Assembly (NCBI GenBank): GCA_015178975.1
Contig: WHVD01000083.1
Location: forward strand, 248,001 to 312,000
Source: Hysterangium stoloniferum
Taxonomy: Eukaryota; Basidiomycota; Agaricomycetes; Hysterangiales; Hysterangiaceae
DNA: 64,000 bases
Direction: 5' to 3'
In this document: one piece after another, positions 1 to 64,000 of the stretch
Layout of the letters: each line of letters starts with the position of its first letter
How positions within the stretch are numbered: the first letter of the stretch is position 1
Position numbers and translations under genes: made by a program
Notes under the pieces: model-generated
Told to the model about the DNA's origin: nothing
The model's input: only the letters and a program-made list of their open reading frames with translations
The model's database searches: none

Positions 1-2375
1 AGCACGTCCATTTATGAGCTTTGGAAATGTACGTGGTTTTGTTCTTTTGTTGTGTATTGTATTTGCGGTTATTGATGATGCGTTTGCTAGGTTTTGACAA
101 ACATAAGCATGTCGGCGGAGCATGTGGAGAGTATGTTGTAATACTGCTGTCTCGCCGACCCTATCCTGATAGTGGTTGGTTTATAGGATTTGCGTCGACA
201 CTGGTCGTGGCTGTTCACTCCTCTTGACAAGTCCCCTTGCCGCCTCACAGAACTTTGAGTACAAGATGTCAAACATCCTCGACAAGCCTTTAGAGGTGCT
301 TCACATGCTCGTTTTCTAATGATAACTATTTACCACGCCAATATTCACAGAGCGTATTTGGCTACATCAGCGTTCTCCCCGGTGCATTTAGCGCCTATCG
401 ATACAAGGCACTTCAGAACGGACCTAATGGCAAGGGGCCGCTTGCTAGTTACTTTAAGGGCGAAACGATGCATAGTGGAGGTGCTACCGCCGCTGGGCTA
501 TTCGGTGGGTTATTTTGAATCTTTTTTTACACTCTTGGGACATTTGATGAACTTGTTCCATCACAGAGCGGAATATGTATCTTGCTGAAGGTAAGCATTA
601 ACATCTGAACATTTGTTTATTTGAGAAAGATTACTGATACTGTGGTTGTAAGATCGTATCCTATGTTTCGAGATCGTAACCAAGAAGAACGAAGGCTGGG
701 TGTAAGCTCCAACCTCCTCTTCTACACCCATCCGCCTTAACAACCATACAGTCTCCGCTACGTGAAGAGCGCCAAAGCCTCTACTGACGTCCCCACCACT
801 GTCGCCGAACTTATAAGCCAGCGTCGTCGTTGGTTAAACGGCTCTCTCTTCGCCGCTGTCCACGCTACCGTATTCTGGTTTAGAATCTGGACATCGGGAC
901 AAAACTTCTTCCGAAAGATCTTCCTTCAAATCGAATTCATATACAACGCGATTCAGCTGTTTTTCACGTGGACGTCGTTGGCTAATTTTTATTTGGCCTT
1001 TTTCTTCTTGGTTTCGAGTGCGACGCAGGATCCGAAGACGGATGCGTTTAACTTTTTGAGTAAGGGGGCTGGAGGACAGGTTTTTGAGGTCATTCTCAAG
1101 GTGAATTGGTCTTTTTCTTTGCTTTTGTTTTGGTGTGATTATTCTCGTGGGATGGTCGTTGATGCTTAAAATTTCTATATCTAGCTCTACATCGCCCTCC
1201 TCTTCGTCGTCGTCGTCTGCTCGCTTGGTAATCGACCGCAAGGCTCAAAATGGACATACACTCTCGCTATTGTCCTGTTCGGCTTTGTGAATATCATTAC
1301 GCTGTGGTGTGCAGCGTGGACAGTGTACCTTGCTGTGCCGCATACGTTTGCTGGGTGGAAGGATTTTGGAAAGTGAGTGTGTTTATATTTGGTGTGTGTG
1401 TTACTGATCATGATGATGGTACTAGTCTGGTTCAAACAAATGGGACCTTCCGGGAGATTGTGAGTACTTTATGATAGGTTACAATTTCACGTTTGATTCT
1501 GATCGTACACGTATGATGTGTCTAGGTGATTTCATTGGCGGCTACGTATGGCCTATACCTTGTGTCTTCGTTCATGCACATGGAACCGTATGCATTTTGC
1601 GCATGAATCAAGCTGTTGGAATTTAGCTGATAGCGGGTTCTCTAGATGGCACATGTTCACAAGCTTTTTACAGTATATGTTTTTGTTGCCGACTTGTAAG
1701 TTCTGATATAACACTTTAGACACAATAGCCTGATACACCTTTTCAGATGTCAACATCCTAAGTAAATCTATCTATCAATCTTATGTAACTCAAACCGAAC
1801 CCTAACTTAATCACCACCTTAGTGATGTACGCAATGTGTAATCTCCACGATGTTACTTGGGGGACAAAGGGTGACAACGGCGCCGCAAAAGATCTCGGCG
1901 GTGCCAAAAAAGTGAAAGCCGCAGATGGGAAAGAAGTCCTCGAAGTGGAAATACCAACCGTGCGCGAAGACGTAGATAGTATGTGGGCCGCTAGCCGCGC
2001 GTCATTAAGACATCCACCGCCGCAGGAGAAGGAACATCGAGATGCGGCTACGAAACAGGCGGATCATGATAGGAACTCGAGGACGAACGTGGTGCTGGCG
2101 TGGGTGGGGACTAATATGCTGATGATTGTGTTTTTTACGGTGGGTTTTGGCTTCCTCCCTTTTGTGATGTTTTATTCTGGAGCTGATGTATTCTGATGTG
2201 ATTGCACCGCTAGTCCAGCGCCTTCACGGACTGGGTAAAGGACCACGTTGCACGCACGGCCAATACGACGTTCAATCCCTACCTCGCGCTCCTGTTCTTC
2301 TCCCTCGCTGGGCTTTCTGCGATTCGATTCATAGGGTCAACACTGTACCTTATTTTGCGCATTTTGGGACATTAG
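1..2375 (+). CDS. Chitin synthase, C-terminal part (5' end outside the window)
   Basis: Membrane glycosyltransferase that polymerises UDP-GlcNAc into cell-wall chitin. I can thread 14 exons with consistent phase: 1-28, 91-130, 187-295, 351-504, 567-590, 653-701, 752-1100, 1185-1372, 1426-1459, 1526-1587, 1646-1695, 1747-1761, 1823-2139, 2214-2375, giving 526 codons and a TAG stop at 2373. In order the product shows [57 protein letters not shown] and the QRRRWLNGS signature of processive chitin synthases. Several membrane segments follow, with the [12 protein letters not shown] loop and two further C-terminal hydrophobic stretches. This matches the division 1 (class I-III) type; class III is my inference. 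The N-terminal third lies upstream of base 1. Introns are short (50-84 bp); the donor at 296 (GTGCTT) is weak, but the phase supports it. No break is visible. Confidence 0.95.
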
Positions 2376-3560
2376 TGCTGGAATGGCTTGTTTTTCCGCG
2401 CGTATCCTTTTGCTATGCCGCACTGCCATTTCTGCGTCTCTTTACCTCCATCTCTACCCATGGCTCGCAATGTCTCTCCGTCTCCATTCCCGTCTTGTTA
2501 CGTCCTCCTTCCTTTTGTCTTATTGTTCTTCAGTTCGTTAGAATCAAGCTACTTGTAGCTCTCCCGCGCTTCCATTCTCGGCTCAGACTCCTGATCAACA
2601 TTGATAACCGACATGTATTGTTATGTCTTGATTACCTTTCTGCGATTGGTGATTTAGAATATTGATGACTGCTTTTGTTTGCGGATTAGTTCGTTAGTCA
2701 ATCTGGAAGACAAAAATGCGGCTGAGAATTGTTGTCGTCATGATCATATATAAGTACAAGATTAAACAGACGTGTACACTGTTAAACCACCCTCACGAGC
2801 GTAATGTATCTCCCTAGAGGGCACCCTGGTGCCAACAGATACCCACTCATACATGTGCGAGCGGTGTTTAGCAACTCACCATGTCTCACCATTACGTCTA
2901 TGCATGTTTCTTATCTCCTGCGCCACTTTGTTGTCTAACGATACTTTCCATTATTAACACCTAATTTTCAATAATATTGCAATTCCAAGTCATTAAGATA
3001 GTGAACATCGTGTTCTTCCCTGTATCTAGTTCATTTTCCCATTGAGTTTTTTTGAAGCAATTAATCCACAGTAAGACCTATGAGTTTTAAACTTTTTTTC
3101 GGAGGTTCCTTGACAAGATTTCTGGATAGACAGAATAAAAATTTTTGAGATAGTATAACATGAATTTTAAGGTTGAACAATAGATTCAGATAAAGATGGA
3201 TACGATCTTGACAGTCCTTTGCCCAAGTACTGCCTGTTCTCGTGTCTGGGGTTGGACCACGGATGAATCTTTCGGCATAGCGGGAATATTATTTACAAAA
3301 AATTCATACAACCCTAACCTTCTGGATAAGACTTTTGCGCCGAAAGGCGGACAGGTAATAATCATCAGACTCGGTGTCAGAGTGGGCAACAATTTGGTCT
3401 TCCGCCTTTGGCCGGCCTGAGCCTCTAATCTAATAGTCCTTGTCGAACAATACACTGTGGTCCTATCAATCGCGTGACCACAGACTCAGTGAGCCTAATT
3501 CAGTAGGCATCACTAGGTCATACATACATGTTAGAAAAGTAACCCTAATAACAATACAAC
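2376..3560. other. Intergenic region without a recognised gene
   Basis: Downstream of the chitin synthase stop the sequence turns AT-rich with only short open frames. An overlapping pair of frames at 3186-3455 has no recognisable domain and I do not call it a gene. The last 120 bases carry a repeat shared with 23.7 kb. Confidence 0.5.
3440..3500 (+). repeat. Dispersed repeat, copy 1 of 2
   Basis: This stretch (…TGTCGAACAATACACTGTGG…, then CCACAGACTCA, then GTGAGC) matches 23671-23738 in the same order with small differences. The second copy contains GGTTCAATC, which resembles a Pol III B box. It could be the end of a small dispersed element or a SINE; the family is unknown. Confidence 0.45.
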
Positions 3561-3786
3561 TCAGTCTCATATATCGTATAATAGACTAATGTATTTTATG
3601 TACCTAATAACAATATAACTAATCAGTGGCTATTAGTCCAGCGTCGACTATTTCGGACTACACAGTGAAGAGCTGAGTGGTTGGGTAGAGGGAGGGCGTT
3701 AGCTCTCCGCGTGTGCGTGGGAAGACTCGCCGCTCACCCGCAAAGGCCTGCCTACTACCGCGGCGAGACTACGCCGCTCACCCAAC

Positions 3787-4701
3787 CTAGGCAGCCGCAT
3801 TTCTGACGGACAGGTTTGATATGTGCCGTGAAGCGATTTGTTCAAAGGCCCTTATGTATGTTTCGTATGCTAAGGATTTCCATCTGCCAGCTAGTCGTAC
3901 TATTTCAGGGTCGACTCCTTGTGCCAAGAAGAAGGAAGTGCCACCAATGCAGAATGAGTGGCTGAAGGATGTGCCCCATCCGCAAGCCTGAAGGATTGAA
4001 TTAATTTGGTGAAGTGCCGCCTTTTTAACCATTGGTCTGACCTCTCCTTTGTAGTTGTGCCAGCAAAACAAAGGATCGTCTGGCCCTGCTGGGACGACCT
4101 TGGATAGATTGATCAATGCCTCGATCGGGCAGACTCCTTGTTGGTCCGTTATAAAAACTGCTTGTGTTTCTCCGACTTTGGCTATCTTTGCGGATGGTAA
4201 GTCTAAATGTGTGTAGCGTTTTCCATTGATGTCGTGACTAATTAGAACATCCCTTCTTTTCAAGTGTTTAGTGGTGTCAAATTGTGGTCTGGATGTCACG
4301 GTAACCTCCCCAAAATGCATTAGTCCCCAAAAGGCACATGAAGCCACTGCCCAAATGCAAGCCTCGAATGCCTCATTCAGGTCTAGGATCGACTTCAACG
4401 CAAATAACATTCTTAACTGTATTGGGGGTCGTGGGGGTCGCTTTCGTGCCGTGCCTTGTAAGTTTTCCAATCCTCGTAATGACCACTCGATTCTTGTACG
4501 CTCATCCTCAGACAGTGGTGGTGGCCAACCTTGTGCTATGTGCCATGCCCTGATTGATGAGAGGTACTTCCTCATCACGCTGACCAAAATCATCTCGAAT
4601 CTGGTTCCCGTGGCCAAACTGTCTCCAAGATATGCCGGGTCTGTTGCTGCCCAGAGAGTGAAGGAATGTATCACTGGGAAGGATGCTGGTAGTCTGTCCA
4701 C
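3787..4701 (-). pseudogene. DIRS-like tyrosine recombinase region (fossil)
   Basis: About 300 residues of a lambda-integrase-like tyrosine recombinase. In this family the enzyme joins circular element cDNA to the target without a DDE integrase. The C-terminal catalytic part is recognisable by the block GGTSFFLAQGVDPEIVRLAG followed by GRWKSLAYETYIR, typical of fungal DIRS recombinases. The N-terminal part has the helical SAM-like look of the family. It lies downstream of the RNase H region on the same strand, as expected for the element. Confidence 0.85.
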
Positions 4702-5078
4702 CTCTGCAATTGAGAAGATGTCACAGAAGACGTGAAATTTTTGTAGGCCGGCACCATAGGCTTTGGGTTCCCGCAGAGAAGCTTCTGATGCAATTGTTGT
4801 GATTAATTGCAGGACCGGGTGCTGTATCGTGGATGGTGGGGGTGTGTTGACAGCTATCCACTTGAACAGCCTCTCGGCTGCTTTGCACGGAGGTCTCAGT
4901 GGCGATGGGGCTAGGTGTCCACGATCTGGTGATACTGCTTGTGATGCTCAGCTGAATGGTGCTGGTAGCAATGCTGGTGTTACACTGATTGGATCCAGTG
5001 ACACAAATGGATGGGAATGTCCATCTTGGCCTGGGTGTGAGCCATTGGGAAGCCCCTGAGAAATTTGGTGAAGTGCCC

Positions 5079-6400
5079 TCATGAGAGGGCATCCAACATG
5101 TTGTCCCTTGATGGTATGTATATGGCTTTTAGATGTATCCGGTGCCTGGCCAATAGGCGGTAAATCTCCTTTAGGACCTTGTTCGTTTCCTTGCTGTGGG
5201 AATGACCCTTGTTTATAACGGCGACTACCCCACTGTTGTCAGAGCGCACTAAGAATGTTGAGTGGGAAGGGTGATGATGGTGCAATAAGCCATTCTGCAG
5301 TGCCAATCTCAGGTCCAGTTCTACTGTGACCGCCTCTGCCCACCCAATGTCGCATTCACAGCGAGGGCTGACTTTGAAACCAGGAGTCCATTTCCAGGCA
5401 GCCCAATGGCAGTCGACGATGACGCCTATCCCATAGGATGAGCTGGCGTCTCCCCACCAGCCAATGTCTACTGCCTCTGGTGCTGGGATTGGGAGTTCAT
5501 TTGGCAAGTGCTGGAGTATATATTGGATCCAGGAGAGATCTGCTCGTACTGATGGGGTTGGCAGTAGGTGCGCTCTGCGAGACTGGAAGCTGCCTGCAAA
5601 TACGGCAATGGACTGGAGGAAGGGCCTTATCCATGGGAAGATGGCTGACAAGTGCACCAACTTCCCGTGGAGCTTCTCTGCGTCGTTTGGTGAGAACTGT
5701 GCGCCCTCTGCCGTCCACTGTGCAATCAAGGTGAGGGTTGCATGTGGTTTCTCTGGTGGGACAGCTACTGTCTTGGAGCTCAAGTCCCACAGAAAACCGA
5801 TGTATTTTTGCACTGATGCGAATGGTTGAGTCTTGCTCCTGCTCCATGGGACCCCAAATTGGGGGGACAAGGTGATGAAGTCCTCCTCTGTCCACGTTTG
5901 ACCTGGAAGGCGAATGGCCAAGAAATTGTCCACCCATTTGAGTAGCCATCCAAAGCCTGCTTTCCGATATAGTGCTATCAGCATATCTGCAATGCTGCCG
6001 AAAACTCCAGCACTGGAGGCCAAACCGAATGCCACAGCTCGGTTGACATATACCAGGCCGTCCCACGAAATGCAGCAGGCATTTTGCTGGTCTGGTCTTA
6101 TGGGTGTCACTCTGTACACTGCAGAGATGTTGAATGTGGCTGCTACGCAGCCATCTGGTAACAATAAGATAAGTGCTGCGGCATCCGCAAAGGTGCCCCA
6201 TTCTGTGGGAAAGTCATCTGAGTTTATTCCACTGTTTATGGAAGGGTATTCTGGGTTGCCCCGGGGAAAAGAAAGGTCTTGGATTAGGCAGTAAGTGCTG
6301 GAATTTGGTTTTGGGATGAGGCCCAGTGGGGAGGTCTGAAATGGGCCAATGATTTGCTCTAGCTCCAATGGGGTGAAGCCTCGAGAGTAGCGTCCAGCCC
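5079..6400 (-). pseudogene. DIRS-like reverse transcriptase and RNase H region (fossil)
   Basis: The reverse transcriptase part shows PLGLIPKPNSSTYCLIQDLS, the INSGI block and KWVDNFLAIR in the place of the polymerase active-site strand. The C-terminal RNase H-like part shows DIGWWGDASSSYGIG, then LVRSDNSGVVAVINKG and IPSRDNMLDALS. This block order is that of DIRS/Ngaro pol. The 5' part of the same region lies on the far side of the solo LTR, at 7220-7465. Confidence 0.85.
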
Positions 6401-7219
6401 TGTTACGACCGGACAAATCCCGCCAGACTCCGGGCACTAACTCGTACGCCCCCACGCGCTACAAGCACCAATCGTCTGTTTATAGGATTTCCTGCCCGGA
6501 CTCCGTTACGTCAAGACTCGTTACGTTCGACCTCATTAAGACACATATCAGTCACCGGACTTCCCCCGGACCCCGTCTCTGTCTATGTCCGTCTTCGTCC
6601 CACGCATCAGTCACCGGAACCCGCTTAGAATCCCGTCACCGCTCTAATCGAGCCCCGTTCCCGTTTTAGTCAAATGACCTGTCACGATTTAGGACTCTGC
6701 TCCCGCTCCGTTTCCCGTTATGGGTTATGCTTTGTCACGATTCGGACTCCGCTCCGTTCCGTCCCGTTCCTAACACCAATTTGGTGTTTACTATTCCCGT
6801 TTTATGTTTTGCTCGTTTCGTTTCATTATTACTGGATTCGGTATGTCATGCATTCCACAGTCTATATAAACTGGCAGATGTTGTACATACAATCCAGTCA
6901 GAAAATTAGCTTAGATTCCCCCCAGTAATCTAATACATTTTCCTCTCTAAAACCTACTCTTATCAGACCGCTCGCACTAGTCGGAGCCCACGGGCTCCGG
7001 CGCATCTATCTCTCTCGACTATCTCGATTCACGACTCTCGACTCACGACCTACGACTCACGACCCACGAACCCCCGCCCGGACTCCCCGGGATTCCCGTC
7101 CGCCTGTCTGAAATTGGACAACACGATCTAGCGAGGGCGCAGCCTATAAGCTGAAGCCAAGTCCTACCGGATATTCCGCGGGTTTCTCCGGAAACCCGCC
7201 CTGTGTGTGTATCCTAACA
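6401..7219 (+). mobile_element. Solo LTR, family A, copy 1, inside the DIRS-like pol
   Basis: Begins TGTTACGACCGG and ends …ATCCTAACA. It is flanked by the exact 5-bp target duplication agccc (6396-6400 and 7220-7224). Two more copies with their own duplications lie at 48533-50089 and 50874-51729. It contains a TATA-like stretch near 6863 and the shared LTR core at about 7139. It is CpG-rich, so relatively young. Confidence 0.92.
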
Positions 7220-7465
7220 AGCCCCCTGTTCGCTCACTATGTATTTGTATATAAAGTCCATGTCTAATGAAGAGGATTTGTGATTTTTGAAATATGACAG
7301 TGCGTGAAATGCAGTCCTTCACCCCAATATTGAAGCCGTTGATTAAACCTGAGATAACGTATTCCCACCTGTCAAGTATACCATATTTACTTAATATACA
7401 TGCCGCTTCGATAGGATTGAGCGGTGTTGTGACCCTTCTTGGGTCAGAGATGTCTGCAGGCTGCT
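7220..7465 (-). pseudogene. 5' part of the DIRS-like pol region, between two solo LTRs (fossil)
   Basis: On the minus strand it reads TPLNPIEAACILSKYGILDR and WEYVISGLINGFNIGV, the conserved stretch before the reverse transcriptase domain in fungal DIRS elements. It is bounded by the target duplications of two solo LTRs (agccc at 7220, ctgct at 7461). Confidence 0.75.
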
Positions 7466-8766
7466 TGTGATGTATCAGCATTATCTCATAATATCCTCTT
7501 AATTTTCTGTGGATTATTTAATATTCTTTCGAATTTTTATTATATTTTTATTGTGAAAAATAGGCCTTATTCCTTTTAACTTCGCATAATAATAGCATAT
7601 ATGAACTCACATTATGCTATTATATCTTAGTTAATTTATTATAATTTTTAACTAATTATTTATATTTTATTTACTTAGTTATTACCTTTCGGCACCTTTG
7701 CGCATTTTTGGAGTCATGTGACTTATTACATAAGCCTCCAGTCGGGAAGTCACAAAGGTCACGAATGTGACTACCCGAGTCACACAAGTCACGAATGTGA
7801 CTACCCGAGTCACACAAGTCACAAACGTGACTACCCGAGTCATTATTAGGTTCCGCCGACTCATCGTTTGCTTCCGTCCCGGGACCGCGGCCTTGAACCT
7901 TCATGTTCAAGCAAGAGGTTAGAACCCTTGTCTCAGAGAAGGGAATCACATGTTAAACAAAGGGTAAATAATGAGTAGAATATGAGGTCATTATGATCTC
8001 ACTAATGACCTCATAAACTAAATAGTTAGCTAATCATTGAGTTATCAAAATGTATATAAGGAGGGCCAAGTTTCCAATAAAACCAATCTATCTCTCACAT
8101 ATTTTACAGTACAGCACAGAAGCTTACCTCATCATCCTAAGGACAATAATAGCCTTAGTCTGATACACTCACTGCAAGCACCTACACTTGCAGCATCTTG
8201 AATCTTTGTCAGCAACTCTTGGACTTAGCTAATCATCTAAGTTCCCCAGCCTCACAGCTACCCTTTAGGCTTATTAATTAGATAATAAACCTAATAAGTA
8301 TCTAAGTATCCTTACTGAAATCCCTGCCAATACTAGATTACTCAAGGCCCAGCCCTAAGTTTATTGAATTAATCAAGTACAAGCACTCAGATAATCCAAT
8401 ACATATTATTTTCTCTATTAATAAATTATTTAACACCTTGTTAAATAACTATTAATAGTTACAAATAAGTATACAAGAATCCGAAGCTCTTATATCAAGT
8501 CTCTGCCAAGTTACTGCGCATATATTCAGCTTCCAGCCCCTATTCTCAAGGAATAGTTCTTTTATTTGCTAAAAGAGTCATACACAGTTCTATTGAACCT
8601 TTCAATAATCAAAATAAGCATTGATTTGAGTTGTTTAAGCTTCATAGTGCAGCTCATTAATCTATCAGTATTTAAATTACTGGACCTTTGCTTGTTTTAT
8701 TGTTGAAGCTCTGTGACACTATAGCATATATTGAGCTATCTAAGCGAATCCCCTGAATACATTACA
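7466..8766 (+). mobile_element. Solo LTR, 1301 bp, family E, inside the DIRS-like element
   Basis: Starts TGTGATG and ends CATTACA (near-perfect inverted ends), with the exact target duplication ctgct at 7461-7465 and 8767-8771. It is AT-rich, with a TATA-like ATGTATATAAGG near 8051. Orientation is judged from that box. No second copy is in the window, so the family is unassigned; an unusually long LTR. Confidence 0.88.
7749..7842 (+). repeat. Three tandem copies of a 30-bp unit in the solo LTR
   Basis: The unit runs roughly TCACACAAGTCACGAATGTG then ACTACCCGAG and occurs three times with few differences. It lies in the U3 part upstream of the TATA-like box, where tandem enhancer-type repeats are common in LTRs. 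Confidence 0.8.
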
Positions 8767-8771
8767 CTGCT

Positions 8772-10314
8772 GCTCCGTGGTCTTTTTCGAAGCAGATACT
8801 GCACGTGTGTGAATTGGTGCAGGTGTCACCCCATCGGCACTGTGATCCTGTTGCCCACTTGAAACAGAACTGCTTACCATCGGGGGATGCCAAGGCGTGC
8901 TTGTTTTTGGCATCACGGGCGATTGGGGCAGCGTTCTTCCCTGCCACTGTGAGTTTTGCAGTGCAGTCAGCTGGAAAGTGCCCCTGTGTCCCACACCGAA
9001 AGCAATGTGACCGTTCGCTGTCTGTGCGAGGCCTCTTTCAAGGAGAGGTGAGGGGGGGCCCAAGGCGCTTAGCTGGGGAGATGGAGGTGGTGCTGGCTCT
9101 TGAGGCCTGCAGTGCCGCCCGTGTCGAGATGATTGTCAGGGCATTAGTGTCCAGGCAGCTCAAGTCGTGAGTGGGGTTGCATGCAGCTGCTTCACATTGT
9201 TGCACATCGTAATCCATGGCCACTTCCCAGCTATGGGATTTTGCGATAGTTGTCACAACTACATGGTGGGCTGAAAGCACGTCAGCTCTGGTGTCACCAC
9301 CATGGATTCTGGTACGGTCGACTGCTGCTGCTGCTGCTGCTGCTGAGAGCCAGTCAATGATGCTGATGCTCCTCTCATTATCATGGTCCAGTCCTTTAGC
9401 CACAATGTTGCCCGAAGGCGAGAAGGTGAATTCTTCCATGCCTCTCTGCCTTCCACTGTGCCTCTGTGGTAAGTGCTGTATAAGGGACATAGTGTAGATT
9501 CTTGAAGGCCTCCTCTACCTTCCGTGGAATGGCTGTGAATAGATGAAAAATCAATGAGCTGGCTGGCCTTTGACAAGTGGTATAGTAATGAACAGAAGGC
9601 AGGAGGAGCGACAAAGGGGGGTTGCACTGTATGACTGGCCCAGACCCTGGCATCTGTCAGATTGCCGTGGGAGTCTGCAAGCCAGTCGCATGACGGTTTG
9701 ACTCATGCTCATCCTGGGTGCTAGCAGCTCCCCATGATGGACTGTCTGTAATGGGGTGCCTGCCTACTGGCTGGCCCATGGGCTGACCAAATGGTGCTGC
9801 ACACTGACAGTGCTACAGCCCACCATGCCCACTCGGGCTAAAGAGAGTGATAGATGTACTCACGGATCTCTAAGGCATTGGCCTTGAATCCTGGGATTAT
9901 ATCCGGGACTGCTGCCTTCTTGGTGGCCCTTGTGTCACCAGTCACAGAGGTCTGTATTTTGGCTAGCTGGATCGTTTCCGGGTCAGTGAATAGTCTTGTC
10001 ACACCTGGTGAGGTATCTGACAGGGCCCTGATGCCCTGAGCATCGGGTCTACCTTGGGCCAGCAGAAGGTCCCAACGCGTGGCCAACTGCATGATTTGAG
10101 ACTCTAATTGCTCAATCTCCGGGGGGGGGGGACTGGCGGTCTCCCCCATTGGTGCTGATGGCTTCCAGTTGTGGGATGACAGGGGAATGAGGGATACCAG
10201 CTGTCACTGAAAAAGGCAGTTCCGGTCCCGTCTCGGGGTGGGGTGGGTGCCCTTCAGTGCTCAGGTTGATACCTAAGTGGGCAAAGACACCTTGAGGTAG
10301 TGTCCCAGATGTCA
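8772..10314 (-). pseudogene. DIRS-like gag region (fossil)
   Basis: On the minus strand it starts around an ATG at 10314 (MTSGTLPQG), passes an acidic stretch with IEQLESQIMQLATRWDLLL, and ends in a cysteine-histidine cluster, FCFKWATGSQCRWGDTCTNS followed by HTCSICFEKDHG. This is the zinc-binding tail usual in DIRS-type gag-like proteins. A run of CTG triplets near 9322-9345 encodes glutamines in this orientation. Confidence 0.65.
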
Positions 10315-10734
10315 TAGTGTAAAAATTAATAGTATAGATATGTCGAGAAAAGGATCTGATGTCAGTGGTGAGAAAAAAAAAACAGAAATGACCATGAATC
10401 GACAGAGACGTTGTAAGAGAACAAAAGGTGTGCAAGTCCTTCATACACTCAGCTGGACGTTGAGTGCCGAACTACTCCCGGCACACCAGGGATCGTGCGG
10501 CACTCGACACTATTACATTGTGTGTGAATACATAGCAATATTGACTCACCTCAGTCTCATATATCGTATAATGGACTGAGGTGATACTACTATGGTCCTC
10601 TAGTTTATATATTTTACTGCATATGTTACTAGGCACCATCAAAGGTGCATTAGTGATACCGGGTGCCCATCCCTGAGGATTAAAGTTAGGTGGATTTGGG
10701 TTGGTCAATTTTGGGTGGGTGGATTTCAATGGTG

Positions 10735-11235
10735 TTATTCAACACTCCTCCTCACATGGAAGTCTGACTTGAGACCCAAGAAGCCACAAAGAGTGATAAA
10801 TTGTGTAGGTTCCAAGGCCTTTGTAAAAATATCAGCGAGATTGTTTTTGGTGCTAATGTAATGGAGGGCAAAGTCACCCACCTGGACTCTTTCATGGAGG
10901 AAGTGATATTTAATGTCAATATATTTCACCCTGGGGTAGAGGAGGGGATCTTCAGAGAGAGTGGTGGCAGCATTATTGTTGCAGAGAATGGTTGTGGGGG
11001 TGGTTGAAGGCATTTGAATGCTGGTGAGAAGGCTACAAAGCCAGGTGCCATCTTTGACAGACTCAAATGCTGTGATGTACTTCACTTCACATGAGGATGT
11101 AGCAACCATTTTCTGTTTTTTTTTTGATGTCCAAGAGATAATGCCAAAACCCATGGTGAAGGCATAACCCCAACACTACAACATGTGTCCAAACAGTTAG
11201 CCCAATTAGAGTCCATGTAGCTGGTTAATGTTACA
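10735..11235 (-). pseudogene. Ty1/copia RNase H fragment (fossil)
   Basis: Minus-strand translation gives the end of a Ty1/copia polyprotein: a SNWANCLDT-type block, GIISWTSKKQ-like and VATSSCE stretches, then KYIDIKYHFLHERV and the closing STKNNLADIFTKALEPTQF. Only this end of the element is present. It abuts an LTR scrap at about 11240. Old, with a few breaks. Confidence 0.85.
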
Positions 11236-11239
11236 TAGG

Positions 11240-11302
11240 TCATTAGTACCCCCGAGATATGTATAGGATGAGTTCTGGGTTCTGGTGGGTTTCCCAGTCC
11301 TA
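11240..11302 (-). mobile_element. LTR fragment, family D
   Basis: The stretch …GGTGGGTTTCCCAGTCCTAACA is the reverse complement of an LTR start (TGTTAGGACTGGG) and matches the end of the remnant at 23108-23530. It separates the copia scrap from the Helitron helicase sequence. Confidence 0.5.
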
Positions 11303-11879
11303 ACACATTGGCAGTTTCCAGTCAGACTAGGATTTTCTATGACTAACAATAAGTCACAGGGCCAATCTTTAAAATTAGTTGGATTGGATCTGCAGACTGC
11401 AGTGTTCTCATATGGACAGTTTTATGTTGGTGTTTCAAGAGGGACAAATTGGGGAAGTGTTAAGAACTGAAAACTGACTACTGTTGGTAGGCTGACAGGG
11501 ACCGATCGGAAGGACTTGGTTTCAGCTTATGTGCTGCACCCTCACAAATATCCGTCGGGTGTCCTTAAATTTCAGATGGGCAAAGACTAGTCCTAACAAG
11601 TACTTCTCGGTGAATTACCAATCAGAACTGAAGGATAAGTCGAGTGTTGGGCCAAGGGGTCGGGAACTGAGAGTGGGCGAGTGCATGTGAAGGGGGATAG
11701 CGGAATACTTAGTATAAGACTTCTAGAGGTGTAAGAGGGTATTCTAAGTTGATATTCTGATTGCCTAGTAACTACAACTACAGCAGGTTCATATACAAAT
11801 ATTCGGCACCTAGGAAATACTAACTAGGAGAAGAGCGGAAAACGGTATTGACAAATAAGCTTGACTAGGAATGGGAAGG

Positions 11880-14765
11880 TGTTACGACCGTGTCGCAACC
11901 CTATCGGTCCTGAGGTTATCGCCACTTATCAACGTTTCAAGTCACCATCTCGGAAACCATCGGCCCCAAAGCTGACGAATGTTTTCGCGAAGATCAAACT
12001 CCGTTTACGCCCACGTCAAAATAACTCATATTGTCTGGTCAAACTTTGATATGTCCCCTTTATTATGTTGATCCGTTCAATCTTATGTTTCACATATGTC
12101 TATCTATATTTGTAGTCCTTGAACTATTTCCTTTTATCGTAACCCCGCTCTCAGTTATCATCGGCCTCCGAACTAATCATAAACTTCCCGTTCCTAGTCA
12201 AGCTTATTGTTAATACCGTTTTCCACCCTTCTCCCCATTAGTATTTTCTAGACACCTGTTACTTGTATATGAACCCACTGTAGTTGTAGTTACTAGGCAA
12301 TCAGAATATCGACTCAGAATACCCTCATACGCCTGTAATAGTCTCATACTAAGAATCCCCCCATCCGCCTCTGCATGCACTCGCCCACTCCCGGCACCGA
12401 CCCCTTGGCCTGACGCTCGACTTGTCCTTCAGTTCCGATCGGTATCTTGCCAAAAAGAGCTCTTTAGGATTAAGTCTTCGCCCGCCCAAAATCTAAGGAC
12501 ACCCTACGGATATTTGCGAGGGCGCAGCACATAAGCTGAAGCCAAGTCCTTCCGATTGGTCCCTGTCGGCCACCGACATTAGTCAGTTTTCAGTTCTTAA
12601 CAGTATATTCTGATTTCACACTTGCATTTTCCATTTAATTATGCCTCTGAGAAGAAATGCCAAGCCAAGCGGCGAAGCAGAATCTTCCACTCTCAAGTCT
12701 CCTTTCCTGTATACAGCCCAAGCTACTCAGAGAACCCCGCTACCAGAAACCTCCGAAGAATCTCACTTTGTGGAGATTACCGGCGATGCTGAAGAAGTAA
12801 CTGAAGCAACCGATCCCGAAGCAACTGAGGAGATTAACAATCAACCAGTCATGGAACACGAACCCGAGGATGGCGACCAACCTCAGGCTAGTGGCTCCAA
12901 GAAGTCCGCAAAAAAGACACCGGCTCTCGACCCTGAAGAGACATGGGAATTGTTTTCAGGTACTCTAGGATCCCTTAACGAATTCCTTAGAAGCAATATC
13001 AAGGAAAAGGAACCTGGGCAAACCCGAGTCAACAAACCCGAGCCATTCACTGGCTCAAACCTGAAGAAATTGCTGACATTTCTTATGCAATGTCGATTCA
13101 AGTTTTGGGACCGCCCAGCTGCATTCGCAACGGATGACCGAAAGGTAAACTTTGCACTCTCATACCTTAAGGATTCCGCAGCAGCCTGGTTTGAACCCAC
13201 ATTCTCTGGCCTCACCTCCGAAGACCCCGATTGGCTTCACGATTGGGATGCCTTTGTCGAGGAACTTGAAACCAACTTCGGTCCCTACAACCAAACTGGC
13301 AATGCCGAAACCGCGCTTTCTAATCTCAAAATGAAAGACACTCAGCGCATCACCGATTACATTGTCCAGTTCAACAACCTCGCCACACGTTGCGACTGGG
13401 GCGATTCGGCCCTCCGTTACCAGTTTTAACTCCAGCCTTCCGTCTCGCCTCAAAGATGAAGTTTCCAAAGGAGAGACCGGCAAGCTGAAGACCCTCCCTC
13501 TCATGCATCTGAAAGCCCAAAACGCAGATGCCCGATACTGGGAACGACATTCGGAAATTAGTTGTGAAAACCCTTCGGACAAGAAATCGTCGGACAATAA
13601 GAACGCCAACAAGTCTGGTAATCAAAAACCAACAACAGTGGCAATTCGACCTCCGATAAGAAGTCCGAAAACAAAGGGGCTAACGACAAAAAAGGCAAGG
13701 GAAAACAGTCGAATAAGTCTCAAGACAAAGACAAACCTGACTTAACTGGCAAACTCGGCTCTGATGGCAAGCTCCTACCACAGGAAAAGCAATGCCGAAT
13801 GGACAACAACCTTTGTTTGTTGTGCGCAGATCCCGGACACCGAGTCGCTGCATGCCCAAAAGCCACAAAATAGTCATGGTGGTTAAGGGAAGAGAAGTAA
13901 AATTTCAAGCGCCAGGACCCCTCGAATTTTTATATGTAAAATTTTGCCGAGTCACATGATGTTTTGACACACCCAGCCATACCCAACAAGTTTTTATGTA
14001 TGGGATCTAGATTTTCGGCCTCCTTGGGATTTCAGCCAAAAGGGGAGATACTGTTACGACCGTGTCACAACCCTATCGGTCCCGAGGTTATCGCCACTTA
14101 TCAACGTTTCAAGTCACCATCTCGGAAACCATCGGCCCCAAAGCTGATGAATGTTTTCGTGAAGATCAAACTCCGTTTACGCCCACGTCAAAATAACTCG
14201 TATTGTCTGGTCAAACTTTGATATGTCCCCTTTATTATGTTGATCCGTTCAATCTTATGTTTCACATATGTCTATCTATATTTGTAGTCCTTGAACTATT
14301 TCCTTTTATCATAACCCCACTCTTGGTTATCATCGGCCTCCGAACTAATCATAAACTTCCCGTTCCTAGTCAAGCTTATTGTTAATACCGTTTTCCACCC
14401 TTCTCCCCATTAGTATTTTATAGATGCCTGTTACTTGTATATGAACCCGCTGTAGTTGTAGTTACTAGGCAATCAGAATATCGACTCAGAATACCCTCAT
14501 ACGCCTGTAATAGTCTCATACTAAGAATCCCCCCATCCACCTCCACGTGCACTCGCCCACTCCTGGCCCCGACCCCTTGGCCCGACGCTCGACTTGTCCT
14601 TCAGTTCCGATCGGTATCTCACCGAAAAGAGCTCTTTAGGATTAAGTCTTCGCCCGCCTGAAATCTAAGGACACCCTACGGATATTTGTGAGGGCGCAGC
14701 ACATAAGCTGAAGCCAAGTCCTTCCGATCGGTCCCTGTCGGCCACCAACATTAGTCAGTTTTCAG
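11880..14765 (+). mobile_element. Ty3-type LTR element with gag only (non-autonomous fossil)
   Basis: Two direct LTRs of family B (11880-12602 and 14052-14765), over 90 percent alike by eye, flank about 1.45 kb. The internal part holds a gag frame and, just before the right LTR, a purine tract (AAAAGGGGAGATA) fitting a polypurine primer site. There is no protease, reverse transcriptase or integrase. It is inserted in a reverse LTR of its own family and so is younger than that LTR. Gag shows a few breaks; the LTR similarity suggests a moderately recent insertion. Confidence 0.88.
12641..13870 (+). pseudogene. Ty3-type gag region (fossil)
   Basis: Starts at an ATG 38 bases after the left LTR (MPLRRNAKPSGEAESST). 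It has an acidic N-terminal part, then the capsid-like block NKPEPFTGSNLKKLLTFLMQ, KVNFALSYLKDSAAAWFEPT and LSNLKMKDTQRITDYIVQFN. Near the end a CCHC knuckle (CLLCADPGHRVAAC) is recognisable. This is the gag of fungal Ty3/gypsy elements. The region is broken (a small number of breaks). Confidence 0.85.
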
Positions 14766-15128
14766 AAGGTTACAATAAGTTTGGAGGCCATGAAATAACT
14801 GAGAGTGGGATTACGAGAAAAGGAAATAGTCTGAGGGTTACAAGTATATATAGACATATGTGAAACATAGAGTAGAACGGATCATCATAATAAAAAGGGA
14901 CGTATCAGAGTTTAACCAGATAGTATGAGTATATTTTGACGGGGGCATAAATGGAGTTTGACCACTGTGAAAGCATATGTCAGCATCATGGGTCTGATGG
15001 TTTCCAATGCGATGACTTGAATGCTAACTTGAAATGTCGATAGGTGGCGATAACCTCAGGGACTGTCGGGTTGCAACACGGTTGTAACAGGAAGAGTGAA
15101 AATCCTACTCCATGACACTGATATGACT

Positions 15129-15869
15129 TGTTATGACCGTGTCGCAACCCGACGGTCCCCAAGGTTATCGCCTCCTATCGACAAATCATGTCATTGTTCA
15201 AGTCTTCACATCGGAAACCGTTGGCTTCCTGATGCTGACATATGCCTTCACGGTGATCAAACTCCATTTACGCCCCCATCAAAATATACTTGTACTATCT
15301 GGTTAAACTTTGATACATCCCTTTTATTATGATGATCTGTTCTACTCTATGTTTCACATATGTCTATATAAACTTGTAACCCTCGGACTATTTCCTTTTC
15401 TCGTAATTCCGCTATCGGTTATCTCACGGCCTCCGAACCAATCATAACCTTCCCGTTCCTAGCCAAGCTTATTGTCAATACTGTTTTCCGCTTTTCTCCT
15501 AGTTAGTATTTCCTAGACACTGAATACTTGTATATGAACCCATTGTAGTCGTAGTTACTAGGCAATCAGAATATCAACTCAGAATACCCTCCTACACCTA
15601 CAGAAGTCTTATACTAAATATTCCACTATCCGCCTTTGCATGCGCTCGCCCACTCTCGGCCTCTGACCCCTTGGCCCGACACTCGACTTATCCTTCATTT
15701 CCAATCAGTAGTTTCGCCGAGAGGTATTCATTAGGACTAGTCTTCGCCTGCCCGAAATTTAAGGACACCCGACGGATAATTGCGAGGGCACAGCACATAA
15801 GCTGAAGCCAAGTCCTTCCGATCGGTCCCTGTCAGTCCACTGACATTAGTTAGTTTTCAGTTCTTAACA
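15129..15869 (+). mobile_element. Solo LTR, family B, forward, in the Helitron helicase sequence
   Basis: Begins TGTTATGACCGTGTCGCAAC and ends …TTCAGTTCTTAACA. The flanks tgact (15124-15128) and tgatt (15870-15874) look like a target duplication with one difference. It contains the shared LTR core near 15790. Confidence 0.88.
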
Positions 15870-15913
15870 TGATTGCAAATGTAGTGTTTAAGGATGTTAT
15901 TATTGATCCATGA

Positions 15914-16602
15914 GTAAGTATTTGAAGATGAACGAGTGCAAATGGTTTTTCCTTATTGTGCTTTTACGCTAACTCTCGTACATATATATTGTACAAGTGG
16001 ATAGAGTTTATCCACTAAGTGGATCGATACATGATAAACCACATCATAACCTGCATCACCTATTGTATCATATGCGCAGCTCCACTTGTTCTGGTGCCTA
16101 CACCTTCAACACTTGAATCTCAATAGTATTTAGCAAAGTTATGAAAGGAGACTGACTTATGTCTTTCAGGTTCAGTCAATTCACAAGAAAATATAATTGT
16201 ATATAATTATAAATAATTAATAATCTTTAATCACTTTAAAAATAAGTTTCTCTGGGTGAGATCACATGCTCTAATAAATACTTAGAATTGTTGATACAGA
16301 GTAAAGTTGTGGGGTGGGGGGCTTATCCCCCCACGGGTCATAGCTTTGTATAATAGAAATGGCATTCATTAAGCACTCTACATGACGAGATTGGAAGTTG
16401 TTAAGCTGCTTCGAGTCTTAGACTCGGACGCCCGTTCGGAATCCAGCCGAATGGTATGCAGCAGAATCTGCGCCTATGAGTTTGACATTCCCTTCGCGAG
16501 GATGTAGAACTGGAGGTGGGTTGTTTCCACGCTAATACTTATTTAGCTTCCACGTTCAACGTTTCAACCCCTGCAACGTCTTTTTCAACGTGAGCTCACA
16601 GC
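15914..16602. other. Non-coding interval with a GC palindrome
   Basis: AT-rich sequence after the Helitron helicase stop; the last 230 bases become CpG-rich and probably hold the promoter and leader of the gene starting at 16603. At 16314-16334 GTGGGGGG and CCCCCCAC pair across a CTTAT loop. It could be a Helitron 3' hairpin or a chance structure. Confidence 0.5.
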
Positions 16603-17416
16603 ATGGGCGGATCCATTTCCGCCCAGCCGCCTGAACAGCAAGATGTTGTCTATGCCACCTCTGAAGATCAGCATCCACGGTATTATGTCCCGCCACAGAT
16701 TCCTGTCCACGGTCAATTTTTAGCATTCAACTCGGATGCGTCTTCGTCCCTTCAAGCCATTGTGGGAGGATATCACACGAGTAAGCCAAAATTATTACCG
16801 TCCAAATTGATTCATTTATATACGGAATTTATGTCAGAGATCCCGCATATAATTATGGGAATGTGCAGACGGGTCCAATACAGGGTTTTTCTCCGAGCTG
16901 GCACGCCCAAGAGATGTCAATTAATTCAGAAATGAGGTGCGTCGCGTCGACACTAATATTTTCAAGTATGACTTATTTAATGTTGACAATAGTCTGAGCA
17001 ACGTTGTGCCCCAGTGTAAACGAACCAAATACGAGTCCTGCAGTGGCGCCTTCACATATAGGTTAGGACGGTTTGCTCTGTAGGAATGCAATCATAACGT
17101 GATATGCTACAGGTACTAGTATAGGTCACGACAACCAAGCATCCAATCCTTCCTCTGTGTTCGCGAATGCCGCAACGAACATCCGTACCATATGCAATAC
17201 GCCATGACATTTAATGGCGTCCATAAGGGAGTCAATTTTCACCGGGTGCAATCATGCAATCTGCCACTGTCTTCCCCTGGGAACAATATTCCGTCTACAA
17301 TGAACCTCCACAATCATGGCTTTTGGATAGACAATTTGTAAGTTCTCAGCATTGGTGAGAAAACCCAAGCCTGATTTTTTTCCAGAGCCATGGGTATGAA
17401 CATCATGCAGATATGA
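16603..17416 (+). CDS. Hypothetical protein, about 195 residues, five exons
   Basis: ATG at 16603 (MGGSISAQPPEQQDVVYATS), ten bases downstream of a G/A-poor leader. GT-AG exons that keep frame: 16603-16780, 16840-16936, 16993-17061, 17125-17337, 17386-17416 (TGA). The product is rich in Ser, Asn and Gln at the start. Its middle (VVPQCKRTKYESCSGAFTYR, then FLCVRECRNEHPYHMQYAM) has Cys and His spaced as in a degenerate zinc finger. I do not recognise a family. A zinc-finger frame follows at 18033, so this could be the 5' half of one larger gene with an insertion or long intron at 17417-17815. Exon phases fit; the last exon is the weakest call. Confidence 0.5.
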
Positions 17417-18032
17417 ACATCATAGTTGCGCAGAACTACATGATGTGGAATCTCGTTGTCAATGAGATCACTGGTGGTCACACGAGTTGACAGGACCACG
17501 GTGTATTGTCTAGAACCGAGACGGGATACAGGAGGTTACAGCGTACAGTAAGGTAAGAGAGAGAAAACTACCTAGGCTATATACATATATGATGTGGTCA
17601 CGTGCCAGAACAAAAGGAGTGGAACAAAGGAAACAAGAAACAAAGGGTGAACACATAAGGAGTGAACACGTAACAGGAACAATGAGTGAACGCGTAAGAC
17701 TGGGGCGCCAGGCTTACATGATGTCAACTGACGCCCCACCGTTTGACGACCGAGAACAGTCCCAAGCTCAGGCTCCAGGGGCAGCCACCCAACTCATACT
17801 GAAAACATCCTGTAGGTGCCAGTTTTCATCATATGTATACCGAAGCGTTGCAGTGTATATGGATATGTAGCTGGAGAAGGCAACGCTGGCCACTCCCATC
17901 CGACAATCACCGAGTTGCAGCACTCGGATGTAACCAACTATTATTCCATGTTAGGGGTGCACTACGAGGGGAGTTTAGCAATGTATGTGTTTATTTACTC
18001 TGGGATTTTTACATATAAACTAATGATGACAA
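17417..18032. other. Interval between the two frames; possible insertion and 5' exons
   Basis: 17487-17810 has few stops-free stretches, a TATA-like GCTATATACATATA and an AG-rich half, and looks like an insertion, but I found no clean target duplication. From about 17823 (after a possible acceptor GTGCCAG) a frame reads AGEGNAGHSHPTITELQHSD and NYYSMLGVHYEGSLA up to a good donor at 17983. That donor phases into the zinc-finger frame after the acceptor at 18060, so this is probably an upstream exon of that gene. Confidence 0.4.
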
Positions 18033-18965
18033 TTGTTCTCAACCGCATTTTTGTATTCCAGCTCCCCTCAACCTAACAATTCGGAACCCGACAATTCTGT
18101 GGCTACAAATATCGGGACCATAGACGTGTCGGGTAATGTTATAGGAAGGAGGCCGGATAAAAAAAGTGTACCAAAGCCAATGGGACGCTCTGATGCGGGA
18201 CTCTCCCCATTTTCCACTGCATTCCTCAAGATATCTTCGGGTAGCATCCCGCCGATCATGCCCGCCAAGGCTAAGAAAGGAAAGAGAAAGGCTGTCGAAC
18301 TTATAAAAGCAGATGAAGGGGCTGGGGTACCTCAAAACAATACGCCCTACATTTCCCGGAAGCGCAATCCCCGCTACCGTCTCAAGATCCCGCGCAAAGA
18401 ACTTTTGCGTGTGGTTTTTGACCTTCGATCACTTCCTGCGCCGTCCAAGAGCGTTCCTGATATTGTAAAGTACATTGGAATGGGCTTCAACCTTAAGCAA
18501 TGTAAGTTGTGTGGGGTTGTTTCAGAAAAGCTGGCCTACCATTGGGTCAAGGTTCACGCCTATGCCGACCTCCTCAGCCAATGGCAACTGAGATTGGCAA
18601 AATCCACTGCCATGAGGGCAATAAATTCAAAATGGCAATTTGACATTTTGATCGCTGCTGCCTACCTTTGTCCCATTCCGCAGTGCGAAGAGTCAGTGGT
18701 ACCTTCACCCTCGGCCTATGCGACGGCGGAATCATTTCACGATCATATCGGGCTCCATATCAGGCGTTCTATACATCTAGCCAAAAACCCTCCAAGACAC
18801 AAAGGCCATGTTGTGTGGGAGGAAGATGACAAGGTTATCACATACCAGGCGGAGAAGTACGTTAAGGAGCATCTGTTCTGGCAAGAAGAAGACTATCGCA
18901 TATTCCCTAGCCGGGAACACAAACTCGTTTGGCTGTTACACCAGGCGAATCCTCTGCCTGAGTGA
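18033..18965 (+). CDS. C2H2-like zinc-finger protein, single long 3' exon
   Basis: Open from the acceptor at about 18060 to TGA at 18963. The first in-frame ATG is 18258 (MPAKAKKGKRKAVELIKADE), but upstream residues (…TNIGTIDVSGNVIGRRPDKK) also look coded. Two zinc-binding clusters are visible: CKLCGVVSEKLAYHWVKVH (C-x2-C…H-x4-H, about 18505) and CPIPQCEES … FHDHIGLHIRRSIH (about 18670-18775), with a basic N-terminal tract. Such spacing suggests nucleic-acid or protein binding, probably nuclear; no specific family is recognised. The gene may include exons back to 17823 or even 16603. No break is visible in the long exon. Confidence 0.6.
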   Translation: MFSTAFLYSSSPQPNNSEPDNSVATNIGTIDVSGNVIGRRPDKKSVPKPMGRSDAGLSPFSTAFLKISSGSIPPIMPAKAKKGKRKAVELIKADEGAGVPQNNTPYISRKRNPRYRLKIPRKELLRVVFDLRSLPAPSKSVPDIVKYIGMGFNLKQCKLCGVVSEKLAYHWVKVHAYADLLSQWQLRLAKSTAMRAINSKWQFDILIAAAYLCPIPQCEESVVPSPSAYATAESFHDHIGLHIRRSIHLAKNPPRHKGHVVWEEDDKVITYQAEKYVKEHLFWQEEDYRIFPSREHKLVWLLHQANPLPE

Positions 18966-19830
18966 GTAGTTGGTCGCGGGATATGTATGCGACTTGGATG
19001 AAGAGGTACTGTTATCTACGTCAGAGAATGAGCACGGGCACACGCACGCGATATGATCCGTAGACTATATTTAGGTGACCACAATTCACAAACAGGACCC
19101 AACATGTATAAAATGTTTGCTTCTCTAATATCACTTTATTCAAAACTTACTATGCGTTGTGCGGCTTCGACACACCCAAATGATTTCTCTCGCATCACTA
19201 AACCCTAGTGTAAATAGCAATCCGCTGCCCGTAATCGGTAAATGTTTAACAATTAATCATAGCCTGGCGCCTAAATCCCAATATCAACATTACAATCGGT
19301 AGCATACTTTTGCTGATTACTGTAAGTACTGCTACACCTTGAAATGTAGGAGCACATTAGATGAGGGATACTATTAAAGGGTCGCGAGGAATCCGACACT
19401 AGTGTCGGCTATTCCGAAGAGCAAGTGATCCCTTCCTTTATTACTCACTTTGACAGCTAATACCGAAATACGCGGTTTCTACCGCACGCGCTGAAGAACT
19501 ACATTTCTCTTTTCGTTACGGCCACAATACTAAGAGATTCGTCAATATACTGAACGAACCACTCAACCTCCAGCTACACATTGATGTCACTGAAATATTC
19601 CAGGTGGGGTGCCTGATAACAGAATTGGAGGCCTGACTGAAACTGTTGACATCGATCTCACCTTTATCCCGCCATGTTTCGTGGTGACAAATAATGATTA
19701 TGTCATAGAATTCTTAGGGTATATAGCCAACATATATGACTACCTAAATTAAAAATTTCAGGTCAATTGGTCAAGTACTCATTGAGTTATTCAACATTCT
19801 TTGACATATAAAAAATCATTGAAATGGTTT
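18966..19830. other. Intergenic, no gene recognised
   Basis: No frame longer than about 60 codons and no domain. Moderately AT-rich and CpG-containing, so it looks like host spacer rather than old transposon. CpG drops sharply after about 19800. Confidence 0.45.
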
Positions 19831-19835
19831 TGTCC

Positions 19836-20211
19836 CCCACTGTAGTTGCCATGCAGGTAGTTGCCACACAAGCCTTGGAAGAGTTTGCCTTGACAGTGTA
19901 TTCAGAAACCTTATATCTGCCTTTTCTGCAGAATAGGTAGAGGTCATTTATCCATGTGTTGTTGTTTCTCCTTCCTTAGATATGAGATTACCATCAGAAC
20001 CCCACAAATGGGATATATTGGGTTTTTTGGAAGTTGACTGTTTCCCCTTATTGCTATTTGTGGACTTCTTGTCATTCTTCTTATTGGAATTTAATTTGCC
20101 AGTATTATTATTGCCAGAAGACTTGCTACTTGATACCTTGTTACCTGGTGCACATTCCATTGGATTTTCTTGGGGAACTTCTAAGTTTATTCCTCTTCTC
20201 TTTCTGTACAC
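19836..20211 (-). pseudogene. Ty3-type gag C-terminal remnant (fossil)
   Basis: On the minus strand, a Lys/Asn/Ser-rich linker (KLNSNKKNDKKSTNSNKGKQ) followed by KPNISHLWGSDGNL parallels the linker and pre-knuckle part of the gag at 13.7 kb (KPDLTGKLGSDGKL). CpG-poor and old, with several breaks. Confidence 0.65.
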
Positions 20212-20221
20212 TCAATATTCC

Positions 20222-20378
20222 GAACTCTGAATATCCATAAGCTCTGACACTTATCAGTCCTCTGAAATTAAGGATATCTGAGCATTTGCATAGTGGCACA
20301 GCATATAAGCTGAAGCCAAGTCCTGACCTTACCTGGAAGTATGTACATATCCAAGTTCCCAGTTATTTCCTGATAGTT
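20222..20378 (+). mobile_element. LTR 3'-end fragment with the shared core
   Basis: Contains CAGCATATAAGCTGAAGCCA near 20301 and resembles the fragment at about 48180-48420. It ends where the next LTR begins. Confidence 0.45.
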
Positions 20379-21995
20379 TATTATGACCAGAAGATCTGCC
20401 AGACTCCAGCCACTACCATATATGCACCCACACCCTATACACACCAGTTATCAGTTAACTGGAATACCTGCCAGGACCCAGACACCGAACCTGTCCATAC
20501 CCGACCCTCTGTGTCTTGTGCATCAGTCACCAGACCCCACTGGGACCCATGCACGTCAAAGCCTGTCTGTCTGATCCCATTCCATGCACCAGTCACTGGG
20601 GCTCTGCCTGGATAATCTGACAGCTCTTTAACTGAGCCCTGTTCCCATTATAGTCAAATGACCTGTCATGTTTCAGACTCTGCCTCCATTCCATTCCATT
20701 CCTAATACCTAGTTTGGTGTTTACTCATCTTGTTTCATGATTACTTGTTTAGGATCTCATTATTACTGGATTTGGTATAACATACATTTCACAGTCTATA
20801 TAGTCTGGCAGATGTTGTACATACAATCCAGTCAGAAAATCAGCTTAGATCCCCCCAGTAATCTCAATACATTTTCCATTCTATTCCTCTCTTTGAAACA
20901 CACTGCTATTTCCCTCATTGGAGCCCATGGGGCTCCCTGACTGGTCCCTCGACCTATCAACCCCTGACCTATCAACTACACCCAGACTCCCTGGGTTTCC
21001 CATCTGCCCATTTGAAATTGGATGCCACAATCTCACAAGGGTGCAGCCTATAAGCTAAAGCCAAGTCCTACTGGAATACCTGCAGGTTTCTCCAGAAACC
21101 CTCCACTAAGCCTTGCACACATCTTAACATAGTTCTGGAATAAGTCCCAACCTGGAACTTAACAGTATATCAGATCTCACAATTACAACTCAGTCATCAT
21201 GGGTCCCAAATGTAAAGCTACCAAAGGACCATCTCAACTTCAATTCCCTTTGCAACTCTACCCCACCCAGTCTGACACTCTAGCTCAGCCTATCACATCA
21301 GGCTCCAAATGTCGTTTCATTGAAGTTTCTGATGTTCCTGAGGATCCCAAGGATGATGGGGAAAACCCAGACTCTCCCACCAAACCCCCAGTACAACCTA
21401 CCAAAGATCCAACCATACTACTCTTCAAATCCTTTGGAAATTTCTCTGAATATCTGAAAGCAGCAGACAACAACCTCAAAGACAGAGAACCGTCTCACAT
21501 AAATGTCAAGGAACCTGAACCATTTTCCAGCAAGAATCTGAAGAAATTGAAGAATTTCCTCCTTCAATGCCATTTTAGTTTCTGTAACAGACCTTCCACA
21601 TTCAAAACTGACAGCTAAAAGTCAACTTTGCACTTTCTTATCTAAAAGATTCTGTGCAAGATTGGTTCAAACCCAGACTCTCCAGATTATCCAATAAGAA
21701 ACTGGAAACTAACTTCAAACCTTACAATCAATCCAGCAATGCAGAAAATGAACTTATGTATAACACTCAAAATGAAGGACAATCAACGAGTTTCCAAATA
21801 TCTCATCAAGTTCAACACTCTCACTACATGCTGTGGTTGGGATGATTCTGCCCTCAGACACCATTTTTATATGGGTCTTCCAGTCATCTCAAAGATGATA
21901 TCTGCAAAGAAGGAAAGCTGAAAACTCTACAACTCATGTGGATGAAAGCTCAGAAATATGATGCCCAATATTGGGAACACCATGAACTAAGTTGA
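20379..21995 (+). mobile_element. Ty3-type LTR (family A relative) plus gag remnant, CpG-depleted fossil
   Basis: An LTR of about 751 bp (20379-21129) has the same order of landmarks as solo LTR family A (TATGACC start, TATA region near 20800, core near 21050, CTTAACA end), but nearly all CpG sites have become TG or CA. Seventy bases on, a gag frame starts at 21199 (MGPKCKATKGPSQLQFPLQL) with KEPEPFSSKNLKKLKNFLLQ, homologous to the gag at 12.6 kb, traceable to about 21995. No pol follows. The element is broken in several places and clearly older than the copies at 6.4, 48.5 and 50.9 kb. Confidence 0.8.
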
Positions 21996-23107
21996 TATCA
22001 GATATAAGGTGTAAGTGTGGGTGTGTAGAAACTAATATAGATTCTCTGGCTATTGTACTATGGTGTTAAGTGTGGGGTTCACAGGTGGGTCTCTGGGGGA
22101 AACCCATGGAAGGTCTGTGTAAGGGGACATTCCATTCCTTCCCTCTAGTTTATGTCATGGCTATATTGGCCAATCCTTAGAGGTTATTGTACATTATCTC
22201 CTGTAATTTCCTCATATTTCTTAGAGAGTTATTCCACCCTCTAGGAATATTCTAAGATAGAGTATGTGTCTATTTGGATGAGCTGTCATTCTATTTTTAG
22301 ACACTCCATGTTTCGGAGCACCTAGCAGAGATGCCTTCCTTATCCTTTTCTTTTTGGATATCCCTCTGCTAGGTGAGTGGTTTTCCATCCTGTATATATT
22401 AGCTACTTAATACACTTTGGATATCCCTCTGCTAGCCTTGTGTGAGTACCACAGGCCCTGTTAGAGATAGCCCTTACAGTCTGGGGAAGGACTTGGTGTG
22501 AGAGGTACTGCAAAATATACTCCGAAATATAGTCTGGACAAGCCCACACTATATTTCCATTATTATTTCTATTTTCTCTCTATTTTATTATATGCATATA
22601 TTTAGTTTGATGACCTATGCATTCGGTACATTGACTCTTGTGGGCACATACATGCCAGACCTATATTCTAGTGCCGGTAGTTAGAACTCAGACACTTTTT
22701 ACCCCATAACCATGACTTACCCAGACACCCACTTAGTGTCCTGTAAGTTGTGATTGGGGTATCATCTTGACTGTCACAGATAGGGTTTAACTACCAGTGC
22801 AATCATAGTTTTGAACTATACTAGTCGAAACTCGAATCATTATCTCAATCCGTGCGGACTATATCCACACTACTCTCTTTATTCGACTCTCTTGTTATTT
22901 CCTTAAACATTCAAGTAGTCGCTCATAATTGAACTCCAAAGTCAATTCTCTTTATTTCATCTTAGCTATCTATTCTACTTAGGATAGCTAATACTCTTAA
23001 CCGTATTGAACTACATAGTCAATACACATTTGGCCTGTATTAGACTTAGATAGTCAATACATCATTGTGTCATACCTAAACAGTTGATATTCTTTGTATA
23101 TAGAACG
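21996..23107. other. CpG-poor repeat debris, no gene
   Basis: No coding signal. Near 22053 TGTTAAGTGTGGGG followed by GGTCTCTGGGGGAAACCC resembles a reverse LTR end of family A. From 22800 the sequence is AT-rich with recurring 'tagtcaata' words at 22990-23070. Confidence 0.4.
22316..22436 (+). repeat. CCCTCTGCTAG promoter-like repeat, copy 1
   Basis: CCCTCTGCTAG occurs twice, flanking a TATA-like CTGTATATATTAG. The same arrangement (CCCTCTGCTAGGTAAGT, CTGTATGTATATAAA, CCCTCTGCTAG) recurs at 38622-38738. It is probably the promoter part of an otherwise unrecognised LTR family. Confidence 0.5.
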
Positions 23108-23530
23108 GTTAGAACTTCCACCACTCTTCACACTTGGCTTCAGCTTATGTGCTGCACTCTCACAAGATCACATTGTCCAACTTCAAACAGGAGTAGATGG
23201 GAAACCCATAGGTTCCAAGAATATGCTGAAGCAGATACTAAGTTGAAGCTAAGTTGATTTTCTAATCAGATTGTAAGTACAGATAGTAGCTAGACTATAT
23301 AGACTAGTATGTAAATTATTGTATTACACATCCTGAGAGACAAAAAGACATACATAACAGGCATACAGTAAGACAATAAACCAGATGTCAAATGGGCAAA
23401 GACAGATTGGGAACAAGGGGTCCAGAATGTCCAGGTGGAGTCCAGTGGCTGGTTCATACATATGTCATAGAGAGTTGGATATCTATAGGATGGGTTCCAG
23501 GTCCCAGTGGGTTTCCCAGTCCTAACAGTA
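23108..23530 (-). mobile_element. LTR remnant, family D, reverse
   Basis: The right edge …CCCAGTCCTAACA is the reverse complement of an LTR start. A promoter-like part near 23260 is shared with 46480-46550, and the LTR core is near 23146 in reverse. CpG-depleted; boundaries approximate at the left. Confidence 0.6.
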
Positions 23531-23670
23531 CCTTCCCTGTAAGGCTGAAGTTCCAAAGAGGCCCTAGAACTTGTTAAGGTTCATCAGTTACATGTACTGT
23601 AGAGTCAAGCAGGGAGTACTTGTAAGGGAGAGTTGGATTCCAGGCAGAATCCAGACATGGTTCTTAACAC

Positions 23671-23738
23671 TTGTTGAACAATACAAGTGCTGTGGTTCAA
23701 TCAATCACAACCACAGACTCAGCCTAGTGAGCTTAATT
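23671..23738 (+). repeat. Dispersed repeat, copy 2 of 2
   Basis: Diverged copy of the sequence at 3440-3500, lying just downstream of an LTR remnant. It contains GGTTCAATC followed by CCACAGACTCA. No flanking target duplication was recognised. Confidence 0.4.
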
Positions 23739-24105
23739 AATAGCAAATTTTCACTTTGAGTTCTTATGTACATGGTCTCAATAGTAATGATGGATCAAAC
23801 TATTAGAATGATAAAGGGAGGTGGATGCTGTTGAAATTATTGGTGCAGTTTTAAATAAGACTTTCAGTGAGTGATAAACCTTCACTGTAACATGTATTGT
23901 TATCTACCTAAATAACACTGAATTAATAGTAAGTAAACTATTAATGTACAACTTATTAGATTTGGAAATACAATATCTATTAGAATGTTCAAGCTGTTAT
24001 AAGTCCCAAGTAGGCATCAGTCCAGATGTGATTGTATGAGTCCCAGTAGGCATCAGAAGTACCTATAGAATATGCATATATAATTTATATCACATTAGAC
24101 TAATA

Positions 24106-24180
24106 GGTCCAGTAGCTCAGTGGTTGAGAGCACTGCTTATATAAAGCTAGAGGTCCTTGGTTCAATCCCAGGCTGGGTCA
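24106..24180 (+). tRNA. tRNA-like sequence 1 (probable pseudogene)
   Basis: 75 nt fold as a cloverleaf: acceptor GGTCCAG with CTGGGTC, D stem GCTC/GAGC, T arm CTTGG-TTCAATC-CCAGG. A box (TAGCTCAGTGG) and B box (GGTTCAATCCC) match Pol III consensus and a TTTT follows at 24184. The anticodon arm is irregular: the loop reads TATATAA with A where U33 belongs, and its 3' strand has one extra base. No amino acid can be assigned. Confidence 0.5.
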
Positions 24181-24423
24181 ATTCTTTTCCCTACCTTTAA
24201 CAAAACTAGGGGAAAGTGTGTACCTCAGTAAGTGATAAACCTTCACTGAGAGGCTATGCAATTGGTCTCTATACCATATATAGTATTCATAAGTGAAATG
24301 CAACTATACAGTTGCCTACACTGTGTTCCAGCTTACCAAAGGTAGCTTATGTAACACCATTACTTCAACAGATGCAAGGCACTGAAAGTTGTTAGATTGA
24401 GTAATGCTAGCAGTGTTTCCCAG

Positions 24424-24495
24424 GGTCAGGTGGTGTAATGGTTAACACCCCTGCTATATATGCAGAAGCCCTGGGTTCAATCCCCAGTCTGGCCA
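24424..24495 (+). tRNA. tRNA-like sequence 2 (probable pseudogene)
   Basis: 72 nt cloverleaf: acceptor GGTCAGG with TCTGGCC, D arm with GTG/CAC, T arm CTGGG-TTCAATC-CCCAG. A box TGGTGTAATGG and B box GGTTCAATCCC are intact and TTTT follows. The anticodon loop is TATATAT without U33. Downstream, CTACACTTTT and AAAAGTGTAG form a perfect hairpin (24499-24525) around a 3-nt loop. Confidence 0.5.
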
Positions 24496-24525
24496 TTCAT
24501 TTTCTACACTTTTAACAAAAGTGTA

Positions 24526-25227
24526 GTAGCTTAGACACAGGCATGGACACACAAGTGAGACAAAGATTCACTGGTTTAACTATGGACCCACAGCAGTAGA
24601 TAACATCTATTTCTAACACAAACAGATATCCAACCTTTAGAGAAATCTCATACCGTACTGTTGGATTTCAACCCCCCTTCATCTGTTAAGCAGGGTAATA
24701 CCATTGAAAAAATTCACTTCTTATTATTTCATTGTTCACTCCCAGATGGTGAACTTTTTGAAGAGGAATTCAATCACATCATTATTGCCTCAAAGTCCGA
24801 GCTGCCCAGACTTATACTAAAGAGAACATTTTTGCTGACAATGTGACCACTAGTCTCCCGTAATGTTGCATCACACGCAAGGCCTCTCCGTCTGATAGTA
24901 GACCCCCAGAATGTCTATGTGTCCAATGCCAATTATTGCATCGCAAGTGGCCAAAGGGAGGCGGGTCAATAACTATTACACACATATATGCACCAGTCTT
25001 CGAAATAACTAAAATTGAGAGTACGGAAGCCGCAAGAGAAGTAGAACATAGTTGTTTGTGTACGGAAAAAAAAATCGCATGATACAATACATAGAATCCT
25101 TTGGCAAAGGAGAAGCAAGCATGGAGTATCAAGAGTAAATATTACTTTTATCTAAATGCAAAATGACGAAAGAAATGAATGAAGGGTTTGTGTGAATTCA
25201 ATAGAATGTAATATCTGACACCGTCAA
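24526..25227. other. Spacer downstream of the tRNA-like pair
   Basis: No gene recognised. CpG content rises again after about 24790, marking the switch from repeat debris to host sequence just before the membrane-protein gene. Confidence 0.4.
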
Positions 25228-27277
25228 CTACATTGCATAACCAAACTCCGTGGGACCACCATATGAATCGATATCAAAGGGTTCATTACTCTGCATACTA
25301 CCATATACATGATCGTGATCCTCCTCAAGCGATGGAATATCTTTCTGTAAATCATCAAAATACTGTTGGAATGTATAGCGTTTGTTATCCAAGGCTGTGT
25401 TTGAACATTGAACATAACTAAAGTTGATTACGCGTAAAGGTGATGAACGTTACTTACTTGTCGTGGTCGGATGTTGGACAGGAGACGGTGGCTTTACCCT
25501 GTCTGGCTCGATAGGTCGGTAGTAAGATGATGAAATATCTTGAAAGAAAGGAAGAAATTCTGTTATTTAGTGCTCATCGGGGATTATCCCATGAAGCCTC
25601 ACCAAGGAGATCGGTACTAGAAGACTCATCTTGATCATGCCCAGTTGTTGGCGTTGATAGATTCACCAAAGGATATGCGTCTGAATGGGTGTATTGGTTC
25701 CCCAGAAAAACGGAATTCAATTGGGACGGTGGGTCCTGTTGTGGGTGGGGGTATGCATTCCCCAACGAAAATAAGTTCGCTTCAGAATGGGTGCTACTTG
25801 GAATAGCGGCGTTCACTTGAGAGGATTCATATACTTGGGGGTCGGCATTGTGTTGGGGGTATGTGCTTGCATGAGAAGTGGCACTTAATCGGGAAAACGG
25901 GATCCCTTGAGATTGGACGTCCCTTGCGTGGGCGACGTTCTGTTGAGGGTATGGCGAGTCGCTGAGAGATCTCTCGCCTCGTCCTTGAATATCACTTGAA
26001 CTACCCAGGTTTAGGCTTAGTAGGGTGAAGGGGAACTCTCTCCTGCGTCCGCTCATAGGTAGTGACGAAAGACTAGTATTGCGCGAGGAAGTGGCAAAAT
26101 CAAACCCAGCTTCTGCCTCGGAAATGGATCTTTGGGTAAACAGTGCTTCTCGCCTTCGACGTATGATCCGAACAATGACGAACGTCAGAACTAGCGTGAA
26201 AGCAATTCCTCCAATGGCTGGAACGAGGATAACGACGAGGTTTGGATGGTGTTTATCAGGAATGACGGAAGGAATATTTGAGGCTGATGCAGTTTGCGTA
26301 GAGGGTGCCGAGGGAGTGGTAAATGAGTCGGTGCTGGGTGGGGTGTCTATAGTAGGGGGCTGAGTGTTAGTAGTGGAAATGAAAGTTGGTGGTCTCGGTG
26401 GTCTGGGATCGACATATGAGCCCACGGCAACAGATAATGTTGTATCTGGATATACCTACCTAGAAGACGACTGCGACTGTCCATTAGAAGATTCTACGGG
26501 ACCATCTAGCCTTACCCCGCTAACACTGCATCAGAATCTGGTCGCCAACACATATTATTTACTCACGGTGTAGGATTGGGTGTGTCCGTCCTTGAGGCCG
26601 AGCTTGGCGGCAATGATACTTCTGGAAAACTTGAAGTGCTGGCAACTCCTCCGTCATTTGGGGGGGTTCCAACACCCGAGCTAATGGAGGATGATGTTTG
26701 GAATGGGGGCAATTCCGATTGCGATTTACTACTACCAACAAAGTTTGATTTAAATTGGATGAGGTTGATATATTCAACAAACTTACGATGTGATGACACC
26801 CACAGTGGACGACCTCGTCACTGCTGAAGTGCTGGTTGCCAATTTAGTCTGAACAGTGTATTAATTACATATAAGTACCAACCTGGGTGTCTGACTATGA
26901 TGATGTCGTCACTAACGGTAAAAATATAGATAACGATGAAACTTTTGAACTTACGGCGGTCCCGGCGGTGCCACAGGAGGAGTTTCCAGAATGGTAGTCA
27001 TAGACTCGGAGGAGGGTGATTTTGTAGTCGGCTGCAGCGTCGTGGGGGAAGAAATATCGGTAGAAGTGTTCAAGGTTGATGATGTATGCGCTATCGGAGT
27101 GGATGAAGTGGTAGAGGAGCTGAATATCGACGATATCGTGACGATTGCAGAAAGTGGTGAAGTAGAGCCTGACGTCGATGAATTATCGGCAGTCATAGAC
27201 GCTGAAGTCAGATTACTTGCTGGGGTCTGCGAAGGCGATGGCTCAGACATGGGCAGGACGTGTTGGCGAACCTTCAA
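25228..27277 (-). CDS. Single-pass membrane protein with Ser/Thr-rich ectodomain (paralog 1), 5' end unresolved
   Basis: Supported minus-strand exons: 26567 upward (Ser/Pro-rich), 26402-25603, 25538-25458, 25394-25228 (TAG). Phases agree and the donors and acceptors are GT-AG. The 26402-25603 exon encodes a Pro/Thr-rich stalk, one membrane helix (LVVILVPAIGGIAFTLVLTF) and a basic stop-transfer IIRRRR, then a long Ser-rich cytoplasmic tail. The last exon reads RYTFQQYFDDLQKDIPSLEE and ends TEFGYAM. An upstream Ser/Thr-rich exon ends at about 26951 (from 27277). Earlier exons reaching perhaps 28284 could not be phased. The layout recalls fungal cell-wall stress or polarity receptors (Mid2/Axl2-like topology), but no named domain is visible. 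The neighbour at 28968 is a paralog in the same orientation. Confidence 0.7.
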
Positions 27278-28284
27278 TCAGCAGTGGTACCCTGAGATCG
27301 CATGAGCCGAGTACCTTTTGTGCGCCATAGACTTTTAATGGTTATCCTCTTTCGTAAATACGTTCTATATCATGAGTAGACCGTGGTTGAGCCCAAAACT
27401 CTACCGCACTATTCGTGGAGGTCGTGACGATGAGATAAAGAAGAGATAAAATGTCTGATGATGCCGTGCAGTCCTGATGTTACATTGCCACCTTCACTGC
27501 CATAGTTGGCTATGATATTTACCGTCGCCAAATTGGGCTGTGAGAGTTCGGATGTCATGCTGAACGTCGGTGTGGATGTGAGTTGAGTCTGCAGCTCAGC
27601 TGCCATGATTGGAAACGCTCGCCTTTCGAAGGCATCTAGTCACTTCTTTCGCATATGGACTTGAACTTGTAAGAGCCGTGTTTGCTTTCGATAGTTGACC
27701 ACGAATAAACTGAACCGTATTAAGGTACTTTGATCTTTGAACTTGTCATCGCTCGCGTTCAAACTCATTTTCGCTACAAGGCACATGGGAGAGTGTGGTA
27801 TTAGGGTATAACTATCAGTCAACGCATCCGGAATACCGACAGAGTTTTATTTAACATCTAGAAAATGATACCTTGCCAATGCGGTTTGCTGTTCCTATCA
27901 GCAGGGCTTTGCATATGAGGTAAGCGTGGCCGCCATAATCAATGGCTTTGATCAACAAAGTTAGGCACCCCGCGTATCGTATCAACAGCCTGAATAACAA
28001 CTCTTTACTTATCTCAGTTGGATAGGGTCTTCTGTCACAAGTTCGAGGGATATGGCGTGAAAGACTCACTATGCAAATGTTGATACTTACAGTATGTGGT
28101 CCTCAAACTTGGCGCCTGTAGGTGAATGAGATATTTGGCAACTATAACGGTAAATATGCCGTAGAGTGGTGAGTTTAGACGTAAAGGTCTCGAAACTCAA
28201 CTCAAATTGGTAGGGGAATTGTAACTTCAGGAGAGTCCCACCAAAGATATCCACAGTGAAATATCGGCGTTCAATACTCTTCAT
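27278..28284 (-). other. Probable 5' exons of paralog 1, not resolved
   Basis: Several short minus-strand frames with uneven coding look (for example CLVAKMSLNASDDKFKDQST at about 27780 and MKSIERRYFTVDIFGGTLLK at 28284). They could be N-terminal ectodomain exons of the membrane protein, but splice phases cannot be fixed by eye. No signal peptide is identified. Confidence 0.35.
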
Positions 28285-28967
28285 CCCATTTCTCCTGAAG
28301 CCTCAATTTCTGGTAGTGTCAAGTGCTGGATTTCCTATCTCAGAATATCCGGGGGAAAGCATTATGTCTCCAACGGAGCGTAGGGTTGTTTGTACCGTCT
28401 TCACCAGAATTCTGAGGTCGAACATACAAAGCTAACGTTGAGCTCTGCGCTCAAGAAACACTGTCCCTTGCTCCTATTCAGGTGAATTGTTTTGTGCGCT
28501 TGCATACCTGGTCCACTGCAGGTGAGGTCCTTATTCCATCTAGTGCAATATCAACTTGCGCTATAGTTAATAAAGTGGTTCAACTGCAACACAAAGAGCG
28601 TGAGTGTGGCGAAATCATCTTGACTCAGAGAAATATTCGATCTCAAGATATTGATATACTTCCTGGCGACGCAAGCAGAAATATACAAGGCAGAATAAGA
28701 GGTACGACAGTCTGATCCGTCGCTCGTGTATACCACTTGTCTGATAAAGTGATGCTTATAGACGCATAAGGTTACATTTAGAACACTGTGGACAACTTCA
28801 AAGGTATTTGTAGGACACTTCAAGTGACTTACAATCCAGACCAAAAGAAAAAAAAAAAAGAGCGGCGCGCCGGCGTGAAATATAATAAGACACTTTCCAG
28901 CTTCATATAAAAGAAGGTGAACATTGAAGGAAAGAAAATGATGGAAGAAGTCGGAGGCCAAGTCAAT
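28285..28967. other. Intergenic between the two membrane-protein paralogs
   Basis: No convincing gene. An A-run of about 12 precedes a GC-rich GCGGCGCGCCGGCG at 28862. Confidence 0.4.
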
Positions 28968-30560
28968 TTACATTGCATAGCCGAATTCGGCGTGGCCATA
29001 AGAGGACTGCGATTTGAAAGAAGTCTTTCGTTCCTTTGTACGACTTTCAACGTCGGGAACGTGTTCTGGCTTCAGCATATCGTTCATATAATCCTGGAAT
29101 GTGTAACGCCAGTTCTCCACGGGTGTGACTAAATTATTGAAGATGAGTAACAATTAAAAACAGGGTAGTTATTCTCACCTATGGGAATTGGATGACCAGG
29201 GTAAAGGCTTGTTTGGTTATCGTCTAAAATGGGAGATTCATGTTAATAGATGTCAGGGAAATTGAGCACGCTACTTACTTTGAAAATTTATCCCTCTAGC
29301 CGGGACGCTGGCTGGTGGGCTAATGTTGTGTTGGAGATGCGCGATGTCTTTCGAAGGAGTAGCGACTAAAGCCTCAGTACTAGTACCACTATCTCTATAG
29401 CCATTCATGGGGTTGGACGAGGACAATTTGAAACTGGCGGGGGCAAAGACATCGATGAAATCCATGTCATCCCCCGGCTGAGAATGGATTTGCTGGTTGA
29501 ATCCTGCATGGCGACGTTGGCGCCTTATACGCATAATCCAAAAGACGGCAAGCAATATGAGGAGGAATACAGCGACGACTGGGAGAGCAACCTTGACAGC
29601 CATGCTATGATCTGATCCTGTTGCGCTGAGAGTAGGGGCCAAAGAGGTACCGGGATCCTGTCTTAATAGAGACAATTAAGTAGAAATATCGAATGTAAAA
29701 GAATGGGGTTTTCACACTTACCCTGGGGGCACAGCCGTTGTTTGGCCTGGGTCAGGAATAAGGTCGTTAGGTGTTGGGGAGTTAGCCGCGAAAGGATTTC
29801 TGCGTTTAAAAGCATCGTTGAGCAATTTCGGCAGAGAATTCATTTTAGTTCAGAAATTGTCACCCAGAACTATAAAATCCGGTTTTCAGGCTGGTAGGAG
29901 AGTCCGACGGAACCGCGGGCGTCCTTGTGAGCGCGGTGCTGCTAGTGGGGCGTTAGAGTATAGAAGTACTGTATTTTTTGGACCCCTTTTTATCTTACTT
30001 GCTTTTCATGACGGTAGATGATGTGTTATCCGTTGGAGTAGTTGTCGACGAAGGAGCGTCAGGGCTACTAGGACTGAAACAGCGAATCGTTACATCAGGT
30101 TATTTGATTTACAAGCCATGCCAAAAGAATTATTCGCTCACACTACGGGGGAAAGTGGTGGCGACCTTCGTCGGGGTTAAACATACACTTTCAAGCCTGT
30201 TCTATGCAACTCACTGAGCACTGGATAGCGTTTGTGAGGGCAGGGGATTATTACTGTAGGTAGAAAACTTTTAATAAAATCTGCTCTTCTGTTTAAGGTG
30301 GAATATCACCTGGGACTGCTCTGAATTGGGTCCGGCGCGGGCTGGGGCGGTATGCTAGAGGCTGGAAGAGGAGGTTGAGTTCTAGAGGTACAAGCCAGTT
30401 GTAAGTGTTGTGAAGAAAAAGGGTTCAACACTCGGACTGACGCAGGGGGCGACTCCGAGGATGAGGTGGCCTGTGGCTGGTTCTTGTTATTTGGGTGGGA
30501 TTTGTCAAGACCTGGAGGGGTCTGATGAAAACATGGGCATTATCGTTCAATGTCGCTCCT
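28968..30560 (-). CDS. Single-pass membrane protein with Ser/Thr-rich ectodomain (paralog 2), 5' end unresolved
   Basis: Phased minus-strand exons: 29661-29279, 29223-29179, 29128-28968 (TAA), each with GT-AG borders. The upstream exon near 29720-29815 (…NDLIPDPGQTTAVPPG) joins in phase. Further Ser/Thr-rich exons lie near 29900-29960 and 30005-30080 (SSPDAPSSTTTPTDNTSST), and a Pro-rich stretch reaches about 30560. The main exon has one membrane helix (VALPVVAVFLLILLAVFWIM), a basic IRRQRR, and a cytoplasmic tail. The final exon reads ENWRYTFQDYMNDM … and ends AEFGYAM, closely paralleling paralog 1 in motif, exon borders and ending. Probable surface sensor or anchor; ligand unknown. Confidence 0.7.
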
Positions 30561-30902
30561 TGCATTAATTACAGAAATTATTCTACCTTATCATGTTGGC
30601 CCATTTGGAAATAATCTAGCACCCCAAGGAGGATCGAGAAAGACGGTAGACGGTAGACGGTATAATAGTACAAATAATTAGGAGGGAAAGACGTGCATGT
30701 CCTGTATTTGGCTTAGCCTGTGTTGCTACTAGTATATAAGCCGAGACGTCGTATATTACCGTGGAAAATAGTCGCGACTATATTTGGCGAGGGATGGTCG
30801 TAGATCAAGGGTCGAGACATTATGTCAACCTGGATGGTGCCGGGCGAGGTTTGATCGGTGCCTGTAACCAATGTACTACGTCTGAAGATTGACACATGTA
30901 AG

Positions 30903-31190
30903 CATAGTTGCTGCTTATAAAGTAAGTATCTGCGACCGTTCCAAGTTTTACCACTGCTCTCATGCGGGCAATTCTTTATTGTACTTCTGGTTCGCTCTGC
31001 AGATCATTTATTTATAGAATGTTGATGAGAAACTGAGAGATAAGAGCCGATGAGAATATCCTCCCGACCGTCCAATACCATGCACTACAGTTGCTTTGCA
31101 GCGTTCCTTCGTACTGTCAACATCGTTTTGTGTGGTAATTGATGATTATGTGGAATGGTAAGAGCTATAGCTCTGACCGACATCCCGGAC
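30903..31190 (+). repeat. Left arm of a long inverted repeat
   Basis: Begins ATAGTTGCTGCTTATAAAG and is the reverse complement of 33620-33923 with about 90-95 percent identity by eye. Between the arms lies a Ty1/copia fossil. Confidence 0.85.
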
Positions 31191-31509
31191 ATGATGTCGG
31201 AGCATCAATTGTGTGATGGTTGCCGTTTGAGTAGCCGACCTCAATTCTAACTCTGTAAACTGTTCAAAACGGTCTCACAAAGGACCGAGCTGAAGAAAAG
31301 CAAATGTGACGATAATGAGGAACTAATATACACACTCAGCGCAAGTAACACGAGCGCTATAGATGTTGACGCAAAGGTATACGTCGGTACACCGTGGACG
31401 CGAGCAAAAAGCGTTAGTATTACTAAGCTACTGTACAGAACTACATAGCCTAGCACGAAATATATTGGTGACCCACAGGTGTCATCACGGCGAGATTACT
31501 ACTGAAAAG

Positions 31510-33500
31510 CTAAAATGTTAACAATAGATCCATAGAGTTCTTCTTTCTCGAGGGAATAGTAAATAACTTTGAAGCGAATATCGTATGTTTCGTACGAGCT
31601 GAGTGTTGCACATCTTTTGTAAGCGTGATAGAGGCCTGATTATCGGAAAACAGTATGAATGGGTAAGTGAGCGGGCGCGCGATTTCTGTGAGAAAGGTTC
31701 TTAACCACAATGCTTCCTTTGCTGTATGCGTCGCAGCAACGAACTCAGCCTCTGCGCTCGACAGCGCAATAATTCTCTGTTTCTGCGCCCTCCAGGATAC
31801 AGCACTGCCGTCAATCAAAAACGTGTAACCGGAAATGGAGTGTTGATGGTTTTGGGAACTCCAGTCTGCGTCTGTATAGGCCATTAAGCTAGTGTGTTTG
31901 ATACCGAACGTGAGTTCCACCTCTCACGTCCTTTTCAAATATTTCACAATCTTTTCGCAGCTTCCCAATGTGCCTTTCTGGGATTTTCCATGAATTGATT
32001 CAAGAGTGACGTAGCAAAGGCCATGTCAGGATGCGTTGCAACTGCGGTCCACATCAGTAAGCCTATAATCTCACGATATATGCGCGCCATATATTCATAC
32101 TGATGCGACATTATAGGACACAGTAATTTTGAAAGCGTCACGTGTGGGTCTAGTGGCGTAGAAACGGCGGCAGCATTTTGCAGGTTAAAGCGTGCGCTGA
32201 TCATGTCGATATAGGTGACTTGAGAAAAGGAAATGGTGCGCGCAGAACGATCATACTTGATGCGCATGCCAAGAGGCCAATGTAAGTTTCCAAGATCCTT
32301 CATTTTGAATCGAGACTCGAGCTGATTCTTTGTTTTTTACATAGCTCCTTTCGTACTCGCAACAATCGTGAGGTCATCGACGGCAGCTGCGATGATGATG
32401 TACACACCGTCCACGCACTTGTGAAAAACACTCACAACATTTGAATCAAAAAGAGGTCAGGGCATCGTGCAAACACTTATACCACTCACGTCCGGACTGT
32501 TTTAGGCCGTACAATGCCTTCTGCATCAGGCAAACGGCATTTGGTCCCCACTCAAAACCAGGTGGCAGCTGCATATAAATCCTCTTGCGAAGCGGTGCGT
32601 TGAGGTATGCATTGTCGACATCCATTTGCTGGACAAGCCAACCATTATGTGCAGCGAGAGCTGTAATGACGCGAAAGGATGCAAGGCATACGGCAGGTGA
32701 GAAAGTGTCGTCATAATCCACATTGAAGAATTGAGTATAGCCCTGTGCAACTAAGCGTGCCTTGTATTTTTCGATATTGCCATTCGCGTCGCGTTTGATC
32801 TTGAAGACCCAATGGCTCCCAACAATATTTGCAACCTCCGGTCGCTTTACAAGGCACCATACATGATATGATGCCTGTTGAATGCCTCCATTTCAACGTC
32901 AATCGCCTTTTCCCACATGGGTGCGTCCTCTCGCACCAATGCTTCCTTTAAAGTATTGGGCTCATCAGTGGTTGAAATAACGAGCATAGAGGTAGGCGCA
33001 GCTGATATAATTTGTCATACATCTTCCTTATCCACGTCTCCTTTCGCGGTATCATCAAATTCCTTTAAGAATACCGTAGGCGACAAATCAGCAGGTGATT
33101 CGTCCGCATTGAAAATTATATTGTCAGGGAAAGCGACGAACATAGAAGTTGTGCTAGGTACTTGCATGCCTTTCGGGTATGTTGACGCTTTTAACCTATT
33201 GTGGCTAACGCCTGTCCCTTCAGCGATGCATCGAACATACTCTGACGGCTTCCAGATGCGTGCACCACGGCCTTCAGGCGTAATCGTCTGAATTGGTTTC
33301 TCGAAGTCAGTTAGAGGGTCGGAAACGGACGGTGGCGAAGTAGGACCAGAAACAGGCAGAGGGACATTGTTGGGTTGGGTACGTACGTCCTGCTCCACCT
33401 TTGGAAGATTGACAACTTGTCGTATCTTCTCCTCTGACCGAGCAATTGGCACAGGAATCTCGACATTGTCCTCTGGAAGACAACATTACGTTCAACTGTC
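31510..33500 (-). mobile_element. Ty1/copia pol fossil
   Basis: In minus-strand order: an integrase-tail-like acidic segment (33452-33015), reverse transcriptase blocks (VQQMDVDNAYLNAPLRKRIY and LMQKALYGLKQSGREWY at 32721-32446; the TPLDPH and GLLMW region at 32303-31944) and RNase H (MAYTDADWSSQNHQHSISGY, ALSSAEAEFVAA at 31920-31510). This is a typical Ty1/copia pol order. It is broken in several places. A candidate LTR end (TGTTAGATTTC on the minus strand) lies near 33630, but paired LTRs were not found. Confidence 0.85.
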
Positions 33501-33619
33501 ACGGTGTATTTATCGAGCCAATAAATGCCGCACAGACCATTGCAAACCAACAAATACTGGTACTGATACATAACGAACCATAACCATTGCGCGTCCACAG
33601 TGGTACGCGCGGCTTGAAA

Positions 33620-33923
33620 TCTAACAGTCGGTCAGAGTTATGAGCTCTTACTATTCCACATAATCATCAATTACTACACAAAACGATGTTGACAATACGA
33701 AAGAACAATGACTGTTGCAAAGTAACTGTAGTCATACCACAATTGCATGGTATTGGACGGTCGGGAGGAAATTCTCATCGGCCCTTATCTCAGTTTCTCA
33801 TCAACATTCTAAAATAAATGATCTGCAGAGCGAACCAGAAGTACAATAAAAAATTGCCCGCATGAGGAAAGTGGTAAAACTTGGAACGGTCGCAGATACT
33901 CACTTTATAAGCAGCAACTATTA
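33620..33923 (-). repeat. Right arm of a long inverted repeat
   Basis: Reverse complement of 30903-31190; outer end CTTTATAAGCAGCAACTAT. It lies just outside the copia fossil. Could be terminal inverted repeats, two oppositely inserted short elements, or an inverted duplication of host DNA. Confidence 0.85.
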
Positions 33924-34677
33924 GGCAGGGGAACCGTGTCAGATGGCGATGACGTTGAACGATCATTGGCCTACTTAATCCTGGTGAATACTGTCTTCTT
34001 GGTGGCATTTGATACGCCCCATACGAATTTGTGGAGTCTCCATATGAATTTGGAGGCGCGCCATGCGAGTTTGGGGGCACTAGATACACCAGTGGAAGAC
34101 CGATGCTATATGATGGCGGGAGGGGTAGTCGATGTGGTGGATGTATCGCATAGAAGAAATTCGGCGCTCCTGGACCAATTACAGGGGATACCAATGGTGC
34201 CGTCTGTCCTGTTGCATTGGGTGATCCACCATAACCTCACCCTACATTGCCCCGTTCTCGCCTTCACCCTACATTCCCTCCTTCCCACTTTATGTTCCCC
34301 CCTTCCCGCCCTATACTCCCGCCTCCTCGCCGTATATCTCCCCTTTCTCGCCGTGTATTGCCCCATTCCCACTCTATATACCTCCCGCCCTGTCCTGTGT
34401 TCGTCCCTCCTCGGTTGTATATTTCCCTCCCCACACCACTATGTCTGTCGTCATCTCTGCCATTAGCCCTCCGTGCTCTACACAGTAGCTCTTGCGTTTG
34501 GCTGGGCAGTCCACTGTCTCCCCCTCGCCCTGAATCTGCCTTTTGGCAGTTATATCTATCTCTCCCTGTCCCATCATACCCCCCTTCATTGTTGTGTCTA
34601 TCTCCTGCTGTTTTGTTGCGCCTGCCACTGCCGCCTCGGTCGGATCCGTCATCATCTGAGTTGGATTGGTCATCATC
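33924..34677. other. Low-complexity CpG-to-CpG-poor transition, no clear gene
   Basis: 33930-34200 has repeats encoding, on the minus strand, PPNSHGAPPNSYG and STNSYGAYQ, perhaps a scrap of a Pro/Tyr-rich host protein. 34230-34480 is a pyrimidine-rich imperfect repeat with recurring 'CCCTATACTCCC'-like words of about 25-30 bp. Confidence 0.4.
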
Positions 34678-34835
34678 CGAGTCAAAGTCATTGTCCAAGT
34701 CAAAGTCATTGTCCAAGTCAAAGTCATTGTCCAAGTCAAAGTCATTGTCCAAGTCAAAGTCATTGTCCAAGTCAAAGTCATTGTTCAAGTCAAAGTCATT
34801 GTCCAAGTCAAAGTCATTGTCTGAGTCACAGTCAT
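34678..34835 (+). repeat. 18-bp minisatellite, about eight units
   Basis: Unit AAGTCAAAGTCATTGTCC repeated about eight times with single-base variants, ending in a partial unit. The 18-bp period keeps any frame open, so the long frames on both strands (Ser-Lys-rich on plus, Asp-Asn-rich on minus) are explained by the repeat and are not evidence of a gene. Confidence 0.92.
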
Positions 34836-34989
34836 CACCATTCTTTTCTTTCCAATTTGCACTACTTCCTTCCCCCCATCCCTGGCCCCTGATGCCCCCA
34901 CCTGATCCACTCCCTGATCCTTCTCCCTTTCCACTACCATATTCCCACTCCATTTCACTACCTATGCCCATTCCCATTCCCATTCCTGC

Positions 34990-35310
34990 CAGCCCATATC
35001 CACCTGTACAAATGTTTGTTTTTTTGGGTCAGATGAAGATGTTGATAGTCCATTGCAGGCAAATAGTGGTTGGTGGAGTCCAGTCCAATTTCTCAACTCA
35101 GACATTCCAGTTCCACTGACCAAAGGCTTCATGGCAATGAACCAGCCAGTTAAACTGCACTATTCAGCAAATGGCAAGAAGCTACACTTCTTCCCCTGTC
35201 AAACCTTCCTTTGGGTTAGAGATGAAGGAGAATTTATCCCAAAGATACTGCAGCAAGGCTTTCCACAGCTCAAGAGTATCTGCACCTTAAAGATGGTGAA
35301 TTAGAAAAGA
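34990..35310 (+). other. Unrecognised CpG-poor open frame
   Basis: Plus-strand frame reading SDEDVDSPLQANSGWWSPVQ then FMAMNQPVKLHYSANGKKLH and TFLWVRDEGEFIPKILQQGF. It looks coded and has no low complexity, but I do not recognise a family. Its CpG depletion and setting suggest a transposon gene fragment. Confidence 0.35.
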
Positions 35311-35706
35311 TTGAAGACTTCTGGAAACATTGTAAGTGTAGGAAATACATTGTGTATGAAGTCCAAGTAACTCTAGTTTCAAGGGGATATGACCTCCCCC
35401 CTCACCTAGCATATCCAACAATGAGGAAGGGAGAGGAAAAGGTGGAGGAAAGGCAGCAAGGAGGTTCACATGGAACCACAAGGAAGGAAGGAGAAAGGCA
35501 ATGAGAAAGAGGAGTGGAGAGAATGAATCTCTGTCCTGCTTGGCACCACACATTGGAGCAACATATATGCCATTTTCATTGTTTTGAACCACCAAACATC
35601 GATGAGCTTTTTGGGATGGTTCTCCTGTATGTGAGCTTGATGAAAGGGCAAAGACTTTTAGAGTAGGACAATAGTAGACAAATTGTCCAGGCCTTGGCAA
35701 CCTCAT
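35287..35706 (-). other. Unrecognised open frame of 139 codons
   Basis: The N-terminal half (PGQFVYYCPTLKVFALSSSS, then KAHRCLVVQNNENGIYVAPM) looks like real protein; the rest is hydrophobic and less convincing. Possibly a cargo or transposon-borne gene piece. No function assigned. Confidence 0.3.
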
Positions 35707-36418
35707 GTACAGTATGTCTTAAGGATATCACTTTGGTCAGCTTGACTGGGGTTGATGGACATTTTCACTTTCCTTCCAGATGTTATATATATTTACAACT
35801 CACACAAGTATCATGAGACTAAGGCTGCATAGAGATAATCATATTAAATGTCATCATCATATAAGTTAATTCACATTGGTGGGTCTGTGGGTGTCATTGC
35901 TGAGTCATAAAATAGAAGCACTGCGAGTGAAGCGAGCAGTTATTTTCCCAGTATGTGCGAGTGCAGCAAGCCTTAGGTTTCCCACATGAGCAGAGTGAGC
36001 ATTAGTTTCCCATGATGAATTAAAACTCCATCCTACTGCTGCCATACTGTCAGACTGCCCAATCACCACACTTGCTTCTCTTCCTCTAGCTTCTCTAAAA
36101 ATACTCTCTGGCCACTGCTTCCATAGGATAATCAAGGACTACATAATTTACTCTTCTCTGAGCCTTTTAATTGGTCCCAATTGACTTTGAGGTGTGTGAC
36201 AGCAAATTCACCCTTTTTTAAATTTTAATCATTTTTTTCTTATAAAGCTTTGGTCTTTTTTGGTAGTTTGGTTGAATAAGATCAGAGTGGTAAGGTTCTG
36301 AAGATTTGATTAAGTTTCCTGGGCATTTCAGTGAGTTATTTGTTAATTTTTGCTTTTTTGATGTCTTTTTAATATGTACATTTCCATCTCTTTTTATATC
36401 CTTTCTGGCCCATTTTAG
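35707..36418. other. CpG-poor AT-rich interval, no gene
   Basis: No domain recognised. T-rich tracts from 36180 onward precede the repeat array and look like intron-type sequence. Confidence 0.35.
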
Positions 36419-36918
36419 GACTTAAATATCCTCACAACATTCAGCAATATTTCAGGTAAGTCTTGGATTATTTTGATCATGTTTTTGATTTTCTTTGTTA
36501 TTTTCTATATTTAAATTGCACTTTTTTTATGTTTTTTAATTTTTTTTTAGAAAACCATCTAATCCTTTGGTTCTTATTTCATCTCAAGGCATGGCATCTT
36601 CACAATATCCAGGACAGTTTCAGGTGAGTTTTGGGTTGTTTTGATCTTGTTTTTGTCTTTTTTTGGTATTTTTCTGTATTTAAATTTTGTGTTTTCAATG
36701 TTTTTTTTAATTTTTTTTAGAAGAACTTCTGATCCTTTGGTTCTTATTTCATCTCAAAGCATCTTTACAACATCCAGGACAGTTTTAGGTGAGTTTTGGA
36801 TTGTTTTGATTATGTTTTTGCTTTTTTTAATGTTTTTTGAATGTTATTCAGGGAGACTTCTTATTCCTTTGGTAGCCATTTCATTTCACAACATCCTTAC
36901 AATATCCAGGACATTTTC
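36419..36918 (+). repeat. Four tandem exon-intron-like units
   Basis: Four related 45-75 base blocks (about 36419-36463, 36550-36625, 36720-36788, 36850-36918) share a core meaning roughly PLVLISSQ…SSQYPGQF. Each ends in AG-GTGAGT or AG-GTAAGT and is preceded by a T-rich tract ending in TTTTTTAG or TTCAG. Each block with its intron-like tract repeats at about 130-175 bp. This looks like tandem duplication of a small exon together with its intron. Frames differ between units, so the present copies are probably decayed. They lie in a CpG-poor transposon block. Confidence 0.7.
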
Positions 36919-37553
36919 AAGTGAGTTGTGTATTCACTTATATGATGATTCCCTTTTTTTTAAATGTATTTTCCTATTATCCTTCCCCTTTTTTGGGTTT
37001 TTTTACTCATTTCAGGTGAGTAAACATTATCCAAGTTCTATTTTATGTCTCTGATGCTTTTGGATTAGACCAAGAATATTGAAAATATTCCAAATGAGTG
37101 TTTAAATGATATCTGTATATTTTAGCATTTTTGTTTTTGATTATTTTTGACTACCTTAGGTTCTTTTGACTTTGTTCACATTGATTCACTTCAGTATAGC
37201 TTGAGTTCCTCAAATGCAATTCAGAAGGCATTTTATAAAGGTATGTTTACAGTCCTTTCTATGGTTACTTGGTATTGACTGAATATTGTCAGGCTTCACT
37301 TTTTTGCCTATTGGTAGCTTGCATAGTAATGTAAGTTTATCCTATTCTTCATTCAATGCCTAATCTATCCACCATTTTAGGGATCTACCTTCTGAACCTT
37401 CTACACCTGAATGCAATCGGCAGAATATATCTGCTCAGGACTATCAGCAGTGTTTGGTAATGACCCCACACACTGAGTGCCACTGCCTCAGACATGATAG
37501 TGTTTCTCAGCAGTATGCTATTCCTGCTCCTGTACTATTTCTCTTTGCTCCTC

Positions 37554-37845
37554 CTGCCAATCCTCTGCATAACAATCAGCAGGATCCATTTGCTATTGCT
37601 GGATCATCATGTAATATTGCCCCTCCTGCCAATCCTCTGCCTAACAATCAACAGGATCCATTTACTATTGTTGGATCATCATGTAATATATGTAGATGGC
37701 CCTGCCAATCCTTTGCCTATCAATCAGCAGAATCCATTTGCTATTCCTGGATTATCACATAATGTAGATGGTCCTGCCAATCCTCTGTCTATCAATCAGC
37801 GGAATCCATTTGCTATTGCTGGATCATCATGTAATATAAGTGGTC
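37554..37845 (+). repeat. Four tandem copies of a 78-90 bp unit encoding PANPLxxNQQxPFAIAGSS
   Basis: The unit CCTGCCAATCCTCTGCCTAA, then CAATCAGCAGGATCCATTTG, then CTATTGCTGGATCATCATG occurs four times with changes. Translated, each gives PANPL, then QQ and PFAIAG. It is probably a repeat domain in the N-terminal part of the following Helitron-like frame. Confidence 0.8.
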
Positions 37846-37859
37846 CTGCTCTTACTCTG

Positions 37860-38440
37860 GCACTGCTATAGCTAATATACATGTCCAATTGGTAAATGGA
37901 CCACAGCTTGCATCATCATCTAGACAGAATCCTGCTGCATTGCAACCCCCTGCCGAAGTAGGCAGGGCAGCAGTGGAAGCATTATTTTATCAGGCTGCTC
38001 TGAACCCTGCACCTCTCCCTCCTAATCATAGAAGGAAATGGGTTGCTGCTATTCAAGCTCAGGCAGCTGCCCTTCCATTACAATAGGCACCCTCCCAGAA
38101 TCCTCAGATTATTCCTACTCCTCCTATTTTATGTACCTTTAGATCATGTTCCTATTCCTCCTGTTGTTCCTGTACCAATGGATGAGGATGCATTACCATT
38201 ACCAGATATTCCTGAGCCTGCTGGACCTGTTCCACCACCTCCTGGACCCTCTGGGCCACTCCCCCTGGCCAGGTGCCCAATTGATGAGAACAATGCACAG
38301 ATGCAAACACATTATCTGGGTAACAATGACGGTAAAGTGTCCAAAATGCAATGCACTACAGATCAGATTACCTATACTTGAAGATGGTCCTCAACCATTA
38401 TGTCATCTACTAGAGAATCCTGAGGATGCAGATTCTAAAT
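37860..38440 (+). pseudogene. Helitron-like N-terminal Pro-rich and CxxC segment (remnant)
   Basis: A Pro/Ala-rich stretch (PPAEVGRAAVEALFYQAALN, later VPVPMDEDALPLPDIPEPAG) is followed by HRCKHIIWVTMTVKCPKCNA and LPILEDGPQPLCHLLENPED. This resembles the start of fungal Helitron helicases, where a Cys-pair 'C-x2-C-x-ALH' motif is followed by LPPL…PP..L..LL. Two frames are involved and the zinc motif is shortened; the rest of the helicase does not follow. CpG-depleted. Identification is by pattern memory and moderate. Confidence 0.5.
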
Positions 38441-38621
38441 AGTTACATAAAAAATATCCAGGCATATAATTCTGCTTTAGCATTTACTTCCCTGGTGTCA
38501 GGGAACAACCTTAAGTTCCCCAAATTCACTCTTGACCTTTCAAAGTCTAGTCTCATAAGTCCAGGGTAAGGGCACCTTGTCTTTATCACATTTTCAAACA
38601 CCACTGCACCTTTAGTTAGTC

Positions 38622-38738
38622 ACCTGCTAGCTGAGGGTTCCTTAGACTTTTCTCTTCGGATTCCCTCTGCTAGGTAAGTAGTACTGTAATCTGTATGTAT
38701 ATAAATAGATAGATATAAACTTACTTCAGCTTCCCTCT
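38622..38738 (+). repeat. CCCTCTGCTAG promoter-like repeat, copy 2
   Basis: Diverged copy of the arrangement at 22316-22436, with two CCCTCTGCTAG words around CTGTATGTATATAAA. Likely part of an old LTR that follows the Helitron-like remnant. Confidence 0.5.
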
Positions 38739-39435
38739 GCTAGTGCCCCAACTCAGTCTTAGGAGGATAACCCAAAACTTTAAAAGTTATTTATCCACTA
38801 AAGTATATATATTTATATTGTTTGTTGTAAAATTAATATTTAATCAAATTCAGTTGATTAGGTATCACTCTGAAGAATGCAAAAATATTAATATTTATCC
38901 TATATCTGACAAAATTTAGTCAAACAATCATCTGTAGATTATTCTTTTGGAATAAATTGCACAATGGGGATTGGTACCCCAGATAGTTCTGGTTAACTCT
39001 CTAAACCAACTAAATTTAAATTATATGAAATATATTTGAAAGTTTGCTTGTATACAAGAGAATACATCATAACCCAAATAATCTTGTTTAACCCAAATAA
39101 TCATGTGTAACTATGTCATTTGTGTGTATTTTAAAAGGGCATGCATATTCAAAGATGAAATTTCAGGTAATTAAATATAAACTCATAGAATAAGTTGTCA
39201 TGGCCAGAAGGAATAGTCTCACTTGGAAAATATGAGGATTATTCAGTAAAATTTTGTATATTCAATAAAGTGTGACCATCCTCCTTGATTCAAGATTACT
39301 TACTAAAAAAGAAGCACAAACATTAAGAAGTTTTGGAATAATAGTAGATGATGAAAACATAGAATAGTATAATCTATATCTAAGTATTTTTTAAAACAAT
39401 GAACATGTAAAGATGTACCATGAATAGTTTTAAAA
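38739..39435. other. AT-rich interval, no gene
   Basis: Very AT-rich, nearly CpG-free sequence between the Helitron-like remnant and the chromodomain frame. Nothing recognised. Confidence 0.4.
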
Positions 39436-39723
39436 TTAGTCCTGCTCCATATTCCAATAATCATCAATGCATCCTCGAGTATTGAAGCTCTCTTCTGGTT
39501 CCCAAGTTTTATGGAAGTATCCTTTCCAATTTACTAAATATTGCCTCTTACCATCAACATCTTTATGATCTACTATGCTTTCAACTTCATACACTTTGCC
39601 ATGGGACAACTTTCTCTTTTTTGGGAATAGATTGTGATTTCCAGTATTAGTCTCAATCCCTTGTAAAAGTTGCTCTTGATCTCTTAATACAGAATCACCT
39701 GTTCTGTCAATGTTATTATACAT
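39436..39723 (-). CDS. Chromodomain protein segment, probably the C-terminus of the transposase
   Basis: About 95 codons on the minus strand. The C-terminal half is a chromodomain: KVYEVESIVDHKDVDGKRQY, then LVNWKGYFHKTWEPEESFN and IDDYW, with the aromatic residues of the methyl-lysine cage (Y, W, W) in place. It lies 10 bases downstream of the transposase frame on the same strand and in the same CpG-poor block. This suggests one gene fused by an intron or separated by a frame break. Confidence 0.75.
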   Translation of the reverse strand: MYNNIDRTGDSVLRDQEQLLQGIETNTGNHNLFPKKRKLSHGKVYEVESIVDHKDVDGKRQYLVNWKGYFHKTWEPEESFNTRGCIDDYWNMEQD

Positions 39724-39733
39724 GTCAATTCTT

Positions 39734-40288
39734 CTATATTATCATCTTTTTTGTAGTCAAAACTATCTTCCATCCACATAGAATGATGTGGCTCAGTTTC
39801 AGATCACCCATTTTAACAAATTGCTGTATGTTTAATAGTAAACATGCTAGTTTAAATTGTAGAGTAAAAACTTCAGGGCAAACAGTTCTAATTACAGTTT
39901 TATTATTAAACCTTTCAAATTTATGTCCTATGAGACCAAATAGATGTTCAATCTGAGATCTGAAACTTCCAAATTTTGTATTATAATTCTTTTCTTCAGG
40001 AGTTAAATCAACACCTCTAGGTTTTCGAATGGGACATGAAAAGTTGTGTTCCTTTAGATCTGTCATTTCAACAATCTTATTAATATATGGTTTATATGCT
40101 CTATCAAGTCCCATACAGTCATCTTTATGCATAACTCTTTCTATATGTAATTTGGTAAACATTGGTCCATCTGGATTTTGAGCACATGGCTCTGATTTAG
40201 ATACAAATAAGACCATACCATTTACATCTATACCGTGGCTCAAAAAACTGTCCCAATGTTTCTCATTTTTGAAAGGTTGGGTTGGCAT
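39734..40288 (-). pseudogene. PIF/Harbinger-like DDE transposase, C-terminal part
   Basis: DNA-transposon nuclease of the DDE_Tnp_4 kind. Visible: HGIDVNGMVLFVSKSEPCAQ, then DDCMGLDRAYKPYINKIVE (a catalytic Asp in GLDRAY), PIRKPRGVDLTPEEKNYN, and SQIEHLFGLIGHKFERFNN (a catalytic Glu in IEHLFG). The N-terminal helix-turn-helix and the first catalytic Asp are absent. The frame's 5' end runs into the mariner-type inverted repeat at 40241-40258 after SHGIDVNG, so the transposase is truncated by that insertion or rearrangement. Target-site duplication and terminal repeats were not found. Confidence 0.7.
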
Positions 40289-40438
40289 GGATTACTGACA
40301 TAAGCAGAAAATCTAAGTAAATTATCAAAGGTACTATAGGATCTTGGCTTGAAGGTAAGCCTTGGTTCATGTGATTTGAATCAAAACCCATTGAATAATA
40401 AATAAAACAAACCAGCTACTCATTGGGACAGTTTTTTG
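40241..40438. repeat. Perfect 18-bp inverted repeats 162 bp apart
   Basis: CAAAAAACTGTCCCAATG at 40241-40258 and its exact reverse complement at 40421-40438. The right copy sits where the 3' terminal repeat of the mariner transposon should be. The left copy interrupts the Harbinger-like frame. Together they look like a 198-bp MITE or a rearranged mariner end. Confidence 0.75.
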
Positions 40439-41478
40439 ACCTATGATTATTTTACTTTCTAGTACTTTGTATGCCCCCCTTTTTCCTTTATAACTGCCCT
40501 GGTCCTTCTAGGCATACTTTCTATTAGATATTGGCAGACTTCTGGTTGGATTGCATTCCACTCCTCCACCACTCTCTCCCACAATTCATGTATTCCCTTG
40601 GGTGATGTGTTATATTTTTGGAGTTGGCATTTGAGGTGTTTCCAAAGATGTTCTATAGGGTTAAGATCAGGGGATTGGAGAGGCCAGGGTAGTACTTGAA
40701 TTTCCTTGTTCTCAAACCATTTTGTTGCCTGCTGAGATGTATGTTTAGGATCATTGTCCTGCTGAAAGTCATGGTTGGCCTCCTCCATTTCCAACTTTTC
40801 AAAACTTTCCACTACTCCCAGCTCCAAAATTTGACAGTATTGTTCAGCATCCATGCTCCCCTGCACTTCTATGAGCTTTCCCATCCTATTCCAACCTATA
40901 CAACCCCATACCATGAGGTTATTTCCTCTTCCATGTTTGACTGTTGGTGTTGTAGTCCTGTCAGACACTGGTTCCCCTCTTTGTTTCCATACATATGACT
41001 TTCCATCTGACCCAATCCTATTAATCTTTGTCTCATCTGACCATAACACCCTCTTCCAGTCCTCCACAGTCCAATTTTCATGATATTGGGCAAATTTGAG
41101 CCACTTCTGACAATGAATGGCTTTGAGCAATGGTCACTTTTGCTTTGTTGCAGAGTAAAAACCATTCTCCTTCAGTATATTTCTGATTGTTTGGGGAGTG
41201 ACAGGGTTGGAGATGATAGAATCAATGAATTGGGTAGCCTGAACTGCATTATCAAGCTGTCCAGAGCTAATTTGATGGATTATTGACTGTTTGTCACAAC
41301 CAGAAAGCTTGGAAGGACGACCCCCAGGATTGTTCTCCTTGTTCCCATCCACTTCCCTACTAATCCTATTCACAGTACTCTTGCCTAGACCAGTTCTTTC
41401 CTGGATTTGGTGATAGGAATAGCCTTCATTGAGAAGAGAGACAATAGAAGAGCATTGAGCAGTAGAAATAGATCTCAT
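40421..41478 (-). pseudogene. Tc1/mariner transposon with DD34E transposase, one in-frame TGA
   Basis: Minus strand, 339 codons in one frame from MRSISTAQCSSIVSLLNEGY at 41478 to TKY-stop at 40459. Residues about 1-115 form the paired helix-turn-helix DNA-binding part (ERTGLGKSTVNRISREV; GRPSKLS hook). The catalytic part has WSDETKINR, then FQQDNDPKHTSQQ and SPDLNPIEHLW, with 34 residues between the second Asp and the Glu. One TGA at 41131-41133 interrupts the frame (KQK-stop-PLLKAIH); a CGA to TGA change would explain it and fits the CpG loss here. Otherwise the transposase looks whole. A 3' terminal repeat may lie at 40421; no matching 5' end was found near 41500. Confidence 0.9.
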
Positions 41479-41569
41479 TTTCTTGTACTCTATGTAATAG
41501 TATATTCGAGTGCACTAATTCTTATTGAATTCTATGCAGGAGAAGTCTCAATAATAAAAATGGGGATCG

Positions 41570-42738
41570 ATGGCTTATCGTGAGGGAGCAGTTCGTTATT
41601 GCGGGGACCGAATTGTGATCGTGGGAAACATTATGTACTATTCGGACCGCGGTTTGATGATCATTTCAATCTCCGCAAGTGGCTCATTGCATTTGTAAAC
41701 TTTCTGATGCACTATGACTCACTCGTTTCATGTGGCAAAACTATCCACTCTTATTTCAGCTAATTGGACATCTCACTATGGGGTATGTCAGGCTACTGCG
41801 TTCCCAACCCGCCCCTTCTTAACATTGCGTTTGGGTCTTTCCGAGATAGGATGGAGAGATCTACCTTTTGGTTTTAAACATATTCTTTTTCTAGTGTCAC
41901 GCCAGAAACCGCCCGGTGAAAACACGCATCACTACTTCACTCTCGGCTCTGATTTTAACCAGAAGAGTAGGCTCCTATGTGTTGAACCACCGCTGAATTC
42001 TGGCGACTCCTCTCTTTACCTACACACATGCCCACACATCCCCGATGCTTCCCAATCATCAAATGTCACCCCTCTCGCCCATCGTTTAAATGCAGAAAGC
42101 TTCACTTTCTTCCGAGAAACAGTAATAGCCCATATGGATCAGTATGCTGGAGAACAACGTGACAATTACTTGAGGATTGCCGACGATTCTTCAAGAGAGT
42201 ATAGGAAACCGCGCTCTGCCTGCGTATTCGACATAACGGTCCAGGATGGGGCCAGAATCCTTGAGAAACAGGAGGTGTCATCATTAACGGAGAGGCCTTC
42301 AATATACAAGGAAATAGCAATATTTGAACAGTATGTCACCTACAGATATAAAGGGCATTGTTCTTTAGCAGATTTGTTTAAGGCTGTGTGCTGATTACTC
42401 TTGGCCTGGGATAGACCTTACGGTCACGTGGGCATCCGCTCACTGCCAGGTATGATTTAGTATTGTCATCAGGTGTTATCTCACTCCTTCTATAGTATTA
42501 TTTAGAAAATGGCTTTCCTCGAACGTCGCCTGTACTTCCGGTTTCTACGTACACCGGAATGTACCCTACATTCAATGACGATGTTAAAACGAATGCATTG
42601 ATTTTACACTCCATGGTGATTCCCCACAACGGCAACCCGCGTGTTCCCAAAGGTGATAATGATGAGGAATTTTTCGATTGGGATGAGGGTCCTGACGATG
42701 GCTTGGAGGATGTTCCACCTAATCAACCTGCAGTCTGA
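41570..42738 (+). CDS. Hypothetical protein; its frame can also be spliced into the HAD-CK1 gene
   Basis: A likely ATG at 41570 opens MAYREGAVRYCGDRIVIVGN. The splice between about 41680 and 41897 is unresolved. A long exon to 42330 (HRLNAESFTFFRETVIAHMD, REYRKPRSACVFDITVQDGA) joins by GT-AG to 42383-42449 (LCADYSWPGIDLTVTWASAH) and 42496-42738 (YYLENGFPRTSPVLPVSTYT … acidic tail … TGA at 42736). No family recognised; a soluble protein, with neither signal peptide nor membrane helix. A second possible splice from 42652 (donor GTGATA) to 42755 removes the TGA and keeps frame with the HAD domain. The fact that the HAD part lacks its own ATG favours one gene with two 3' forms. Confidence 0.65.
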
Positions 42739-42754
42739 GCCTCCGACATTAAAG

Positions 42755-44692
42755 TTATTGCCTTTGATTTGTTGGGGACGCTTCTTGTAACTGAGCCCAT
42801 TTTTGTGGAAGTTAACTGGACTGAACACTCTTTAGGATCGTCGGTCATGCTTAGTAAGGGGATTGCGCATGCTCGTATCTCAAGATATGGCCAATGATGC
42901 CTTACTAGCCCATTATATTGAATGTGAATCCCTTCGGTATCTAGCTAACAAGGTCGCTTCGTATGACAATATTGTTTACAATGCGTTGAAGGATATGTCA
43001 GCTCGTCTTGGACTCGACGTGCACCACCAATTATTACAAGATACTACCAGAACTATCCTGCAAATCAGCTTTTATCCTGACGCTCTACGGGTGATAAACT
43101 CCCTCCATGGTCGTGGTTATATGGTGGTTGGACTCCCGCTTCCCCTGCAGAACGCCTACTCACTTCCTGAATTCCCACCCGAGCTTCTGATAGATATTTC
43201 TTATCAAGGTGCAGACGGTCCTGAATGCTTATTTTTGCCAACACCATCGGTCTTTCCTGCGCTCCATCAATGGTGTCAATCTTTCTATAGAGATATACGG
43301 CCCACCCAGATCTTAATAGTTACAGCAAGCTCTTACCGAATTGTCGAGCCTGCAACTTCAGCAGGCTTCCCGACCGTCTTGCTTCCACCCGGTGAAGTCT
43401 ATGAACCCGAAGTCGATTACGTACGGTGGGAGCCTACGATATATTTGGATGACTTGTCAGATCTATGCGACACTCTAGAAGCCTCATCGTCGGAAATTTC
43501 TGCGGCACCGGCCCAACTTGAGCCCTCACATATTGTAGAGTTTCGGCTTCACACATTTTTCCAGGCATTGTTTCGTCTTGGGGGCGGTAGCTCTGGTTCG
43601 TAAATTTGATTCATGTGTTGCTTCGTATCATGCGTCCTTGTATTATTTTAGGGGAGGTCTTTTCAGGATACAATGTGCTTTCTGGCAACCATGTCGCGAT
43701 GAAACTGGAGATACCAGAAGGGAGATCCGACGGGATTCGTACAGTTCCATACGAAGCGCAGGTATACAAAGTCCTTGGCCGTCATCCTGGGTTTCCTTGT
43801 TTGAGGTGGGCCGGCACGCAGGGTGAAACGCACGCCTTAATTATGGATCCAGTTGGGCCAACACTCGAACATCTCCGTAGATTATGTAGAGGTAAATTAA
43901 CGCATAAAACAGTTACGATGCTCGCTTTGCAAATGGTTAATCCATGTATTATGTGGAGCTGCAATCACAATTTCTGATATAATTCCTTCTTTTTAGCTAG
44001 AAAGGGTCGAATTTGTCCACTCCCGTGGCATCATTGTTCGTGATATAAAAGCGGAAAACTTCTCCATGGGAAATAAGTGCCTAGCTCACATGGTCCAAAT
44101 GTTTGATTTCGGACATGCGAAGCTCTACCTCAACCCATCCACCGGAGAACATATTCCGTATCGCGAAGGCCGTGCCCTGGTAGGCACGCCTCGTTTCTGC
44201 AGCTACAATGCTCATTTTGGAAGAGGTTTGTTATGTGTCTTTGAAGTCAGGAGACGTTGTCTTAAGTCACTCTTGAGTTGCACAGAAGCTAGCCGACGTG
44301 ATGACATAGAAGCACTCGGTAACACACTTCTTTATTTTTTGCATGGGTCACTGCCGTGGCAGGGTACAAAAGCAGAAAGCCACCAAGATCATCACCTGCT
44401 CCTGGGCAACATGAAAGGAGGACAGTCGTTCGACGATTTTCTTTCTCGTTCGCCCTCTGAGTTTAGGATATATTATGATCATTGCCGCAGTCTAGGATTT
44501 GAAGATAAACCGGACTATTCATTTCTCCAAGGGCTCTTCCAAAAGAGAATGGCTGGAGAGGGATGGGTGGATGATGGGCGGTTCGACTGGTTCATTGGGC
44601 GATCATTGGAGAAAGGCACGATTCTTCTCGATGAATATAAAGCTGACATCAGATTTGCGGAAAAGCATTTTAAGTGGATTAAATGGGTTTGA
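42755..44692 (+). CDS. HAD-like domain fused to a CK1-like protein kinase domain
   Basis: Exons 42755-42786, 42836-43595, 43652-43935, 43997-44225, 44286-44692 keep one frame to TGA at 44690. N-terminal part: VIAFDLLGTLLDRRSCLVRG with the nucleophile Asp of HAD hydrolases, cap region (HYIECESLRYLANKVASYDN), ISFYPDALRVINSLHGRGY, and ILIVTASSYRIVEPATSAGF. The usual motif II Ser/Thr and the KP of motif III are not evident, so activity is doubtful. The frame then runs on without a stop into the glycine loop RLGGGSSGEVFSGYN, VAMKLE (lysine), IIVRDIKAENFSMG, FDFGHAK, GTPRFCSYNAHFGR and SRRDDIEALGNTLLYFLHGS, all hallmarks of casein kinase 1. HRD has become VRD. Donor GTTCGT at 43596 is unusual. No ATG lies upstream in frame except through the 41570-42652 exons; joined to them the protein would be roughly 850-880 residues, depending on the unresolved 5' splice. 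Confidence 0.85.
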
Positions 44693-44699
44693 CCGCCAA

Positions 44700-45753
44700 T
44701 TATTAGTCCCCAGGATCAAAATTCACCACAGCACCATTTACTTACCCCTTCCCAATCCTCTTTTACTACCAGTATGCTGATCTACTCCCTTTCCCAAATT
44801 TTCATCCATACCATGGTTCATTGAGTAGCTTGATATGGGGTTGTTCAGTCAATACAATACATCATTCAACTTCATGTGTCTCCTGTCTCAGTGTAACCTT
44901 TCAAACAACAATTGGATAATCAACTGACTAGTAAATGTGTTCAATGAAGATTGTACTGTTAGGCTCTTAACAAGGCTACATGCTCACTGAGACTGTCGAA
45001 AAGTATTTAATTAGATGCACTGTATGCCAGGTAGCAGCTTCATCATTCCGGTCTATGGTATTTACAAGCTTTGTGGGGTAATCAAGCTCTTAATGAATGC
45101 AGGAATAAAATCAAGGTATTGGCTCATTGGCTCTGCTGCATACATGGCTCAGTCTTGCCCCTCAATCAGGGTCTTGTACTCTACTATTCTCCAGTCAGAT
45201 GTCATCCTCTTCTGTGAGATGGGGAACTGTTAAGCCCAAAGCTCATGGGTGGGTATCCAGGGAAAACCTGTGGTTGTTCTGGGGATTTGGCTTCAGCTGA
45301 TGTGCTGCACCCTCACACAATTGTTGAGTCCAATTTCAGGTGGAAGGATCCAGGGAACCTGGGAGTCTGGGAATATGCAAAAAGGTAGAGATGGGAAGCC
45401 CAGGGGCTCCAAGAATACACTATGTCTTGGTAAGAGGGCCTGTGGATTCCAGGAATACACTGGTGTATAGTTTTACTAGGTGTTGTGTATTAGAAATAGT
45501 ATGAGTTGGCTTATTGTAATACACAATTTACAAGGGTTTAATAGACTTGTTATAGAAGTACTTGTGTGTCAATCAATGTGTCAGTTAGTGGATCACCTTT
45601 TGACATGATAGGTTTGGTGCTAGTTTAGGTGTACACTGGTTCTGTCATGCATTAGCCTCAGAATGCATGGTCCACAATTAGCATTTTCATATGAAAAGCT
45701 GAAGAAATGGATGAACCACCCCTAGGAAAAAGGGTGTTTCATCACCGATTCCA
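44700..45753. other. CpG-poor LTR debris, no gene
   Basis: Near 45230 TGTTAAGCCCAAAG followed by a reverse copy of the shared LTR core at about 45288 marks a reverse LTR end related to family A. The rest is unrecognised repeat-like sequence. Confidence 0.45.
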
Positions 45754-46451
45754 ACATTAGGATCCTATCATTTTGGACCCCCACAACTTGGTTTTACCCT
45801 TGTAACCCTCCAGTACCCCACTATCAGTATCCCCAACCATAGTGTGTAGATTAGCTTTTTGGTCATCCCATCTCATCTCTGACCTGATGTTCTCTAATCA
45901 CCTGTTCTATGTGTATGTTTTATTTGCCACCTCACAACCTTTAGAATACTTGTGTTTCATCACATTTAGTCTTATTTTGATACTTGTTCCTTTTTCTGCT
46001 TCCCTTGAGCCATCATGACCTCTTGCTTCCTTGATCAGCCTTCCAATCATCCATTATACATACTTTTGTATAAAAACCCTATCATGTATGCTATAGTTCT
46101 TCAGTTCAAATAATGACTTAGATTACCACCTTTGTGCTTAAGCCCCTTTGCTTGCTTCTAATACTCTTGAAGATGTCATTGGCCAGCTGCAACTTTTACC
46201 TTCATGACCCTTAGCATTTCAGCCTTCCAGTTGATTCAGCTAAGTATCATCTTCAGTTCAATTCATGCTACTTCTCTTCTTGAAATACTGGAGCACCCTA
46301 ACAGTTTATGCAAGGGTGCAACACATAAGTTAAAGCCAAGCTCCACTTATTTTGTTATTTTGTAGAACTGGACCTCCCAGTTAAGTATGAAATACCTGTC
46401 AGCCCTCTGACATCATTCCCACTCCTTGTCTTTAGACCTTAAATCTCAACA
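45754..46451 (+). mobile_element. LTR, family C, copy 1 (CpG-depleted)
   Basis: Same order as copy 2 at 46760-47483: TTAGGATCC start, CATTTTGGACCCCCA, GTAACCCTCCAG, TATA-like region, core near 46315, and an AACA end. Boundaries are approximate; no clear target duplication. About 75-80 percent like copy 2 by eye, so old. Confidence 0.7.
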
Positions 46452-46759
46452 CTAGGGCAAGTAGGTAGAATACTAGATTGGTGCTAAGTTGATTTTCTGA
46501 TCAGATTGTAAGTACAAACATATGCTAGACTATAAGAACTAAAGATCATTGTACTACTAATCTGGCAAGATAAAAAGACAAAATGGGTGAACAAGAAACA
46601 AGGCAGGTTGACCATACTAAGAACAAGGGTCAAGATGGAATAGGGACAAAATGCAGGGAGCATAATAATCCAGATGTCAAACAGACTCGGGAACAGACCA
46701 GGTAAAGATCTTTGAGCATCTAAGAGGTCTGTGAAGATCTGTTCCTGGAAACTCCACAG
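46452..46759 (-). mobile_element. Reverse LTR fragment between two family C LTRs
   Basis: 46485-46550 (TTGATTTTCTGATCAGATTG then TAAGTACAAACATA) matches 23250-23300 in the reverse family D remnant. It is the sequence into which the solo LTR at 46760 inserted, and it resumes after 47488. Confidence 0.5.
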
Positions 46760-47483
46760 TGTTAGGATCCCTGTCATTTTGGACCCCCATGAGCTGTTTT
46801 AGCCTTGTAACCCTCCAGCATCCCACTATTGGTACCCCCACTCATGGTAGCACTGCCTGTGGTGCCCCTGACACTTGTCTCATTGTATTGTAGCACCTTA
46901 GCCCTCTTTCCCACCCCCATTCCATCCACTCCCCCATCACCATTCCACATATATATCCCATTTGCCACCTCACACCTTTTTAGTATGCTTTGCTATATTG
47001 TATTTAGTCTCACTTGCATCCCTGTTTCCTTCCCCTGCTTCCTTTTGACTCTCACTTCTCTGATCATCCATCCCTCTGTAGTATAAAGTTCTTTCATGTA
47101 TGCTACAGTTTCTCTAGTTCGAAAATCAACTTAGATTACCCCTTTCTAATCCTTGGCCTTTTCCCTCTCCTCATAAATACCCTCTAGGTGTCTTCAGCAA
47201 GTCATGACCCTTTACTTCTTGACTCTTAGTACTTCAGCCCTCCAGTCAACTGAGCTAAGTGTTGATCTCTGTTTCTATCATACTATCTGTTTGAAATACT
47301 GGAGCATCCTAACAGTTCATATAAGGGCACAACACATACATTGAAGCCAAGCTCCACTATGTTTATAGAGTCGGATCTCCCAACTAGTATGATCTCTATC
47401 ATCAGCCCCCCTGATTGACTTAGTTACCATCATTGGTCACCCTGACTAGAGCCTTTCTCTGCCTTTTAGCTTAGATCTTAACA
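46760..47483 (+). mobile_element. Solo LTR, family C, copy 2
   Basis: Begins TGTTAGGATCCCTG and ends …GATCTTAACA, with the exact duplication cacag at 46755-46759 and 47484-47488. Core near 47330. Confidence 0.85.
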
Positions 47484-48532
47484 CACAGAGTATTTTTCAG
47501 ATATATTATTAGTCTCAGAACCATCTAGTGGACTAGTATTAGGATCTGGAATCCACTGGAACCTGACTCTCATCCCTCAAGCACCTTTCAACTTAGATCC
47601 CATTCAGATATTCTGCATTTGACTAGACACCTCCTATTACAACCTGGAACCTATCAGACTCCACCCTGTAACAGTGACCTTCTCAAGTGTCCTCAGTCAG
47701 TTCCTAGGCTGGACTCTGGCCAGACTTCCCATATTTGTTCTAGATACTTCAGTAATTGATGACTTTCACCAGATTATCTGTGTCAGCACTCATCACTTTC
47801 TCTAAGCCAATATTACAACTTACTTGGAACTGTGGCCTTCCTGAAAATACACTTGCTTAATCATTATAGTATTATGTAGGTTCCATTTTCAGATAATATT
47901 GGATATCCAATGGATATTCCAACTCCTTCCCTTTGTCCTGCACTTGGGGTTACAGATGATCATTTGTTCATTTATTGTTCCTGCCCTCATTCCATCTGTC
48001 CCAGTCTTTGTTCCTTATTTACCTATCTTGTTATTGTATGCCTTTTTTGGAAACATTTCCAAATATGTTTTATTATGCTTTCAGATTTGTAGTACAATAA
48101 TTGGAACAACTATATAGTCTTCTATAGTCATGTACTTACAGTACTCTCCAGTTTGTGTCTCAAATTAGTCTAATCTACTCCTTTGCTCTTTCTGTCCACT
48201 TAATATCTGGAACTCTTTGGAACTCTGGGTATCTACACCTGAATGTGTGTGTACAGAGGCACACCACATAAGCTGAAGCCAAGTCCTTCTCATACCCTGG
48301 TAATATTCCTGGACTATCTCCTGGGAAATACCTGGACCATTTCTGGAAAGCCCTCAGAATATCCACTGGAGAACCTGGGTAGATTTCCTGCACTTAACAG
48401 GTTCATCAGTTATGCATATGTCAAGACATCAGGTAATCTGGAGGTATTGTTGCCCTTATAAAAAAACTCAAAACATTAAAACATCTCTTTTTCTCCAACC
48501 ACCATAGTGTCCAAGCCAACCATAAAGCATAT
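47484..48532. other. CpG-poor debris with an LTR fragment
   Basis: No gene. At about 48180-48430 an LTR 3' part with CCACATAAGCTGAAGCCAAG (48266) resembles the fragment at 20222. An (almost) palindromic AT-rich run lies near 48060-48120. Confidence 0.4.
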
Positions 48533-50089
48533 TGTTACGACCGGAATTCTGGCCGGACTCTGGGCACTAACTTATACGCACCCACACCCTATACGCACCA
48601 ATTGTCAGTTTATCGGAATTCCTGCTGGACTCTGTACATCAGACTTGTCTACATTCGACCTCGTTATGTTGTGTATCAGTCACCAGAATACTGTTAAGAA
48701 CTGAAAACTGACTAATGTCAGTAGGCTGACGGGGACTGATCAGAAGGACTTGGCTTCAGCTTATGTGCTACGCCCTCGCAACTATCCATCGGGTATCCTT
48801 AAATTTCGGACAGGCGAAGACTAGTCCTAACAAAAACCCCTCGGTGAGCTGCTGATCGGAACCGAAGGATGAGTCGAGTGTCGGGCACCAAGAGTGGGTG
48901 AGCGCATGCGAAGGCGGATAGCGGAATACTTAGTATGAGACTATTGGAGGTGTAAGAGGGTATTCTGAGTCGATATTCTGATTGCCTAGTAACTACAACT
49001 ACAGCAGGTTCATATACAAATATTTGGCATCTAGAAAAATACTAACTAGGAGAAGAGCAGAAAACGGTATTGACAAATAAGCTTGACTAGGAATGGGAAG
49101 GTTACGATTAGTTTGGAGGCCGTGAAATAACTGAGAGTGGGATTATGAGAAAAGGAAATAGACCGAGGGTTACAAGTATATATAGACATACATGAAACAT
49201 AGAGTGGAATGGATCAACATAGTGAAAAGGGGATGTATCAGAGTTTAACCAGATAGTACAAGTATATTTGATGGGGGCGTAAATGGAGTTTGATCACCAT
49301 GAAGGCATACGTCATCATCAGAAGACCAACGGTTTCCGATGTGGTGACTTGAAATGCTAACTTGAAACGTCAATAGGCAGTGATAACCTCAGGGACTGTC
49401 GGGTTGTGACACGGTCGTAACAAATACCCACCGGACTCCATCCCTGTCTATGTCCGACCTCATCCTGCACATCAGTCACCAGACCCCGCTCAGAAAACCC
49501 ATCTTCCCTCTAACAGAGCCCCGTTCCCATTTTAGTCAAATGACCTGTCACGATTTGGACTCCGCTCCCACTCCATTTCCTGTTATGGTTTATGATTTGT
49601 CACGATTTGGACTCCGCTCCATTCTGTCTTGTTCCTAACACCAAATTTGGTGTTTACTATTCTCGTTTTATGTTTTGCTAGTTTTGTTTCATTATTACTG
49701 GATTTGGTATGTTCATTCCATGGTCTATATAGTCTGGCAGATGTTGTACATACAATTGAGTCAGAAAATCAGCTTAAATTCCCCCCAGTAATCTAATACA
49801 TTTTCCGCTCTAAACTCCTACTTGAATTACACCACTCACACTAGTCAGAGCCCACAGGCTCTGGCGCATCTATCTCTCTTATTTATCTCAACTCCCGACC
49901 TCTCAACCCATGACCTCCAACCTATGACCCCTCAACCCATGAACCCTGCCTGGACTCCCCAGGATTCCCATCCGCCTGTCTGAAATTGGACAACACGATC
50001 TCGTGAGAGCACAGCCTATAAGCTGAAGCCAAGTCCTACCGGATATCCTGCAGGTTTCTCCAGAAACCCACTGTGTACGTACCCTAACA
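48533..50089 (+). mobile_element. Solo LTR, family A, copy 2, interrupted by a family B solo LTR
   Basis: Begins TGTTACGACCGG and ends …GTACCCTAACA with the exact duplication catat at 48528-48532 and 50090-50094. A family B LTR occupies 48692-49422. Without it the copy is about 820 bp, like copy 1 at 6401-7219. Core near 50010. Confidence 0.9.
48692..49422 (-). mobile_element. Solo LTR, family B, reverse, nested in a family A LTR
   Basis: TGTTAAGAACTG … ACGGTCGTAACA, 731 bp, with the exact duplication aatac at 48687-48691 and 49423-49427. Shows that family B was active after family A inserted here. Core near 48748 in reverse. Confidence 0.92.
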
Positions 50090-50094
50090 CATAT

Positions 50095-50873
50095 AGCACA
50101 ACTCACCCCCACAGGACCTGTTGTCCAGGTTCCACTCACCACTGCTCAGATTATGAAGTAGCATGAGGAGAAGAGGCACTGACAAGAGGAGGAGATGGAG
50201 TGGAGGAAAGGAGAAGAGAAGGCCCAGATGCCCAGGCCTTCCATGGGAAAGGTAAAACTACATATATATATATATATAAACAAGTCTTCACTAACAGAAT
50301 ATTTCTAGTGCAAGGCAGTGAAGGTAGAGATGGAGTCTGAGGGAAAGCCTGAGACACCCCACCACAAGATAAGTGAATTCCCCATGGGGCTTTCTGGTAC
50401 TGACAATGTGAACAGAAGGCTAGGAAATGGGTCTGACTCATTTGGGATTGAAGAGTGATCCAGGATGCTCCAGTTGCCAAGACTGGGGTGCTGACTGTTT
50501 TTAAAAGTCTGGATGGGGCCTGGGTGCTGCCCATGCTCCCATCTAAAAACCAAGTGCTCCTTGGTGCAGGAGGCCATGGTGCCCAGGACTCAGAAAGTCA
50601 AGGGAGCTGCAGAGTCTGTGGGTCTATGGGGTCTGTGGGTGCCAAAGAGGTTTAGGAGTTTGTTCAGGAGAGGAAAGATGAAGATACTACATGTGATGTA
50701 ATAGAAATTAACTAGTATTATTATTATTTCTCATTTCAAAAAAAAAAGACATGAAAAGAAACAGAAAGGTTGTGGGTAATCCACTTAAACAAGGAAAAGA
50801 CAAGTCAAAAACCTGTAAAGCAAGAGAGACAGGGGTAAACAAGGGAAGGTGTGATGAGTCCAAATGTGTTTGG
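50095..50873. other. CpG-poor interval with gag-like scraps
   Basis: On the plus strand near 50455 DPGCSSCQDWGADCF suggests a Cys-rich motif of an old gag or zinc-cluster protein, too short to assign. A (TA)n run lies at 50261-50279. Confidence 0.35.
50261..50279. repeat. (TA)n microsatellite
   Basis: Nine dinucleotide units, CATATATATATATATATA. Confidence 0.85.
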
Positions 50874-51729
50874 TGTTAGGATACGTACAGGGCAGGTCTC
50901 TGGAGAAACCTGTGGAATATCCAGTAGGACTTGGCTTCAGCTTATAGGCTGCACCCTCTCTAGATCGTGTTGTCCAATTTCAGACAGGTGGATGGGAATC
51001 CCGGGGAGTCTGGGCGGGGGTCGTGGGTCATAAGTCATAAGTTGGAGGTCATGGGTCATGAGTCGGAGGTCATGGGTCGTGAGTTGAAGGTCATGGGTCG
51101 TGAGTTGAGACTAGTGAGAGAGATAGATGTGCCGGAGCCTGCAGGCTCCAACTAGTGTGAGTGGTTTGAATCAAGTAGGGTTTTAGAGTGGAAAATGTAT
51201 TAGATTACTGGGGGGAATCTAAGCCAATTTTCTGACTGGATTGCATGTACAACATCTGCCAGTTTAAATAGACCGTGAAGTAAATGTCATACCGAATCCA
51301 GTAATAATGAAACGAAGTGAGCAAAACATAAAATGGGAATAGTAAACACCAAATTGGTGTTAGGAACGGGATGGAACGGAGCGGAGTCCAAATCGTGACA
51401 AAGCATAACCCATAATGGGAAACGGAGCAGGAGCGGAGTACAAATCGTGACAGGTCATTTGACTAAAATGGGAACAGGGCTCAATTAGAGTGGTGACGGG
51501 ATTCTGAGTGGGGTCCGGTGACTGATGCATGGGATGAAGATGGACATAGACAGAGACAGAGTCCGGGGGAAGTCCAGTGACTGATATGTGTCGTAATGAG
51601 GTTGAATGTAACAAGTCTTGACGTACGGAGTCTGGGTGGGAAATCCTATAAACAGACAATTGGTGCGTGTAGGGCGTGGTGGCATACAGGTTAGTGCCCG
51701 GAGTCCGGCGGGATTGTCCAGTCATAACA
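50874..51729 (-). mobile_element. Solo LTR, family A, copy 3, reverse
   Basis: TGTTAGGATACGTACAGGGC at the left and …GTCCAGTCATAACA at the right, 856 bp, with exact duplication tttgg at 50869-50873 and 51730-51734. Core near 50930 in reverse, TATA region near 51260. Confidence 0.9.
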
Positions 51730-51734
51730 TTTGG

Positions 51735-51921
51735 AGTCCACAGATGATGTGGCTAGAGGGAGGATAGTGGTCTGGGTGTCTGTATGAAAATCAAGTACAA
51801 TTTCTGTGACATTCCTGAGTTTCATGGCCAAAGTCCAAGAAGTTTCTTCATCAGTGCCCTCATAACCTGCCCACTTGATCAAGCACTCAATCCCAAAATG
51901 AAATTGGTATGACATGGCCAC
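51735..51921 (-). pseudogene. Ty3 integrase-type chromodomain remnant (fossil)
   Basis: Minus-strand FHFGIECLIKWAGYEGTDEE, then TSWTLAMKLRNVTEIVLDFH, fits the C-terminal chromodomain of fungal Ty3 chromoviruses (…LVKWKGY…DEE.SW). Old; only this end of pol is recognisable, next to the reverse solo LTR. Confidence 0.65.
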
Positions 51922-54355
51922 TCCATCTCATTCACTATGCTCATTCTCATCGTGTTGCTTCCCTACCCTATTCAATTGTGATCTGGTTCACCCAAATTCC
52001 CTGGATCCTTATGCTCCTCCACACTATACACTGGCAGCAGAGCCATGATGCTGTGGAGATCAGCAATCAAGGATATTCTGGCTGAACATGAGGGATATAA
52101 CTAGTATGCTCCACCTTATTTCGCTCAGGACCATATTCTTATCTTGAATATCATCCAGCTCACCTATGCATTCTGGACTGTTGGAATGTGTACATCACAA
52201 ACAACAGATTCTGAGATCAGCATCTATTTTTAGGACATAAGATTGAGGATACACAAAATCTTTGTCTTTGTCCATGTTTGGGTGAGTGGACCCCCCATAG
52301 ACGCAAATCCAGGGGCCACAGGCTCCATTGCGCAAAACATGCTGATGGGGACATCTAAACTACAAGTTTTAAGGCAATAAAGGAGCAGGAAAGGGTGGGA
52401 TGGTGGGAAAAAGAAAATTACTCAAGGAAAGCCTGAGCAATCCTTGAGGGCTGGCCACTCAGACGATGGTGAAAAGGCGGCGGGAGCTGACTCCACGATG
52501 GCGGAGCTTAAAAGGAAACATTCCCATTATGTGTTCTTGTCCCACATATTGCCATTGTTCTCTATATGATATTTAAACTATGTAGTTACACTATCTAAAC
52601 CTTAGTCCATTATACACTAATATGAGACTGACATACACTATTAGGGTCTTCATTTTCAACATGGACTGGGTTTGATTTTACCTCGATACCCCACTTTGGC
52701 CTTCACCTTTTCATCATCAAAATGGAGGACTAAGGCGATTAAAATCACTCCAGGGCTTCTCAAACACAGGTCTCCACATCATCATAGCTCTGCTACAGGT
52801 GTCAGAATTGTCAGTCGGAATAGTCGGTGTAGTGCGAAGGAACATAAGGGTCCGGGAGATCTTGGCGAATCATATTCGAGGGAGGAAGCAGCACAATAAG
52901 AGTGAGCATAGTGAACGGGATGGAGCGGCTGCATCATACCAAGTAATATCATGCAGTGTTTCTTCTGAGAATAAATAAACTTTAACGAAGCATGGCAGTT
53001 GTTGTGTATTCATCACAATTCGCGCCACCTACAATAGAAGTCAAGAAAGCGTCCCAAATTGGGCCTTAGTATGTGTTCTAGGACTTCCGGGGGAAAACAC
53101 AAAGTTTCCGCTGAATATGCTTCGAGTTCATGCGTCAAGGTCCATACACCTACGCAGCAATGGAGGATACAAAACGTTCAAATCTCTTCGACTTGTAATA
53201 ATGATAATTATTGAGGCCTCGCAACCAATTTGACGATATGCAGCATCAAAGGCAATTTGAGAGGCTGGGCAGCCCATTTTGTCATCAAATATTCTGAGAA
53301 CTATTTCCGATCTCCGTGCAAGCGCGTTGACAAGTTCTTAAGTGAAAACTTTGCTATGAAGGGTTCCCTGGAATGGTTGTCTTAAATACCCATTTAGTGC
53401 CGGAACGTTTTTCGCTGATGCTCAATCTATTTATGTGCTACGCCAGCACCGTCGTGGCATATCTTTTTGAGTATAAAACGACGCTACATACTATGTCGGG
53501 ATTACTTAGGAATTTGTCCCTACGAAGAAATGAGATAGGCGAATTGCTCATATTAGACAGGAGGGTCATTCGAAATAATGTCGGGAAGTCAACTTAGTGT
53601 GTAATATATACTCTGTCTGGGCATACGTCATTTCAACGGAAAGTGCCGTCATTGTCAATAGATGCTAGAATATTGCGTACGCGTCATTTACATAAATCTA
53701 GAGGTTTTATTTCGGTCTCCGCGCCCACAAGGGTAATTTCCTCCTTGCGGATACTACTTATCCATCTTCCTGACATGAGCCAGTCCAGACTATAACTAAA
53801 TTTTCCACAAAAATAATTTGGACTGTGCCTAATGGTGTGCCCAATGATATTGTGAGACTATTATGTAAACTGATTGATTCTCGACGAGAGCGTCTTGTGA
53901 GCAATGTGTTGGTGTCAGTCCCAAAATACGTGATGTTTGCCACATGATTTATTATGCCGCTTAAATCTGTAACATACGATATTAGGTTCGTCCTGTCATG
54001 GTGTGTGGCACTACCACCAATCGCGTTTGTGGGTCGGATGGGAACAGTGAGCGGGATGTACAGACTCAGAAAAGCCAATCGGGACTACATTTGTGTATTG
54101 CACATGTGTTTCAACGACATCGTTTACATGGATATGATGTGGGTCTGGAAGTGACTAATGCTAGGCAGGTGGTAGTCCATGCAAGTATTGCGTAATGTAG
54201 GATGTGTTGCTGATATGAGGCGTATGGCTGTAAAAGATACCATCAGCCGAATCGAGGGTGGAGATAACGATGCTGCTCACGTCCAAGTTTAAAAATACAC
54301 CGAAGGGAATATACAATACAACGGAGAAGACGGGCCCACCAAGCCCGTAGTGAAA
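51922..54355. other. No recognised gene
   Basis: 51922-52670 is CpG-poor transposon-like sequence. From about 52670 CpG returns. Short frames at 53373 and at 53758-54078 (minus, 106 codons) have no recognisable domain and look like chance frames in host spacer. The last 150 bases form the 3' flank of the bHLH gene. Confidence 0.45.
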
Positions 54356-55057
54356 TTATGGGATAATATGACGTGGCGCCCCAGCCGCAATCTCCAGCCT
54401 TTCGACCTCCTTCCGTAAGGACTCGCATCCCTCCTCTAGCCATCTGCAATATTCCACTGCTCTAAACAACACACCAGACTTCCCCTTTGCGCTACACGCC
54501 GCTCTTCCCCTTATACCGCTCCCTTTGGGACGACCTCTCGTCGGAATCCCGGATCCAAGAGGAGCACCCGCAGGGGCAAGCATATTCGTTAATGTAGCAT
54601 ACCCATCCCGTATGGCATTCCTCCGCTTCTGTTCCGACATGATATGGTTCAGCCGTTTCTGTGGCGTACTAAGCAGAGGTTTGGTGCGCGTAGTGTGATT
54701 ATGATGAGGGGGAGGCGATGGCGCCGATTTAGGTCGATCGTCTGGCTGGGTCTGAGATTCTGATGGTGGAAGGACTAGTGGTTGTGGTATGGGAGGTGGT
54801 GGTGAACATGTTGTTATGGACGGATCGGATTGTGACGAGGTAAAAACAGGGAGACCTGGAGGAAGAACAGGATCGAATTCCCAATCGAAATTATCCAGGA
54901 AACCGAAAATAGAGTTCGTTTCAGCTGAAGAAAGCAGCGAATTGTCTAGTTCTAGGTCTGGAAAGGGGAAAAGGCTGTTGTCGGCCGGGAAAAGTTGGTC
55001 ATCAAGAGAAAAGTCGGAGTAGGGGACAGGGGGCTGGATTGTTGGCATGCTTGCCAT
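54356..55057 (-). CDS. bHLH transcription factor, single exon, 233 residues
   Basis: ATG at 55057 (MASMPTIQPPVPYSDFSLDD) to TAA at 54356. The N-terminal half is acidic and hydrophobic (DNSLLSSAETNSIFGFLDNF, likely activation-type) and then Pro/Ser-rich. The bHLH starts at about residue 135: PQKRLNHIMSEQKRRNAIRD gives the basic region and helix 1 (His-x3-Glu-x3-Arg, written here N-H-I-M-S-E-Q-K-R-R, expected to read E boxes), a loop of about 35 residues with GRPKGSGIRGR, then KSGVLFRAVEYCRWLEEG as helix 2, running on into a short leucine-type coiled coil. The loop is longer than in most bHLH proteins, as in fungal Ino4/Pho4-like or SREBP-like factors; the exact subfamily is not assignable. Intact. 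Confidence 0.9.
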   Translation of the reverse strand: MASMPTIQPPVPYSDFSLDDQLFPADNSLFPFPDLELDNSLLSSAETNSIFGFLDNFDWEFDPVLPPGLPVFTSSQSDPSITTCSPPPPIPQPLVLPPSESQTQPDDRPKSAPSPPPHHNHTTRTKPLLSTPQKRLNHIMSEQKRRNAIRDGYATLTNMLAPAGAPLGSGIPTRGRPKGSGIRGRAACSAKGKSGVLFRAVEYCRWLEEGCESLRKEVERLEIAAGAPRHIIP

Positions 55058-55125
55058 ATTGACTATTATCTACCGTGATCAATGAGATGTTGGGGTAGAC
55101 TGGGGTAATGAGGCAGAAGCAACCT

Positions 55126-55136
55126 AGATATATAGG
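55126..55136 (-). promoter_or_regulatory. TATA-like box of the bHLH gene
   Basis: On the minus strand CCTATATATCT lies about 70 bases upstream of the ATG at 55057. Position and sequence fit a TATA box; no other evidence. Confidence 0.45.
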
Positions 55137-57339
55137 AAGCCGTAGCGGGTGTCGGAATTCCAAGTCGCCGGCGTAGTGATGAAGTAAGCACCTCTAGGCA
55201 CCCGAAGCACATGGACCACGTGATGGAGTCTCGTGATCACTTCCACGGACAGCAATTAGACTTCGGAACTGGGATAAAAGACACGTCATAGACACTAAGT
55301 GCGGAAAACACAACGAAAAATTTATGCTTTCCTGGGCGGTTAGGAAGCTTTGATGTTTTCGAAGTATTTTCGGGAGTGTTCCGAGATCAAAGAGTTGGCC
55401 CTTGGCACTATGATCATCCTATTTGGACTTCAGTCAAGGTTTCCTAACGACTTTCTTCGTTATGGCGAGCCTAGATAGGAGCTGCCTCCTATTCAGATGG
55501 AGAACGTTGTTCATTTTCCTCTACTACAGTCAAGAGAGTTTAGAGTCTACAGGTAGTCCATCAAGGTTCCATCTTCATCTTGACGCAAACTCGACGATTA
55601 GACTAGCCCCCTGAGAATACAACAGCTTACCTAAGAATGTCTCTCACCCGATCGTTCGTCTCAATGCTAATACCATTGGAATTACTGAGAAACTGATATA
55701 GATGTGGGGTTGGCCCCCCTTTACCTAACAACGGACGGAGTCGATAGCTTAATCTTGGCTAGGTTTCGTTCTTTAATTCTGGTGGACTGTAGCTATTATT
55801 TCGCGTCATTTTGGGCAAAGGAAACCACCGGCAATGTAGACTAGGACCGTCCTGTCATACAGGCTGCGGCTCGGGTGTCATTCAGGAAACCCCCAGCTGC
55901 AGAAACCCATCTGTTGCCTCAACCGCTTTACATGGGCTATGACTATTATGATCTTGTACGACACTGGAAATTGAATGCTTCATCCCATATCTTCTCTGGA
56001 ATGGTTTGGAACTACTCTGGCCGATTCCAATATTTGTAGATGGGTTCTAAATGGCTACATGGCAAGATTGACATACACTCGGTTGTATGATCCTGTGTGT
56101 TTCAGAAGCATCACTCTCCAAAAACGTGATAGTTTGTCTCACGATTATTTCAGTGGCGGAGTTGACACAGGGCAACTTATTTACAGAAATTTTTTAAGGG
56201 GTACCGGTATGAGTGGTCCAGATGTGATCAGAGTATTCATGCGCTTCATTGTCCATCACCACTGAACTAGCCGTATTTGGCTACTCTGTATATAAAGGGT
56301 GTATAGACCACGGTATCATGATGAAGGTATGGCAAAGTTCGTTATTATTCATGGAAAAAAATAAATGGCTGCATAATTCCAAGCCTAAGAATCGCTCCAT
56401 AATGGAACATCTTCAACACTCATACGTCGGAAGCTTATATCTCAAGATTCAGAGTTGAACAGTCCCAACTGAGTCTAAGTGAGTTTGAGTTGGTGAGTTT
56501 TCAAACCGGGGAGAAGTGACTTGGGCATAAAAAAGGGGGATATAAGGAACGAGGTTTAGGGCAATGTGACAAGCGGCTGTGCTGAATTGAAGTGTAGGCC
56601 AAAAGAAAGCACGTTCGGATAGAAGGGAAATGATCCTCAGTCACTCAAAGTGTACGAATATCATGTCTTAGCAGCTTCCATGTGACATTTTTGGTGGCTT
56701 CCAGGTTTTGGTTTTCGAGAAAGTACAATGACATAGGCACCGGATTTTTCCTGAAGGAATAATGGTGGAATTAGATATAGCTGGTCACCTAATTAGGTTA
56801 ACTAATGCACACTGACACCCGAAAAACTTTCCAAAGGATCTTGACTAAATTTTATTAACCTGGCCCTAATATCTACTCAGCACCTGCGCTTAGACTTTCC
56901 GGGGCCTGCGTGACCTACCTTTGAAATCCGAAGACTCTTTATCTGAGGTTTTTTTTTTGGAAAATACACTCCCAATTATTTAGGAAGGTATTTTTAAAAG
57001 AATTTCGGAGAAACCTCGTTGAACATCGTTTTTTTTGTCTTGTTCTTTTTCGATATTCTTCAAGTTGCTATCTCATTCCCTGTTACACACTGACCATCCG
57101 TGACCACATGGCTTTTCACTTACTAGTCAGCACTGACATTCAAAAACAATAATGAAGGGACGTATTACAACGCTATAAGAAATATACTCAGTCCCTAATA
57201 AGTAAACGAGGACTGCGGAAAATTTTTCTAACTCAAAATAATGGCATATATAATGCACTAGTGTTGAAATTGCACATTTGCGATAGTTGTGGACTGTAGT
57301 GGACCTTGAATTCTATGGAGGGTCATAAGAGGCGGTTAC
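55137..57339. other. No recognised gene
   Basis: Host-like spacer with short frames only; the longest (55975-56265, 96 codons) has no recognisable motif. T-runs at 56940-57040. Confidence 0.45.
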
Positions 57340-57535
57340 TGTTGGTAATCAACCTGACATTCCTAGAATATTATAGAATATCTTGGAACATACTTAACAT
57401 AGCTTTAGTAATATCTCTGTCATCCCTTCCAGAACTTTCTCCCCATAGACATATATATAATCCCCAGTAGTTTACTCATAGATAGAAGCCAAGTTATATT
57501 CTAATATCTACTGTGGTCTGCGCAAGCTCCCAATA
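57340..57535 (+). mobile_element. Solo LTR, 196 bp, Ty1/copia-like
   Basis: TGTTGG … CCAATA ends, with the exact duplication gttac at 57335-57339 and 57536-57540. Contains CATATATATAATCC near 57446 as TATA-like box. Size and ends fit small fungal Ty1/copia LTRs; no internal part remains. Confidence 0.75.
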
Positions 57536-57540
57536 GTTAC

Positions 57541-59800
57541 GTTGTTCAACATAGCAGGTCTTCTTAATATACTCGTATGTATACAAAAATACAACAGTCC
57601 GGCTGTCGTGGGAGTCGCGCCGGACGACGTAGTTATTCGGGGGAAAAAATACTATATATGCGCATAAAAACGTAGTTATTACACATAAATAGATCGATTC
57701 AACCTAAATATTGAAAATAAGTCTATTGAATACTCAGACTGCGGAACGTCGCTCAACATAGGATGCCGAAACTGCCAGCGGTCGCTGAATGGTGAAGATA
57801 CATATGAAAGAGGCGTTCAAGATGTCGCGAATCATGTATACTCCATTAATTCGTGTATATTTTTATTTTCTTACCTATAAATAAAGTATGAGCGAGTACC
57901 AGTGTGATGACGGCGACGAAGTGGTGCTTGGTAGAGAAAAATCCTCCAAAATTGCCCGGAATTTTACATACACTGTTTTCATAAATAATCTCACTCACAA
58001 TAACAAGTTACATAACCTTGTTAACACTTAGCAGAAGAGAGCAACAGCTGATTGTACCCGCTCGATAAAAGTCGCTGACCAAGTCCCAAATGATTATTAT
58101 TGAGTCTTACCCCTTATAAAGCCTCCAAGACTTTACCAAACCCACTCACAGCTTGCGACTCCGGAGAGAAGTTGATTTTGGAAATTCCTGCTACAGAGCT
58201 GAGGCCCAAATTTTTCAATCTCGGAATATCCTCTAAATTTTTGGCAAATATAACGTTTTCTCCAGAATGCTCAAGTCTTTGAAAATCCGGGGAGAATTTT
58301 ACATGCTCTAATTAATTCTCTGGCACTCATTAAATATACACGTATGTATATATAGTTCAATTTGGAAAGCGTCTAGACACACAGTTCAATCCAAAAAATG
58401 CCCAGAAATTCTTTGGAATAGATAAGATTCCCGAGGCATTTCGAACTTCTGGGAGAAAAGGGAAAATTCCATGAAGTCTAGAAAATATTGAAGATTATAG
58501 GAGCGATGATTTTCGCCTTAGCCTGATGTGTTAGGACCAGAGTTGTACATTAAAATTTACATTCGTCTATTCAGGGAGCGATCGCTAGTGTGGCAAATAC
58601 GAGGACGCCCTGCGCCCATGTTTCCAAAACATAGCTCTTCTATAATTCTACAGGGACGGGAATCGTTTCACGTTTTTTTTACTCAAAAATAACGCGCCCC
58701 ACCCTCACACGGAGATCCCATCAGCGATAACATTTTGCCAGGCTTGGTGCATGCATACTTGGTAATACTGCGCAAGTGCAATACTTTTCCTACAGCAGAC
58801 TGAGCGAGTTTTCACTAATAACAAGAATCTGCACCGTGAATTCATATTTCTTGTCATTTCTTTGCTATGTAGGACATTTCAATGGATGGATGCCAAACTG
58901 TCACTGATTCCTAGGGTCTCTTTGAAATGGAACATTGAACGCTAACATCGAATCACTTACCGGAGGGTCCATATTCTGTCGTCTCTGGCAATCGATATCC
59001 GACCTACAACTTACTAAATGTCTCACCTCTCACTAACCCTGACGTTAACCACGCCCGTGATGACTGTTTTGAATTGACAGGACTATATCCAGCTTATGAT
59101 GATGGATGATCTTGATTAATGCGTATTATCCCCCATTGGATGGAGTAGCTAGAAAAGTGTGAATTGTTAGGAATGATTTAGCAAGGCGACATACAGATTT
59201 CAAAGCAATCCCAATTACTTATTGGCTGTATAAACACAGAATTTTCTGTCATTGTGAATTTCTTAAACTGAGAAAAATACGAGCAATTCAGCCCGCTTGC
59301 AGGTCTGTCCTCGTCTGGATAGCCATATTGCCGAAGGCGGCTGATCAATGGCCAATCCAGTGTTCCGATCAGTTGATTAGTATGTTTTACGGGAAAAATT
59401 TTTCGTGTAAGCCTCCAAGATTAGAAGAGTAACACTGCCAGCCGTCCACAAGACGCCCCTTCGATTCTAAATATTAACCATACAGCCTTGAGATGTCCTA
59501 GGAAATACTGGCTTCAATTCGACAATTGTCCAATTTATTTCACACAATTTGAAGGTGAAAACAACGAGCACTTCCCCCCCGTCATAATTCGAGAATATAA
59601 GCTGACATATAATTGAGTGAGCGGCATTTGGCGAGCCATAATAACGGGCCGAACAAGGGGGCAAAGGAAAAACCGAAGCATAGTATTACTAATAGCCTGT
59701 GAGTAAATTTAACCTGAAAGCTATTGCTAGAACACGAGTCTCAACGTCCAGGCGTTATTAAAATGGCACGAGATGTCAAGAATAGTTTATCGATATTTCT
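57541..59800. other. No recognised gene
   Basis: AT-rich, CpG-containing spacer. Several scattered stretches with repeated 'GGAAAATTTT…TCC'-like words at 57950-58500, and no frame over 66 codons. Nothing assignable. Confidence 0.45.
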
Positions 59801-59807
59801 TATAAAG
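59801..59807 (+). promoter_or_regulatory. TATA box of the hydrolase gene
   Basis: TATAAAG 62 bases upstream of the ATG at 59863, followed by a CA-rich leader; a typical core promoter distance. Confidence 0.6.
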
Positions 59808-59862
59808 GCCCACCTCCACTAGCTTTCCTATCACTTAAAACTCTACGTCGAAGTATCCCGAA

Positions 59863-61221
59863 ATGGCCCAATATGCGCATATGTCCGAAGTAGATCCTGA
59901 GTGGCACTCTGTGTCTTCTTTTGTCCCTGTTACAACGGTTCCGACAGACATTGAACAATTTCGAAAAAACTCAACCATATGGCGCAAGTTGTCTAATCAA
60001 GGGCTTTGGCCTTGTAAGTTATTTGACGTCAGTTAATGACCCGTCCTAAATTTTGCGTACGCTGGTCTAGTGATCACCGACGGTTTAACAGTTCTGGATA
60101 GGAGTTTTACGGTTGATGATAGAGTGGTCCCTCTTCGCACATACGTACCTCACAGCAACTCTGAACTAGGGGAAGCTGAATCCCACCGCTTCCCCGTACT
60201 GGTGTGGATGTATGGTGGAGGTGAGTGCGATATGTTTGATATAGTAGCCGAAAAGACAACATGTTGCATCGTGAGGTTTTGCTATTGGCTCCCTCGAGGA
60301 CGATGACCCGTTGTTAAGAGCCTGGACTGTTGAACTCCGTATTTCTTGCGTGGCCGTTGATTATCGTAAGGCTCCAGAACACCCGTTCCCAGCAGCTTAC
60401 GACGACTCATTCGCGGCATTGAAATGGGTATGTGTGATGGAAATCATATCTGGAAAGGATATATGACCCACGTTTAGACCGTCGCAAATGCAGACGCCAT
60501 CTCTGCAGACCTACAGAAAGGTCTGATTGTCGGCGGAATATCAGCAGGAGGTAATCTCGCAGCAGCCATTACTCAAAGAGCGCAGAAGAATCCTGCATTC
60601 CAATGCAAAGTAACTGGTCAGGTTTTGATTATCCCCTTTATCATTGCCTCCGAAGCATATCCTGAGAAGTTAGTCCCTCCAAAGTGGTTTCTTATTTTAT
60701 ATGTGATTTGTATTATTTCAGGTATAAGTCTGAGCTACTGTCATACGAGCAAAATGCAAATGCACCGTTTGTCAACAAGGAAATGTCGGATTTTTTCACC
60801 GGTATGTATCGTCAAATCTTCGCATCAGAGAATTAATTTTATGAGCAGGGTGTTACGCCCCAATGCACGCTATAGCTTGTGATCCAGGACTGTCTCCTGG
60901 TCTTGCTGAATCGTTCGAAGGTTTACCTCCAGCCTACATCCAAGTTGCGGGATTGGACATGCTCAGAGATGAAGGACTATTATACGGAAGGCTCCTTCGT
61001 GAGGCGGGCGTACCAACCAAAGTTGATGCGTATGTAACATATATACTGCTGGCCTATGTAGCTCGTTAATTCGCACCAACAGATACCCGGGATTTCCGCA
61101 TGGATTCCATATTATATTTCCACAATTGAAGGCAAGTCGGAAACAGGCGGACGATTTCAAAAAGGGTATAAAATGGCTACTAGGTGGCCCTACATCGAGT
61201 GAACAAGTTCAAGCGCGCTGA
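59863..61221 (+). CDS. Alpha/beta-hydrolase, HSL (hormone-sensitive lipase) family, 347 residues
   Basis: Esterase/lipase-type hydrolase of carboxylic esters. Seven exons in consistent phase: 59863-60013, 60071-60220, 60276-60427, 60478-60668, 60722-60801, 60849-61029, 61083-61221 (TGA). Start MAQYAHMSEVDPEWHSVSSF. Visible: FPVLVWMYGGG (oxyanion-hole loop, usually HGGG, here YGGG), VAVDYRKAPEHPFPAAYDDS (family hallmark), GISAGGN (nucleophile Ser), GLDMLRDEG (acid Asp) and YPGFPHGFH (His). So the triad is complete although the first loop His is replaced by Tyr. Length is normal for the family and no signal peptide is seen, so probably cytosolic. Introns are 48-57 bp. Substrate unknown. Confidence 0.93.
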
Positions 61222-61531
61222 TAAAGACTGTTGCCATGTTGCAACAAGTTATCATAACTCTGGATGTATATATGAAGTTTATTAATTTAAGTCGTCTTGG
61301 GAATTTGACTGGCAGTCTGTCGGTCCCTCATCGTTCCCACTTGAAGTGTGCCATTGTTTGTAACTAACGATGGAGCCCAATAGATCCAATGGGTAACGAT
61401 CGACTCTAAGGATGGCTCCCACACTTTAACCACGACTATCACTAGCCAAAACTTATGCTGCAAACCCATCAAGCGAACCCCTCACAATTTTATTGTACAA
61501 ATTACATGTCAGAATCAGTTTCTCAAAAACC
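61222..61531. other. Spacer between the hydrolase and the LTR element
   Basis: No gene; presumably the 3' UTR and intergenic DNA. The target duplication aaacc (61527-61531) closes it. Confidence 0.5.
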
Positions 61532-63019
61532 TGTTCAATGTTGATGTTATAGCGAAAATGGACAAAGTTTATTTATGATGACTAAGCTACTGTAAAGTAC
61601 GAAATAGCCGAGTGTCGACGACATGCAATACTATGACTTCTAACATGCCCACTTTGCATGTTGTTGAGAACTTGTAGGAAATCCATATGTAACCACCAAG
61701 AAATATAAACCCCTTTTCAATATAAGAAAAATACACCCACTCGATGCATCCACCATCATCTTGCTGCATGGACATTGACAGACAAGCCAGCAGGGAAACC
61801 TGCTACCTCACAGCACGACCTACATCAGCTTAGGTGATTGATGATCACAGGTTAAAGCCTCTACCACCTGACAGGTGTACTGCCCAACCCACCATTGGGT
61901 CTCAAGATTCTTGGAATTTCATTGCACACAAAGGTCGGCACGAATTCATTATCTTATCACTCCCTTTGGACCAGGCTCAGTAGTAGACTCCTAAACAGTA
62001 ACTCTGGAAGGACGAAACAGTAGGGGTAGTGGTATCCCCCTGATGAGAGCTTTCATCGGCTCAAAACTGTTACAGTCCATTTCTCCTAGCCACCCTCTAC
62101 CAGTAGGTAATCCACTTGAAGATGAACCAACCAGCCTCGGCACAGGAGAAAAATGTGCAATGTGACCTTCGCCATTGCATCTATAGCAATTCTTTGGCTG
62201 TCACACATTTGGTGAGTCGACTTTCATTTTCATGGCAATCTGACTCTCATTTTCTTTCCACCCTTTTAGATGGCTTTCTTCTTCTACCAGCACTGTGGAA
62301 ATTTCTTCGACAGTAAGTGATCCCACACGCTGCATAAGAGCAGTTACTACCACACCAAATTCCGGAGCCAAACAATAGATGAGGACATCTGGCACATCCT
62401 CATCACGTAACTTGACTCCAATCGCTTGAAGCTGTGAAGCCAGAGTCAAAATGCCATGGACATATTCCATCACTGGCTTTTTGACATCATGCTGGTACAT
62501 ACATATAGAGCTGGCATTTCAACGAAATCCAATTGGCCCGATTATTTGCCTGATTGATTTTTGCAAGTGCTTGCCATGCCTCTGGTCCAGTGGTGCAATC
62601 CCAAATATACGATTGTTGGCTTGATGCAATTGTCAATGCAATTGCTATGTAACCATCCTCTGAATGCTTTGCCCAATCCAAATACTCCTTGCTATTCTCA
62701 TCCTTAGGTGCCTTTGTTCCACCATTAACAACACTCCATGATCCAGCACGCCGCAAAACCATTGACAGTGAAAACTTCCATTCGTGGTAGTTATCACCCG
62801 AGAGTTTTGGGATACTTGCAAATAAGGCATTGATATTAGACATACATAAGATGATGAGATAGTATTAGTGTGACTTTTTAAAGCAACAGGGCAGGGCCCA
62901 TAACCTGTTCAATGTTGATGTTATAGCGAAAATGGACAAAGTTTATTTATGATGACTAAGCTACTGTAAAGTACAAAATAGCCGAGTGTCAATGACATGC
63001 AATACTATGACTTCTAACA
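61532..63019 (-). mobile_element. Compact Ty1/copia-type LTR element with gag only, 1488 bp
   Basis: Two 114-bp direct LTRs (61532-61645 and 62906-63019) differ at about three positions, all CpG transitions. They are bounded by the exact duplication aaacc (61527-61531 and 63020-63024). On the minus strand the interior opens, after a TTATGGGCCCTG-type stretch, with a gag frame; no pol is present. The boundaries and LTRs look whole, the gag region has about one break. Likely young among the window's elements. Confidence 0.92.
62201..62843 (-). pseudogene. Ty1/copia-type gag (UBN2-like) region of the compact element (fossil)
   Basis: Minus-strand MSNINALFASIPKLSGDNYH, then EWKFSLSMVLRR and KHSEDGYIAIALTIASSQQS, then PVMEYVHGILTLASQLQAIG and LTVEEISTVLVEEESHLKGW. 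This is the UBN2/DUF4219-like gag of fungal and plant Ty1/copia elements. It makes up most of the interior. Confidence 0.85.
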
Positions 63020-63024
63020 AAACC

Positions 63025-64000
63025 AGCACTGTAAAACCCACCACCATTGTTGTCAATGACCTCTACACCGCACACACATTAATTGACACAGTATTAGGAC
63101 CTGACCTCGACCTTGACCTCAGCTCTGACCCCGAACCAGATTTTGGACGGTGATTACAACTCCAATCCCTTTTTGACTCACAGTAAAAGATTGGAGGAAC
63201 CTTCAGAAACCCAAGCTCCCTTCACCCCTTCCTGATTTGTCTTATCATTCTTGTGTTTGCTTGATTCAGACTTCTCCCTTGTTGTGTTCCATGTCTGTCT
63301 TGTTGTATGTCTGGTGTCTGGACCACTTCTGGTTCCAAGAATCCATTAAGTACTTACTGGTTTTAAATAATGACTACTGAACAGTTTGCAAGGGTGTAGC
63401 ATATTAGCTGCCAGCCAAGAATTAAATGAAGAATCTTTTATCACCTACTTGCCTGTGACAATCAATTGGAACCATGTGGCCAAGATAGATGTATTATATT
63501 CTTTTGTACATATGTATACACAAGTAAAGTTATACAATTGTGGTTCAAAGGACTATTGTAATCCTGGCCAGCTTATCAACATGATATCATTTCTCCAGAT
63601 CATAATTTTCCCACCCTTGAAAATTACAGTTGCTTACGAAGGATTTTTTCAGTAGCTACTCTATCATCACACCGAGCACCTACGATTACTAAAATATAGA
63701 AACACCCTTTTGTCCTGTCCGTTATCGACCGAGTGAGGCTGCCTTACGACAGCCTTTCAACAATGGCTCCGGACATAGGATGTTGCATATCAATTAATTT
63801 GAAGATTGCTTCCAAGTGTAGGAATCCAGTATAAATCAGGAGAATATCTTTTTCCACTGTAAATTGAGACGAGAACCGAATTAGCAATACTTGAAATCAT
63901 AATTAGGGACGGTCTCAGAGTGAGATGCCTCTTATGAAAGTGAGAGATTTTCATACATACATCAAAAATTGTACATAATTTCTAATGATATTTGAGCATC
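63025..64000. other. CpG-poor LTR scrap, then host-like spacer
   Basis: 63380-63425 (CAAGGGTGTAGCATATTAGC) is a degenerate copy of the shared LTR core as in family C. Sequence after 63660 regains CpG and shows no gene. Confidence 0.4.

Follow-up and report, generated by a model that had tools for sequence, protein, structure and literature searches.

A probable chimeric gene family joining a degenerate HAD-like domain to a CK1-type protein kinase in Hysterangium stoloniferum

In a 64,000-nucleotide stretch of the Hysterangium stoloniferum genome (C537:248001-312000; hereafter the window), a HAD-like reading frame is followed closely by a CK1-like kinase, which raises the question of whether the two are parts of one protein or two genes whose frames happen to abut. 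An earlier note on this DNA had placed both domains in one continuous frame at 42755-44692 and suggested the pairing of a hydrolase or phosphatase with a kinase. We examined the locus together with its copies in the same genome (111 Mb in 554 contigs), and all of the copies compared come from this one genome.

Alignment of the four full copies of the locus showed homology from about 41641 to 44939, well upstream of 42755, and the three copies outside the window delimited a seven-exon gene at window positions 41714-44692 on the plus strand. The gene therefore begins at 41714 and not, as had been supposed, at 42755, and its domain order is an N-terminal domain (about 308 amino acid residues), a type II HAD-like domain, a linker and a complete CK1 kinase. 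The features of the locus are as follows.

40462..41514, minus strand: transposase outside the gene, divided by an in-frame stop into two frames (Pfam)
41714..42330, plus strand: exon 1, with the start ATG and the greater part of the N-terminal domain; open in all four copies, each with an in-frame ATG
42383..42449, plus strand: exon 2; the phase-keeping GT-AG introns at 42331-42382 and 42450-42495 are found in all four copies
42496..42786, plus strand: exon 3, with the last part of the N-terminal domain, an acidic linker and HAD motif I; open in the three sister copies
42736..42738, plus strand: in-frame TGA at codon 309 of the window copy, read directly from the sequence
42763-42786, plus strand: HAD motif I, FDLLGTLL, within exon 3
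42836..43595, plus strand: exon 4, remainder of the HAD-like domain, linker and CK1 glycine loop (TIGR01428 match and motif comparison)
43574-43595, plus strand: CK1 glycine loop, RLGGGSSG, within exon 4
43652..43935, plus strand: exon 5, CK1 N-lobe with the VAMK lysine (copy comparison and CK1 structure alignment)
43997..44225, plus strand: exon 6, CK1 catalytic loop RDIKAEN, DFG and HIPYRE (CK1 structure alignment)
44286..44692, plus strand: exon 7, SRRDD motif, C-lobe, short tail and stop (CK1 structure alignment)

The six introns are 46-61 nt long and are bounded by GT...AG in all four copies. As the earlier note had read it, the HAD-like frame runs open into the glycine loop within exon 4, and the junction 43595/43652 is in phase, its spliced product aligning with CK1 structures (E = 4.5e-77 for the rice CK1-like kinase 3sv0, with three gap residues over about 285 positions). 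The frame is, however, continuous only over 42836-43595, since the intron at 42787-42835 splits the HAD part, and instead of the four further junctions that had been claimed, the region 42755-44692 has three besides 43595/43652 (its four introns follow 42786, 43595, 43935 and 44225).

The genome was searched with the HAD exon, which gave six matches at five places (the window, C257, two in C38 and a partial match in C529), and with the last two kinase exons, which gave 44 matches, the best being the same four full places, followed by more distant CK1-like genes. The front half of the gene was also recovered at the copy loci by a DNA search. Two of the copies are open over all seven exons: L047 (C257; 891 codons) and L048 (C38:177508; 897 codons). 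The third, L049, on the minus strand of C38, is interrupted by one TAG at codon 579, immediately ahead of the glycine loop. The match in C529 is a frame-broken relic that retains a large share of the N-terminal part and roughly half of the HAD-like domain (71% DNA identity over positions 167-1481 of the 1886-base query). An interspersed repeat of about 840 bp was also observed at window positions 6401-7219 and 50874-51731, at 1248-2069 and 8400-9248 of L047 and at 4960-5761 of L050; the intact gene at C257 lies between two direct copies of it, 90.5% identical and about 7 kb apart, and the repeat is missing from the 9.9-kb stretches of the C38 copies.

Are the HAD-like and CK1 parts then neighbouring genes with separate transcripts, abutting in frame by chance? 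By eye, the sequence before the glycine loop looks like the region where ordinary CK1 genes begin, so that an ancestral CK1 start would have lain close by. The joint, however, lies inside a single exon of 760 nt in all four copies, none of them has a methionine between the HAD part and the glycine loop, and three have no stop there, the fourth having the TAG mentioned above. A separate kinase would also need an extra 5' exon, of which we saw no sign. We further compared the window copy with its sisters in terms of dN/dS (Nei-Gojobori counts, with codons containing gaps or stops excluded). The values against L047 and L048, respectively, were 0.43 and 0.43 for the N-terminal part, 0.30 and 0.30 for the HAD-like domain, 0.27 and 0.29 for the 26-codon linker and 0.21 and 0.23 for the kinase, with about 0.30 for the whole gene against the sisters; those against L049 equalled the L048 values within rounding. 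In a binomial test of silent changes against the proportion of silent sites, with the window compared with L047, the excess was P = 1e-5 for the N-terminal part, 1.4e-7 for the HAD-like domain, 8e-17 for the kinase and 0.03 for the linker, where the result rests on 17 changes and is weak by itself as evidence of coding-type change across the joint. Indels in the exons are multiples of three except at the frame start and the very end. Because three other loci match the order of the domains, the exon limits and the six GT...AG introns, and because silent changes are in excess in every part (weakly so in the linker), the HAD-CK1 order is beyond chance. We consider two separate genes very unlikely and rejected them on the exon structure together with the coding-type change across the joint. 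That the two domains belong to one protein, as the earlier note had proposed, is supported for the family by two intact sisters, conserved splice sites and coding-type change, although the window copy itself has a premature stop. As for the introns, identity between the window and its sisters is 68-77% for introns 1, 4, 5 and 6 and 78-80% for intron 3; intron 2 (42450-42495) is 89-91% identical, which is above its flanking exons and agrees less well with the picture of constrained coding sequence.

The kinase part of the gene is of the CK1 type. The top PDB rows were CK1 structures, with tau-tubulin kinases next at E = 3.8e-38, and Pfam Pkinase matched the window kinase (E = 8.7e-21) and the L047 protein (E = 6.6e-24). 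As in the CK1 family at large (rice 3sv0, CK1 delta, yeast Hrr25 and Yck2), the whole kinase domain aligns, including HIPYRE, and the VAIK/VAMK lysine, RDIK, DFG and SRRDD are kept in all four copies; in contrast to that family, the histidine of HRD is replaced by valine or isoleucine, and the kinase is preceded not by a short N-terminus but by about 560 residues including the HAD-like domain. The fused protein is most likely an active CK1 kinase, a reading against which the replaced histidine counts. In the C-terminal part, identity between the window kinase and its sister copies is 76%; the fused kinases share 44-46% with the ordinary CK1 genes at C23 and C509 and 43-45% with a second CK1-like type at C517. 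In the ordinary CK1 genes that we read, one intron (phase 1) interrupts the glycine loop and another (phase 0) falls at ADQL/LSRIEY; the fused gene has introns at both of these places in the same phases (compared by script for C509 and by eye for C23).

Other CK1-like genes were seen during these comparisons. A second copy of an ordinary CK1 gene, located at C509 (about 164.1-165.4 kb; L054 8600-9950), is pseudokinase-like, with HGD for HRD and GFG for DFG, and its exons are open. The second CK1-like type is present in multiple copies, at L051 (C517), L052 (C512) and several other places; by eye, the C517 gene has an intron placed as intron 6 of the fused gene. No match to the HAD profile was found for this second type in the stretches examined, and in eight stretches covering nine of the 15 other CK1-like places the best row for that profile was at chance level (E = 1.9).

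The HAD-like domain named in the earlier note was also confirmed by profile searches, clearly against TIGR01428 and weakly in Pfam. The spliced HAD part matched TIGR01428 (HAD type II) with E = 4.9e-13 in the window and 3.7e-13 in L047, and its scores of 49.5 and 49.9 bits, respectively, are below the curated cut-off of 125.4, which was passed by no match anywhere in the genome (six frames, exon by exon). Matches to Pfam PF00702 (E = 0.0021 for the window and 0.17 for the whole L047 protein) were also below the cut-off, and the solved L-2-haloacid dehalogenase 1zrm gave a weak profile match (E = 5.4e-4). The region of likeness to the type II family (TIGR01428 and 1zrm) comprises motif I and what follows it, whereas the residues of motifs II, III and IV, at the positions that we take to correspond to these motifs, are replaced. 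Motif I, including the nucleophile aspartate, reads FDLLGTLL in all four copies and FDLYGTLL in the ordinary HAD gene C334. At motif II, the serine and asparagine stand against two valines in profile alignments to two solved dehalogenases (SNG.P in 1zrm and 1qq5 versus VVGLP); the profile was built from three copies, and L049 has the same residues. An alignment by MAFFT with the ordinary HAD gene C68 puts motif II elsewhere, which makes its loss less certain than those of motifs III and IV. In comparison with C334 (which, like C68, was pieced together from open frames), the lysine of motif III is replaced by leucine (KPSP versus LPTP) and the aspartate of motif IV by arginine (FD versus YR or FR) in all four copies.

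Because of these three replacements, the HAD-like domain is probably not an enzyme. The hydrolase/phosphatase partner that had been envisaged for the kinase is not borne out, and an active HAD hydrolase was rejected on the missing residues. A bifunctional hydrolase-kinase, in which the HAD part would still be enzymatic, could appeal to the motif I aspartate, which is identical in all four copies, but it would have to work with the altered residues at the other three motifs, and we regard it as highly improbable. A search with the HAD profile in viral_contigs gave 32 pattern hits, none of which was confirmed; the collection is not fungal, and the result says little.

When searched as one protein in six frames (E <= 0.1), the N-terminal 308 residues were found only at the four full loci and in the C529 relic, and remote relatives could escape such a search. 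The N-terminal part of L047 had no Pfam match at E <= 5, DUF1669 and the pseudo-PLD domain included, and its profile gave a single chance-level row in the PDB (E = 0.34). In the stretches around other CK1-like genes, the best row for this profile had E = 0.09 (L057, about 23 residues) and was taken as chance. Pattern hits in genome_contigs (33) and viral_contigs (11) were not confirmed; neither collection is fungal, and these results too say little.

The window copy differs from the intact sisters in its TGA at 42736-42738, which immediately precedes the HAD part; at this position a sense codon is found in the sister copies and in the C529 relic. Since no ATG occurs from the TGA to HAD motif I, the full protein cannot be made from the window copy by plain translation. 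That the TGA is an assembly error, the window copy being as intact as L047 and L048, would be in line with a single codon deciding the matter and with the remaining frame, which is open and looks constrained; yet a second copy, L049, also has a nonsense codon, and we consider an error quite unlikely. Just upstream of the gene, the transposase is recognised by DDE_3 (E = 4.6e-13, 40462-41133) and HTH_7 (E = 3.1e-5, 41134-41514), and an inverted-repeat search around it gave no pair acceptable as its ends. The homology of the window to the sister loci begins only at 41641-41663, after the transposase, and the transposase may therefore have separated the window copy from its promoter. The premature stop, together with the transposon remains just upstream, suggests that the window copy is probably decaying. 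Elsewhere in the window we noted a Ty3-type retrotransposon gag (12614-13426, plus strand; PF03732, E = 1.3e-11), two close tRNA genes (24106-24180 and 24424-24495, plus strand; both called as tRNA-Ile(TAT) with the finder in its bacterial setting, and matched by Rfam tRNA) and a weak helix-loop-helix DNA-binding domain (54359-55069, minus strand; PF00010, 21.8 bits versus a cut-off of 20.7).

Decay may not be confined to the window copy. Two of the four full copies have a nonsense codon, so the family of fused genes may be on its way out, and one could go further and regard the whole family as pseudogenes of one old fusion, with no present function. The stops in the window and L049, the decayed C529 relic and the comparison of the close intact copies L047 and L048, in which dN/dS reaches 0.53 for the whole gene and 0.95 for the N-terminal part (22 changes), all point that way, and on these last values, which come from few changes, recent constraint is unproven. 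Against this stand the two copies with full-length open frames, the whole-gene dN/dS between the window and its sisters and the kept kinase motifs, and we regard a family made up entirely of pseudogenes as unlikely, though deserving some weight.

The reading that we favour, with moderate confidence, is a chimeric family of proteins of about 890 residues, composed of the N-terminal domain, a degenerate HAD type II domain and a CK1-type Ser/Thr kinase, in which the front half would serve to place or dock the kinase. As to its origin, a HAD-containing gene would most likely have contributed its 3' end, fused to the first coding exon of an intron-bearing CK1 gene, and the fused gene would then have come to occupy four loci, with one relic. 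Since two of the introns match those of ordinary CK1 genes, the HAD exon was probably joined to the first exon of a genomic CK1 gene and not to a retrocopy. The fused protein would be a CK1 kinase with a new front end, and this non-catalytic half would most likely, by analogy, bind a partner, ligand or site and so set the place or the substrates of the kinase. In vertebrates, FAM83 proteins, which carry the DUF1669 pseudo-phospholipase-D domain, bind CK1 and deliver isoforms to particular compartments (PMC6008594). There, too, an enzyme-like domain without catalytic activity is associated with a CK1 kinase, but it belongs to a separate PLD-like protein, whereas the HAD-like domain here lies in the kinase's own chain, and the comparison is an analogy only. 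Tentatively, and with somewhat less than even confidence, one might see in the fused gene a CK1 architecture of a new type, with a dead dehalogenase fold and a lineage-specific domain that would act as a built-in anchor or sensor within the same chain, by a logic parallel to that of FAM83. Among the papers listed in our literature searches there was no HAD-CK1 fusion, and in the main text of a survey of fungal kinase-associated domains the words 'hydrolase' and 'dehalogenase' occur 0 times (PMC2838846); the arrangement may already stand in sequence databases. A natural fusion of CK1 with a degenerate enzyme domain would provide a ready-made example of a kinase that carries its own anchor or docking part, and it would show how kinase genes can gain new front ends through exon joining in large, transposon-rich genomes.
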